DNA from: Sordaria brevicollis
Taxonomy: Eukaryota > Ascomycota > Sordariomycetes > Sordariales > Sordariaceae
Direction of reading: 5' to 3'
NCBI GenBank assembly: GCA_033439795.1
Contig: JAUTDP010000009.1
Location: forward strand, 1,984,001-2,048,000
DNA: 64,000 nucleotides
Below are positions 1 through 64,000 of the stretch, piece by piece. Every line of letters begins with the position of its first letter. Position 1 is the stretch's first letter. Position numbers and translations under genes: made by a program. The notes under the pieces were generated by a model that was given only the letters and a program-made list of their open reading frames with translations, did not search any database and was not told the origin of the DNA.

Positions 1-1135
1 TTCAGACATGTCACATGTGTTCGAGCTTCGAAGGGGGACAACAACACGTATTCATGGCCATTACAGCGTTGAAACTTCGCACCGTTGGCCCTCGCAGCAG
101 CGTTGGCCAGCTCACCAGTTCAGATTTTGGTAGAAAGCCGCTGTAGCCGCTGGCCCCCCATTTTGACTTTGAGCACTCACCAAGAGGAGTCTAGCTTCTA
201 AAGTCCGGAGGAGCGGACTGCGGGACGAGGGGAAGGAAAGAGAAAATGAGTCGTGTGCGTGCATCTAAACCCATCCACTTTGTTTTCTAGGTTCCACCTT
301 GTGAGAAAGTGCCAGCGCCTGGTAGACGCAGGAGGTGTTGAGACCCCTTCGTTCGAAAGGCACGTGAGAGGGTTTGGTAGAGAGGCTTGCACATGACATG
401 CAAAAATGCCTGTATTTGGCACCGGCGAGAGCCAAACTCACCAGAGGGTGAAGTTCATGCATGCGTTAGACTGTCTGAAATCCATTTAAATGTTCCCTTC
501 CGTTATGTCGGTGTTGTGACCTTTGATACTTGAGTTTTTCTTGACGAGACCGAGGGAGTATTGGTGTGCCTGTATACGGTTGCAGGTATGGATGTGCCAC
601 ACATCAGCGCCCAAACCATTGAACATGTTCCCGCTTGCCGCGTGAGAAAGCGTACCGTCCCGCACCTACTGGCCCCGTCCTATAGTCTTGAGTTCTAGGT
701 GTGCAGAATCAGAGGGTGTGGCCGGCTTTGAATGGATCCTATCCTGAGACGACCAGAGCCAGCGAACCGAAAGCGACCTGATGAACCTGGACGCTTGAAA
801 TTGAGTTTCGGGAGCCTATATCCAATGGATTTTCATTCCATGTGCGAGCGGGTGAGTGGGTGAGAACTGAAAAGAGAGCGTGAACACGACCATCTCCATC
901 CTCACCAATCTGAACTTCAGACGGGCAGGCAGGTGGATAGAACTTTTGCAAAGTGTTCTAGAAGATCGACTGTGGAATGAGAGGGGCAGAGAGAGGAGTT
1001 GACGCTCGGGCCACTTTTAATGTGGGGGTCCACCAATGGTAATGGTACTTTTCGTTTCATGCCAATTTTACAATACCACCGCACCTTTTCGTCCCGCGAC
1101 ACCTCAGCTCTCCCCCCCATCCGGGGGGGGTCGTT
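1..1135. other. Left flank without a recognisable gene
   Basis: Base composition is normal, with CpA and TpG present. I found no open frame with coding character, tRNA or splice-site arrangement I would defend; the short open frames here overlap one another on both strands. A C-run followed by a G-run (about 1110-1130) could form a hairpin just outside the left inverted repeat. The stretch may be the regulatory flank of a gene outside the window. Confidence 0.5.
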
Positions 1136-1205
1136 ATCCAGGTCCGCGCAAAGTTCATTTTAGGCAAGTGTTGAGCCATTACGAGCCACCGCACAGACGC
1201 AATAG
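1136..1205 (+). repeat. Left terminal inverted repeat of the 45-kb island
   Basis: It begins ATCCAGGTCCGCGCAAAG. The first 35 bases are identical to the reverse complement of 46452-46486, and similarity continues to about 1205 with a 10-bp insertion and a few transitions. Just inside are two perfect hairpins: a 7-bp stem at 1216-1233 (CGGGACT/AGTCCCG) and a 7-bp stem at 1242-1267 (GCGCTTA/TAAGCGC). Such subterminal hairpins are common in DNA transposons. Confidence 0.75.
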
Positions 1206-2249
1206 CAATGTCATTCGGGACTTAGGAGTCCCGTACGCACCGCGCTTACGCAGCGATAAATAAGCGCAAGCGCGGCGCCGATATACGCAACCACGGCCGG
1301 TATATTAATAATAATACCGATATTAATATATAAATGGTAAATATGAAGCGGAATATTTAAAATTTTATTAATAGGGTATAAATAATTAAATAAACTTTGC
1401 TTTAAAATTTTAAATTTTGAATTAAAAAGTTGAAAGACTTTATATTAAATATTACGAAATATAATATTGAAATTTAATTTCGTATATTAAAAAGGTATTT
1501 TAAAAATTAAAATAATAATAAAAAAATTTTATTATTAAAAAGTAATTTATTAAATAAAGCTTTTATTTCTCTTTATAATAATACTTCTTAGAGAGGTTTT
1601 ACCGAAGTTATAGCGTTATTCCTTTATAAAAAAGATAATAATATAAAAAAAAGAAATATAAAAAAAAATTATATTTTATAATAATTAATAAAAATATAAA
1701 AAAAAATTATATTAATTCTATTTAATAATTTTACTACCCTTATTACTTTTATCCCCTTTATTACTATTATTATTATTAAGAGCCTTAAACTCTTTACCTT
1801 TATCCTTCTTAGCCGGGGCTATACCGTTAGCAAGGGGGCGTTTATTAAAGAGATTATAATAAATAATAATATACTATAATTATAAAAATTAGCCGAGGTT
1901 TTAATATTCAAAAATAAAGGATATAATTTATAATAATTTCGAAAATACTATATAGGTCATTATTAATATTATTAATATTAATATTAATAATAATAATGCC
2001 TTCGGCAATCTTTTCTAAAGCTTCGACTTATTTAACCTTTAAAATTATTTTTTTATCCTTTTCAAACTTAGGTTTCTCCTCTTTTTTAATAAAAAATAAC
2101 GCCGTATACGCGGCAATATTATCCTTTAATTAAATAAATATTATATTTATACCTATAAGCGAAGTAGTAATTTTCTTTTCGACCTTTTTTCCGGCTAAAA
2201 TAATACGAAGTAAAGCGGCGTATTTTTATATATATACGATAGTACGTTT
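1206..2249. other. RIP-degraded left arm of the TIR element
   Basis: Very AT-rich, poor in CpA and TpG, with long A/T runs. A minus-strand frame at about 1980-2200 reads as lysine/glutamate-rich protein once TAA/TAG are taken as lost Gln codons, but I cannot assign a family. The 8-bp motif AATTATAA at 2250-2257 recurs at 41305-41312 and is the target duplication of element A. Confidence 0.45.
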
Positions 2250-2257
2250 AATTATAA

Positions 2258-2553
2258 TGCGGACGAAAGGATTACATGTATATATACTAGATTTGTTAGA
2301 TAGGAAGCATAGCATGCCATGGGCGCCATGCCCTGGTAGGACCCGCTAGCCGGCAAACTAATAGGCGCATACTTGGTAAGTACCCGCCGGGCGCGGTCGA
2401 GGACCTACTTTGAACTATACGTTATTTAATAGTCGGGTTGAATCCTTAAAAAGGATTCCTATAGGCGCTAACCTACGGCTCCCTTTCTTCCTTTTATATT
2501 TTTTTTTTTTAATATTATAAATTATTATAATATATCGTAATATTACCCTATTA
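2258..2553 (+). repeat. 5' LTR of element A
   Basis: 296 bp, starting TGCGGACGAAAGG and ending ACCCTATTA, where the 3' copy ends ACCCTATCA (canonical TG...CA, the last C lost to RIP here). It still contains many CpA and TpG sites, for example around 2280-2340, and is much less mutated than the internal region. The 15 bases that follow (2554-2568) are the start of A's internal region and match B's primer-binding region with G/C-to-A/T changes only. Confidence 0.9.
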
Positions 2554-2568
2554 ATTAATAATTATAAT

Positions 2569-2858
2569 TGATACGGAAAGATGGATTATATGTATATATA
2601 TTAAATTGATTGATTAGATAGATAGGTATGGTATGTTGTGGGCGCTATGCTTTAGTAGGACCGGCTAGCTAGTAGGCCGATAGGCGCATGCTTGGTAGCC
2701 GCCCGGCGGGCGGTCGAGGACCTACCTTAAAGTTGGGTCGGAATCCTTTTATAAAAGGATTCCCCGTAGGTACTATTTACGGCTCGCCTTTCTTCTTTTT
2801 ATATTATTTTCTTTTAATATTATAAATTACTATAACGTATTATAATATTACTTTATTA
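2569..2858 (+). repeat. 5' LTR of element B
   Basis: 290 bp, starting TGATACGGAAAG and ending ACTTTATTA. It is the same length as the 3' copy once the 188-bp MITE and its 8-bp duplication are subtracted. Differences from the 3' copy are mostly transitions of the RIP type. Confidence 0.9.
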
Positions 2859-2860
2859 AT

Positions 2861-2874
2861 TGGTAGCTACAATT
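2861..2874 (+). promoter_or_regulatory. Probable primer-binding site of element B
   Basis: The motif TGGTAGC starts two bases after the 5' LTR. TGG followed by tRNA-complementary sequence is the usual primer site of Ty3-type elements; the first seven bases would fit an initiator-Met-like acceptor end, but the rest does not allow a firm tRNA assignment. In element A the same positions read with G-to-A and C-to-T changes only. Confidence 0.55.
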
Positions 2875-3549
2875 AAACGTTTAATAACTATTACGAATAA
2901 TATACTCTTTGTAACCCTTTTAGTAAGTTTATAGTTATTGCGAATTTGCTAGTTTTATCGATTGTCGATTAGTTTATCGGATAAGTAACCCTAACGACGC
3001 CCTTTTGAAAAAATATTATTTTAATTGCCTTAGTCGCGATTATCCGTTTAGGTTTATTCGATTGATTATTTATTTATTTTAGACGGTAAATTCTAACGAC
3101 GCCCCCTCTATTAAATATCGTTCTAATTATTTTAATTACGATTATTCTTTAGGTTTATTCGATTATTTATTTATTTATTTGGATAATCGACTTTAACGAC
3201 GCTTATCTCCTTAATAATTATTATTTTAATTACTTTAATTATAATTAATTATTATTATTATTTATTTTATTAATCGCTTTAATACTTAATTTTGATAATA
3301 ATATTACGATTTCCCCGCTTTTATTATCCTATATTATTACGTTGCATCGGTTTATATTAATAACGTATATAAAAATAGTAATATTACTCCAATCCGAATT
3401 TTATCGAACTTCGACGTTAAAGGTATTTTAAAATAATTTATAATTTATTTTAAATAACGATTACCGCTTCCCCCTTTTTATTCTTCTTATTCCTTTTTTT
3501 ATTATTACCCTAATTTTATTATATTTATTTATTAAATTATATATTAACT

Positions 3550-6533
3550 TCTTTATTAATTAAAATAGCGAATAAAGACCCCCCCGACGGGATTAGCCCG
3601 CGCCGCTCCTTTCGTAAAATTTCGGCGTTAATTAATAATATTTATAATATTAACCGTTTAAATAATTTTAACGCTTAATTTAATCCGTTAATTAATTTAG
3701 CGAACCTTCGCTATAATATTATTTAGCTTTATTATCGATTTAATTCGTAAATTAAATTTAATTTCGGTTACGAAAATAATATTACCCTTTACCTTTTTAA
3801 ATTAAAATTTATCGGTAATATTCTATTATTAATAATTAATATTTTATCCCTTTTTAAAATTTACTTTCGATAAAATTCCTTTATAATTATTCCCTCCGAG
3901 AATTTTACATTTCCGCCTTCGTTTCCCGATAAACGCTTTCTTTAATACGCTAATTGCGATATTATAATATTAGAATATAATAATTTGAAAGGAGTAAGCG
4001 GGGATAATTTAAACGATAAAACCGTCCCTAAGCGTATAAATTAAAAGAAATTATAATATTATTTAAACTTTATCAATTTAGAGAAAAAGAAAGCTAATTG
4101 TCGAATAATTACTTTAAATAAATATTTCGAATATATTAATAATAATTTCGTTAAAATTAATAAATATTTTATTTATTACGAAGATAGCTTATAGAAAATT
4201 AATAATTATATTATCGAATTATATTACAACTATTCTATTTAAATATAAACTTTTAATTGATATATTTTAAAATTTAAAAGTAATTACTTCGAAATTATAA
4301 TTATTTTAAAGAGTAAAAATAAAGGAAAGGAGCCTATATATTAAAATTTAATCGATATATTTAATTACTTTCCCGATTATTCGTTTAGCGCTTTTAATAT
4401 TATAATTATTCGTAATAGCGATTTCCTTTCCGATAATTCTTTTATAATTATTAATATTCGTAAATATTAAATATACGTCGAAGATAAAAAGGAATATATA
4501 CGCTTCGACGTCCTTTTTTACTTCCGTTGCGATAAAAAAATCCTAAAATAAATTAAAATTCCCTTTAAGAAACGAACCTCCGATACCCTATATCGCCCTT
4601 ATAGTAGATTTAACGACGGTTTATTCGACCTTAATTATATCGACCCCTATATTATTAAACCCTTTAACCTTAATACCGAAATTAATAAAATTAATTTTAT
4701 AGAATAAATTAATAGAATAAAAAATTACGAAATTAAAATATTTAAAATAATAGAGGATTAAATTAAACGTTAAAAGAAAAAAAATAAGGATATATATTAT
4801 ATATTAAAGCGTTAAAATAAAATATTTAAACGCTATACCGAAGTTAATAAATAGTATTTAGAAATTATATATATTCGTTACACAGAGCGTATTTATTCCT
4901 CCGTTTATTTTAATTTATTTATCGAAGACGTATATAAAATAATTAGGGAGAAAGTCCGCGCCGAGTACGAAATTCGTAAATTAAAGTAATTAGAGGTTTT
5001 AATTAACTTTATAATTAATATTCCTAATAAGGTTAGAAATACTTTTATATTTATTAATCTATTTCGTTCCCCCCTTACTTTCTCCTCTAAATTATTTAAT
5101 AAAATTACTATTTAACTTAGAAACGGTAAAAACCGTAGTAAGGTTACGGAAAGAATTAGCAATTTACCTAATATTTTACGTAATTACGCTCTTAATAATA
5201 ATTTTAATAGCGATTTTAACGATAATAATAATAACGGTATAATTCTAAATAAATATATATATAAAAGCCGTTATAATTCCTATAAGCCTACTTTCTTCAA
5301 ACCAATTCTTAACGCCGAAGATAATAAAATCCGTTATAAACGTAACGAAATTAACACTTTTAACCTATTTACTAATAATCCTAACGATATAAATATAATT
5401 AAGAATAATTTAATTATAATCTTTACCGATACTTTAATATTCGTTAACCGATTTATACTTTAATAATTAATAACCCCCGCGGTTATATCTAAAAGTAATT
5501 AATCCGTATATAATTTCTCTTTTTATAAGGAGTAATTTATATATAATAGTATAGTTAATTAATATCCGAAAAACGCGCTAAATTAATTACTCTCTAGGAC
5601 TTAATTACTACTTTAATAACCCGATTTACTCTAAATACGGCTTTTACTATTCGGAAATTTAACGAAAGATAATTTACTTTATATTATATTTATTAAAACG
5701 AAAACGCTATTATTAATTACCTATTTAAATAATTCTATCTCGTACGAATTATAAGTATTATATTTAGAAGTACCAATTATTACGGCGTATTCGTCTAAAT
5801 TTAGAATAGTTTTAATATTAACGTTAAAACCCTCGTCCCGGATCCACCCCTTAATTATAATATAGATACTTATATATAATTTATTAAGAATAAGCGAACT
5901 ATTTTACATTTAATAATTAAAAGTAAATATAATTTTAACTACACTTTTTTTCAAAATAATATTCGTAATCGTAATTGTAATCGTAATACCCGTAATCGTA
6001 ATAGTAATTGCGGTTATAATAATAATTGTAATTATAGTAGTAATTACGATTATAACGTTTTTTATAATTATAATTATAACTGTTTACGTAATAATAACCG
6101 CGATAATTTCTATAATTATAATAACTTTTATATTAATAATTACTATAATTACAATAATTTCCGTATAACCGATAATTACGACTAGAATACCGATTGAATT
6201 TATAATTATAATTATAATCGTAGTAGGTAGTGCGAATAAAGTAAGGACTGTACGTATTATATAGAGGAAGAGGTAGTAAATTTTACCGACGTCGAATTTA
6301 AGGATAATTATAATTCGGATAATTCGGTCTATTATATATATAATAGCGAATTAATTTATTCTAAATGCTTAATAGAATTTGTATCGTTTAATATTAAAAG
6401 TAATTATATAAGGATTTATATTCCTAAGAATTTTAATAGGTAATTTATTCCGGCGATTTATATAAACGATAAATTCTATAAATATATTAATTACGGAAAC
6501 GTTTACCTATTTTAGAACTAATTTTTCGCTTAT
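3550..6533 (+). pseudogene. gag region of element B, RIP-degraded, 3' end cut by Helitron
   Basis: Collinear with 33540-36500 of element A, for example the Asp/Arg-rich start near 3577-3620 against 33560-33600. The frame is full of TAA and TAG, which RIP makes from CAA, CAG and TGG, and has no coherent ATG-to-stop frame left. From about 5950 to 6220 it runs into Asn/Tyr-rich codons (aat/tat/cgt), expected for a Gln/His/Asn-rich spacer after RIP. The sequence breaks off at 6533 where the Helitron enters and resumes at 27456. Confidence 0.65.
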
Positions 6534-6563
6534 TTGAAGCGTAGCTTCAATATAGTCTAAAGA
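6534..6563 (+). repeat. 5' subterminal inverted repeat of the Helitron
   Basis: TTGAAGCGTAGCTTCAATA and the following TCTAAAGA recur as a reverse complement near the right end (27344-27374), with one inserted base. The repeat is itself a near-palindrome (TTGAAGC, GTA, GCTTCAA) and could form a hairpin on either strand. Confidence 0.85.
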
Positions 6564-7139
6564 ACTTTATATTATAACACGGAGTAAGTAGAGCGTTAAG
6601 CGTAGCTTCTTCTATAATACGGTAACCCCCTTATTAATTATCCTTATAAATAGCCACGAGGTTTACCCGCAATTTCTTAACCTATAATTAATCAAAACGC
6701 GTTTTCTAGCAAAATAGGCTCCTACAATTAATTAGATCGCAAATTATAATATAAATATACCTTACGGCCTATTTTTTAGCGTTAACCTTTATTAATAGGT
6801 TAATTACCCGCTTATTAGTAATAAGCAAATACGTCGCAATTATTTTAAAAACCCAATTACCGCTTACGTAAATCCGACCTCGATTATAGTAAGTATACAT
6901 TTCTAATTACCGCCTATACAAATTCGACCTCGATTATTCGCAAACGATACCGCCTTTCTATAGACGAATAGCACTTTTTTCAAATTTATTCAATAATTAA
7001 ATAGTAATCGTAATAATTATAAATAGAACGAATAACCCTTTTTTCGTTTCTATTAAATAATTACTATAAATAATAATTAAATAGTAATTGTAATAATAAA
7101 TAATAATTTATATTTATCCGTCGTTTCCTTTATTCTTAC

Positions 7140-7530
7140 GGATATTGATAATTTGGTATTCGGTTGTATATAGCCGTATTCGGTTGCGCGTAATCGACCC
7201 TACTAAAATTATAATTCTTTTAGTAAGTAGGGTATTATTAACCCTAAGTAATTCCGTACTATTTTCGCTAATTTAACGTAGTAGCGTTATTCGCCATTAT
7301 TTTCGATCCTTTTTTATTAATCCGGTATTCGTTTTTACGTAGTTGTATTCGGTTGCGTATAATCGACCTTATTAAAATTATAATTCTTTTAATAAATAAG
7401 GTATTTTTAATTGTAATTCTATATTCCTTTTATTAACGTAACGTAATACCGTTTTTTTTAATAATTTAGTATCCGTCCCTACGCAACCGTAATCGCTTAC
7501 GTATAAACGACCTATTTAAATCCCTAGCCT
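7140..7530 (+). repeat. Degenerate direct repeats in the Helitron 5' region
   Basis: A block containing GTATTCGGTTGCG, TAATCGACC and AAAATTATAATTCTTTTA occurs at about 7170-7240 and again at 7345-7410, with a weaker third copy near 7465-7530. The first copy also holds an imperfect inverted repeat (ACCCTACTAAAA ... TTTTAGTAAGTAGGGT, about 7198-7238). Another short duplicate (ATTACCGC...CGACCTCGATTAT) lies at 6857-6945. This is probably the leader or promoter part of the Helitron. Confidence 0.5.
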
Positions 7531-7829
7531 TTTTAATAAATATAATGCTTTTAATTGCTTTATACGCTTTATACTTTTAAATATACTATTTATCTTCTAT
7601 AATTATCCCTTATTTATTTATCCCTTACGTATATAAATTATATTATTTTAGTACTATATTAATTATTTATTTTAATTATATAAGTAATTACTATCGTTAT
7701 ATTTATCTTACGTTCTAATTAATTCCCTCCTTTTAATTAGCCGCTTCCTTCTAGCTAACCGCCTCCTTCTAATTAATTCCTTCCTTTTAGCCAATTGTAA
7801 CCGCCTTCTAATAATAAAGAAGAGGAAGA

Positions 7830-10800
7830 GGAAGAAGAGGACTTTGAATTATGTATATATAGTAAATATAAAAGGGTTCTTCCGGTTATAAATTTTGTAA
7901 GTAAGAGGGACCTAATTAGATTAATTTAGAATTGCTTTTAATATTATAATATTTAGGGTAGGGAGGAATAACGGTTTAAATTAATAATTTAAAATATATA
8001 TAATCGTTTAATTACTATAGAATCTTGTATAGTAATCCCCGGTATACCGATTATACCGGTTCCGGTTTAAATACGTCCCGCTCCGCTTCGAATTCCGGCT
8101 CCGGCTCTAATACGTCCGGCTTTAACTCCGGCTCTACTTCTAAATATATAACCTCCTCCTATAGTACTAATTATTTATTATATATAATTTAGCGCGTATA
8201 ATACTCCGCTTTAATAATTAATATAGGGTATTAATATTAACGGCCTAAATACTCCTAATTATCCCCGTTATTATTAACCGAATTCAATAAAAGCTATACG
8301 GTTACGTAATATTATTAGTAGAAACTATAGGGTCCGCCGTCGTTATAGAGAATAAATGTCTCTTACGCCGTTAATTAATATTATACGGAATTTATATAAA
8401 TAAATTTCGTCCCCTAATATACTAAATTAAAATACCTTAATTCGACCTAATTTATTTCAATTACGGGTAGCCTTATTTAATACCTATACCCCAACGCAAT
8501 TAAAGGTAACCTCCTCTAATATATATTCCCTTAATTGTAATTTATTATACTTTAATTATAACGGTCCGTATAGCTTTCGGCGCCTTATTAAAGTTTAGGA
8601 TCTTAATAGCCAATATTAATAGTATATTTATCTGTATATACTATTAATAGAAATTATATAAAATATATATTTTACTTCGTATATTATTTTCCTTTCGTAA
8701 TAATTAATATACTTTCAAAACCTATCTTTTATAAACTATATCCCTATAATTTACGTATAAGGTATTATTACGAAATAATAGGTCCTTATAATATTAGAGA
8801 ATATTATTAATAGTATTATATTATAAATAGTTAATTTATTAGCGGCCTATAATAATATTTTAATCGATTATTAACCCTAAGTAATAATAATATACAATTT
8901 CCCAACTAGCGTTATTAATATAGTAAACGCAATTTTAATTAGCCCCTTTCCTAGAATATATTAGGCGAATATAGTAAATACCGGCCGTTATCTTCGGTTT
9001 TTTTATATTAATTACGAAGGCTTATAATAAATACCCTAATAGTAAATAAATTTCTTAATAATAAGCCTATCCTTTTACGTCCCTATAATCGTCCTTATAA
9101 TTGTAGTTATCCCTATGGTCGTCCCTATAACCGACTTATATAGTAGCTTCTTCCTAAACCGCCTACCTTTAATCCCGATATTAATTAAATAGAATTAATT
9201 ATCCCTTAGCTAACCCCTAAAAATTTAACCGATTAAGAATATATATTACGTTTTAACCCGCGGTTTAAATTATAGTATCCCCCTTTAATTATAGGTCGCA
9301 ATTTATATTTATAAGAGAAGGCGATTACGGATAAAGATAAAAACTTTATTAAAAAATTTAATAACGCTATATTTAATATTGAAATAGAGTATTGCAAATT
9401 TTATAAAAAGAAGTAGTTCGATTTTAATTTTTATAATTTAAAGGAATATAAGTATTACGTTTATAAAAAACGTAAATATAACCGGCTAAGGGATATACTA
9501 TTCTATTCTATACTAAATTATATAAATTTCGGGGAAATTCCGGTAAATCTACCGGAATTTAATCCTATTAGGGAAATATTCATCGTTATTATATATATAA
9601 TTATAAATATCCTTATAGTCCGAGGCTAATAATATTATTACTATAATTATATAAATTATTACTTTAAGGATATTACTTTAATATATTATAAATTACTATT
9701 ATTCCTTAAAAAAGTTAATATCCTCCTTATTATGCTTCGTAATACCGCTCCCGTTAATGGTCGATAGCCGGAGTACGTTAAGCGGCAATTCCGCCGAAAA
9801 TTCGAAGTTAATCGGTATTATATTTAAATATAGCTTAAAAGCTTGAGGAAGAAGTATCCCGGCTATTGTATTATCGAAATTAATTATAAACGTTTATTTT
9901 AATTATTTAAAAATAATAATATATTTAATTGTATTAATACTTAGATTACCTAAAATAATATTTAAATTGATAAAAACGATAAATTTAATTTTAAGGAAGA
10001 GGAAGAAATAATTATTCTTAATTTTATATATAATTAAATATAATTTAATTAATTAATTAATTAATTTAATAATTAATGCGGTAATTAATAATATAATTAA
10101 CCTGGCGGTTAATATAATTAAAATAATTAACGTTTTTAATATATTAATTTAGATTTAGTATATAGTTTTAAATTTCCCCCTAATTATCTATTTAATTTAT
10201 ATACGCCTAGCCGAAATACGGTCCGACCGGATTCCCCAAACTATTTTAAATTAATTCCCGATTTCCCTTCTACCTTTAACCTCTTTAATTATATAAATCC
10301 TAATCGTATAGAATATAATAGGTAAGGTTGTATTTAAGGCTTTATAAATATATTTAATTTTATCCGCCCTATTCCCTTCGACGAATTTAAAAGGGTATAT
10401 AAATTATTTTCGTTAACTTTCCTTATATTATATCCGGAGGGGAAAGTTAATTTTTTTAAGTAGCGTATATACGATGTAGAATATAAAAAATATTTCGATT
10501 ATTATATAAAATAATATAATAGCCGCTTTATACGATATCCCCGTTTCTGTTTTATTACTTTTAATATTTTAATACAATAGTAAATTAGGGCTAAAAGTCG
10601 ATATTATATTAGTATTAAAACCGCTAACGCTAATTTAACCGTTTAAAATATTAAAGAAGCGTTTACTAACCGAATAGAATATTCCGAATATATATTTAAA
10701 TTTATTATAAAGTATATAAATATATTATATAATATAAAACTTTATTAGGGAGGAAGGAAATAGAATTTAGAAACTTATATTTATATATTCGGTACGTTAT

Positions 10801-13800
10801 CCCTCTTCCTAACCTTTATTCTAATTAATTACCGGTAGCGGTTATTAATTAAATTAATACCCGGCTATTGAAAATAGTATTAAATTAGCGAGTATAAACG
10901 GAAAATTATAGCGGCGGAAAATTTGCGTTATAACCCCCTTATCGGTATATAGTATTTTTAGAAGCGGTACGAGAATTTCTTTAATTTAATCTTTAAACCC
11001 AAATTTCGAATTATCGACTATTAATATAAATACGAATAATAAATTCGTAATAATCTTTATAATTACGGTTTATATTAATATAAAAGTATACTTAAGGTTA
11101 ATTTAAATATATAGGAGGGTATAAATACCTTCGCCGAATTTTAAAATATATATATTACTATTATAAATTTAGAGCCGTATAGGAATAGTACGGGGATTAT
11201 CGTCGATAAAGTAAATATCCTAATTATTCGTATATATAAGTACGAATAACCTACGTTCGATATTTTATTACGTATTATTAACGTTATTTAAACGTATAAA
11301 TATAATAATTATTACTAACGTTTAAAAAAAGGGGGGAGACGTAATAATTCCGATAATTAATTTTATCGGTTTTACTTTCCTAAGGATATTTATAATAAAT
11401 TATATATTATGCGTAGATTAAACCCTTTATATAATATATTTAATTTAGTACGTAACGATAATATAATTAATCCCTAGAATCCTATTATATCCTTAAATTA
11501 GTAGGGTAATACTAATACCTCTCTTTATATTATTAATATAGCCGTACTATATTATATTATTAAATATTATTTAAAGGGCGAAATTAAGTCTAAATCGTAT
11601 TAAGAGCTTACGGCTATTATACTCCTTAAGATTTTAAAAATACTACTATTGGCTTCTTTAGCTTCTAAACTAATAAATAAATTAATTACCGAGCGGGATT
11701 AATCTATATAGGAAGTTTATTATTATTTTATTAATTTTAATTTATATAAGGGTACCTGTACGGTTCGAATAATAAATTATAGGCTTTATAAACTTTATTA
11801 ACGTTATATTATTAATATAAATAATAACGTTTATAATTACCTTATATAATACGATAAATATTTATAATATAGCGAATAGTTTACTAATTTTACTTATTTC
11901 TAATTTTGCGCATTTACTAATTAGAATACTAAGTCGTAGAAATTCTATTAGCGAACGCGTATATTTAAATATATATTTCGGTATAAAACGGATATTATAT
12001 TTAATTAGTATCTGGATTTCTATTATATTAAATTAATATTTTATTATCCTTATACGTTTATTAACGAATTTATTCTCCGTACAATTAATAATATTAAATA
12101 TCTTACGTAATTTAAAGTATATAACCGCTATAAGGAATATTACGAATACGAGCGTAATTATTATAGCGAGCGTTTTAAACCACCCCCTAAAGACGACTTC
12201 GAGCTAATCGACGGTAATAAAAATAATAAAGATATTTATTAGGATAATTTAATAGTATTAATTATATACCGTCTTAACCGGAATTTGAGTATAAATAAGG
12301 ATATTATAGCCCTCGGCAATAAGGACATCGACTTTACATATAATTGGACGCCGTACTATGGATTCTATAAGGACCTCCGGAATTTTAGTGTTTAGAGAAA
12401 TTACTAAAAATAGAAGAAAGCCGAGAATCCGGGTTTATATAAAGTTGAAGAAGTAATTAATACCGTATTTATTAGGTTTAACTTTAAATAGAAGTTGGTA
12501 TATAATACCTTCGTCGATTATTACTTAATTATTTATATTAAATATAATTTACTTCCTCTTAGAATATAGTTTAATAATAAAAGTAATATTAATAAATCGT
12601 TCGTTATTAATTTATTATCTATTAGGTTAGAAGAATTATTATATAATATAATAAATTTTAATGGGAAAAAGGTTGTAATTATCGTACGTTTTATTCCGAT
12701 TAGTATTATTATTAATAATATTAACGGTTTTATTTTATACTCTTTCTTTCGTTTTCTTATTTTTAACGTTATTTAACTATTAAATATAAATAATAATAAC
12801 GTTAATATTTTATAAATGCGGCTCCGTTACGTACGGTATATTATAATTAATGAGAAGTTTATAATTAATTTGAAGATAATGTATTTTATCGAATAGCGGC
12901 TTAGTTAGGTATTCCCTAGCTCTAATTTACCTTTTAGTAGTAGGAGTATTCTACTTATCGGGGATTTCTATTAATTTCCTCTTATTTTATAGAAGGCTCT
13001 ATATAAATAGATACTTAATTATAAGCTTAATTTTATAGAATATATTAATCGAATTACGTATTATTTATTTAATAAAACTATAGAATTAATAACGGTCGTA
13101 CGTTAAAATAATCCTACGTAAAAAGTATTTAGGGATATTCTTAATTATATACGTATCGGTAAATTTACTCCCGCGTATTAGGAATTCCTATTTATAAGGA
13201 TTATATATAAATTTAAAGAGGCCGGTATTAATTTTAGCCGGTTTAATAATATTTTACGTATTTATTTAACGAATAATAAAATTAAGTAATATAATTAAAA
13301 TTACCTTTTCGGTTTCGGTAGACTATATATATAAGTTAAAATTACTTATACATTTAGCCGTAGTATTATAACTTCTATTATTACCTAAATAGCATCCAAT
13401 TAGGTAGGGAATTTTTACAATATATTCCTATTAGTTATTAGCGCTAAGGTTATATTAACGGAAAATTATTAGGTTAAAAAAGGGTTAATTAATAATATTA
13501 TTAATATTATTTAAAATATCGCGTAATTTATTAACGCTAACCCTCGCGCTACGCCGCTTTATACTTTATTAATTTATTTTCCTAATTATAATAGTCTTTA
13601 AATCTTTAAAGACGACCCGGATAAAGGTATTAATACGTATATTATACCCGTATTTCGTTCTACCCGGGAATTTATATATAATAACGTTAATTATATTAAA
13701 AAGTAATTCCTTATTATTATATCGTATACTATTACAATATATAAATTATAAAGTATAACGGTTAATTAAATTATTTTCGATATATTTAGGATAGACTTTA

Positions 13801-13990
13801 TTATTAATTTAACCTATATAACTATTTCCAAAGTTATTTCTTTAAAAGGTATTATATTCGATTATCCTTTCGGAATCGATACCATATATATAATTAAATA
13901 TACGGATATAAATGAGTATACGTTCGATATTATATATAAATGGCTTTAGAAAATATTTCCTCCAATAGAGGACTTCTAAATATATTATTT
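7830..13990 (+). pseudogene. Helitron Rep-helicase remnant (DUF6570-like, HUH Rep, PIF1 helicase)
   Basis: Reading through RIP stops gives, in order, a Cys-rich N-terminus (about 7840-8060); a DUF6570-like segment (about 9380-9970) with the Cys pairs changed to Tyr; the Helitron_like_N Rep domain (about 10930-11330); and a PIF1-type helicase. In the HUH site the His-x-His pair reads Tyr-Asn-Tyr at 11058-11066 because CAY has become TAY. The Walker A loop before Lys-Ser reads with Gly changed to Asn (12573-12599). The motif around GDF survives at 12961-12969, followed by VRQNNPTQKVFRD with one Q mutated (about 13090-13140). At least one frame change lies between Walker A and GDF. The gene cannot make protein. 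It would nick and unwind DNA for rolling-circle transposition. Family call is from motifs; limits are approximate. Confidence 0.8.
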
Positions 13991-14900
13991 AAGGGGGTTA
14001 TATTAATATATAAGAAATATTAAATTATTAAATTATTATTTTATACGTTGAGTTTTTTATGTATTGCGTTAGTACTAAACCGGAATCGGCTACTCGCATC
14101 CGGCCCCGCCTCCGTGCGCACGAATATAAAAAATTTTTTTACTACTTCCCAAATTCCCGTCTCTATCCTCATTCCCAACCTTCCCCTATTTATATATTTA
14201 TCTATTCCTTTTTACTCTATTTAACTTTATTTACCGGACATTTATCCTTCCCCTATTAATCGTTTACGTATATTAATTAGATAGAACCTTTTTTCTATTG
14301 CTTTTTATCCCTATAAGACGAAAATGCGGCCCTATATACTACCGTTCGCTTTTATCTCTACTTGCGATAGACGTTATAACGAGCGTTTTCAATTTTAATA
14401 TACTAAATTAACTATTATATTACGGCTAACTTTGAGCTAATTACCCGTTGAGCCGATTAGCCGTAAGGACGCCGTAATTATCTAAACCTTATATTTAATA
14501 CCGGTTAAAACTCCTAGTCCTAAATACCGAAAGGTTATATTATTTATTAAATTATTAAACCCTAAGCCGAAGATAGAATAATTTAAAGTAATTTAAGAGA
14601 TGAAAGGCGATTATACCCTTTCCTAATTTAATTTTGAGGAATACTAACCGGATTACTCTAATTATAGCCTAATAACCGATAAGCTCAATATAATTAATTT
14701 TATAATTAACTTCGAAAAAGCCGTCGATAACGCCGTTAGTAAATTAATAACTTCGAAAGCGATTATACCCTTTTTTAATTTAATTTGGAAAAATACTAAC
14801 CCGATTATTCTATAGTATATATAGCCGCCGAATTTATTTCCTAGAAGTTAATTAACCCTTATATTATTAAATTAAGGCTATTAGGTTTATTATTATAGAA

Positions 14901-15020
14901 GAACCGTAAATTACCGGTCGAGTATATTAATTCGGTTAGAGAGCCGTAAATTATTAGTCGAATATATTAATTCGGTTAGAGAGCCGTAAATTATTGGTCG
15001 AATATATCGATTCGGCTAAT
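14901..15020 (+). repeat. Three 40-bp tandem repeats in the Helitron
   Basis: Three units of exactly 40 bp (14901-14940, 14941-14980, 14981-15020) with the pattern GARCCGTAAATTA...TTCGGYTARA. They differ mainly by transitions. Directly after, at about 15022-15150, a second motif (CCTAATATATA...TTAATTATAAATAAATTTT) is repeated two to three times. Both lie downstream of the helicase remnant. Confidence 0.8.
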
Positions 15021-15762
15021 TTTACCTCCTAATATATAAGAAGTTCCCTTAATTATAAATAAATTTTTTTCCCGAAATTTTATTTCCTAATATATAGGAG
15101 GCTCTTTTAATTATAAATAAATTTTCTTCTTAAAGTTTCGCCTTTTAATATATAATAAAGTAATTATTTACTATTTTTATAGAGTGGGTAATTTAACGAT
15201 TGATATAGTTTATTCGGATAATAGATTAGTGGATGGAAAAGCTATTTCGAAGCTTTTTAGTATTAAAATTCTTAATCGTATAATTATAGATAAATTTATA
15301 GAAGTTATAGTATTTTAATTGCTATTAATAAGGATTATTAATTGTCCGAAGGAAATAATATCCTAATTTTTAAAAACCAAAACCCGCTATAAGAATTATA
15401 CGAACGTTTTACTTCTATAGGGTATAATATTTATTATAAGGTGAATACCGAGGCCTTAAAGAAGTTAGAGCCCTTAGAGAAGGACCGTTAATTATTACCC
15501 GGCTAGCCGTTTAATTATTAATAAATTTATAGAAATTATAATGTAGGGAAAACGGAGGATATTATATAATATTCGGGATTGTAGATAGTACGTAGGATAA
15601 ATTTACTATAGTTATATACGTAATTCGAATTATCCGTATATTTTATTATATATTATATAATTTTATTAATTTAATTAATATCCTATTACTATTATTCTAT
15701 TAATTAATATTATAATACTTCTCTTTATACTTTATTTAGTCCAATTTATTATAATTTATAAT

Positions 15763-16048
15763 TGTAAAGTTATAGGTACGAGAGGGTGAGAGTAGGTCGT
15801 ATAAGGTAAATCTATTCTAGGAGAAAGACTTTAGCTTGGCTAAATATAAGTTTTTAATTAGGAGCTATCCTCTTTTATATTTATACGCTTCCCTATAGGT
15901 CCGGAATGGTCGGCGTCCGGACTCCGAGATCCTTTCTTCTATATTATATCCTATTATCCTTATTTTATCCGTTATTTTATCCGTCGTCTTAGGCTACTAT
16001 ACCCTAATTATATAGGTCCCCTTAAGTTTTCTTAACGATACTTTTACA
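15763..16048 (-). repeat. Left LTR of element C (3' LTR in element orientation)
   Basis: 286 bp; similar to 23403-23688 along its full length, including the motifs GTCCGGACTCCG and ATCCTCTTTTATATTTA-like text written in plus orientation. It keeps the canonical ACA end (TTTTACA at 16042-16048). Confidence 0.9.
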
Positions 16049-17030
16049 ATTATCCCCCCCCCTAGAAGCTATAGTCCCTTATAATTTTGGTATTAATTGT
16101 TGCAATTTATAGAAAACTTTATTTCCCATTTTAGGAAACTTTATTTTCCGCTCGTATATTACGTTGCGCTTCGGTTTTATTATATTATTTAATTATCCGT
16201 TTTTATTTTATACGTTAGTATTATTCCCCCCTCCGGTTAATTTAATTTTTAAACTATATTATTACGCGGTAATTATTACAATACCCGTAAGGGCGACGCT
16301 TCTACGCTAAGCGGTTTTACTAAAAGATTTAAAAACCGACCGGCGATATTTATATCGATATATTAGACGAGGTAATAATCCCCGCTTATCCCGGCCATTT
16401 ATATTATACTAGTATTTTTGCGCTTACTGGCCGTAGTATTATAGTAGTTAATCGGTTTCGCGGTTAATATTCGCCCTTTAGGGCTATTACCGGATTCCCG
16501 GAAGCCGATTCCGAAATAATTTAATTTCTACGTATTATACGCTTTATTTGCCGTTTCGGTATTCTTTTTCCTTTGCGTCCTTTCCTTAAATAGGAAATAT
16601 TTTACTTTAAATAATTAAGGATTTCGAAAGAGTTCCGAAGTAGGATAGAAATTCTATCCCGAATTAGGATTGGAATTTTATTTAGAATCGGTTTTAAAGT
16701 TTAATTCGAATTACCTTTCCTTTTTTTAAAATTAGGCCCTTATAATCCTTAAGATATAAGGAAGGATTTATTAACCTTAACTAATTAATTAAATTAATAA
16801 AGCCCTAATATATATTAATTATTTTTGGAAATTAAAAGTATTTTAAGCTATATCGTCGACCGACGATTATTTATTCTATATAGCCGGTAATTTATTATAT
16901 TTCTTTAATTTAGAGAATTTTATTAATATCTATACTTATTAATCGGTTATAAACCTCTCCGCGGTTTAAACCGCCGTAATTATTTTAAAGTTAGTAACCC
17001 TTAATACCGTTTACAAATAAATATTAAGGA

Positions 17031-17560
17031 GGAATTTGCTAATTAGCTCCGGGTCCTCTTAATTTAATTATTTCGTCCTTATTAAATAGAGAATCTTTAA
17101 TTTAGTAGGAAGTATTAAAGCGGTTCTCCTTTTAATATATTAAATTTTTTATAATCCCGATAAGGAATTTACCGGTTGGTTTAAATTTTTCTAATTTAAT
17201 TGTTTTATCTTTATTGGACGGAAAATCCTTAATTTAATAGGAAGTATTAGAGCGGCTCTCCTTTTAATATATTAAATTCTTTATAATTTCGATAAGGAAT
17301 TTACCGGCTAATTTAGGTTCCCTTAATTTAATTATTTTATCTTTATCGGACGGAGAATCTTTAATTTAGTAGGAAGTATTAGAGCGGTTTTCCTTTTAAT
17401 ATATTAAATTCTTTATAATTTTAATAAAGAATTTGCTAGTTGTTCTAGGTCTTTTTAATTTAATTATTTATTTTTATCGGATAGAGAATTCCCGGTTTAG
17501 TAGAAGTGTTGAAGAGGTTTTTCTTCCGGTTTTAATATTCGGATTTTTTAAACTCTTTGT
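17031..17560 (-). repeat. 132-bp minisatellite, four copies, inside element C
   Basis: Copies begin at about 17031, 17164, 17296 and 17428, each opening with GGAATTTRCYRG or its mutated form and containing TTTAGTAGGAAGTATTA and CCTTTTAATATATTAAATT. The spacing is 133, 132 and 132 bp. The array lies between the chromodomain end of pol and the 3' LTR, so in the element's untranslated 3' region. Confidence 0.8.
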
Positions 17561-17899
17561 AATTTTAGTTCGCGGCTCGGCGTGGTTATTTCTTAATTAA
17601 TATTATATTAAGATATTTAAAATTAGATTACCGGTCCCCGGGTATTTTATTTCCGGTATAGGTTACCCCTAGTTTATCCCGCTACGTAAATCTTTTGCCG
17701 GCGATAATATTTCTTTTCCTATTAATAAATAGGCTTTTGGTTCCCGTCCCCATTGGGGTATATAGTAGTTATTCGCCTATTAAATTTTATATATAATATT
17801 TCGCGCTATATTCGGCGCTTATTATTTTTTATAATTATAGAATAGTAAATTCTTATTATATTATTTACGCTAATTATTCTATTTTTTATAATATTTCTA

Positions 17900-20800
17900 T
17901 TTAGCTTTCTAATATTTAGAGAGCGCCTTTTATATATTTTCGAAGTACTTTTTAGGTTTTTAAATATTATATTCTACGGGCTACTTTATTTATTTAATTA
18001 AAAACCTCTAATTTATACTTACTTTTTAATAATTTACGATTTTTTTAATTTTTTACTCCTTTTATTTATTATATAGTTCCAATAGTAGTATTTCGTAGTC
18101 TCTATCTTCTTTATTCTTTTAAGGTTCTAATAGGTTAATTAGAAAGACGTTATATATCTAGCTATATTATATCGGTAGGATTACTTAGTACGTTTAGAAG
18201 TTAATTCTTTTTAATATTTTAATTTTAATATACGTAGGTATTAATTTCCTATTTTTAAATCGGAAATTCTTAATTAATAGGTTTATAACATTGCCCGGTT
18301 GGAATTCGATTAGCGTATATTTTTTATTATACCCCTTTTTCTATATTTTTATTGTTTAATTTTAATAGCGTTATATTATTTTATAAATTTCTTTTAATTT
18401 TTGTAATCGCTCCTTTATATTTTAAATTTTAATAGGATTCCGCCCCTCGATATATTCGATTATATATAGGTGGTAGTTATATAAGGTTTTAAATGGCAAA
18501 ACCCCTATAGTTACGTACGTAGAATTATTATACGCGAATTCCGCTTCCGGGAATTCTCTATTTTAAAATATAAGGTTGCCTTTTAAAGTTCGGATATATA
18601 AAGTCTTTTCGATGGTTTAGTATAGGCGTTTTGTTTATTTATCCGTTTACGGGTAGAATGTAGTAAATAATTTTCGTAGGATCCTACGCGTTTTGGTAAA
18701 TTCTTTTTAAAATTCGCTAATAAATAATTTATTTTTATTATTTACGATTTTTAATAATAAGCCGAATTAGTATTCTATATATTTATATAATAGGGACGTT
18801 ATAGAAATTGCATTAAGTATTTTAATAATGGGTATAAATAAGGTTATTTTAGTAAATCGGTTTACGATTATTAGAATAATATTATATATTTTCCCGTCGG
18901 CCTTTTAGTTCGGCGGAAGGTTAGTAATAAAATCGATATTAATTTTTTGGAAAGGTTATTTGGGTATTAGTAAGGATTAGAAGTCTTTATAGGGTCGGTA
19001 TTAGGGTTTTTAAATCCTTTAATATAATTCGTACTTTATAACGTATTTTTAAACGTTTTATATAAGGTTTTCTTAGTGGAATTTCTTTTTAATAAATTTT
19101 AGGATTTTAAGCGTATTTATATAACCGGCCTTTAGGTTATTATAATAAGAGTATAAAATCTCTTTATAGAGTAATTTTTCTTTAGGGATTATTAATTATT
19201 CTTTAAAATAAAGAATCCTTTAGTTATTTAATTTATATCCTCCGATTATAATCCTTTTAGATTAAATAGTCGTTACCCGTTCGGTTAAATTTGGATCCCT
19301 AGGTTAAAGTCCCTTTATAATAGTATAAAGTTCCCGGCTCGTTAAAGGTATTTAAAGGATTTTTCGGTATATTATCTTCTTTGCGACTTTGTGTAGTAAA
19401 ATTTAAAGGAACGCTCCTTTTATCGGTTATATTAGTAAAATATCTTTTATAGTAGTAGCGGACCGCGTTATTCGTTGAATTTATTTAACGAAAGCATAGG
19501 CTATAGATTTCTTTCTATACCGGTACGGGATTTTGGAGTTTAATTACTCTTTGGTTATATTTAGTAATTCTAAAATAAGGTTTAATTTCTTTTAGAAAGT
19601 TAGTAAAATATTGCCGTAGGTTATATCCCCTTTTATATAATTTGGCCTCTTAGATAGATTATTTATTAGATTTATTTTTTTTAATTAGTATTTTATTTTA
19701 AAATCGAATTGAAATAATCGGTAAATTTAGCGAATTAACCTTCTATATAAATTATTCGCCGGCAATTTTATAATATTCTCTAACGCTTTATAGTTTATAA
19801 GTATTGTAAACGGCTTCGGAAATCCTTTTAAATAATATATTTAATAATTTAAGTTGGTTACGATAGTAAATAGCTTTTATTAGCCTATATATTATTATTA
19901 TTCTACGTTTATTAATTTTTTAGAAAAGAACGCTATAGGGTATTAAATATTTTTTATAAATTGGGATAAAATTCCTGAAATAGCTTTTTACGAAGCGTCT
20001 ATTTCAATTTTAATTTTCTTAATAGGGTCTTAGTAACGAAGGATTGGTACCGTTATAAATATTTCTTTTAAAGCTCGGAATATTTTATTAACTTCTTTAA
20101 TTTAATAGAACGCGCCCGATTTCCGCCCGTTTTTATTCCCTTTTAATAAATCGGTAATAGGCCCTATTATATAAGAATATTAGTATATAAACCGTTAGTA
20201 AAAATTAATAAATCCTAAGAATATTTAGATATTATAGAAGGATTTAAGCGTTAATTACTTTTAAATTGCTTTTACCCGTTCGAAATTTATTATTACCCTT
20301 TCCGTAATAATTCGATAGCCGAGGAAGTCGATATAATCTTTATAAAATTCGTATTTAAACGCTTTTATAAAAAGTTGGGTAGTATATAGATATTCGAAGA
20401 TTAAATAAAAGTATTCGTTATATTCTTCTTTAGAGTTCGAATAGATTAAAATATTATTAAAATATATTATATAAATATAGTCGATAAATCTTATAAATAC
20501 TTTATATATATATATTTAGAATATAGCGGGTACGTTTATAAGTTTGAACAGTATTATTATATATTCGAAGTAATTATATTACGTTTTAAAAACGGTTTTC
20601 TATTAATCCTTTTCTTTAATTCGGATCCAATAATACGCTTCGTATAAATTAATTTTAAAAAATATTTTAGCGCCGACTATTCGGTCTATTAATTCGCTAA
20701 TTAATAGTAGTGGGTATCGATTTTTAATAATAATTTTATTTAATCCCCGGTAATCGATATATAATTGTAGCGTATTATCCTTCTTAGGTATAAATAAAAT

Positions 20801-21350
20801 CGGTGCCCCAATAAAGCTTTAGGAGTAGCGGATGTAATTAGTCTGTAAATTCTCCTCTAAATATTCGCGTAGCGTTTTTAATTATATAGTAAATAGAGGG
20901 TAAATAGGGATATTAAATATTTCTTCCCCTTTTTTAAAGACGATTTCGTATTTAATATCCAATAATTATAATAATACTTTAGCCTTTTCTTTAGAAAATA
21001 TATCCTTAAACCCTTTTAACGTTAGGGGAATATTATCCGCCGTATTTTCGGGCGGCTCTTTATTTTTATTTATATTTTTAAAATCCGGCTCTAATAAATT
21101 ATATATTAAAATTAGGTTAATAATATAAACTCGGTTACTATATACTACTTTACGCGCGAGAATTATAGTATTAATAAAGGGTACTCCTTTAAATTTAAAT
21201 TCGTTTTTATTAGTATATATAATAATACCTTTAGAACCTATACCCAGTATAAATAATAATAATAGCGGTATCCGACTATCTCTTCGGATCGTGTAAAATA
21301 GTTAAATAGATTTTCTTTCCTAACCCTTCCGGTCTTTTAAAATAAACATT
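17900..21350 (-). pseudogene. pol remnant of element C: protease, RT, RNase H, integrase, chromodomain
   Basis: The minus strand around 20900-20290 reads as Ty3/Gypsy RT once stops are treated as Gln/Trp: a GAPILF-type block, then [25 protein letters not shown], and the catalytic box degraded to YFNNILIYS (about 20440-20465; normally YLDD). RNase H (about 20050-19700) and integrase (about 19450-18200) follow. At about 18040-17930 a frame ending LIKxIKxPVEYNIxKPKKYFEN resembles a chromodomain, the module that directs chromoviruses to heterochromatin. The Trp codons are lost as stops. No intact frame remains. Confidence 0.8.
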
Positions 21351-23100
21351 AATTCGTATATTCCGTAGTAATATATTTTTCTACTATTCGTATTTATTAA
21401 AATAAATAGAATACTAATTTCTACTTTCTTTAATTTATATTTTTTCGCGAAGTTCTTATATACGGTATTAACCTCTATTCTTAAATCTAAATCTATACGT
21501 TCTTTTAATCGGCGACCCCTTAATATAATTAATATTACGGAAATTTTACTTAGCCCGTTTCTTTTAACTATTTTAAAACCGCTAACCCCGTCGAATAACG
21601 GCTTTTTTATAGGGTTTAACCTTTTACCAACTCCTTAGTATTTAAAATATAATTATTTTCTCTATTATTATTATATTTAGTATTTTATTCGGTAATTACG
21701 CTTTAAATAGTAATTTTCTTTTTCGGCTAATTTTAATTATTTATTTTTCTATATTTTATATAATTACGAATATAATATCCCTTATTTCCGTAATTATAAT
21801 AATTTAAGCCGGATTTATTATTACCCCTATTCTATTTATTAGAGGATTAATTTTTTTTACGGTTTTTACGCTTTTTAAAATTATAATCCCGATTATAGTC
21901 CCGGTTATAATTTCGATTATAATCTTTATTATAATTAGAGCGTTCGTTATTCGAAGATTCTTTATAGTACGAAAATTATTCGTTACGGCGATTTTTATTT
22001 ATTTCGTCCTTCGGGGTTTATTTTTTATTTTTGAATTTAGTTTATTAATTTATTACCTTCGAAATAATTTCTACTAGGTTATTAATAGGGATTTAGTACG
22101 TACGGAAGTAATTGCATACTTCCTTTTTTAATTAGAAGAAAAAATTATATACCAATTATTTATTTATAATAATATTTTTACCAAACTATCGGTAATTGCG
22201 TTAATATCGGTCTTATAATTTCTACGGGTCTTTATTATCGTTTTAACGTATATAGAATAATTATTCTTTAATATCGAATTTGTAAATTTCGGGGGTAATA
22301 TATTTTTTACGGATAAATTTTAAAAATTTTTTTTATATTACGGGTCGTTTTTAACCTTTATTATCGAAGAGGGTAACGGAATATGTACGTTACAAAGTAA
22401 TTATAGAATCGTCGGCTTTGGAGAGGGTTTATTAGATAAATTAATAGGTATTAATATTTTTATAAATTTAATTACCGTTTTTAATATTATTAATCTAATT
22501 TTCGACTTCGGTATTTATATTATTCGTTATTAATTTACGAACGTTATACGTAAGGGGACGTAAGTGGGATTCTTTATTTCCTTAACCTACGGTTTTTTAT
22601 ATAAATTGTAATAATATTTATAGGAATTATAATATTATTTCTACGAATTTTTAGCGTTCGCGCCGTTTTGCGCGCCTACGTTCGCAGGATATTCGCCGCC
22701 TACGACGCTCTTACGCGGGGGAGAGGTTATTAGAATAGCCGGATTAGTCGGATTAAGCGGACGGGGAACGGGAGCGGGTCCGGGAATAAGAATAAGCGTA
22801 AGACCGAGAGTAGGAATAGGAATAAGAATAAAAACGGGATTAAAAATATTTATTTAACGAATAGTTATATACGGATAGGGAGCGGTTACGCCGATTGGAT
22901 TTTAAGGGGCTCTTACCCCGACGAAATTCCGTTTATAATTATTATTCCGTTTTATTAATACGGTATTCTTTTTATTAATAAGGGCTCTTAGAACGGTAGT
23001 AGTTAAAAGTACGTAAATTCCTTATTAAGTACCGCTCTTTAAACCGTATTTAGGTTTTTTATTTAGAACCGCCTTCGGCCTCTTCGCGTAGTATAAATTT
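21350..23100 (-). pseudogene. gag remnant of element C with RIP-mutated zinc knuckle
   Basis: On the minus strand at about 21801-21760 a CX2CX4HX4C knuckle reads YYNYGNKGYYIRNY, with every Cys and the His turned into Tyr. These are exactly the TGY-to-TAY and CAY-to-TAY changes RIP makes. Upstream (22000-23100) the frame is rich in TAA/TAG and not otherwise identifiable. Confidence 0.7.
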
Positions 23101-23402
23101 AAGTTACGGCTTATTATCGCTAATATTATTATATTTATCGCCGGGATTTTTTAAGGCGGTACTATTCTCGGGTTCGTAGGACGCCGCCTCGCGATCGTCT
23201 TCCCTATATTTATTAGTAACCCCTTTATTAACGGGATTTTCAATTATATTATTAATAATATATAAGTGGTTATACGTCTTTTATATTAAACTTGCGCTAT
23301 TTTTATAGCGAGAGTTAATAGCGCTTTTTTTACGCGAATTCTCCTTACGCTTATTAATTATATTTATAGCCTTCGTTAACGGAATTGTAGAAGTTAAAGA
23401 AT

Positions 23403-23688
23403 TGTAAAATTATAAATACAAGAGGGTAAGAGTAGGTCGTATAAGGTAGGTTTATTTTGGGAGAAAGATTTTAGTTTAATTAGATATAAGTTTTTAATTA
23501 GGAGCTATCCTCTTTTATATTTATGCGCTTCCTTATAGGTCCGGAACGGTCGGCGTCCGGACTCCGAAATTTTTTCCTCTATATTATATCCTACTATCCT
23601 TATTTTATCCGCTATTTTATCCGTCGTCTTGGGCTATTGTGCCCTAATTGTATAAGTCCCCCTAGGCCTTCCCAGCGATACCCTTATA
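23403..23688 (-). repeat. Right LTR of element C (5' LTR in element orientation)
   Basis: 286 bp, same length as the left copy and similar throughout. It starts TGTAAAATTATAAATAC and ends CCCTTATA, the last CA having become TA. The ATAAT duplication follows at 23689-23693, after which the Helitron resumes. Confidence 0.9.
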
Positions 23689-23699
23689 ATAATATTATA

Positions 23700-24340
23700 T
23701 ATTAACCTTTATTTTTATCTTTCTTTCGTATCGTTTCTTTACTTCCTCCGCTATATAATTTATTTTTATAATATAATATTCTTCTTTTCCTTATATTTTC
23801 GATAAATTTTATATATATATTTATTAGCTATTGGAATTATCTTTTACGCCTAAGTACGTATAGTTTACCTTCTTATAATAGCGGTATAAATACTTTATAT
23901 ACCTATTTAAATAGTATAAGTCTAATTAATCGTAAACGTAATCGTCGTCGTTAATTAGGTATATTAAATATAAATAATATTCTATAGGGTTAAATGGATA
24001 TTCGTTTATAGTGCCTATTTAGCCTTTATTTAGACGCTAGCGCTTATATACTATTATATCGCGGTATTCTTCCTCCTTTAATAATATATTTTAAATACGT
24101 ATATTGAATTCGTCGAATTCGTCGAATTCGTCGTTATTAACTTCCTCGTAGTCGACTTCATTATTATTATCTTCCTTATTATTATTCTTTTTATTATTAT
24201 CTTCCTTATTATTATCCTCCTTATTATTATCCTCCTAAATAATATCGAGCTCGAATTCAAATTCGGTAGTATCTTCCTATCCCTATATTTCGGATACGTC
24301 TTTCTCTTAATCGATATCGAAATTTTCGAGGTTAACGACT
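23700..24340 (-). pseudogene. Unidentified acidic-repeat ORF remnant in the Helitron 3' half
   Basis: On the minus strand one frame, with TAA/TAG as lost Gln, gives an acidic repeat of EDNNK units (from the ATTATTATC-type microsatellite at 24162-24237), then DEFDEFDEF and a Tyr-rich segment. It points opposite to the Rep-helicase frame. I recognise no domain. Element C sits at its downstream end and may have cut it. It may be a second Helitron gene or captured host sequence. Confidence 0.4.
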
Positions 24341-24929
24341 TCCTTACTATTAGGGTTAATACTTTCTCCTCTATTACGAATAATAGCCAAAATACGGTTA
24401 CTTATACTTATAATATTTATATTAAAGATAATAGGAATGCGGTATTAAGAATAATAAAGATAAAAGTAGGTAGGTTAGTTTTATTTATTAGAATTTTTAA
24501 CGTTCGTCCTTTTAAAGGCAATATCGGTTTTATAATTATAATACCGTTTTTTATTTACTTCTGTATTTATTATTATTATTTACTTCGGTATTTCGTCCTA
24601 ATTATTACTCTACTAATTACGCCTAATTTACTAATTAGTAAATACTTTTTATAATTATTTACTTACTATTATTCGTATTTAATTACGTAATTTCGTACTT
24701 ACCTACCCGAAATCGCGTATTTACCATCGAATTATATTTTCTATTATTTACCTTTCTAAATTTTTAATTTTTCCTTTCCTTCTTTTTTTCTCTAAATTAT
24801 GTAATATATCCCTACGTAAATTATTAATAAAGGTAATATTATTAATTATTATATATTAATTATATATATATAATTTTATAATATTTTTTAAATTTATATT
24901 ATTTAAAACCCCTTCTAAAAAGGGCTTTA

Positions 24930-25960
24930 TCGCTACTATTATTAATATTATCGCCGGCACCCTTAATACGCTTATTACCCCTTTTAGCCGCCTTAAGCCG
25001 CCTCCTAATACTTTTTTACCCTTATATATAATTAAAAAGAAATGTATATATTTATAAATAATTATATTATTTTAATAATTCGATAATTCGCGTACTAATA
25101 TATTTTATATTTATAAGGACGATAATAAGGAGGATAATAATAACGACGATATTCTTAAATTATAGGGTAGATTATATTAGAACCTATACCTTTATTATAT
25201 ATATAATAGATATTTTTGCGTAGAAAATACCAAATCGGCTACTAAATACTATTATTATATCGTAATTAAATAATTATATTAGCCTCCTCGATAAAAAATT
25301 ATCGATATTTACCGCCGTTTTTAAAGAAAGGGTAATAATAATAATATTCGTAGGTACTATAATAATATTATAAATATTATTAACCCTCTTAAAGCCTTAG
25401 AGAAGAATAAAGTTATCCTTAAATTAATATTATATTTTATTCTATATATTATATCTATTTATTAATATTATCCTTTTTAAAGGGTCCTTTAAATATTTAT
25501 TTGGTATTGAATTGTCCGTTTTTACCAATAATAATAATAAGAAGAAAAAAGCCCGCTTTAATTCCCTAGAATTTAAAACCTTCGGCGCCCTCCTTCCCTC
25601 CGCCCAACCCTCTTCTAATTAATCCTCTTTTAATTACTATACCCTCCGTCTTTTAAATATTCCCGTCCTAATTACCGTTACCCTTATTATTATTACCGCT
25701 ACCCCGTCGGCCGAATTTATAACCGAATTTAACGCTATAAAAAAACGGTTTAATAATTTAATAAAGCGATTATTTATAATAGAAGGTAAGGTTGTAATAT
25801 TTTTTACGCCGAAGTAATAGAAAGGGAAGGAAAAGGATAAGGGTAAAGATAAAGAGAAGGAAAAGAAGAAGGAGAATGATAAAATAATACTTATAGCGGT
25901 ATTTCGTACCGAATTTAATTACGATTTCGGAGATTTTATAGAGGATTAGGATAATAATTA
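24930..25960 (+). pseudogene. Unidentified ORF remnant in the Helitron 3' half
   Basis: One plus-strand frame gives a coherent protein when TAA/TAG are read as Gln/Trp: a Lys/Asp/Asn-rich part near 25120-25150, a Cys/Tyr-rich stretch near 25180-25260 that may once have been a zinc finger (FCVENTKSATK is still legible), a helical basic part to about 25420, and a highly charged Lys/Glu tail at 25800-25880. I cannot name a family. Confidence 0.4.
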
Positions 25961-26107
25961 AATATAATAATTATTTTATTTAAATATATATTTATATTTA
26001 TAATACCCTTATTTAATTACTTTTTTTTCCTTTTATTAATATTACGGTTTTCCTTTTTTCTTTACAAGTAACGTTACTATTAGTAATATATATAATACTA
26101 TACGACC

Positions 26108-26431
26108 TTAACCATTACGACCTTTAATACTATTACTACTATTACCACTTTCTTTCACGACTTTCACGAGTTTTACCACCTTTAATACCATTACCGTTAT
26201 CACCACCTTCGATATTACCAACTTCACCAACTTTACCAATTTTACTACCTTCACCACCTTCACCACCTTTACCACCTTCACTACTTTTAGCCCTATTATT
26301 ACCTTTAGTACTATCGCCGCCATCATTACCTTTAATATCACCAATTTCACTACCTTCACCACCTTCACTACCTTTAGCCCTATTACTACCTTTAATATTA
26401 CCAACTTTATTACCTTTACCACTTTTACCAC
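26108..26431. repeat. ACC/TTC-rich degenerate minisatellite
   Basis: Short units of the type ACCTTCACC and ACCTTTACC are repeated with variation over about 320 bp. The tract keeps many CpA dinucleotides, unlike its surroundings. On the minus strand it gives an open frame of KVV repeats, which I take to be a repeat artefact and not a protein. Confidence 0.7.
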
Positions 26432-26710
26432 TATCCCTAACCTATACCTCCCTTTATAAAGTATACTTAAAGACTATTTATTATTAGCACGGGGAGTAAC
26501 CTAGCTATAATAGTTCCGTAGTTCAAATAGGGGGGACTATACCTCTACCTACCGTACTAATCCCGGATCGACTTCTATTCCTAAACGATTCGGACCCCTA
26601 GACCCGACCCTCGGACCCTTAGACCCGGACCCTTCGCTTCCCTAAACCCGGACTAAAAACCCTACTCTTAACGTAAATTAAACCTATACTACTAATCTAA
26701 CTATAATAAC

Positions 26711-26813
26711 CCGACCGACCAACCGACCGACCGACCGACCGACCGAAATAAAATAAAACCTAAAAAAATACCGACCGACCGACCGACCGACCGACCGACC
26801 GACTATAATAAAA
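26711..26813. repeat. Two (CCGA)n microsatellite arrays
   Basis: CCGA tetranucleotide runs at 26711-26746 and 26771-26813, each followed by a copy of AATAAAATAAAACCTAAAA. The whole 60-bp block appears to be duplicated in tandem. Confidence 0.85.
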
Positions 26814-27037
26814 TAAAACCTAAAATAAAATACCCGATAAGAAATTGTAAAAGGAAGGATTGGAGGATATAAAAAAAAACCCTACTTACGAAAAGTAGCC
26901 TATAATATTAGTAAAGCGTAAAATTAAAGTATAGGTAAATACGGACTATCCCTCGGGTATTATTAATAAAGAGCCTAAATATACGACTCTCTATGAAATA
27001 TTAGGGCGGGGCTCGCACTATAAAACCTAAATTCCTC

Positions 27038-27290
27038 TTTTTTTTTTTTTTTTTTTTTTTTGAAAAATTTCTAAAAAAATTTAAAATAAAAATAACTTCG
27101 TAATAATTTAACTTAGTGAAAAAAATCTAAAAAAATTCTAAAATACATAATAACTTCGTAATAATTTAATTTAGTAAAAAAAAAAAATTAAAAAACTTTA
27201 AAATAAATAATAACTTCGTAATAATTTAACTTAGTGAAAAAAATTGAAAAACTTCGTAATAATTTAACTTAATGAAAAAAAATCTAAAAA
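27038..27290. repeat. Poly-T run and iterons near the Helitron 3' end
   Basis: A run of 24 T (27038-27061) is followed by four copies of AACTTCGTAATAATTTAACTT-like text starting at about 27093, 27151, 27211 and 27249, separated by A-rich spacers, with spacing near 58, 60 and 38 bp. Tandem repeats close to the 3' end are a known feature of Helentron-type elements; a binding role is inference. Confidence 0.75.
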
Positions 27291-27343
27291 AAAAAAAAAT
27301 AAAGTAAATAAAATACTTTGAGTTTCGGCAACCCAGGGTATAT

Positions 27344-27374
27344 CTCTAGACCTATATTGAAGCTACGCTTCAAG
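27344..27374 (-). repeat. 3' subterminal inverted repeat of the Helitron
   Basis: Reverse complement of the repeat at 6534-6563 (CTTGAAGCGTAGCTTCAATA then GGTCTAGAGA). It lies about 80 bp before the right end, as expected for a subterminal and not terminal repeat. Confidence 0.85.
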
Positions 27375-27404
27375 TAAATTTCTGCCCCTTACTCCTACCA
27401 GTAT

Positions 27405-27427
27405 AAAATTTGCCGCAGGCAAATTTT
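27405..27427 (+). repeat. Perfect 10-bp terminal hairpin of the Helitron
   Basis: AAAATTTGCC, loop GCA, GGCAAATTTT. It is followed by 27 G/C-rich bases to the right end at about 27454, where element B resumes with TTAAATTTTT. A 3' hairpin acts as the stop signal for rolling-circle transposition in Helitrons. The hairpin and the end keep CpA and TpG. Confidence 0.85.
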
Positions 27428-27455
27428 GCGGGGGTACGGGGGCGGCAGCCCTCGT

Positions 27456-29178
27456 TTAAATTTTTATATTAAAGACGCGGCCGTTAATCCTATTAATTAA
27501 ATTAGTATTATTCCGTTTTTACTTAAAGAGGGGACTCCTTAGGATAATAAATTTTCTAAATAAGGGCCCCTAATAGGGTTTATATATTTAAGGGTATTTA
27601 CTCGTATTAATTTAAATATATTGGAAGTTGAAGTTTATATAGATTTTAGAATTGCGAAAACCGTTATTAATCGATAATTCCTTAATATTTTAAATTATTT
27701 TATATTTACCGAATATTTTATGCGTATTAAAAGAATAGGAGGAAAGCCTATTAAATTAATAAAATAAGTAAAATTTATAATATATTCAATAAGGAAGGAC
27801 GTTTATAGTACTTTTACTTTATTAAAAATAAAGGTAATAAAATAAGTAATAAATAAATTCGAACCGATATTATTATTAATAAACTCCTTCTTATACCCGA
27901 AATAGATTAAAATCGATTATTATAAAGGCGAGGTAATTTTACTATAAGATAATTTTAATATTGCCTTTAACGTTTTAAAATTTCTTTACCGGTATACCTA
28001 TAAAATTATTATAGAGAAGAAAATAATATTAAAGCCGGGAGAGGAACGTATAATACTAATTAATTATATTAACTTTTTTAAAGATTATAATTTCCTATTC
28101 GATTTATTTTACCCCGTTATAATTAATATAATCGTTAATATATACTCCTTACGAATAATCGTAATAAAAAATACGATCGATAAGGATATTTTAATATTAC
28201 GAAAATAAAAGGTTAATATAATTATAAAATATAACGTAGACGGGTATTTCGCTTTAAATTAGTTTAATATTTATAAAATTATATTTATTATTTAAATTTT
28301 ATAAATATTAAATAACGACCCTACCCTAATAGTTAATAAAATTACCGAAATCGTATACTAAATATATTATATCCTTACGAATATCGAAATTAATATCGAC
28401 CTTTAAATTCCTAGAGGTATTAATATTATAGCCGAAGAACCTCTTTAATAAGAAAATTCCTTAAAACCGTCTAATTTACTTAAAATGCCCGATAAGTAAT
28501 TTAACCTTAATATATAAATAGATAATAAAGCGTTTAAAATTATTATTAAGGAAAGAGTCTATATTTTCGCCGGAAGTAAATGCGTATTTTGCGCGCTTAT
28601 TAAATTGGTTATAAAATTTCCGAAATTGTAGAAAGAAAGAAGTTTGGTTAATATACCCGAGGAAGATATAATATAAATATTTTTGGTAAAAGGTTAATAG
28701 AATTATAAAATAACCGCCCGAATATATTTAGTAAATAAGAAGGATTAAATAATAATCGATAAAATTTTTAATACCCTTTATAAATAAAGTAAAATAGTTT
28801 GGGTAAAGTACGCTATTCCCTTCGCTTATTTTATTTTTATAATATAAAGAGAAATTAAAAACGGCCCTAAAGGTTAATCCGTTATTAATTTGCGAATTTT
28901 AAATAGTTTAACGATATCCGATAATTATTTATTCCCTCTATAATACGAAATTATCGCTTTTATATAGGGTAAGGTAATTATAATTATTATCGATATAATT
29001 TTATTCTTTTATTAATTTAAAATTTAGTATAAATATAGAAATCGCTTTATATTAATTATTTACCGGGGTTTAGAATAATCGACGGTCGTTTAAATAGGTT
29101 TTAAAAATATTTTCGTTTATATTTAGAAATTTATAAATATATTCCTTTACGAATATAAGGAATATTATAGAGTATATA
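27456..29178 (+). pseudogene. pol of element B, first part (protease to RT palm), RIP-degraded
   Basis: Continues the frame broken at 6533 and aligns with about 36520-38250 of element A. The RT core is legible at about 28800-29170: a Gly-Pro-Lys-Gly segment, VINLRILNSLTISDNY, and the stretch leading to the active-site Tyr. Trp and Gln codons are TAG/TAA. The frame stops at 29178, where the TRIM-like element splits the active-site YIDD motif after the Tyr-Ile codons. Confidence 0.75.
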
Positions 29179-29298
29179 TGTCACAGGATTATTCCGGGTA
29201 TATAGTGGTGCATTCCGATATTCGTTAGCAAGCGAACATCGTCCTATCTTTTATAGAAGGTTTGGCCTGGCGGTCATTTGCACCACCGTCCTGTCATA
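29179..29298 (+). repeat. 5' LTR of the TRIM-like element
   Basis: 120 bp, 117 identical to the 3' copy. It contains an inverted repeat (CGATATTCG ... CGAACATCG at 29217-29242 here; perfect as CGATGTTCG/CGAACATCG in the 3' copy, 29644-29669) that can form a 9-bp hairpin with an 8-nt loop. Confidence 0.9.
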
Positions 29299-29345
29299 GT
29301 ATGTTCGCTTACCACGGCGGGTTCGATTCCCGGCTAGACCATTTT
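29259..29345 (+). ncRNA. tRNA-like stretch with B box and T-run
   Basis: GGTTTGG (29259-29265) can pair with CTAGACC (29334-29340) as a 7-bp acceptor-like stem with two G-U pairs. Between them are a TGGC...GG stretch like an A box, and the B-box GGTTCGATTCC (29320-29330) inside a T-arm-like CGGG/CCCG stem. An A and then TTTT (29342-29345), a Pol III-type stop, follow. The middle does not fold into a convincing anticodon arm, so this is not called a working tRNA. It begins in the 5' LTR and ends in the internal region. A Pol III-driven or tRNA-derived role is inference. Confidence 0.45.
29301..29314 (+). promoter_or_regulatory. Self-complementary primer-binding site of the TRIM-like element
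   Basis: ATGTTCGCTTACCA starts two bases after the 5' LTR. Its reverse complement matches the element's own LTR (29654-29667, TGGCAAGCGAACAT) at 13 of 14 positions, and the one mismatch is a transition. No match to a tRNA 3' end starting TGG is present at this place. This is the layout of Tf1/sushi-type self-priming, in which the RNA 5' end folds back to prime reverse transcription. If so, transcription should start near LTR position 48. Confidence 0.6.
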
Positions 29346-29606
29346 CGAGGGCGGGTTTTTTCCGTGCTGCGACCGTCGTCCCTGAGCGACACCTTTGAGG
29401 TTCCCGAGAGTAACCTTAGTCTAATCGCCGGAAATAACATATGCAACCGTAGAGTACCGATCCGTTTAGCTTGAATAAGCCCGTTGGAAAGGGGGATACG
29501 TCCGCCTTTCAGGTAGTGCTATATACGGAATCAATCCTGTTCCAACTTTGCGACCGTGGGTCAATCGCCTCTCCTTCGCAGAGCCTCTTGGGGAAGAGGA
29601 AGGTAG

Positions 29607-29726
29607 TGTCACAGGATTATTCCGGGTATATAGTGGTGCATTCCGATGTTCGTTGGCAAGCGAACATCGTCCTATCTTTTATAGAAGGTTTGGCCTGGCG
29701 GTCATTTGCACTACCGTCCTGTCATA
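29607..29726 (+). repeat. 3' LTR of the TRIM-like element
   Basis: 120 bp; carries the unmutated forms at the two G-to-A differences and a C-to-T change near its end. It is preceded by the polypurine tract and followed by the ATATA duplication. Confidence 0.9.
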
Positions 29727-32440
29727 ATATATTAACAATATCGTTATCGCTTCCAATTCGGTTAAGGATTATTTTAAATATTTGGATACTATTTTTTCCC
29801 TCTTCGTATTTAAAAATATTATATTATTATTTAAAAAATTATATTTAAATTATTTTAACGTCGAATTTTTTAATTTTTACGTAAACGGTTTCGGCCTTTC
29901 TATTATTAAGGATAGGATTTAAATTTTTAAGGACCTTATATTTCCAGAAAATTTAAAGGTATTAAAATAATATATCGGTGGAATTAATTTCCTACGGTAT
30001 TTAATTATATATTACGCCTAATTTATTAAACCTTTATAATTTCGTAAAATTATACTTTTCACCGCCGGAAAGAAATTAGGAAAAATTGAGCTAGGTAAAT
30101 TTACGTACTATATAACTTATTATATAAAAATTTATTTTACCCCGATACCGGCGGAATTAACCGTCTTTAAAATATTATAGCGTACTATATACGAAGAAAG
30201 TATAATATTATATTATTTCGATCCCGACTATTTAATTTTCTTATAAATCGATAATTTTTTAAAACGCGGATTCGGCGTAATAATCTTCTATTTAAAAAAC
30301 GGTTATAAATAAATCGAAAGCGCCCCTATTCCTTTATCTTAAGTATTATTTATTATATTTTTAAATAAAGTCTTAATTAAAGTAGAAATTAAATACGGGC
30401 CTTCGGAATTGGAAGTAGCTTACTTAATTTAGGTAGTAAAGAAATTTTATACGTATTTCTATACTTATAATTACTTTATTATAGTTTTAACCGATTATTT
30501 TACAATAAAGGGTATTATAAAATAGATATCCTTATATACTTCTTCTACCGATTATACGAATTAACGTTTAATTAACGCTTCTATATATTTATCGGAATAT
30601 AAATTGAAGGTATTTTATATCCTAGGGAAATTAAATTTTATATTTAACGTATTAAATTGGTTAAAAATTGTCTTTAATAATACTAATTTTAACAGCATCC
30701 TTATTTTAGACGATATATAAACCGAAGATAGAATTATAATCGTAAATAAAATTTAATATTCCTTTTCCGAAACGTAAATAAATCCGAAGTTGCGTAAAGC
30801 TTTTATTTCGTCGTATATTTCGGATATTAAATTTAATAAAATATTAAAATATTTAAAAACTTACCCTAAATATATTTCCGAAGATAAAAACATTATTTTT
30901 TCAAAGCCCGATTATCTTTTCTTTATAAAAAACGGCCTTATTTATAATTAATAAATTAATAAAATAAAAACCTTATACGTTTCTTTTAAGTAAATAAAAA
31001 TAATATTAAAAATTGCCTATAACGATAAATATTATTTTGGTTATAATTATATAATATACGAATTTTAAAAATTATTTTTCGTAAATAAGACCCGCTTAAT
31101 TAAATAATATTTAAAATACTACCCGGTATATTAATTCAACTAGACCGATAAATAATTAATTATCAGCGATTATTAATTAATTAAATTAGAAGAAACCTTT
31201 CCAATAAAAATTATATCCTTTAATTTTATAATTAGATTATTTGAAGTCTTTTTAAAAAATACCCCTTAGTAAATACTTTATTACGAAACCTTTAATTCCT
31301 TTATACTTATTACCGATAAAATATTAAAGAGAATATTATTTATCCTTAAATATAATACGTATACTACTATAAAATAGAATATTATTATTATCCGGCTATT
31401 TTTTTTATACGATTAGGGATTCTTAATTAATATTATTTCCGACCGAAACCGGAAATTTACTTCCCAATTTTAAAAAAGTATATAGACCGCTATAAGAATA
31501 AAGTTATTAATAATTACCGCCTACTATCCTTCCGGCAATAATACCGCTAAGCGTAAAAATTAAATAATTAAAATCGCTATTCGCTTTTATACTTTTACTT
31601 ATAAATTAAAATATAATTAATTATTAATTATTTTATCCTTATAATAGAATTTCAATAGTATATTTATCGAAAATATTAAAACTTCCTTATATAAATATCT
31701 TTTTAATTATAAATTATAAAGCCCCTTTAACGTTAATACTTAATTATAAAATACGTATAAATTTAACAATAATCCCATTATTCGCGACTATTTTTATAAA
31801 GAAATTTAATTTATTATAAATTTCGTTATTATTAATATTAAGGCCCGATACGACGCCTTTTATTAATAATTAGAATTTTAACCCAGTAATAAAGTATTCT
31901 TTAAATTTTATTATAAATATTACCTTCCCGGTTATCCTTCGCGTAAAATTTTATAATAGCGCTCCGAACCGTTTAAAATTCTAAAGAAGGTTAATCGCTT
32001 AATATATCGGCTAAATTTACCTAATAGTATAAAAATATACCCTATTATTTTAATTGCTTATTTAGTACCTATATTTAGAGATATAAATCCCTTTAGTCGC
32101 TTAATACTTCTTTTAAGTCCCGTAAAGGATTCCTAAAGCGATTCGGATAATAATAAAAGTAAACGCTACGAGGTAGAAAAAATCGCCAACTATAAATAAA
32201 TAAATAGAAAGCTTTAGTATTATATTAAATAGAAAGGATATAAGTATTATTTGAACGAATAAAAGGATATTAAAAATTTGGAGAATATAAAGGAAGTAGT
32301 AAAGGATTATTAAAAGTACCGTCCGAATAAACGTAAGAGAGGCGTTCTATAGTCGTATATAAATAGATAAAGGAAAGTTCGCTTTATTAATAAAAAGGAT
32401 AAAAGGCGGCGCTTTCCGAGGATAAAGTGAAGCTATTCCT
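29727..32440 (+). pseudogene. pol of element B, second part (RT end, RNase H, integrase, chromodomain)
   Basis: Resumes with the codons after the active-site Ile: the two Asp have become Asn. In one frame follow FPENLK.LKxYIGGINFLRYL, RNase H (about 30210-30520), integrase (about 31140-31800, with SDRNRKFTS and TAYYPSGN blocks) and a C-terminal chromodomain (about 32170-32310, KRYEVEKIANYK then INRKLxYYIKxKGYKYY and ENIKEVVKDY). Stops are nearly all TAG/TAA at former Gln or Trp codons, and the frame itself is largely kept, which shows point mutation and few indels. A basic tail ends about 32430, before the 3' LTR. Confidence 0.85.
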
Positions 32441-32478
32441 ATTAAGGATAATAGGTTTCTATTTATAGCGCCGGGATT

Positions 32479-32964
32479 TAATACGGAAAGATAGATTATA
32501 TATATATATACTAAATTAATTAATTAAATAGATAGGTATAGTATATTATAGGCGTTATACTTTAATAGGACCGGCTAGCCGGTAGGCCGATAGGCGTATG
32601 CTTAGTAGCCGTCCGGCGGGCGGTCGAGGACCCACCTTAAGGTTGGGTCGGAATCCTTCCATAAAAGGATTCCCCGCAGGCACTAGTCTCAGTTCTCAGA
32701 CCTACCTACCTCCGAAACGGCACCCCCGGGCGCTGCCCCACCACCCCCACTCCAACACCCACACAACCAATCAGCGCCCAGGGATACCATTTCTGCGGTA
32801 TTCGCGGAGACCCACCCAGTTCCTAGGGTGGGGTAGAGTGTCGTTGTGGGGTGGTCTGTGCTCAGAGACTAGCAGGCACTGCCTGCGGCTCGCTTTTCTT
32901 CTTTTTATATCATCTTCTTTTAATATTATAGATTACTACAACGCATCGTAGTATTACCCTATCA
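32479..32964 (+). repeat. 3' LTR of element B, enlarged by a MITE
   Basis: 486 bp, of which 196 bp are the MITE and its 8-bp duplication; the remaining 290 bp equals the 5' LTR. It starts TAATACGG (TG lost to RIP) and ends CCCTATCA. The right half keeps CpA/TpG where the 5' LTR of B has TpA. Confidence 0.9.
32684..32871. mobile_element. hAT-like MITE, 188 bp
   Basis: Bounded by TAGTCTCAGTTCTCAGAC and GTCTGTGCTCAGAGACTA, which match as imperfect inverted repeats (14 of 18), and flanked by the 8-bp duplication GCAGGCAC (32676-32683, 32872-32879). The 5' LTR of B lacks the insert at the same point. An 8-bp duplication with TAG-type ends suits a non-autonomous hAT element. The sequence is GC-rich and shows no RIP. 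An open frame running across it is an artefact. Confidence 0.85.
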
Positions 32965-33539
32965 ATAATTTAACGTTTAGTAATTACCGCGAATAATATA
33001 TTCCTCGTACCCCCTTTAGTAAATTCGTTAATAATATTGCGAATTTACTAATTTTATCAATTATCTACCTATTTATATTGGACGGTAATTTTAACGACGG
33101 CCCCCTCTAATTCGCTAGTTTTAAATTATATCGTTTTAAATTGCTTTAATTGCGATCGCTTTTTAATTTTATTAATTATTTTACTTATTTATAATAGATA
33201 GTTAATTTTAATAACGCCCTTTAATAATATTAAAATTATTTACCTATTTATATTGGACGGCTATTTTAATAATATTATAATTAACCCTACTTCTATTATT
33301 TTATATTATTATATTCGCATCGATTTATATCGGCTAACGTATAGAAATATTTAATATTACCCTAATCCGAATTTCTCTTAAATTTCGACGTTAAGGGTAA
33401 TTTAAAATAATACGTAATTTACTTTTAATAATATTTATAGCTTTTTACTTCCTAAGTTCCTTTTATTTCCCCTTTTATTATTACCCTAATCCTATTATTA
33501 ATACCCTCTAATTATACGTTAATTTCTTTATTAACCTAA

Positions 33540-36500
33540 TTAATATAATTAGTAAAGATCCCCCCGACGATGAAAATAACCTACGCCGCTCTTTACGTAA
33601 AATATTAATATTAATTACCGGTACGTATAATTTCGACCGTTTAAATAATTTTAGCGTATAATAGTCTAATTCAGTTAACCTATAATATAATATTACGTAA
33701 TTCCATTGCCGTTCTAATTCGTAAATTAAATTCGATTTTAATTATAATAATTAGAATGATTTTACCCTACGCCCGGAGCCCCCTAAAATAAAATTAATTA
33801 ATGATATTATCTCTTTAATTATTAATACCTTATCCCCTTCTAAAATATATTCGCGTTAATTATCCTTTATTATTATTCCCTTTAAAAACCTTATATTAAT
33901 TACCCTATTTAATAAACGCGCCCCATAGCGTACTAATTATAATACTATTATTTTCGGCCGTAGCGATTCTAAAGGAATTAATAATAATAATATCGAAGTA
34001 AGAAATAATATATTTAAACGGTTAATATAGAAAAAAATATAGTAAAGAATAGGTTTTATTAATTTAGAAAAAAGAAAAATAAACCGCCGAATAATAATAT
34101 TTAATAAGTATTTCGAATACTTCGATAATAATTTCGTTCGTATCGATAAATACTTTATATATTATAAAAATAGATTATAAAAAGTCGATAACCGAATTAT
34201 AAAATTTTACTGCAATTATTTAATTTAAATAAATATTTTTAATTAATATATTTTAAAATTTAAGAATAATTACTTCGAAATTATAATAGCTTTAAAAAGT
34301 AAAAATAAAAATAAAGAGCCTATTTAAAATTTAATTAATATTTTTAATTAATATTCCGATTATTCTTCTAGCGCGTTTAATATTATAGTTATTCGTACTG
34401 GCAACCTTCTATTTAATAATTCCCCTATTATTACTAATACGTATAAATATTATTAAATTTACGTCGAAAATAAGAAGGATTATATATATTTTAATAGCCT
34501 TCTTTACTTTTATTATAATAAGAATATTCTAGAATAAATTAAAATTCCCTATAAGAAATTAATTACCGATAATTTATATCGCCCTTATAATAGACCTAGC
34601 GATAATTTATTTAATTATAATTACGTCGACCTTTATATTACGAAGCCTTTTAATTTTAATATTAAAATAAATAAAATTAATTTTATAAAGTAAATTAATA
34701 ATATAAAAGACTACGAAATTAAAGTATTTAAAATAACGGAAGATTAAATTAAACGTTAAAAAAAAAAATAAGGATATTTATTGTATAATAAAACGTTAAA
34801 AGGAAATATTCTTACGCTATATTAAAGTAAACGAACATTATATCTAAGTAATATATATTTTTTAAACGGAATATATATATTTTAAAGCCTATTTTAATTT
34901 ATTTATCGAAGATACGTATAAAATTACTAAGGATAAAGCCCGTATTGAATACGAATTATATAAAGTTAAATAACCTAAAATTTTAATCGATTTTATTAAT
35001 AAATTTAATAAAGTTAGAAATACTTTTATTTTTATTAATTCGTTCCGTTCTCCTTTTATATTCTCTTTTAAATTTTTTAATAAAATTGCCGCCCGTTTTA
35101 AGGATAATAAAACCCGTAATAAAATTACCCCCGGAGGAGGTATTAAAAAACTTTTTAATACTTTTCGTTAATATACCCCCACCGGCAATCCTAATAATAA
35201 CCCCGATAATAATAATAATAATAATAGTATAAACCCTAATAAATATATATATAATAACCGCTATAATTCTTATAAATTAATTTTCTTTAAATTTACCTTT
35301 AATATTAACGATAATAAACTTTAGTATAAATATAATAAAATTAGTACTTTTAATTTATTTACTAACGACCTTAATAATATAAATATAATCGAAAATAATA
35401 TTTTTCTAATCTTCACTGACGTATTAATATTTATTAATCGTTTATAGACTTTAGTCTTTAACGACCCCCGCAATTATATTTAGAAATAATTAATTCGTAT
35501 ATAGTTACTCTTCTTTTAAAGGGCCGCCTATATATAGTAATATAATCAATTAATTTCCGAGAAGCGAATTAAATTAGTTATTCTATATAATTTAACCCGA
35601 ACGTTTATGATCCGGTTCGCCTTTAATATAGCTATTATTACCCGGAAATTTAACGAAGGACGGTTTATTTTATATTGCTTCTATTAAAATAAAAATATAA
35701 CCGTTACTTATTTATTTAAATAATTTTATTTCGCCTACGCTATAAGAATTATACCCCAAAAGGATATTAATTATTATAACGTATTTATTTAAATTTAAAA
35801 TAATTTTAATATTAATATTAAAATTCTTATTCCGGATTTACTTTTTAATTATAATGCGGATACTTATATATAATTTATTAAAAGTAAACGAATTATCTTA
35901 TATTTAATAATTAAGAATAAATACGGTTCCGACCGTATTTTCTTTCGAAATAACGTTTATAATTATAATTGTAATTATTTAATTCGTAATTGTAATAATA
36001 ATTACGGATATAATAATATCCGTAATTATAGTAATAACCGCAATACCCTTTATATTTAGGATATATCGTATAATAACGATTATAACGCTTCCTATAATTA
36101 TAATAATCCCCGTCCGACCGATATTCGTAACCGCGATTATAACGCTAATAGAATTCGTAATAATAATTATAATCGTAATTACGACCGAAATTGCTATAAA
36201 TCCCGTAAATAGAATAAAGATTATATATATTATACCGAGGAGGAAATTATTAATTTTATTAAAATTAATTTAAAAGATAATTACTTATTAGATAATTTAA
36301 TTTATTATATATATAATAGCGAATTAATTTATTTTAAATATTTAATAGAATTTTAATTTTTGGATATTAAAAGTAATTACGTAAAAGGCTATACCCTTAA
36401 AGCCCCCTCTACCGAATTTATTTCGTTAATTTATATAAATAATAAATTTTAAATATATATTAAATATAATAATATTTATTTATCCTAAAATTAATCATTT
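33540..36500 (+). pseudogene. gag region of element A, RIP-degraded
   Basis: Collinear with 3550-6520 of element B. It has very many in-frame TAA/TAG, and the later part (35930-36210) is Asn/Tyr-rich as in B. A Cys-type segment near 36200-36250 (Asp-Tyr-x-Tyr-Tyr-Thr-Glu-Glu-Glu) is probably a mutated knuckle. It is uninterrupted here, so it served as the template for finding the Helitron insertion point in B. Confidence 0.6.
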
Positions 36501-36599
36501 ACCTATTTAAATTTTTATTTAAGAATTATTATTATAAACCTAATTAATTACGTTTTAATAATTCCCTTTTAATTAAAGGAATCGACCCCCTAAGAGGAC

Positions 36600-39500
36600 G
36601 AATTATTAAAATAAAACCCGTTTATAAAGTTTATATATTTTAAAATCCTTATTAAAATAAACTTTAATATAAAAGAAATCGAAATTTATATAAACCTTAG
36701 AGCGGTAAAAACCGTAATTGATCGTTAATTTTTAAATATTTTAAAATACTCTATTTTTACCGAATATTCTATATAAATTAAAGGAATTAGAGGGAAGTCT
36801 ATTCAATTTATTAAGTAAATTACTTTTATAATTTATTTAATAAAAAAAAATATATATAGCGCTCCGATATTATTTAAAATAAAAGCCGTAGGATAAATTA
36901 TAAATAAATTAAATCCGAACTTTTTATTAGCGAATTCTTTTTTATATTCTAAATAAATAAAGATTAATTATTATAAAGCCGAAGTAATTTTACTATAAAA
37001 TAATTTTAATACTTCCTTTAACGTTTTAAAACCTCCGTATTATTATTTACGCAAAATTATAACGGATAAGAAAGTTATTCTAAGGCTAAATAAAAAGAAA
37101 ATAATTCTAATTAATTATATCGACTTCCCTAAAAATTGTAATTTTTTTTTTAATTCTTTATATTAGGCCGTTTTTAACGTAATCGTCGATACCCAATCCC
37201 TTCGAATAATCCTTATAAAGAATATTATAAATAAAAATATAATTATTTTAAAAAAGTAGAAGGTTAATATAATTACCGAATATAATATTATTAATTATTT
37301 CGTTTCCAATTAGATAAAAATATACGAAATAACTTTCGCTATATAAATTTTATAAATAATAAATAACGACCCGATTTTACCCCTTAATAAGGCTATAGAA
37401 ATAATTTATTAAATATATTATATTCTTATTAACGTCGAAATCAATATCGACCCTAACCTAACTAAAGCCTTAAAATTTACTAATACTATTACTAACGCTC
37501 TACCGGACGAAGCTAAATAAGAACCCTCCGAAATTAATTTATTAAATTTATTTAAAATACCCGATAAATAATCTAACTTTAGTATATATATAAATAATAA
37601 AACCCCCGAATTCGTTACCGAAGAAGGAATATATATTTATACTAGGAGTAAATATATATCGCGCGCACTCGCTAAATTAATAGCGAAATTCCCTAAATTG
37701 TAGAAAGAAGGAGGGTTAATTAATATAATTAAAGAAAATATAATACGCGTTTTTTTAATAGAAGGATAATAAAATTATAAGGTTATTATTCGAATATATT
37801 TAATTAGTAAAAAGGATTAGGCTATTATTAATAAAATTTTTAATATTTTCTATAAATAAAGTAAAATAAATTAAATCAAATACGCTACGCTATTTATTCA
37901 CCCTATATTCGTTATATAAAAAAAGACGAAAAATAATCCTAAAGGACGCTTAGTAATCGATTTATATATTTTTAATATTTTTACTATCCCCAATAACTAC
38001 CCCTTACCGCTTTAATATAAAATTATCGTATTTATACGTAATAAAATTATTATAATAATTATTAATGTAATATTATTCTTCTATTAATTTAGGGTATAAT
38101 ATAAATATTAAGACCGGTTTATATTAATAATATATAAAAGATTAGAATAATTTATAATAGTATAAATAGAATTTAAAAATATTCTTACCTACGTATAATA
38201 ATTTATAAATATATTTTTTTATAAATATAAAGACTATTATAGGGTATATATCGACGATATTATAATTATATCTAATTCTATCGATGATTATTTAAAATAT
38301 TTCGACGTTATTTTTATTTTATTCGTATTAAAAAATATCGTTTTATTATTTAAAAAATTATATTTCGGCTACCTTAACGTCGAATTCTTAAAATTTCACG
38401 TTAATAGCTTCGGGCTCTCTATAATTAAGGATTATATTTAAATATTTAAAAATTTTACCTTCCCAATAATTTTAAAATTTTCGAATAATATATCGGCGGA
38501 ATAAGGTTTTTAAAATATTTAATTATTTATTACACTTAATTAGTAAAACCGCTTTAATTTTACAAAATTACCTTTCTCGTAATAAAATATAAAGTAAATA
38601 AAATAAAGGTCGGTAAATTAACGCGCCGGATAATATATTATACGAAAATATTCTTTACGCTTACTTTAACGGAAAGGGCCGTTTTTGATATACTCTAACG
38701 CATTATATATAATAATTAGATTATTTTCTATTATTTCGACCTTAATAAATTCGTCTTTTTTTAAATTAACAGCTCTTTAGAACGTAAGTTTAATATTATA
38801 ATTTTCTATTTAAAGGATAAATATTAATAAATCGAAGGTACCTTTATACCTTCCCTATAAATTTTATTAATTATATTTTTAAATAAAATTTTAATTAAAG
38901 TAGAAATTAAATACAATCCGTCGGAATTAGAAATCGCTTATTTAATATAAGTAATAAAGAAGCTCTATACTTAATTATACGCGTATAACCTACCTATTAT
39001 TATTTTAACCGACTATTCTATAATTAAAGGTATCGTCGAATAAACTTCTCTCTATATTTTATTAATTAATTATATTAATTATCATTTAATAAATATATTA
39101 ATTTACCTTTCCAAATATAAATTAAAGGTTTTTTATATCTTTAGTAAATTTAATTTCGTACCCAATACTTTAAACCGTTTTAAAACTATTATAAGTAATA
39201 AGAATTAAGAAAGTACTTTAATTTTCGACGATATTTGGATAAAAGATTATATTATATAAATAAACGATATTTAATATTCCTTTTTAAAAACCTAAATAAA
39301 CCTAAGCTACGTAAGGACTTTATTTTAAAATACATATCCGATAGTAAATTCGCGAAGGTTATAAAATATTTAAAAAATTATTTTAAAAAGGTCTTTAAAA
39401 ATAGAAATATTATATTTTCGAAGCCCGGCTATCCTTTCTTTATATAAAATAATCTTATTTATAATTAATAAATAAATAAAACGAAGGCATTTTATATCCT

Positions 39501-40970
39501 TTTTAAATAAATTAAAGCAATTCTAAAATTTATTTATAACGGAAAATATTATTTCAGCCGCAATTATATAATATACGATTTATAAGGATTATTATTCGTT
39601 AATAAAACCCGCTTAATTAAATAATATTTAGAATACTATCCAATCTATTAATTTAACCAAACCGATCGTTAATTAATTATTAGAAATTATTAACTTATTA
39701 AATTAGAGGAGGCTTTCCCTATAAAAATTATATTTATTAACTTTATTATCGGACTCCTTAAAATCTCTTCTAAAAATACCCCCTAAATAATACCTAATTA
39801 TAATACATTTAATACCTTAATACTTATTATAAATAAAATATCTAAAAAAATATTACTAATCCCTAAATATAATATATATATTATTATAAAATAAAGTATT
39901 ATTACAATCCGGTTATTCTTATTATATAATTAAGGCTTTCCTATCGGTATTATATCTAATCGGGATAAAAAATTTATATCCCAATTTTAAAAAGGTATAT
40001 AGACCGCCTTAAGTACTAAACTATTTATAATTACCGCGTATTATCCCTTTAATAATAGAATAGTAAAATATAAAAATTAAATTATCGAAATCGCTATTTA
40101 TTTTTATACTTTTATTTACGAATTCGAATATAATTAATTATTAATTATACTATTATTATAATAGAATTTCAATAGCGCTTTTATCGAGAATTTTAAAGCC
40201 TCCCCTTATAAATACTTATTTAGTTATAAACTTCGGGGACCTTTCGATATAAACCTATAATTTAAAAATAATTACTAATTATAAAATAATTTAATTATCC
40301 GAAATTATATCCGGTAAGAAGTTTAATTAATTATAATTTTCGTTATCGCTAATATAAAAATTAAATATAATATTACTTACTAATAATTCGACTTTTAAAT
40401 CGGCGATAAAATATTTTTAAAACTTTATTATAATTATTACCTACCCGGATAACCTTTATATAAAACCTCCTAATAACGCTCCGGACTATTTAAAATCCTC
40501 GAGAAAATAAATTATTTAGCTTATTAATTAAATTTACCCAATTAAATAAAAATCTACCCAATTATTTCCGTAATATATTTATTACTAGCGTTAAAAAATA
40601 AAAACCCGTTTAGCCGTTTTATTCCCCCCTTAAAACCGATCGAAAACTCCTAGAATAATTCTAATAAAAATAAGGGTAAGCGGTACGAATTAGAAAAAAT
40701 CGCAATATATAAATAAATTAATAGAAAGATTTAATATTACGTAAAATAGAAAAAATACAATTATTATTTAAATAAATAGAAGGATACGGAAGATTTAAAA
40801 AATATTAAGGAATTAATTAAAGATTATTAGAAATATCGGCCCAATAAACGAAAGAGAAATACCCCCCGCTTATACGTAAATAAATAAAGGAAAGTTTAAT
40901 TTATAAATGAAAAAGATTAAAAGGATAAAAAACGTTAATCCCCGAAAAGGAAATAAAAGCATTCCTATTA
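36600..40970 (+). pseudogene. pol of element A: protease to chromodomain, RIP-degraded
   Basis: Matches B's pol throughout. The RT box VYIDDIIIISNS (about 38244-38280) is intact at the residue level. A 70-codon stretch free of stops at 39235-39447 is just a surviving piece of the region between RNase H and integrase. The chromodomain is at about 40685-40830 (KRYELEKIAIYK then INRKIxYYVK and KNIKELIKDY). Trp and Gln positions are stops. The element cannot move itself. Confidence 0.8.
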
Positions 40971-41007
40971 AAAATAATAGTATTTCCTTCGTAATACCGG
41001 GACTTAA

Positions 41008-41304
41008 TATAAACGAAAGGATTATATATATATATACTAAATTTATTAAATAGGAAATATAATATACTATAAACGTTATACCCTAATAGGACCCGCTAGC
41101 CGGCAGATTAATAAGCGTATGCCTGGCAGGTGCCCGCCGGGCGCAGTCGAAGACCTATTTTAAATTGCGCGTTATTTAATGGTCGGGTTGAATCCTTGAA
41201 AAGGATTCTTATAGGCGCCTGCCTACGGCTCCCTTTCTTCCTTTTACATCATCTTCTTTTTAATATTACAGATTGCTACAACGTATCGTGGTATTACCCT
41301 ATCA
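41008..41304 (+). repeat. 3' LTR of element A
   Basis: 297 bp, starting TATAAACGAAAGG (TG and C/G sites mutated) and ending CCCTATCA. The first half is heavily RIPped and the second half hardly at all (CCTGGCAGGTGCCC at 41131 on). The AATTATAA duplication follows at 41305-41312. Confidence 0.9.
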
Positions 41305-41312
41305 AATTATAA

Positions 41313-44180
41313 TTTTTATAGCCGAATTCTTCTCTTACTATTCGAAGAAACAATTGTATATATACTCCGGTATTTAAAAAATATATAAATTAATAAATAA
41401 TTAAAAATTAAATAGAAATTGTTTTAATAATATTTATATGACGGTAATTAATATAATAGCCGTTCTTAGTATATTTAACGTAGGCTATACCTTTATTTAT
41501 TTAATTATAATATTTATAACCGTCGGCTACGCCGGCGTAAATAACGTAAAGAGCGTAAGGGATTTTCCATTCAATACCGGGTTATTTACCCGAAGGCGTT
41601 ACAATAATTCTTTATAAAATTTTTATTAATATATAAAGGTTAAATAATATTAATAATATATATATTAAAGAAGGAAGGGTAAATTTACGGGTTTTTTAGC
41701 GGAAGAACCGCCGCCGCCGACGTTGTTATCATTTTTACGTTTAGAAGTATTATTACCGCTGTGGGTAGTAGAAGGTATATTATTAAATAATAATTGTAAT
41801 ATTAATTTAAAATTAGAATTAAAATTAGATTACGGTCGTAAAAAAATAATAAAAATAATGATAGGTATATATATTTATATAATTGTAATATAAAAAGAAA
41901 ACTTTCTAAATATATAGAATAATTAATATAATTATATAAATAAAATAAAATAGAGGTATATATATAATAGTAATAATATTATATATTAGAAAAGGAGAGA
42001 AGAGGAGAAAAAAGGAAGAGGAAAAGGAGAATGCGAGGAAGGATAAATAACGCGACGAAAGTGGGGGAAATCCCTCTATTTATTTATAATATTACTTTTA
42101 AAATTTAAATTTTTAAATAAAAGGATTTACGAATAATTATTAATTTATTTGCTATATTATTCGAAATATTATCCTATATAGGAGTTCGAAGTAAATTCGA
42201 ATTTATATTTCTTATTTTATTATTTATACGGGAAACGTAGCCAAGAAACTATAAATATTACTATATAGTTTAGTATTAATAAATATTAGGGAAAATAAAT
42301 TCTTTTCCCAATATCCTACTATATATATCGATATAAAATCTAATATTTAATATATAGGTTTATATAATAATTATATAAAATATTCTTAAAAAATGGTTTA
42401 TTTTTATATTAAAAATAATTTTTTTTATAGGTTGAAAGTTTTATAAATTATTAACCCTTATTTTTTATTATATATTATTACCCCGCCGCGGGGTAATTAT
42501 TTAATACTTTTCAATAGCGCTATAAAGAAATTTTTATAGGGCATTATATAAAATTATATTTTAATTAAATATTAAAGGGGGTAACTTTAGAAAAACGATT
42601 AAAATATTAAATTTTAATTCGAATAAAATATTGAATTTATATGCTATAAAATATTAAAGGATTATTAAATTATATATTCTACTTAACCTTCTTCCTCCAA
42701 AACCTTTTCCCGTTATTATATTAAATTATTTAAGTTAATAATAAATATAATATTTATACTTACTTTTACCTTATTAATAAAGATTTAAAATTAATAGTTT
42801 ATCTCTTCCGCTATTCCTCTACAAAATATAATTATATTTTTAATACGGTAAATATTTTTATTTAACCGCTTATTAATTTTTTAAATTTATAATTTTTATT
42901 TTAATAATATATTAATAATAGAATTAAAAGTACTTTCAAAAGGCTTTTTAATCTATTCGTATACTTTAAAGCTATATTATACTTATAAATTAATTAGCTA
43001 AATAAAGTAAATTAATAATAATAAATTAAATATAAAGTAGTAATACCAAATATATATATATAGAAGCTACTATACCGAAAACTATTTATACTTATATTGA
43101 AGTATATTAATAAACTAATTATTTATTTCTATTTAATTATTATTAAAATTTCTTAATAATATATAATCTAGTTCGAAATAATTATTATTTTGAGGTTTAT
43201 ATTCTGGAAATTCAGCCTTATTTACCCTATTAATATTATAATTATTAAATATATATATATTAGTAAATATTTTATCCGTAATAAAATAATAAAAAAAATT
43301 TACTGTCGGTTATCCTATTAATATATTACTTCCTAACTAAGTACTACCGTATAACCTTCTTAAATATTTTTAAATGTACTTAACCGTTTTTAAGCAAGGT
43401 ATAGTTAACGAAAGACTATTATCTATATACGGATTAGTAATTTTTTAAAACTATAATTAGGAAATTTATATATAAGAGGTCTATAGTAGTATTTACTACG
43501 GATTTTCCGCTTATTAATGAGACGGTTATAATTTTCCAACCTATTAATAATAGTAATAAAATTGCTTTTCAAATTGTAAATTCCTACTATATCCTTTTTT
43601 ATAGCGTTCTTAATTTTGAAGTAACTATATTAGGATTTAATTATATTCGTAGTATTAATTTAAAGAAGTAGAGGGATATTGTATTTAAATTAATATACCT
43701 AATATTTAATTTCTATTCTCTAATACTTCCGAATATAATTTACTTAATAAAGAATAACGTAAGAAATAATTTTATTAATAAATATAAGATATTTCTCTTC
43801 GGTTAATTTACGGTAGAGTATAATACTTATAATTTCTAAATATAATTTATTATTTTAAATATTTCTATATAATAAATTCTAAGAGTACTTTCTATATAAT
43901 AAATATTAAATAATAATAATTCTATCCCTAGTAAAAGTATTATATATAATTAATTATTCGGCCGTTAAATCGTTTATTATTATATACTTTAACGCCCAAT
44001 TATTAAGACTACTATATTACTTAAATAAAATATATAAATATATTTTAATAATTTTAATATTGAGTATAAAGGTATAAAAGAACGTAAAAGAGAGTTATAA
44101 ACTATATTTATTTCGTACTATAATTATAAATAAATAAAAATTATAACGATTAATTTTATACGTTATATTTATAATAGTAA
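41313..44180. other. RIP-degraded middle of the TIR element
   Basis: AT-rich and depleted of CpA/TpG. A minus-strand frame at about 41840-41690 reads as a Ser/Asn/Gly-rich C-terminus (GGGGSSAKKP), with CCGCCGCCGCCGAC preserved on the plus strand. Another minus frame at about 42960-42640 is Lys/Ile-rich. No transposase signature was recognised, so the family of the host element remains open. Confidence 0.4.
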
Positions 44181-44183
44181 TAC

Positions 44184-44905
44184 TGAGATGGGGCGGATAA
44201 ATAGGTACAAGGGTACACGGCTAAACAGCAGATTTTTTCCGAATTTTTTCGAAAATTTTTCGTAGTTTTTCATTCTGGAGGAATTCTTCCAGGGATTTTC
44301 CCTGGTTATAATCTAAGAAAAGAGGTATAAGATAAGGATGCATTATAATAAGCTAATTTGAAGGAAGTATAATAATAGTACATTGAGTAGATTAAGAAAG
44401 AAAGCTGTGGAATGAATTTCGGACTTTTATATAGTAAGAAGGAAAGCTCTAAAGGAATAAAAGGAGAGAAGGGTAATTAGAAAGAAAAGAAGGAAGGGTA
44501 AGCAACTTTTGCTAGAATAATAATTAGACTTTATTCAATCTTTGAGACAAAAATCTTCTTCAATTTGGTAAAAATCAATTCCTTAATTAAATCTTTAAAA
44601 CTTCCTAACCCTACCTCTATGATAAGTAAAAGAAAAAATACAATTAAGTCGAAAAAGATGTTCCTATTATTAGATTATTCCTTTCTCCCCTATAGATCTA
44701 CTCCTCTCTCTACTCTTTTAGTCTTATTAGAAGTTTTTAATATAGCTCCTTTCCTAGTTATTGTGGTGGTAGTGGTTGTTTGGGGTTGTTTTTCTTCCCC
44801 ATTTCAATACTTCCTTATTTATATAGCAAATTTATACTAAATTACTTTACAAATATAAATTTACTAATTAATTCCTTTTTTTTTTTTTTATCAAATTAGG
44901 GTTAT
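44184..44905. other. Un-RIPped island inside the TIR element
   Basis: CpA and TpG return abruptly at about 44184 (CTGAGATGGGGCGGATAAAT) and fade near 44905. Near its left end are a near-palindrome (CTGGAGGAATTCTTCCAG, about 44274-44291) and a perfect 7-bp hairpin CCAGGGA/TCCCTGG (44289-44305). A 91-codon open frame at 44565 has no ATG start and looks like chance. It may be a late insertion, but I found no inverted or direct repeats at its ends. Confidence 0.4.
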
Positions 44906-46426
44906 TTCCTACTATTATAACCTTATAGTTTTTCTACCTTTGCTCCTTATTAATAATTTTCTTTAATAATTCGGCGAAGAGTTTCTCGGCTTTAAGAATT
45001 TTATTAATAGGGTTATATTTTTTATAGCTTTTCATACCGGTTTTATTTTTATACCTAACTACCGTTTTAAATTCCTAATTTTTTAAATATTAAATTATCG
45101 ACTACTATAATTCTCTAATCGAAATTACTCAACGGGAGCGTTTTTTCGCCTAAGAACTATATACTCTAATATAATAATAAAGTGCCCAATTTCTAGTAAA
45201 AAAATAATATACTCTTAAATAACTATTAATAATATAATTTAATTATATTCTAGTATTTTATAAATATAATTATTAATAATAATAATTCTATAAATCTCTT
45301 CTAGAATTTCTTCTAAATAAAAATTTATAGGGCATTTACTAAATATATATAAAGGCTTTGAAATTTTACCGGTTCTATTACTATTATTTAATTTACTTTA
45401 ATATAAACAATAATAATAACGTTCTTACTTATTAAATTTAGGCCTTTTTAACCTATCCCTCTTATTCTAAAAATATAAAACCTGACGTTAATTATATTTA
45501 AAATTAATTTTAATTACTTCGAACGGATCGCTTACTATAAAATAACGTTCGCGGATAGTAATTATCCGTTTTAGAATATAAAAACCGCCGTTAAATATAC
45601 CTAAAATAATTTATCTTTTTCTAACGGGGTTATAATTATATTATTTATAATAGCTACCCTATAATATAACTTCGGGCTTATTCCTATCCCTATTATTACT
45701 ATTATTATTATTATTATCTTTATTATCCAATAATAAAAAAGGAAGAAATAATAGTAAAAAAGGAAATAATAGCAAAGAAAGAAGTAATAACGAAAAAGGA
45801 AATAATAGCGAAGAAGGAGGTAGTAATAAAGAAGGGAATAATAAAGGACAAAGTTTTAGCGAAGAGGATTTACACCGCTTTTCCTATTTTCGTTTTTTTA
45901 CTAAAAATTCCAATTCCGTAATAAAAAGTAAGAATAAAAACTTTAATTATATTATAATAAATATTAATAAATTACTTTATTAAAATTAAATATAGCGAAA
46001 TCCCGTATAGCGCTATAAATTTCGTAGAAAGAGAGGATTAAATTCTAATAATAATATTAATAATAATATTAAAGGAAGTAATAATCTATTAAAAGGAATA
46101 ATAAAAATAGTAGAAATATTTATAATATTTATATATTAATCTATAATATATTAATAATAGTACGTAATTATATATATTCATTTTCGTATTATTAAAGTTC
46201 ATAAAATTATATTATTTATAAAATTAAATTATATTAAAGTTTATAACTCTTAGGATATTGTATAAACAATTATATAAACGATACGTAATATGTTCGGACG
46301 AATACGATACGTATATAAAGAGTACGGGCCGCGGATACGTAGCGGAAAAAAATATAAAGGTATTGAAATTATTAATGGGCGCTTGCGATTAACTTCTGGC
46401 GCTTATGAAAAAATATCTGCGGAGGT
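44906..46426. other. RIP-degraded right arm of the TIR element
   Basis: A minus-strand frame at about 45350-44920 is readable when stops are taken as Gln (for example KNRTGKISKPLYIFSKCPINF and a Lys-rich end), suggesting a former protein on the minus strand. 45735-45870 is a Lys/Asn/Gly-type simple repeat (AATAATAGYRAARAAGGA). Composition returns to normal from about 46290. Confidence 0.4.
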
Positions 46427-46486
46427 CTATTATATCTGTGCGGTGGCTCAGCACTTGCCTAAAATGAACTTTGCGCGGACCTGGAT
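46427..46486 (-). repeat. Right terminal inverted repeat of the 45-kb island
   Basis: Reverse complement of 1136-1205, without the 10-bp insertion of the left copy. It ends ...CGCGGACCTGGAT at 46486. The next bases (GCCGCTCC) do not match the left flank, so no target duplication is visible. Confidence 0.75.
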
Positions 46487-49400
46487 GCCGCTCCCGCTAT
46501 CCGGGCCTCTCGCCGTCCCACCGGGAGTGATCTCCGTTGACAAACAGCACGCCAACGAGGGGATGGATGGGTGGATGGATAGATGGGAGCTCCAATTAAC
46601 TTTTCCTCCTCTATGACAACCAACTGACTTCTTTTACTTTTTCAACTCTTGTGTTGTTACTGCCCGAATTCTTGGCGTCTGCTTCGACAACTTAGGTTGC
46701 TCTATCGTTCAACTTTCCTTATCTTTTCACCTGATAACAAAAAAAAGTTTAAGTGGTTGCGTCTCCTCGAAGCACACAGCACAACCATGTGTCGATGTTG
46801 CAATGTCATGTCTCGGCAGGCAGGCAAGCAGAAGAAAAACGAACCAACGAAAGGAAGCAAGCCGTTCGAACATCGAAGGATGTCGTCCTTGCATCTCAGA
46901 CAGTGTGTCTTGGTCTTGTCAACCGCCGCCGCCGCTGGAAGCGATCGCCGCGCACAGTATGAATTGCTTCGTGAAGCATTCTGGATGGGACAGCCCTCAC
47001 TTCAGGCTATTTAGTTGACTTTCTTTCTCTGACTTCAGTGCTCAACAACGTTTCCTTTGCGGTCCATCTTCCAACTCGACTGTCCTTGGATCGACTTCAT
47101 GCTTGCTCAAATAGCAGACCGACGGACTTTTAGTTATCGCTGCGAACCGACTTTCCAAAAAGAGAGTCCCTGCCCACTAAAATGGGAAGGGAGATAGATG
47201 CCCTCCAGCGATCTCGATCGATGTGTGCGTTTCTGGACGATAAACTTAATGACCTCTAGACGAGCTTCCCTGGCAGAGCACACGACAAGACGTCGTCAAC
47301 AGGGAATTCAGCACCTACTTTTGGTGTAGTTCGTCTTGGGTTTGGTTAGGGTGTCTGCCAACATTCTTGGGAATGGAAAATGTTCAGACCACTGGTCTCT
47401 CATCAGAGAGTCTTTTGAGAGTTCCCTCGTCTTTGGCATTATTGCAGGCTCAGCGGGGGACAGAGCAGTAATTTGGGCGTCCAGGCAGGTATCAATGATA
47501 CGGAGATGCCGATTTCATAACATATCTCACGCGTTTTGTGCTATGTTGTTGGCCGTAATGAGCGACGAGATGTGATCGCCAATTTCCAGTTGATATGCAG
47601 TTGGTTGAGAGCAGCAGCGTGGGGTTGTTGACGACATGCGATTCAAATCTTGGATATGGGGTTACCAAGTGTCGTGCATCTCGGCACTATACTGCGCATT
47701 CTGAGTGGCTGGATACTGCTTTGTAAGTCGTGAGCATCCCGACAAGGAAAGTCAAGATATCAACGTCGTGAAAGTGATATTCTAGCAGTGGAGCGAGGAA
47801 TAAGAAATGACGATGTTTGGAAAGGAATGATGTAGGAGTATAGGCAATTGGAACCTCGAGAACGAGCACATCGTCAAATCTGATCCACCTCCTGGAGATC
47901 TCGCTCGGCCGGTTCGCTTGCTCAACCCCAAGATATCTGGTGAGATCCTGCACTTAATCGGAAGCGGCCGTCAAGCTTGACGTATCTTCATGTCTGGTAT
48001 ACCCAGCCATGTCTACACACCATCGTTTATCCATCTGCAACATGAGATCACTTCATGGAGGTGGTGATAGATCGTACCTTATCTGCACTTTCTGAGCTTA
48101 GTTCAGAGTGACAAGGAGGGTTGCAACACGCCAGTACACCAGTAGATCATCATCATCTTGAACGATCTGTTGGGTGATTTGGCCGGAGCGTTTAACCAGC
48201 CATACTGGTCTCTTTCGGTATCCCCAAGAACCTCAGTTCAACCTGCCGAATTGCCGCTTGTCCTATTCACTTGTGAACACCCTCTCACGCATTTGTCCTC
48301 TAGAGCAGTTGAACATCAAGCGGAGTAGAATGTGACGCTGGGTCCACAGACAAGGACCTTGACGGCGAGGCATATCTGAAGTGTTAGGAAGACAAATGGG
48401 GCAATTGTATCGCCCACGGTCTAGAGCATCCAATGAACTCCACCGTGATGTCTGGTTTGAGTTGCAGAGAAAGAGGAGCAAGTGTTTCTTGCGTGCTTCG
48501 GAGACCGAGACAGTGTGTCAAGTCAAGGAAGGTGAGTCGGGGACCGGCTGGCGTAGGCCGTTCGTCGACCGAACCCCAGGAACAGAGCCAAGTTATCCGA
48601 TCATGCTAGAGAGAGCAAGTGTTCGCCGAGAAAACGGTTGCCAAACTTTGTGCCTCGGGGAAAGAAACGAGCGCCCGACTTGGCAAAAGAGTTGTCGGCC
48701 ATGAAGTATCTGCCGCTTCACATGTCTGCCATGCAGCATCGGAAATGATGGCTACCTAGTTACTAATGCTTGTGGTTCTTCAGGTTGAAAAGGTCTCCAT
48801 TATTTAATCCGCCGTGGGCTTCTAGAACTCTGTCTCCAGGGAAGAACATGAGGTTCATAAGCCTTCTCCAGGTCTTTGCGTTGAGGTACGGCCCGAGGGT
48901 ATGGGGATATAACGTTGTCCGACGACCATGTTTCTTGGTGAGGCGGAGGTGCCGGATGAAAGAACGAGGTATTTGGATTCGAAAGGACATGTTATTTGCA
49001 TATCGTATTCCATTTGGCATGATATCGCCCGCCTAAAGGCAATATCAAGGGGAAACAACCGAAGGGTATATCCAGGTAGTTGAAGTTGAGAGGGGCATCG
49101 GCCATTCCAGCCCTGGGCTGAGTCAGGTACACGGGAGCTGTCGTGTCTGGTTGACGGGGAAGTCTGAACTTTGTTTTCATTGAGGGTTCTGGCAGTCGTC
49201 AGCTATGGTTATGAGGCCGATGGCACCAGCCCGCAGGCGGCCCAGGCCGGTCTGATAGCCTCAACTGGTTGAGATGATAACTTTGAATTTGTGAAGAGCC
49301 TCAAACCGTCGAGATGAAGCCTGGTTTCGTCCCGTCGTGTGGGTGAGCTTCCTTGGTCTGATAGTGTAGTTTAAGCTTGGTCGTCGAGGCCCACTAACTT

Positions 49401-51911
49401 CGTCAGAAATGGGTACCATATGACAACCGCCTTTCCAGGATAGAGGCGTTAGACGGATCTTGATAAGGTAGTTGGCCAGGGCACGACTTTGCACGTAACT
49501 GCTGGACTCATGGCAGCTCTTGTCTGGAGTGGGATAGGGACGTGGTTGTCCGCCACCGTTGGATTCCGGTCTCCGGAGAGAGGTTGCTCGGCTGGGTCGA
49601 CTATATGGGACCGGTCCTAAGATGAAAGTTGACGGTGATGGAAAGGCAAAGCAGACAAAAGTTCAAGATCAACGTTCGCTTACGGAATGTGGTGGTGCCC
49701 TGGTGCCCCTCAACACCACATTGTTCGTCGTTGCCGTACTGTATTTGGCGGGCATGCATGTACAGTAAAGACTTGCGGTGCAACAGACTGTGCAGCGCCC
49801 TTAGGTCCTACTGTGGACCCCCGATCCACCCCTGTCTTGTGTCTCAATCTGAAATCCCCAAATGCACGCTGATTCGGTGCGCTAACAGTGTAAGAGCCAG
49901 CAACCCCAGACATGGAGAAAAGCGGGCTTCGAGGACAATTGGATCCTCAGCTCGATTCGTATGCTTGCCCAGTACCAAAGTAACTTTGCGTTGGAAGAGG
50001 CAGGTAACCTTACGTCTTGATGTTGCAAGTCCCGGATGTGGTGGCAACCAGGCCCTCCAGGTACCGCTTTCCGTTTGTTGCTTGTCTTGCGCGCACCCGT
50101 CCAGCCCGTCATTGAGGTGGACAGGAAGGCCGGGCAGGAAGGAGGGAGGCACGCAGGCACGCAGGCAAGGCAGGCAGGTACGAGGGCAAGAGGGCACATC
50201 ATATGTCGTGTTCGGGGAGAAGGAGAGAGGTGATATCGGGGAAGGAGCGATCAGATACCTTCCCCCTCAAGTTATGTTTGGGAAGGTGCCGTGAAGGTCT
50301 CAAGGGTTATGCCATCATACCTAGTCTGGACTGGAACGAACTTATTAGACGGTCGCTTCTCCGCGATACACCTTACACGACGGATATCTGTGCGTACCTT
50401 GACTTCGATACATGATCTTTACAACCCGTTATATCAAAACACCTGCATCTGCTACATAGGCCTTACATAACAGCGACGGTACGTGCTCGTGTCTTATAAC
50501 AACAAGCGCCGGTTAGCTGTGCGCTCTCCCTCCCCTCATCTCTCTGCCCGCTTTCCATCACATACCTCCACTGCTTTTACAGTCACTTCGTCAGACAAAA
50601 ACAGCCATCACGGTATACTGTCTACCGATGTACAACTGCTCCTGTTTACTCTCCAGTCGTGTTCTTTTCTGTCGTGAGCTGGATTCTTAGCTAATTAGTT
50701 AAAACCAAAGATTCTCTGTGTCGTGCGACTTCTGTAGGTTGTTCCTCGTTTTTTGCTCGAGGGGAAGCTGAAGTGAAGTGTGCGGCGACCTACTTGTGAT
50801 GCGTACCGGAGTCAGTTCCGTCACCATCAACCTACCATCTCTGAAATCCGATATCCAACACGGTGGTCGAGGAAACACGCTTTCCACTTTCCCTACGCGA
50901 GTTCCAGCCATGCTTTGCCTACCGGTATACTGATAATCATCCGAAAAACAGCAAAACCAAAAACCACACGGATTCGGACGGTGTTTCTATCCTCGAGAGT
51001 GGCCGTCATACATAGCATTCAAAACTACTTCGGACCGCGAATCTTTCACCACATTTCGCTCGGCGTCGATTTCCCAACTCGGTGGTGTACGAATCCGCAG
51101 GAACGCCGCGACGCAAACCGTCCTGATTCGGTCACTTTCAAAGGTGCTCAACGCCAATCACCGACACATACGAGACGATCACAGCCAGCAAAAGGAAGCT
51201 GGAAACTCTGACACATCCTCCTCGACCGGAGCCAGTGTTAGTTGAGATTGTGTGGCATCACGCACATCCTCCACCCACACGCCGTCCACAGGGCACCGCA
51301 CCCCTGGAATTCAGCTGTGTCACCGTGTTAGCCTTCCAAGCGGAACGGCGACCGTTGCAACGGGCGACCTCGACTTGTCAGATCCCACCACACCATCACC
51401 ACGGGGTATCTTTCACTATACCTCCCAGTACAACCTATACTGCCGGACCCGCGAAGCTGCCGCCGAGTGAAGGCAAACCTTCGAGAATCAGGTCGGGAAT
51501 CGCGTTTAACGGCCTGAAAAAAGAGCCTCGAGTCTCCTTGGCCTTCCATGGGTGAAAAATCGCCATTCGCTCGACCACTTTCCGGCTCCCTCTAATACTT
51601 TCTTTCCGCCATTTTAACCCGCCTCTCTTTTCTGGCTCTTGTACGTTTTCCAGGACAGCTCGCGTACGAGTGTCGACCTTTCGTTCAGTGATTGGCAGCG
51701 CATTACTTTGCCATCCTCCTTCATTAATAATAATCACACGGTACAAGGCACAACATCGGCCTACCCCTGTTGTTACGCCGTAACCTCAAGAACGCGGACT
51801 AGCGCCCCCAGTACATCCACTGTACGACGCCATCCCTACCGCCCACCACCCCCCCGACATCCGAGGCTCAGCACTGTTATCCACATTGGGTCGCTGCTAG
51901 TGCCTCCAGCC
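46487..51911. other. 5.4-kb region upstream of the Sfp1-type gene, no gene supported
   Basis: Normal composition, but open frames are short, overlap on both strands and have no recognisable protein; the longest (221 codons, 49629-50294) is low-complexity and antisense to others of similar length. Simple repeats include GGAT units at 46559-46585 and GGCA/GGCACGCA units at about 50145-50180. The last kilobase is C/T-rich, as in fungal promoters and 5' leaders. A long leader or a non-coding RNA is possible. Confidence 0.5.
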
Positions 51912-54424
51912 ATGAAGCGCTCCCTGAAATGGTTTGGTTCCAAAACCAGCCCCAGTACCAGTCCCGAGCCTGCGGGGCCCTCCGCTGGGCCCGGTGGAAA
52001 TAATAGTTATCGCGCATCGCCTTCCTCTGTTTCTGCAGCTCCCAGGAACCCATCGCCTTCCGACTCGACATCGGACTCACCCTCTTCCCTTCTTCACCCA
52101 TCCTCGCCGTCGCCGTCTCCGACTCCCCAACCGCCGACCCCTCGCGATACCGTCTTTCCTCGATCCGATCTTTCGCTACCCGCTGCCTCGAAACCCATTG
52201 ACATTGCCGTCTCGCATCGTCGATCCACCGCATCCATCTCACCGGTTGAAGACAATCCCATCACTTTTCCATCCCACCACCTCGACGACGATCTTGACAT
52301 CGACTGGGACCAAGGCCCCTTTCCCGACGACGCAGGTTTCGATTCTGACGTCGACATGACCGCCGGTCAACATTTCGACTCGGCCTTGAGCCGCAGTCGA
52401 CAGGAGTCTTTCTTGGGCACTGGCGCAAAACCCATATCCATGGCGAACCCTAATCGCGACCACGCCAACCGCATCCGTCGCGAAAGTATGGCCGGCAGTC
52501 TTAGAGCAGGCAGTCTTATGGCGGGGAGTCTTATGGGTAACGGTATGAGCTGGGGCGGAATTTCTGTCGGAAGTTTTATTCGTGAAGAGTAAGTCGTCTC
52601 CGCCTTTTTTTGGGTCCAGGGGTGTTCTTGTGTCCTCTGCGTGAGAGGTGGGCAGATATCTTGGGCATTGAGGCTTTCGTAGGGTGGGATTGAATTGCCG
52701 TGGAGCGCTATCCGCTGGTTGTTTTGATCGAAGCTGACTTGTTTTGGTGGCGTTAGCATGATGATGACAGGCACTTCGCCGTATCTAACGCACCAGTCTC
52801 CCTCGTTCCATTCTTCATCGTATATCCCAAAACTCGAGGCCAATTTCATGCGCGATTTCACCTGCTGCGAGAGGACATGGCCCACGCTCCATGACCTTCT
52901 TCAACATTATGAGGAGAACCATCACGCCACCGCTGCGCCCAACACATCCAACCAGAACCTTAATACCTTTGGCGCAAACCCAGGGAACGCACGCGGCCCT
53001 GCCAGCCGGGCTACCCCAACACCGGCAGTGGGTAGAGCCCAGCCAGGGGCCCAGGCGATGAACGGGTACCAAGGTCAGCGTCATTTGAGTGTTGCTGGCG
53101 CGGGGATGGGCCTCGGCGGTATTGGCCAGATGATGCGGCAGCAACAGGTAGCTCCAGCTGTCCAGAAAATGACCTCCATGTCACATATGAACGATGACAT
53201 GGATACAGTCGGAGAAATGGAGCTTGACGAGACCGTTGGACCTATGGAGATGGACGATAATCAGCGGACAATTCAGCAAACTCGGCAATTGTTTGGGCAG
53301 CAGCAGCGTCCTCAACTTCACCTTAACAGTTCTGGGCTTCCGCATCAGGCTTTGCGCACTTCTCAGCCCCCAACGCCTGCTGCAGTCAGCTTCGGTTTCC
53401 AGAATAACCCGACTGTCTCGTCTGTCAACACGCCTACCTTGACAACACAAGGAGGTCTGCCGCAGCGGGGGCAGTTTGGCCAGGAAGATGACAACGGTGA
53501 CGACATGTCTGGAATGCCCAAGATGATGAACCTAGGCGGCATGGGCATGAATGGCGGACAGCTCGGAGGGCTGGCAGGGAACTTGGCTTTCGGAGCTCTG
53601 GGAACGATTGACGATCCTGCGAAGAGGCTGTATAGCCCTGGTGGCACGCAGCAGATGACAAGCCAGCAACGAGCGTTCGATGCTCAAATGCAGATGCAGC
53701 AGCAATTGCAGCAGCATCTGGCGTCGATGAACCTCGATCTGAACCAGCTTGCTCCGGGTACTGATCCTGCTCTGCTTTTGCAGCAGATGACTGCGCTCAT
53801 GATGCCGCCGACAGAAGAGCATAAGCCTTTCCGCTGTCCCGTCATTGGATGCGAGAAGGCATACAAGAACCAGAATGGTCTGAAGTAAGTTTTTTCCCCC
53901 GAGGTGTTTCTTACTGAAGTGGGATTTGTTTGCCCGCTGCAGAAATTTTCTTTGGTCGGCCACCAGCGCCAACCAACCCCCATACTCCCGCTTTCCCCAA
54001 CTGCATTCCTTCCGAAAAGTCCCACTAACAATCGAACCAGGTACCACAAGACCCATGGACACTCGACGCAGCAATTGCATGAGAACGGCGACGGTACCTT
54101 CTCGATTGTCAATCCAGAAACGAGCACGCCTTACCCCGGTACCCTGGGTATGGAGAAGGAGAAGCCCTTCAAGTGCGACGTTTGTGGCAAGCGCTACAAG
54201 AACTTGAACGGTCTCAAATACGTAAGTCGCTTTACGCCCATTATCATTCGTACACGCAGTGATGCTAACGGCTTCAACTACAGCACAAGCAACACTCGCC
54301 CATGTGCGACCCGGAAATGAGAGCCCAGCACCAGAACCTCATCTCGACCATGATGTCCAACCCAGCTGCCCTCATCGCTTTCCAGCAAAACCTGCCAAAC
54401 ATCAACGAAGATGTCATGTTGTAG
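51912..54424 (+). CDS. sfp1: Sfp1-type split C2H2 zinc-finger transcription regulator
   Basis: Four exons: 51912-52588, 52757-53884, 54041-54221, 54284-54424. The introns (168, 156 and 62 bp) start GTAAGT and end AG, with CTGAC/CTAAC branch sites; the joined frame gives 708 residues. The start is in CAGCCATGAAG; an in-frame ATG lies 91 codons upstream, but that stretch looks like leader. The N-terminus is Ser/Pro-rich and the middle Gln/Met-rich. A degenerate finger is at 262-281 (CC...H...H). Two C-terminal fingers follow: C586-x4-C591-x12-H604 (YKNQNGLKYH) and C647-x2-C650-x12-H663 (YKNLNGLKYH), about 55 residues apart, the arrangement that gives split-finger protein 1 its name. Yeast Sfp1 activates ribosome-biogenesis genes in response to nutrients; the same role here is inferred. 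Each finger is cut by an intron after NGLK or NGLKY. Confidence 0.85.
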
Positions 54425-55355
54425 GACGACAGCGCATTCGACAATCATTTGGAAATGGCCAAGGTTCACAACGACTTCGCGCCGTGTGGTTTGGAAGTCC
54501 ACGAGGAGATCAGTGTGCCCAAAGTCTTAGGGTCGACTTTGTGGAGCCCACGCGGCATCGAATAATGATGTATCCAATGGCCGCCTGTTGGAAAGATGCG
54601 ATGGCGGAACCCTGTCTCCAATTTCGGCAATTTACCATCATCTGTTGCGGCCGCCGGTTAACGACAAAACGCCTCTCATCTCTGTTTTTCATATCTAACG
54701 GTACTGTTTACTGTCGTGTTTTGGGGTGGTCGGAAAAGTTCTATATTTCGGGTTTACACACATTTTAGTGGCCTACAAGCAGCATTTTGCCTGGCGTTGT
54801 TCCTTTTTCGATATTTGTTACGGTACATTACCTAGGAGAAGGAGTGTGGCGGAGAAAAAAAGGCTGTTGGGTGTTATACAAAGACTTTTGTACGGGAAAA
54901 TCTATGTGTGGATCATATGTGGGAAAAAGAAATGGATTTCTCAGGAGGACTATGAATCAAAAACAATCAAAAGCTAAAAGGGTACGATGGTAGTAGCGAA
55001 TTTTCTGTAATTTTTTGGGTCTCGGATCTGAGGGAAGCGGAAGAAAAAGAGGGTTTGCCGGTATATACCCCCTTATACCCCGAGAGAGAAAGAGAGACGA
55101 AGAGAAGACGAGCAAAGGTGACGGAAAGCAAGAGGTCAATCAAAATAGATGTAGGATTTTCATACATACTACGGTTTCAGTTTCATTTACCAGGCAGCGT
55201 CGGCGTTTCTTAAGTACGTAGATATCTTCTTTACGGGAAGACAAAGTGTGTAATGTTATCGCGTTGGACAGTGTTCAAATATCGCGTCCATGGATATCTT
55301 TAGTAGGGCTTTAGTTTCAAGCGAATTGTTATTATAGACAGATGGATAAAACCCG
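54425..55355. other. Convergent intergenic region
   Basis: 931 bp between the 3' ends of the Sfp1-type gene and the hydrolase-like gene. It should hold both 3' untranslated regions and polyadenylation sites. No further gene was recognised. Confidence 0.6.
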
Positions 55356-55409
55356 TTACCACTCTGCTTCATCGGCTGGATATGCCTCTCCGTCACTGTT
55401 TTGTTGGTG

Positions 55410-55445
<36 letters not shown>

Positions 55446-58400
55446 TTCCTCTTCAGATTCGGCATCCATCTCTTCTGCTTCAGCTTCCTCTTCGCCATAC
55501 TCTTCCGCATATTCCTCCACCTCGTCATCGAGTGCATCGTCACCAACATCACCATCATTGGCTTCTTCTTCTCCCTCTTCCTCCTCCTCCTCCTCTTCTT
55601 TCTCTTCGCCATATGTTTCTTCGCCATAGGGGTATTCTTCTCCAGCATACTTTCCAGCGTATTCCCCAGTGTATCTCCCATAAGAATAACCCTCTTCAAT
55701 GTACACATCCACATCAATATCTTCTTCAGTGTACTCTTGTTCAGCGTCATCATCACTGTCACCATCCCTTTCATCCTCGTAGTCATTTTTCTCCTGGTCG
55801 TCCTCGTTATCACCGGGATCAGTATTGTCGACTTGTCCTTCCTCATACTCATATCCTTCCCATCTAGAGTACGGGCAGGGTTCTGCCTCTGGCGCGTATG
55901 AGTCTTCCTCTTCCTCCTCTTCTTCTTCGTCTTCATATTCCTCCTCCTCCTGCTCGTCTTCATCATCTTCGATTTCTTCCCCTTCTTCTTCTTCATCATT
56001 TTCATCCTCATCAGTATACTGATACCCACACTCCCCTACAACAGATCCTTCTCCCAACATAGCTTCTTGCTCCTCTCGCTCTTCTTCCTCTTCTTCCCAT
56101 CCATCATAACCATACCCTTCAAGCTCATCAGAACTGCTACTGTAGTCATCTTCACCTTCTACTTCCACCTCCTCATCCTGACACTCATTCTCACTCTCAT
56201 CCTCACCCACCTCTTCCTCGTGGCTATCATCATCACTATCATCACCCCAACCATCGTCCTCGTCCTCGTCTTCGTCCTCGTCGTTAGAGGTATTATTTTC
56301 ATCCTCAGTCTCCTCTTCAGCAAAACCATAGACACCACCATGACGAGCACCATGTTGATACTCGTCCTGCTCACGGTGAACAGATCCAGGGGGAGATGTA
56401 AACTGGGGCGAGCCGGCAGCTAACCCGCCAGCCGCTAGAACGCCAATACCTGCCCCTGCTGCTGCTGCTGCTGCCGCTACTGCTGTCATCATGGTTGTGT
56501 TGCTCTTGCTTTCGCGACTTGCTTGATTAAGGGAGAACGCTGCTAGGTGGTTGTTGATTGTTATGCTGCTGCTCGTGTTGCTGGAGGCGTCGGTGATGGA
56601 GGCGGCGTGGTAATCGGTTAGATTATCAATACCAGAACGAGTGCGGGTGACATCTTGGTTATTCGTCTGTGTTTGAGCCTGAACTTGAGACTGAGTTTGG
56701 GGCTGAGAGTGATCTTGCTGTTGACTGGCAATCGCGCTTGGTGCTTGAGTGTCTGCTGATGGCAACGATGCTGCTGCGTTTCCACACAAGTTGTTGTTTC
56801 TGGTCGCTGTGGATGTGTAGTGCGTGTAATCGGTGGTCTGTGATTGTTGGATGGTGACATGAGAGAAGGAAGGGTGGTTGCTGGTGGTGGTGTTGTTTCC
56901 CCCTTGTTCACTCTGTTGCTGCTCTTTCGAACGATGCACTGGACGGGTGTTCCGCTTTTCGGAAGAGCTGGTCAATTTCTCATGTCCATTGTTGAATGGC
57001 ACGGTACCAAGCACAGGAGAAGAAGAAGAAGAAGAAGAAGAAGAGGATGAGGACGAAAACTTTCCCGAGACGGAATGACTTTTCTTGTCTTCATGACTGC
57101 CACGAAGCCAACTTGGCATATGCCACTTTGACTTTCCATCAGTCTGGCTCGAGCTGACCTGCTTCCTGTAGGAGCGAATACCGGCGTGAGAGTCATGTTG
57201 TTGTTGCCCGCCGGAGTGGCCACCAGGAGTTCTACCGGAGTCAGAATAGCTTGCAAACTGAGCAGAGGAGGTACCTGAGTGGCTGGCAAAGTGGCTAGCA
57301 TCATGATAACTGCTGCTAACGTGGTGGCTTTGAGAACTACTGGAGTGTCCATCGTAGTGCACAACACCAGGGTGCGGGCTCGAATGATGCGAGCTCCAGC
57401 GAAACCCAGAATTACTTCCTCCAGAGTGACCAGCAATACTAGCTGAGCTCAAACCTGGCCCTCCAACGGGATTAGAACCAAATGACGATGACGTCTTCCC
57501 ATGACTAGGCTGTGGCTTTGCAGTATAAAAGAAAGACGACGATAATGAAGCAGAACCACCACTACCAACCCCCAGCCTCTCACTCTGCCGCCCGGTCAGT
57601 GGTTGTTGCCCCTGATTAACAACCTTGGACTTGGTGCTATCGCCTCGATTGTACGAGAATGAGAAGTGCGGCTGAAACTTCCCGTGAGCTTGGAGCTGCA
57701 CATTCGGCGCAAACTGGTATCGTTCTGCCTGCGTGTAGGCAGCTTGAAGCCCTAATCTGGGAGCGAGACTGGCCGAGGCTGCAAACTTAGTGTTCTTATT
57801 GACTGGTTTGCTTGGTTGGACGGCTTTGTCTTGTTGAACTGGATGAGAAGGCGATGATCCTACTGGCGTTGGCTTCTTGGGCTTGACTTTTGAAGTCACT
57901 GGTCTTGTTTTCGGTCCTGCTGGCTTCGATTTGAGTTGTGGTTTATTCTTGTTGGTTGCCCGTGTCTTTGGGTTGGACGGACTCGGTTTTGTGTGCAGGC
58001 TGTCTTTACCCTGTGTATACTCGGCACTCGTTGAAGTAGTCGGGGTTGGACCATGGTTCGCTTCGTGTATATTAGCAGATCCGCCGCCCGGTCGTAAAGA
58101 CGGTGGATGTCCTGTGTGAGAAATCGGCTCTGGGTGATGTACAAGAAGAGCGTCCTCTGGGTTTCCGATGGTCAGTGAAAGGTTGCTATAGGTATTCTTC
58201 GTTGATTGAGAGGAGAGACTGGGTAAGCTCTTCCTCGGCTTCGGCTGAACTTCCGGAGAAGCTTCATCAATTCGCTTTCGTGACGTATTATGGACTGCGG
58301 GCACCTGATGTGGAATCGACTTGGAAAAGGATTGTTGGAACGCAGGAATGGCAGATGCATTCTGGACCGAGGCGGAACTTGTGGCCGAGATCTTCACATT

Positions 58401-59955
58401 GGTTGAGTTGAGCAAGGGGTTGTTGGGCAAAGACGGCAACTGCGATGGAGTGTTGCTCTTTTGGTGGCTAGCGGGAACCGGATTTGTGAGCATACCTTGA
58501 CCAGTGTGTATCGTTGATGAGAGGGGATTGATGTTGCTTGCACTGCTTCTTGGGATTGTCATTGATGGCATTGGCGAGGGTTTCTTTGCTGGATTCTGTA
58601 ACACTTCTCCCTGTTTTGCTAACGCCGCTGCCGGCTCAATGTCATCTTTCCGAAGATACAGCTGCGGTTGTTGTGGACCGCTAGGCCCAACAGGATACAA
58701 GTCTGCATCATATAGTGTCCTCAAAGTATCTGGTTGGTGGTTACCCAACAGGGAGTTGATGGCCAAAGACGCTGTTGATGATGTGTTCTTCGTCTTGTTT
58801 GATGGTGCGGGTACGGTCATCTTCATTGTGGTCGCTGAAGCAGTTGCAACCACAGGAGCAGGTATGCTCAAGGATTTCGAGGGCAATGGAGATAGCGTAG
58901 GTATCGATGTTTTTGATGCACCAGCAACCGGAGAGGGCATCGGGGCTGATAATGACGGATCTACAGAATCTCCTGTTAAAAAGTGTGAGCTCACGGTCTT
59001 CGCCTTGAAGAAAGTTTGCGACTGGTCTCACCTTTCGTCTTGGACGTATTCCCCTTCTTCACAACATCCATCAACTCTTTCCAAAAGCACTTGTAATGCT
59101 CGTCATCACGACTACTGAACTTTCCAACCGATTGGTGACTGTACCCATGCACCTCGATGGACTTCTCCCTCTTGGACCGGATCCCGACGAAAAGAACGAA
59201 TGGGTTCTTGGTCCCAGCTTGTTCTGCGCCCTCAGGACTTTGGCTCATACCGAGGTTGCCGTAGAAAGAGAAGACCCGGATTTTGGTGGGTTTGATATTT
59301 GTCTTGAACAAGATGGGAATAGCTTGGAGTTCCTTGTAGTGTTGAACTAACCACGACCGGTGCTCTTTGATGAGAGATTTGTCTTCAGAACTGACGTCAG
59401 AAGGAGGAAGTGGTGCGAGCTGGTCCTTGAGCTGTCGCAGGTTCCGATGTGGGGTGCTGAAGAACATGACTGCTTTGATGCTGTCTCCGAGTTGTGAGAA
59501 CCTGGAGTCCGGATTGATTATGCGGTTTAGAGCCTTCGTGAGCCATTAGAACCAACTTCTCTTGATGTAATAAACATAAAGAAATCACGTACCGCTTCAA
59601 CAAGCAGGCCACCTAGCCCGTGGCAGGCAAAGACGAGTGGTCTACTCGAAAGTACGTGTTCGCTCACAGAGACAATCTGGTTGACAAGATCCGCTACTGC
59701 GCTCTCGAACATTGCCCAGTTGCTGGTAAAGACCGCATTCACTTCATAGTTGTAACTCAATACTCTTGCATCGGGGTAATCTTCGGTAAGCAGGTCGCTC
59801 AACCACATGACGCCCTTATCAGGAGACGTCCATGGCCTTTCCGTCGCCAGGTGGAAGCCGCGAACAGCAATGATGTCGACGACCTTGCCCTTGGTATTCT
59901 TTGCGGGGGTATACAGGCAAAAAAGGCTTCCATTGGCGCTGGGTGGGGAATTCAT
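55356..59955 (-). CDS. Alpha/beta-hydrolase-like protein without catalytic Ser, with acidic C-terminal tail
   Basis: Three exons read right to left: 59955-59593, 59533-59032, 58972-55356, with two 59-bp introns (GTACGT...AG and GTGAGA...AG). The product is 1493 residues. Residues 1-288 resemble the DUF676/SERAC1-like hydrolase fold of many fungal proteins (WLSDLLTEDYPDARVLSYNY; later MFFSTPHRN). The nucleophile elbow, usually GHSxGG, reads CHGLGG at 111-116, so Ser is replaced by Gly113 and esterase activity is unlikely. From 289 the chain is Ser/Pro/Gln-rich and probably disordered, then has an Ala/Gly hydrophobic stretch (about 1112-1140) that might span a membrane, and ends in some 320 residues dominated by Glu/Asp with an Asp run from a CATCGT-type microsatellite (about 55400-55445). 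A role is not known; the hydrolase-like domain may bind partners. Further introns in the low-complexity part cannot be excluded. Confidence 0.75.
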
Positions 59956-60920
59956 TTTGACATTGAGACTTATCCCAAGCTTGTATCTGGAGGAGTGTCT
60001 ATCGTAGATATTGTAGAGTGAAAGTTGAGAAGACGCCTCCGAATGACGATGGGATGAGAATGAGCTCTCGAGAAAATTGGCCCCTTAATGGGAGAAAGAA
60101 GACCGGTGGAAGTGCCCACAGACAGCATTAACCGCTTAAAGGAGATATTGGACTTTAAGAGGAGGACTGGGAACGATTCGAGATGTGTAAAGTATCAATA
60201 AAACCAAGAAAGCGTTGATGGCCCGAATATTGGCAAGTGTCCTGCCCCCAATTCCACTTGATACAGGCAGCTGGAAGGCTGAGTGTTCCTAAGGATGGGT
60301 GATGCATCAAAGCACATTCCAGCCATATAATGTTTTCTATTCCTGAACCATGGAACGCCCAATTTCATCAAAACTGGACCAGTAGACATGGATGCTGTCA
60401 ACGGCTAGATGCTGCAGGATTCAATGATCCAGACTTCGAGGGCCGTAGGATCGGTTTCAAGCGGAGTGTATATCCTTGTTGCCCCAAACAGAGACCTTTA
60501 TAGAAACCAATGAACGGTCCAATGTCCCCCGTCTACCACGGAACGAGAAGGATTCCTCTCACGAACATGTCACTGGTGAAAGGTTGACTGTTGACCAGGC
60601 GGTGTATAATATTGCATATTGTGGGCGCCGATGTTGATTCGAGACGATGCTGTCGGTGAGCAGAAACTGCGAACATGCTGGGGTCCGCGGTTCTTGAAGT
60701 GTCTCGGGTGGCACAAGCATCGAAGGATGAATCCTTTGAAGTTCTGATTGAATATCAGTTGGTGTTGGACTCCGTTCGCCAACAAAAATGACAAGAGCGT
60801 AGACCTGCCCAGCCATCAGTATTTGAGTCACCTGCCAGGAGATCTTCCCTTCCCCTTTTAAAATCATTACCACGTCCCTACCAAATCCTGCTTCTCTGAG
60901 TTCCATCAACTTGACCAACA
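59956..60920. other. Divergent promoter region
   Basis: 965 bp between the starts of the hydrolase-like gene (minus) and the Fig1-type gene (plus). It probably holds both promoters. Short open frames on the minus strand (60559-60990) overlap the Fig1 start and have no recognisable product. Confidence 0.6.
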
Positions 60921-62066
60921 ATGACGCCCGCAAATCCTCCTCATAGACCCGTACCAAGCATGATGGGGATGAAGAAGAGGCCTGGCCCAAACGGCGTCAA
61001 CAAGAAAACAAAATCAACAACCAGTCTAGTATCCTCTGTCCCATGTCACAACTGCAGTCCTCCTCCATTGCCGGCACCAGCACACTATGGATACCACCCC
61101 GTTTCTCAAGCCTCCAAAAACTCCTACACACAGAAGCTCAAGGGCATGGGCAAAAAGAAATTTGCCTTGACGTTGACCCTCGCAATACTCATTGGCATCT
61201 CATGTCTCAGCGCGATTATCTTAGGTGGTGAGTCGAATCCTTCTTCTGATAGACACCGGAAGCCACTTTGCCTAACCACTTGTCTCTCCACTCCAGTCCT
61301 CATAATCCTAGGCTGTACCAAACCTTCCTTCCCCCTTCAAAATCTCCACCTGCTTGAGATCCAAAACAACAACAAAAACACCAATTCTTCCAGCACTGAA
61401 ACCTACGACATCCGTCTCCGCGTTGGTTACTTCGGTGGCTGTCTCTCCGTCGCCAACGCCACCACAGCCAACGCCACAGCCAACACCACGGCCAACACCA
61501 CGGCCAAAGACCCACCACAAACCCACTGCCTCCTCAACCTCCGCTCCCACGACCTCAACGACCTCGCTGAAGAACTCTGGGAAGACTTTTCTTTCCCTCC
61601 CAACAGCACAACCCAAACCGCCGTCGAGGAAGCAGTTGAGCAAATGCTTCCCCTTGTCATACACGTGCAAAAGAACGCGCTGTTACCGGCTTTGCCCGTC
61701 GTTGCCACGGGGTTGTTTTTTGTGAGTTGTGTTGTGTTGCTTGTTGTTAGTACCACGTCTACGGCCACGGCTGAAAACAACAAGAGGAAGAGGAGGAGGA
61801 GGTATAAGGCGTGCCTATTGGTCGCTGCATTGTTAGGGGCTGGTGCGTTTGGGTTGGCGGTTACGATGACTGTTGGGGTGCAGCAGGCTATGGGGTCTAT
61901 TGTCTGGGTTGTGAATGGGGACGGGGATGGGCTGGATGATGGAGGAGGTGGCGGGGAGGTGGTTGTTGAGAGGGGGGTTATTTTGAGTGGGTTTCTTGCT
62001 GGGTTTGCGGTTTTGGTTGGGCTTTTTTATGTGGTGATTGGTGTGTGGTTTGTTAGGAGAGGGTAG
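60921..62066 (+). CDS. fig1: Fig1-family calcium-regulator/membrane-fusion protein
   Basis: Two exons, 60921-61227 and 61297-62066, joined across a 69-bp intron (GTGAGT...CTAAC...CTCCAG) to give 358 residues. The intron is a multiple of three and has no stop, so retention would only add 23 residues; splicing restores a continuous helix (ILGVLIILGCT). A basic, Pro-rich cytosolic N-terminus is followed by TM1 (about 81-107) and the family's GCT motif (108-110), an outer loop with RVGYFGGC (144-151) and a run of N-glycosylation sites (NATTANAT...), then three more membrane segments. Fig1 proteins take part in low-affinity Ca2+ uptake and cell fusion during mating in yeast and filamentous fungi; a membrane location is clear from sequence, function is by family. 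The C-terminal part has a Gly/Asp-rich loop between TM3 and TM4. Confidence 0.75.
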   Translation: MTPANPPHRPVPSMMGMKKRPGPNGVNKKTKSTTSLVSSVPCHNCSPPPLPAPAHYGYHPVSQASKNSYTQKLKGMGKKKFALTLTLAILIGISCLSAIILGGESNPSSDRHRKPLCLTTCLSTPVLIILGCTKPSFPLQNLHLLEIQNNNKNTNSSSTETYDIRLRVGYFGGCLSVANATTANATANTTANTTAKDPPQTHCLLNLRSHDLNDLAEELWEDFSFPPNSTTQTAVEEAVEQMLPLVIHVQKNALLPALPVVATGLFFVSCVVLLVVSTTSTATAENNKRKRRRRYKACLLVAALLGAGAFGLAVTMTVGVQQAMGSIVWVVNGDGDGLDDGGGGGEVVVERGVILSGFLAGFAVLVGLFYVVIGVWFVRRG

Positions 62067-64000
62067 TGATGTGGTTGAGTGATGTCGGTGATGGTTGATG
62101 TTGGTAAGTTCTTCATGTTCAGAGGTACGGATATAATGGGGTGTCTGGTTTGATGAGTGTTCAGAGAGTAGCTTTCTCGAGCTCCTACCTAGTCGTCGTC
62201 AATATTCGTCAAATTTCATAGTTTCTGGATGAAGTTATGGGGAGTGACAATACTGAGTCATCTCCAATAGCCAAACTCGCGCAGCTTGCGCATCTCGAGC
62301 AAGAACTCGGCCGCGACAGACTCATGAATGATGTTTATGGACGACTATGCCCGACTATGTGTGTCTCCTGATCGAGTGGCCCCCAGAAGTGGCCGAAGGA
62401 CCGGTTTCAAGTTGAATTGGATTACTAGGCACCAGAGCTACATGAGTGACCTTCAAGGATTTGGAAAATTGTCACCAACCCAACTGCAAACTATGATCAT
62501 GGCTGCAGTGGTGAGAAGCCCCAGCAGAAGGGCAAAATGTATGCGCGGTAACGTGACAGCAATTTGGAAGCACTGCAGTGAAAGGTGAGACCTGCATGGA
62601 AAGAACAATCTGTTGAGGAAGGTGCAGGGAGATGACCTTGTGGACTATCAGCACACTGAAATTCCCAACTCGACAGTGTCCTTCTTTTAATCTGGGGACT
62701 CATCCCTGAGGAGTGAAGAAGGCTTGATATTCATCAATGGGAATATAAGATCACTGCTTAGGGTTCCAACACTGACGTGTTTGAGGCTATCAGAGATGTA
62801 TCCATCTCATCATGTACTTGCGACTTTCTATAACACGCATTTCGTTTTCGTATGTTCATATGACGCTCAATGGTGGTCAGTTTAGTCCATCCCCTCTTCT
62901 CTTCGCTGACCCCTATACAATACCAAGTATATGAGTGTCGGTATCGCCTGGCTGTACCAGTTACCGGGTATATGACCACCAGCAATCTCCAGGTCTTGAC
63001 TGGTATCTTTGGTCATGTTTAATTGTTCTTTTGTTATTCATCTCTCCCCCCATCTTCCATTTGTTCTCCTGGGCAACCATCTCATGGTCCAAGAACGTGT
63101 CTGTGTCTAATGTCTGTGCACTATTCTTATATTTTTCCTTTTTAACACATTGATTTTATACTCACGAAGCCATGTAGGTAGGTGAACGTACAGTTCTAAT
63201 TTGAACCACCATTGGTTCAGGCTGGTAAGTAAAGTAGTGTAGCACAAAGTCGGGATGGGTTCGGTTGGGAATTTCGGAGGACCCGAGGGAATGCCATCTT
63301 GTTCCTGCATACCTAAATAACCCCAATGCAACGCTATGCAGGTACAGCCGTTGGTGTTAAGCGATTGTGCATGCCTGGGTGGGGTCTGAGCACCCGCTGC
63401 GACCGTTGATGAAGAGATGAACTCCATGAAGCTTGAGCCTTGAAGTCGAGCTACCATAGACCAAGATATGTCATGCATGAAATTCTACGCAAAGGAAAAA
63501 CCCAACGATGAGCTGATGCAAAGATATTCGCATGTATCATCGAGATTCTCAGAGGGCTTGCCGGGGTTTGATTTGTGTAAAGGCCTGCCGGAAGATGATC
63601 CGTCTTCCACTACAACATCATAATTGGGCGCAGCACAAACACACTGTCCTTCCGATGGCATGCTCATATCGAAGCGAGCAGTGAAAAAAGATAATGTAGC
63701 ATTGAAGGTGATGATGGCAAAGCCAGCCTTGGGTGTCAGGGGATGTCTGTCCAGATCATTAAAATGAGTGAGTGAAAGAGAAAGCACACGAATGGGGAAG
63801 ATGATATCCGTGGGGACCGCAGTGTTGTTCGGTTGGCGAGAGATTGAATAGATTGCGGGCTACACATTTTAGCAATTGTAGATCTTTGCTTGTCTGAGAA
63901 GTTATCAGAGACTAACTCGCGTGTGACTCGCGTGGCATTTTTGACGCTGTAGAGCGAGTGTAGCTTTCAAGTTTCAGAAATCAGCGATCTTCTAAAGAGT
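62067..64000. other. Right flank, no gene supported
   Basis: Normal composition. Open frames of up to 123 codons on the minus strand (63107-63478, 63485-63787) are adjacent, but I could not link them by convincing splice sites or match them to a family. A gene may begin beyond the right edge. Confidence 0.4.

What the first reader, a model, noticed from the sequence alone, without database searches (positions are those of the whole stretch)
29179..29726. Self-priming TRIM-like mini-retrotransposon that escaped RIP
A 548-bp element has 120-bp LTRs, an ATATA duplication, a polypurine tract and a 14-nt primer site just inside the 5' LTR that is complementary (13/14) to its own LTR. Self-priming is known from Tf1/sushi-type full-length elements; I am not aware of it as a described feature of a fungal TRIM, but cannot check. 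Its LTR differences (3 of 120) are all RIP-type, yet CpA/TpG are otherwise intact amid saturated RIP. RIP is known to need several hundred bp of homology, so small size may protect it.
Basis: partly seen in the sequence, partly recalled or inferred. Interest (0 to 1): 0.88.

Follow-up and report, generated by a model that had tools for sequence, protein, structure and literature searches.

The report
Self-priming miniature retrotransposon in a fungus
A 548-base gene-less jumping element, present in many copies in this fungal genome, appears to start copying itself with a short piece of its own RNA instead of a borrowed transfer RNA, which has been known mainly for much larger elements.

Summary
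The element is real: LTRs 29179-29298 and 29607-29726, ATATA duplication, purine tract, no large ORF. It belongs to a family in this genome: 16 copies with an internal region (subfamilies A 7, B 8, C 1; lower bound) plus LTR-only places. 14 of 16 have perfect, mutually different 5-bp duplications; empty sites exist, one inside this window. The self-complementarity holds and co-varies: AAGCGAACAT/ATGTTCGCTT (A), AAGCAGAACAT/ATGTTCTGCTT (B, 11 nt as in Tf1), AGCAGAATTA/TAATTCTGCT (C). The primer starts 29-31 nt after a TATA box in 14 of 14 copies tested. A primer:site helix plus a U5 stem-loop is the consensus fold of 15 leaders, with compensatory changes that RIP cannot make. No tRNA match was seen in a partial tRNA set. 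'Escaped RIP' is not right: all 92 LTR-LTR differences are transitions, 72 in RIP context. A Tf1/sushi-like chromovirus is the likely kind of helper, but none is proven. Transcription start and priming are inferred. Verdict: a TRIM that self-primes, a new variant of a known kind.

The parts
29174..29178 (+). target-site duplication, left copy (ATATA)
29179..29298 (+). 5' LTR, 120 bp, TGTCACAGG...CCTGTCATA
   Evidence: boundaries fixed by 5-bp duplications in 14 copies
29199..29205 (+). TATA box (TATATAG), starting 31 nt upstream of the primer segment
   Evidence: 29-31 nt in 14 of 14 copies tested
29216..29241 (+). near-palindrome that straddles the predicted transcript start
   Evidence: I1
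29230..29239 (+). self-primer AAGCGAACAT, predicted 5' end of the RNA
29243..29260 (+). leader hairpin P2
   Evidence: single-sequence fold of this copy; not part of the consensus fold
29263..29296 (+). U5 stem-loop P3: 29263-29266 with 29293-29296, 29269-29274 with 29285-29290
29299..29300 (+). 2-nt spacer GT between LTR end and primer site
   Evidence: sequence
29301..29310 (+). primer-binding site ATGTTCGCTT (extended 13/14 match to 29314)
29319..29331 (+). T-arm / B-box-like GGGTTCGATTCCC, conserved as GGTTCRATTCC
   Evidence: 14 of 14 copies tested, RIP-tolerant pattern; cmscan tRNA-Sec 19.5 bits, below the cut-off of 47
29584..29599 (+). hairpin CCTCTT-GGGG-AAGAGG overlapping the polypurine tract
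   Evidence: sequence comparison by eye
29590..29603 (+). polypurine tract GGGGAAGAGGAAGG
   Evidence: sequence
29607..29726 (+). 3' LTR (primer copy at 29658-29667)
29727..29731 (+). target-site duplication, right copy (ATATA)
38158..38350 (+). paralogous RIPed repeat carrying the empty site

Best explanation
The element is a non-coding miniature LTR retrotransposon (TRIM) that primes its own reverse transcription. RNA polymerase II starts about 30 nt downstream of the LTR TATA box, so the RNA begins with the 10-11 nt primer segment. That 5' end folds back onto the primer site 2 nt inside the 5' LTR, closing a junction that holds a U5 stem-loop. A reverse transcriptase/RNase H supplied in trans, most likely by a Tf1/sushi-type chromovirus, would cut the RNA after the primer and extend it; an integrase would trim 2 nt and insert the DNA with a 5-bp duplication. 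Shown here: anatomy, past mobility, copy number, co-variation, consensus fold. Inferred: transcription start, cleavage, priming, trimming and the identity of the helper.
For: Mobility: 14 of 16 copies have perfect and mutually different 5-bp duplications; a joined-flank probe from copy L019 matches 15 other loci without a gap; an empty site lies in the window. Primer: one representative of each subfamily complements its own LTR over 10, 11 and 10 nt, swapped combinations over 4-8 nt. RNAalifold on 15 leaders gives the primer:site helix and the U5 stem-loop; 94.6% of 294 cells are paired, against 34-48% with slid partners, and 0 of 500 shuffles reach any of the five measures. The changes at columns 10 and 11 (A-U to U-A, U-A to A-U; subfamily C) and the extra A:T pair of B and C at column 5 cannot come from C-to-T RIP. 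Geometry: TATA to primer 29-31 nt in 14 of 14. The 11-nt match of B equals the Tf1 primer length (PMC7175516, passage). In three representatives no TGG starts in the first 17 internal nt, and the best exact complement to 16 tRNA loci is 6 nt, as in shuffles. A chromovirus-like element of the same genome (RVT_1, RNase H and H2C2 above, rve and Chromo below the Pfam cut-offs) has a TATA box 30 nt before TACGATT, complementary to 7 nt at its own LTR end.
Against: No RNA data. Folded singly, the primer pairs with the site (8 nt or more) in 12 of 14 leaders that stop 20 nt inside, but in only 8 of 14 that run 75 nt inside. In four copies with RIP-type changes the exact match is weak: 1131 (L026), 105 (L004), 96 (L025) and 19 (L022) of 2000 shuffles reach it. 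Changes at columns 4 and 9 are RIP-prone on both sides and prove nothing. The LTR palindrome also complements the primer, and in three of five A copies (L003, L005, L006) over a longer run than the site, 11 against 10 nt. Subfamily C rests on one full copy. The LTR ends are TG...TA, not TG...CA. No helper with the same LTR or primer site was found (whose pattern fits B only). The chromovirus has stops; its site also matches 8 nt elsewhere in its 3' LTR, and the single fold I made, with the 3' LTR sequence, pairs that segment and not the TATA-spaced one.
Confidence: 0.75

Rival explanations
1. The complementarity serves an RNA or DNA structure (a palindromic regulatory or dimerisation site whose arm is repeated a third time inside the element), while a tRNA or tRNA half not tested here primes reverse transcription.
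For: The LTR palindrome itself differs between subfamilies while staying self-complementary, and in three A copies it is the longer match. Only 16 of 63 listed tRNA loci were compared, the 63 being those scored of 2243 candidates. Most fungal Helenus TRIMs use anticodon-loop tRNA primers (PMC10886601, Results part 1 of 2 and passages).
Against: Columns 10-11 change together with the primer site but not with the palindrome arm in subfamily C (sequences); in the eight B copies the palindrome run is 5-9 nt, the primer-site run 8-11. The site lies 2 nt from the LTR end, where a primer site belongs, and its partner lies at the TATA-predicted RNA 5' end in 14 of 14.
Confidence: 0.17
2. A TRIM with an RNA polymerase III promoter (Helenus/TRIMp3-like): the LTR holds an A box (TTTGGC...) and the internal region a B box (GGTTCRATTCC), so the RNA is a tRNA-like polymerase III transcript.
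For: The B-box-like motif is kept in 14 of 14 copies tested; the window copy shares 13 nt with two fetched tRNA loci of identical sequence and gives a weak tRNA-Sec match, 19.5 bits. Some LTRs fit an A-box consensus (recalled) by eye.
Against: The match is below the Rfam cut-off of 47; the elements in L004, L020 and L027 give no match at E<=1 (a larger search space). The A-box region varies as half of the U5 stem-loop. In Helenus the tRNA-like sequence lies in the LTR.
Confidence: 0.06
3. Not a transposon: a segmental tandem duplication or assembly artefact.
For: None beyond the direct repeat itself.
Against: 16 dispersed copies, 14 different 5-bp duplications and empty sites.
Confidence: 0.01

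Closest known systems
Tf1/sushi-type chromoviruses (Tf1, Tf2, Tj1, Tosmo1-3)
   Same: RNA 5' end complementary to a primer site just inside the 5' LTR; 11 nt in Tf1 and in subfamily B; further duplexes between LTR and sequence next to the primer site (passages of PMC7175516, PMC10085805, PMC4600332).
   Different: Those are full-length elements with Gag and Pol; here about 0.5 kb without coding capacity. In the fission-yeast set the LTR always ends in CA; here it ends in TA.
TRIM (terminal-repeat retrotransposon in miniature)
   Same: Under 1 kb, direct repeats of 100-250 bp, non-autonomous, polypurine tract (definition in PMC6934838, passages). TRIMs are reported from an ascomycete, Cochliobolus heterostrophus (PMC4112212, passages).
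   Different: The definition has a primer site complementary to a tRNA; here it is complementary to the element's own LTR. The Cochliobolus paper's main text has no hit for 'PBS' or 'primer binding'.
Helenus / TRIMp3 (fungal tRNA-like TRIMs)
   Same: Small fungal TRIMs with 5-bp duplications and a B-box-like motif (PMC10886601: abstract, Results part 1 of 2, passages).
   Different: Helenus carries its tRNA-like sequence in the LTR and uses tRNA primers, in fungi mostly anticodon loops; among fungi it is reported from Pucciniales and some Agaricomycetes; [quoted passage not shown]
Fungal GalEa Copia elements with a Conserved Hairpin Site
   Same: Fungal LTR elements without a tRNA-type primer site, with structure at the LTR junction (PMC5445492, passages).
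   Different: There no U5 sequence complementary to the hairpin site was found; here the site complements the LTR.
Plant Tcn1 and TAR (Houba, Osr-1) lineages
   Same: Predicted self-priming (PMC6317226, passages).
   Different: Plant Gypsy and Copia lineages defined by polyprotein domains, not miniature elements.

Membership tests
TRIM | two direct terminal repeats of about 100-250 bp, total below 1 kb | tested here: met
   LTR 104-120 bp, total 515-548 bp in 14 copies
TRIM | no coding capacity for Gag/Pol | tested here: met
   longest stop-free stretch in the window copy 91 codons; not searched against protein families
TRIM | primer site complementary to a tRNA | tested here: not met
   best exact complement 6 nt in 16 tRNA loci, as in shuffles (three representatives, partial tRNA set); complementary to own LTR instead
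TRIM | polypurine tract next to the 3' LTR | tested here: met
   14 purines in the window copy; weaker in B, AAAGATGAGG before TAG
TRIM | integrase-type insertion with short target duplication | tested here: met
   5 bp in 14 of 16 copies; empty sites
Tf1/sushi self-priming | RNA 5' end complementary to the primer site | tested here: inconclusive
   complementarity and co-variation met; that it is the RNA 5' end rests on a TATA box at 29-31 nt, not on RNA
Tf1/sushi self-priming | two further duplexes between LTR and primer-site neighbours | tested here: inconclusive
   U5 stem-loop ending 4 nt before the primer site, 95.0% and 89.3% of cells paired; no duplex on the 3' side of the site was shown
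Tf1/sushi self-priming | encodes a chromovirus polyprotein | tested here: not met
   longest stop-free stretch 91 codons; a helper would be needed
Tf1/sushi self-priming | RNase H cut after the primer | not testable with these tools
   needs biochemistry
Helenus/TRIMp3 | tRNA-derived sequence inside the LTR | tested here: not met
   no tRNA match at E<=1 in the elements of L004, L020, L027 or the solo LTR of L008; the weak match in the window copy spans LTR and internal region

The most novel reading that the evidence does not exclude
The first self-priming TRIM lineage: a leader of about 80 nt that holds the cis-information for tRNA-free priming and has passed through at least three primer sequences while primer and site stayed matched. 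The reason would be that the site is recopied from the primer in each round of reverse transcription, so new primers fix themselves and the element need not share its helper's primer.
Probability: 0.5. Interest if true: 0.75.

Novelty: new variant of a known kind. Interest (0 to 1): 0.62.

Why it matters
TRIMs are usually defined by a tRNA primer site. A self-priming TRIM would show that tRNA-free priming can be reduced to a non-coding element of about half a kilobase and used in trans. It offers a natural minimal substrate for asking what an RNase H/reverse transcriptase needs to recognise a self-primer, and how primer sequences evolve. Annotation that requires a tRNA-type primer site would miss such elements. 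The copies also show that elements of about 520-550 bp collect RIP-type mutations.

Tried and rejected
Partner search: an LTR query (E<=1) returned 20 places, all in family copies. An LTR-end plus primer-site pattern in the B form (<=1 mismatch) returned 9 places: the eight B copies and one doubtful site at C26:817257, where one search found only a 36-nt match; the reversed control gave 1. The RVT_1 match with the fewest stops of the 150 scored (of 534 candidates) lies in a chromovirus-like element (L069/L070) with different LTRs. Two further RT loci (L071, L072; 5.3-5.6 kb, perhaps too short to hold both LTRs) gave no LTR pair. MAFFT alignment A1 misplaced the primer site of subfamily A, so leaders were recut to end at the site and realigned (A2); the covariation counts use A2, in which six A rows have a gap at column 5. 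L007 (5' LTR interrupted) was left out of A2. L002 (start of 5' LTR missing) is in A2 but, like L007, not in the LTR-pair, TATA and shuffle counts, which cover 14 of 16 copies. A tRNA origin of the internal T-arm motif was considered and left open. No collection of fungal DNA was on hand and the viral and prokaryote collections were not searched, so the distribution of the family is unknown. That no self-priming TRIM is described rests in an open-access library; the 1997 note on shared self-priming (PMC1369541) is not held.

Full report
What is there. The window lies in a 53-Mb genome (G000:C27:1984001-2048000). An SFP1-like reading frame at 52758-53888 is closest, among named proteins, to Podospora didyma (75% identity), so the host is probably a fungus of the Sordariales (order recalled). 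The element at 29179-29726 has LTRs of 120 bp (3 differences), the duplication ATATA, a purine tract and no stop-free stretch above 91 codons. It interrupts a RIP-saturated repeat whose paralogue 9 kb away in the same window keeps the empty site.

Family. Two searches of the same genome gave 16 copies with an internal region: A, L001-L007; B, L019-L026; C, L027 (the tool calls its counts lower bounds). 14 of the 16 have perfect 5-bp duplications, all different; of the two others, L002 lacks the start of its 5' LTR and L007 has a foreign LTR end inside its 5' LTR. LTR-only places were also found, among them L008 with CCGTC on both sides, read by eye, and L089-L091, whose ends were not worked out. 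The flanks of L019 occur joined, without the element, at 15 other loci. LTR pairs are 84.1-100% identical in 14 copies, so some insertions are recent.

Primer and site. The LTR ends in CATA or a RIP variant, followed by two bases and then the primer site. In A the site ATGTTCGCTT complements AAGCGAACAT; in B, ATGTTCTGCTT complements AAGCAGAACAT; in C, TAATTCTGCT complements AGCAGAATTA. Swapping sites and LTRs between one representative of each subfamily leaves 4-8 nt. Within 14 copies the longest exact match was 5-14 nt; at most 4 of 2000 shuffles reached it in 10 copies, but 19, 96, 105 and 1131 did in L022, L025, L004 and L026, which carry RIP-type changes there. The primer segment begins 29, 30 or 31 nt after a TATA-like box in 14 of 14 copies.

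Leader structure. RNAalifold on 15 leaders (14 copies plus L002) proposes the primer:site helix (11 pairs) and a 4-bp and a 5-bp stem of a U5 stem-loop. 94.6% of 294 cells are paired, 9 of 20 pairs show changes on both sides, and no shuffle of 500 reaches any of five measures; slid partners give 34-48%. Relatedness weakens the shuffles, so I lean on single events: the extra A:T pair of B and C, the two transversion pairs of C, and the re-paired inner stem of the window copy (GGCGGT/ACCGTC against CCTAG/CTAGG). Changes at columns 4 and 9 are RIP-prone and are not counted as support. A hairpin directly after the primer also differs between copies while staying paired by eye (CCTAT/ATAGG, CTACC/GGTAG, CCATC/GATGG), but the consensus fold did not include it. 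Single-sequence folds show the primer:site helix (8 nt or more) in 12 of 14 leaders ending 20 nt inside the element and in 8 of 14 ending 75 nt inside. The LTR palindrome competes for the same segment: with G-U pairs its run is 4-11 nt in A, 5-9 in B and 8 in C, against 7-10, 8-11 and 10 for the site; in three of five A copies the palindrome is longer.

Mechanism. Tf1 RNA begins with 11 bases complementary to its primer site and is cut by RNase H between bases 11 and 12 (PMC7175516, passage); further duplexes join LTR and primer-site neighbours (PMC10085805, passages). The element has much of this anatomy in 0.5 kb. By analogy with retroviral replication (recalled), plus-strand synthesis copies the primer into the new site, which would keep both matched through primer changes. 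The two bases between LTR and site would be trimmed by integrase (inferred). A helper is needed. The RVT_1 match with the fewest stops of the 150 scored belongs to an element with a 5-bp duplication read by eye, interrupted frames, RNase H and H2C2 domains, and rve (21.2 bits, cut-off 32.6) and Chromo (24.5, cut-off 25.1) matches just or well below the cut-offs. Its TATA box lies 30 nt before TACGATT, complementary to AATCGTA at its own LTR end. Against this, the site also matches TTACGATT elsewhere in the 3' LTR, and the one fold made, with that LTR, pairs the latter.

tRNA. In L001, L020 and L027 no TGG starts in the first 17 internal nt; the best exact complement of the first 25 nt to 16 fetched tRNA loci (14 distinct sequences, of 63 listed, of 2243 candidates) was 6 nt, against a shuffle mean of 6.5-6.6. 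The internal region carries a T-arm/B-box-like motif in 14 of 14 copies. Its role is unknown; a polymerase III promoter is a rival I hold unlikely.

RIP. All 92 LTR-LTR substitutions in 14 copies are transitions, with no gap and no transversion; 72 are in CpA or TpG context by a rule that accepts the context in either LTR. (CpA+TpG)/(ApC+GpT) is 0.86 in the window copy, 0.28-1.22 over 14 copies, 0.12 and 0.21 in the window flanks and 1.23 in the genic part of the window. So the copies are RIPed to varying degree and the window copy is younger than its host repeat. A MITE-like insertion of about 0.2 kb at 32685-32871, with five further near-full-length copies at 95-97% identity, fits a protective effect of small size, but age was not controlled.

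Novelty. In the library searched I found self-priming described for full-length elements. The bivalve TRIM paper cites such elements when discussing its own TRIMs, which lack a clear primer site, and proposes no clear mechanism (PMC6934838, passages). I saw no TRIM shown or proposed to self-prime by matched LTR and site (listings; passages as cited). Most subscription papers are not held.

Noticed in passing
window 32685-32871: GC-rich MITE-like insertion of about 0.2 kb with the 9-nt GCAGGCACT on both sides (32676-32684, 32872-32880) and imperfect terminal inverted repeats; 40 matches in the genome, five others near full length at 95-97% identity, many covering only one half; missing from the paralogue at 2568-2963.
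   Followed up: partly
window 29320-29330 and homologous places: GGTTCRATTCC, a B-box/T-loop-like motif, is kept in 14 of 14 copies tested (RIP-tolerant) while its neighbours diverge, including the acceptor-like 3' arm.
   Followed up: partly
window 29584-29599 and homologous places: A hairpin next to the polypurine tract has different stems in A (CCTCTT/AAGAGG, CCCCTT/AAGGGG), B (GGAAT/ATTCC) and C (GAAGTT/AACTTC), as if its pairing were kept (by eye).
   Followed up: no
window 29199-29260: The LTR palindrome is flanked by TATA-like boxes on both strands (TATATAG on +, TATAAAAG on - in several copies), a possible bidirectional promoter (by eye).
   Followed up: no
L007, 5' LTR: A foreign LTR end (...GGCTCAGCCGTGACA) interrupts the 5' LTR of this copy: a nested insertion.
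   Followed up: no
L008:708-2002: A solo LTR of the family sits among tRNA-like genes with a shared sequence; ARAGORN calls three, Rfam one above its cut-off.
   Followed up: partly
window 26215-26803: C-rich low-complexity stretch with strong GC skew (ACCACCTTC-like, TCGGACCCC and CCGA units) inside AT-rich DNA.
   Followed up: no
window 20309-20791 (-): Reverse-transcriptase remnant with four stops (G000:C27:2004309-2004791).
   Followed up: no
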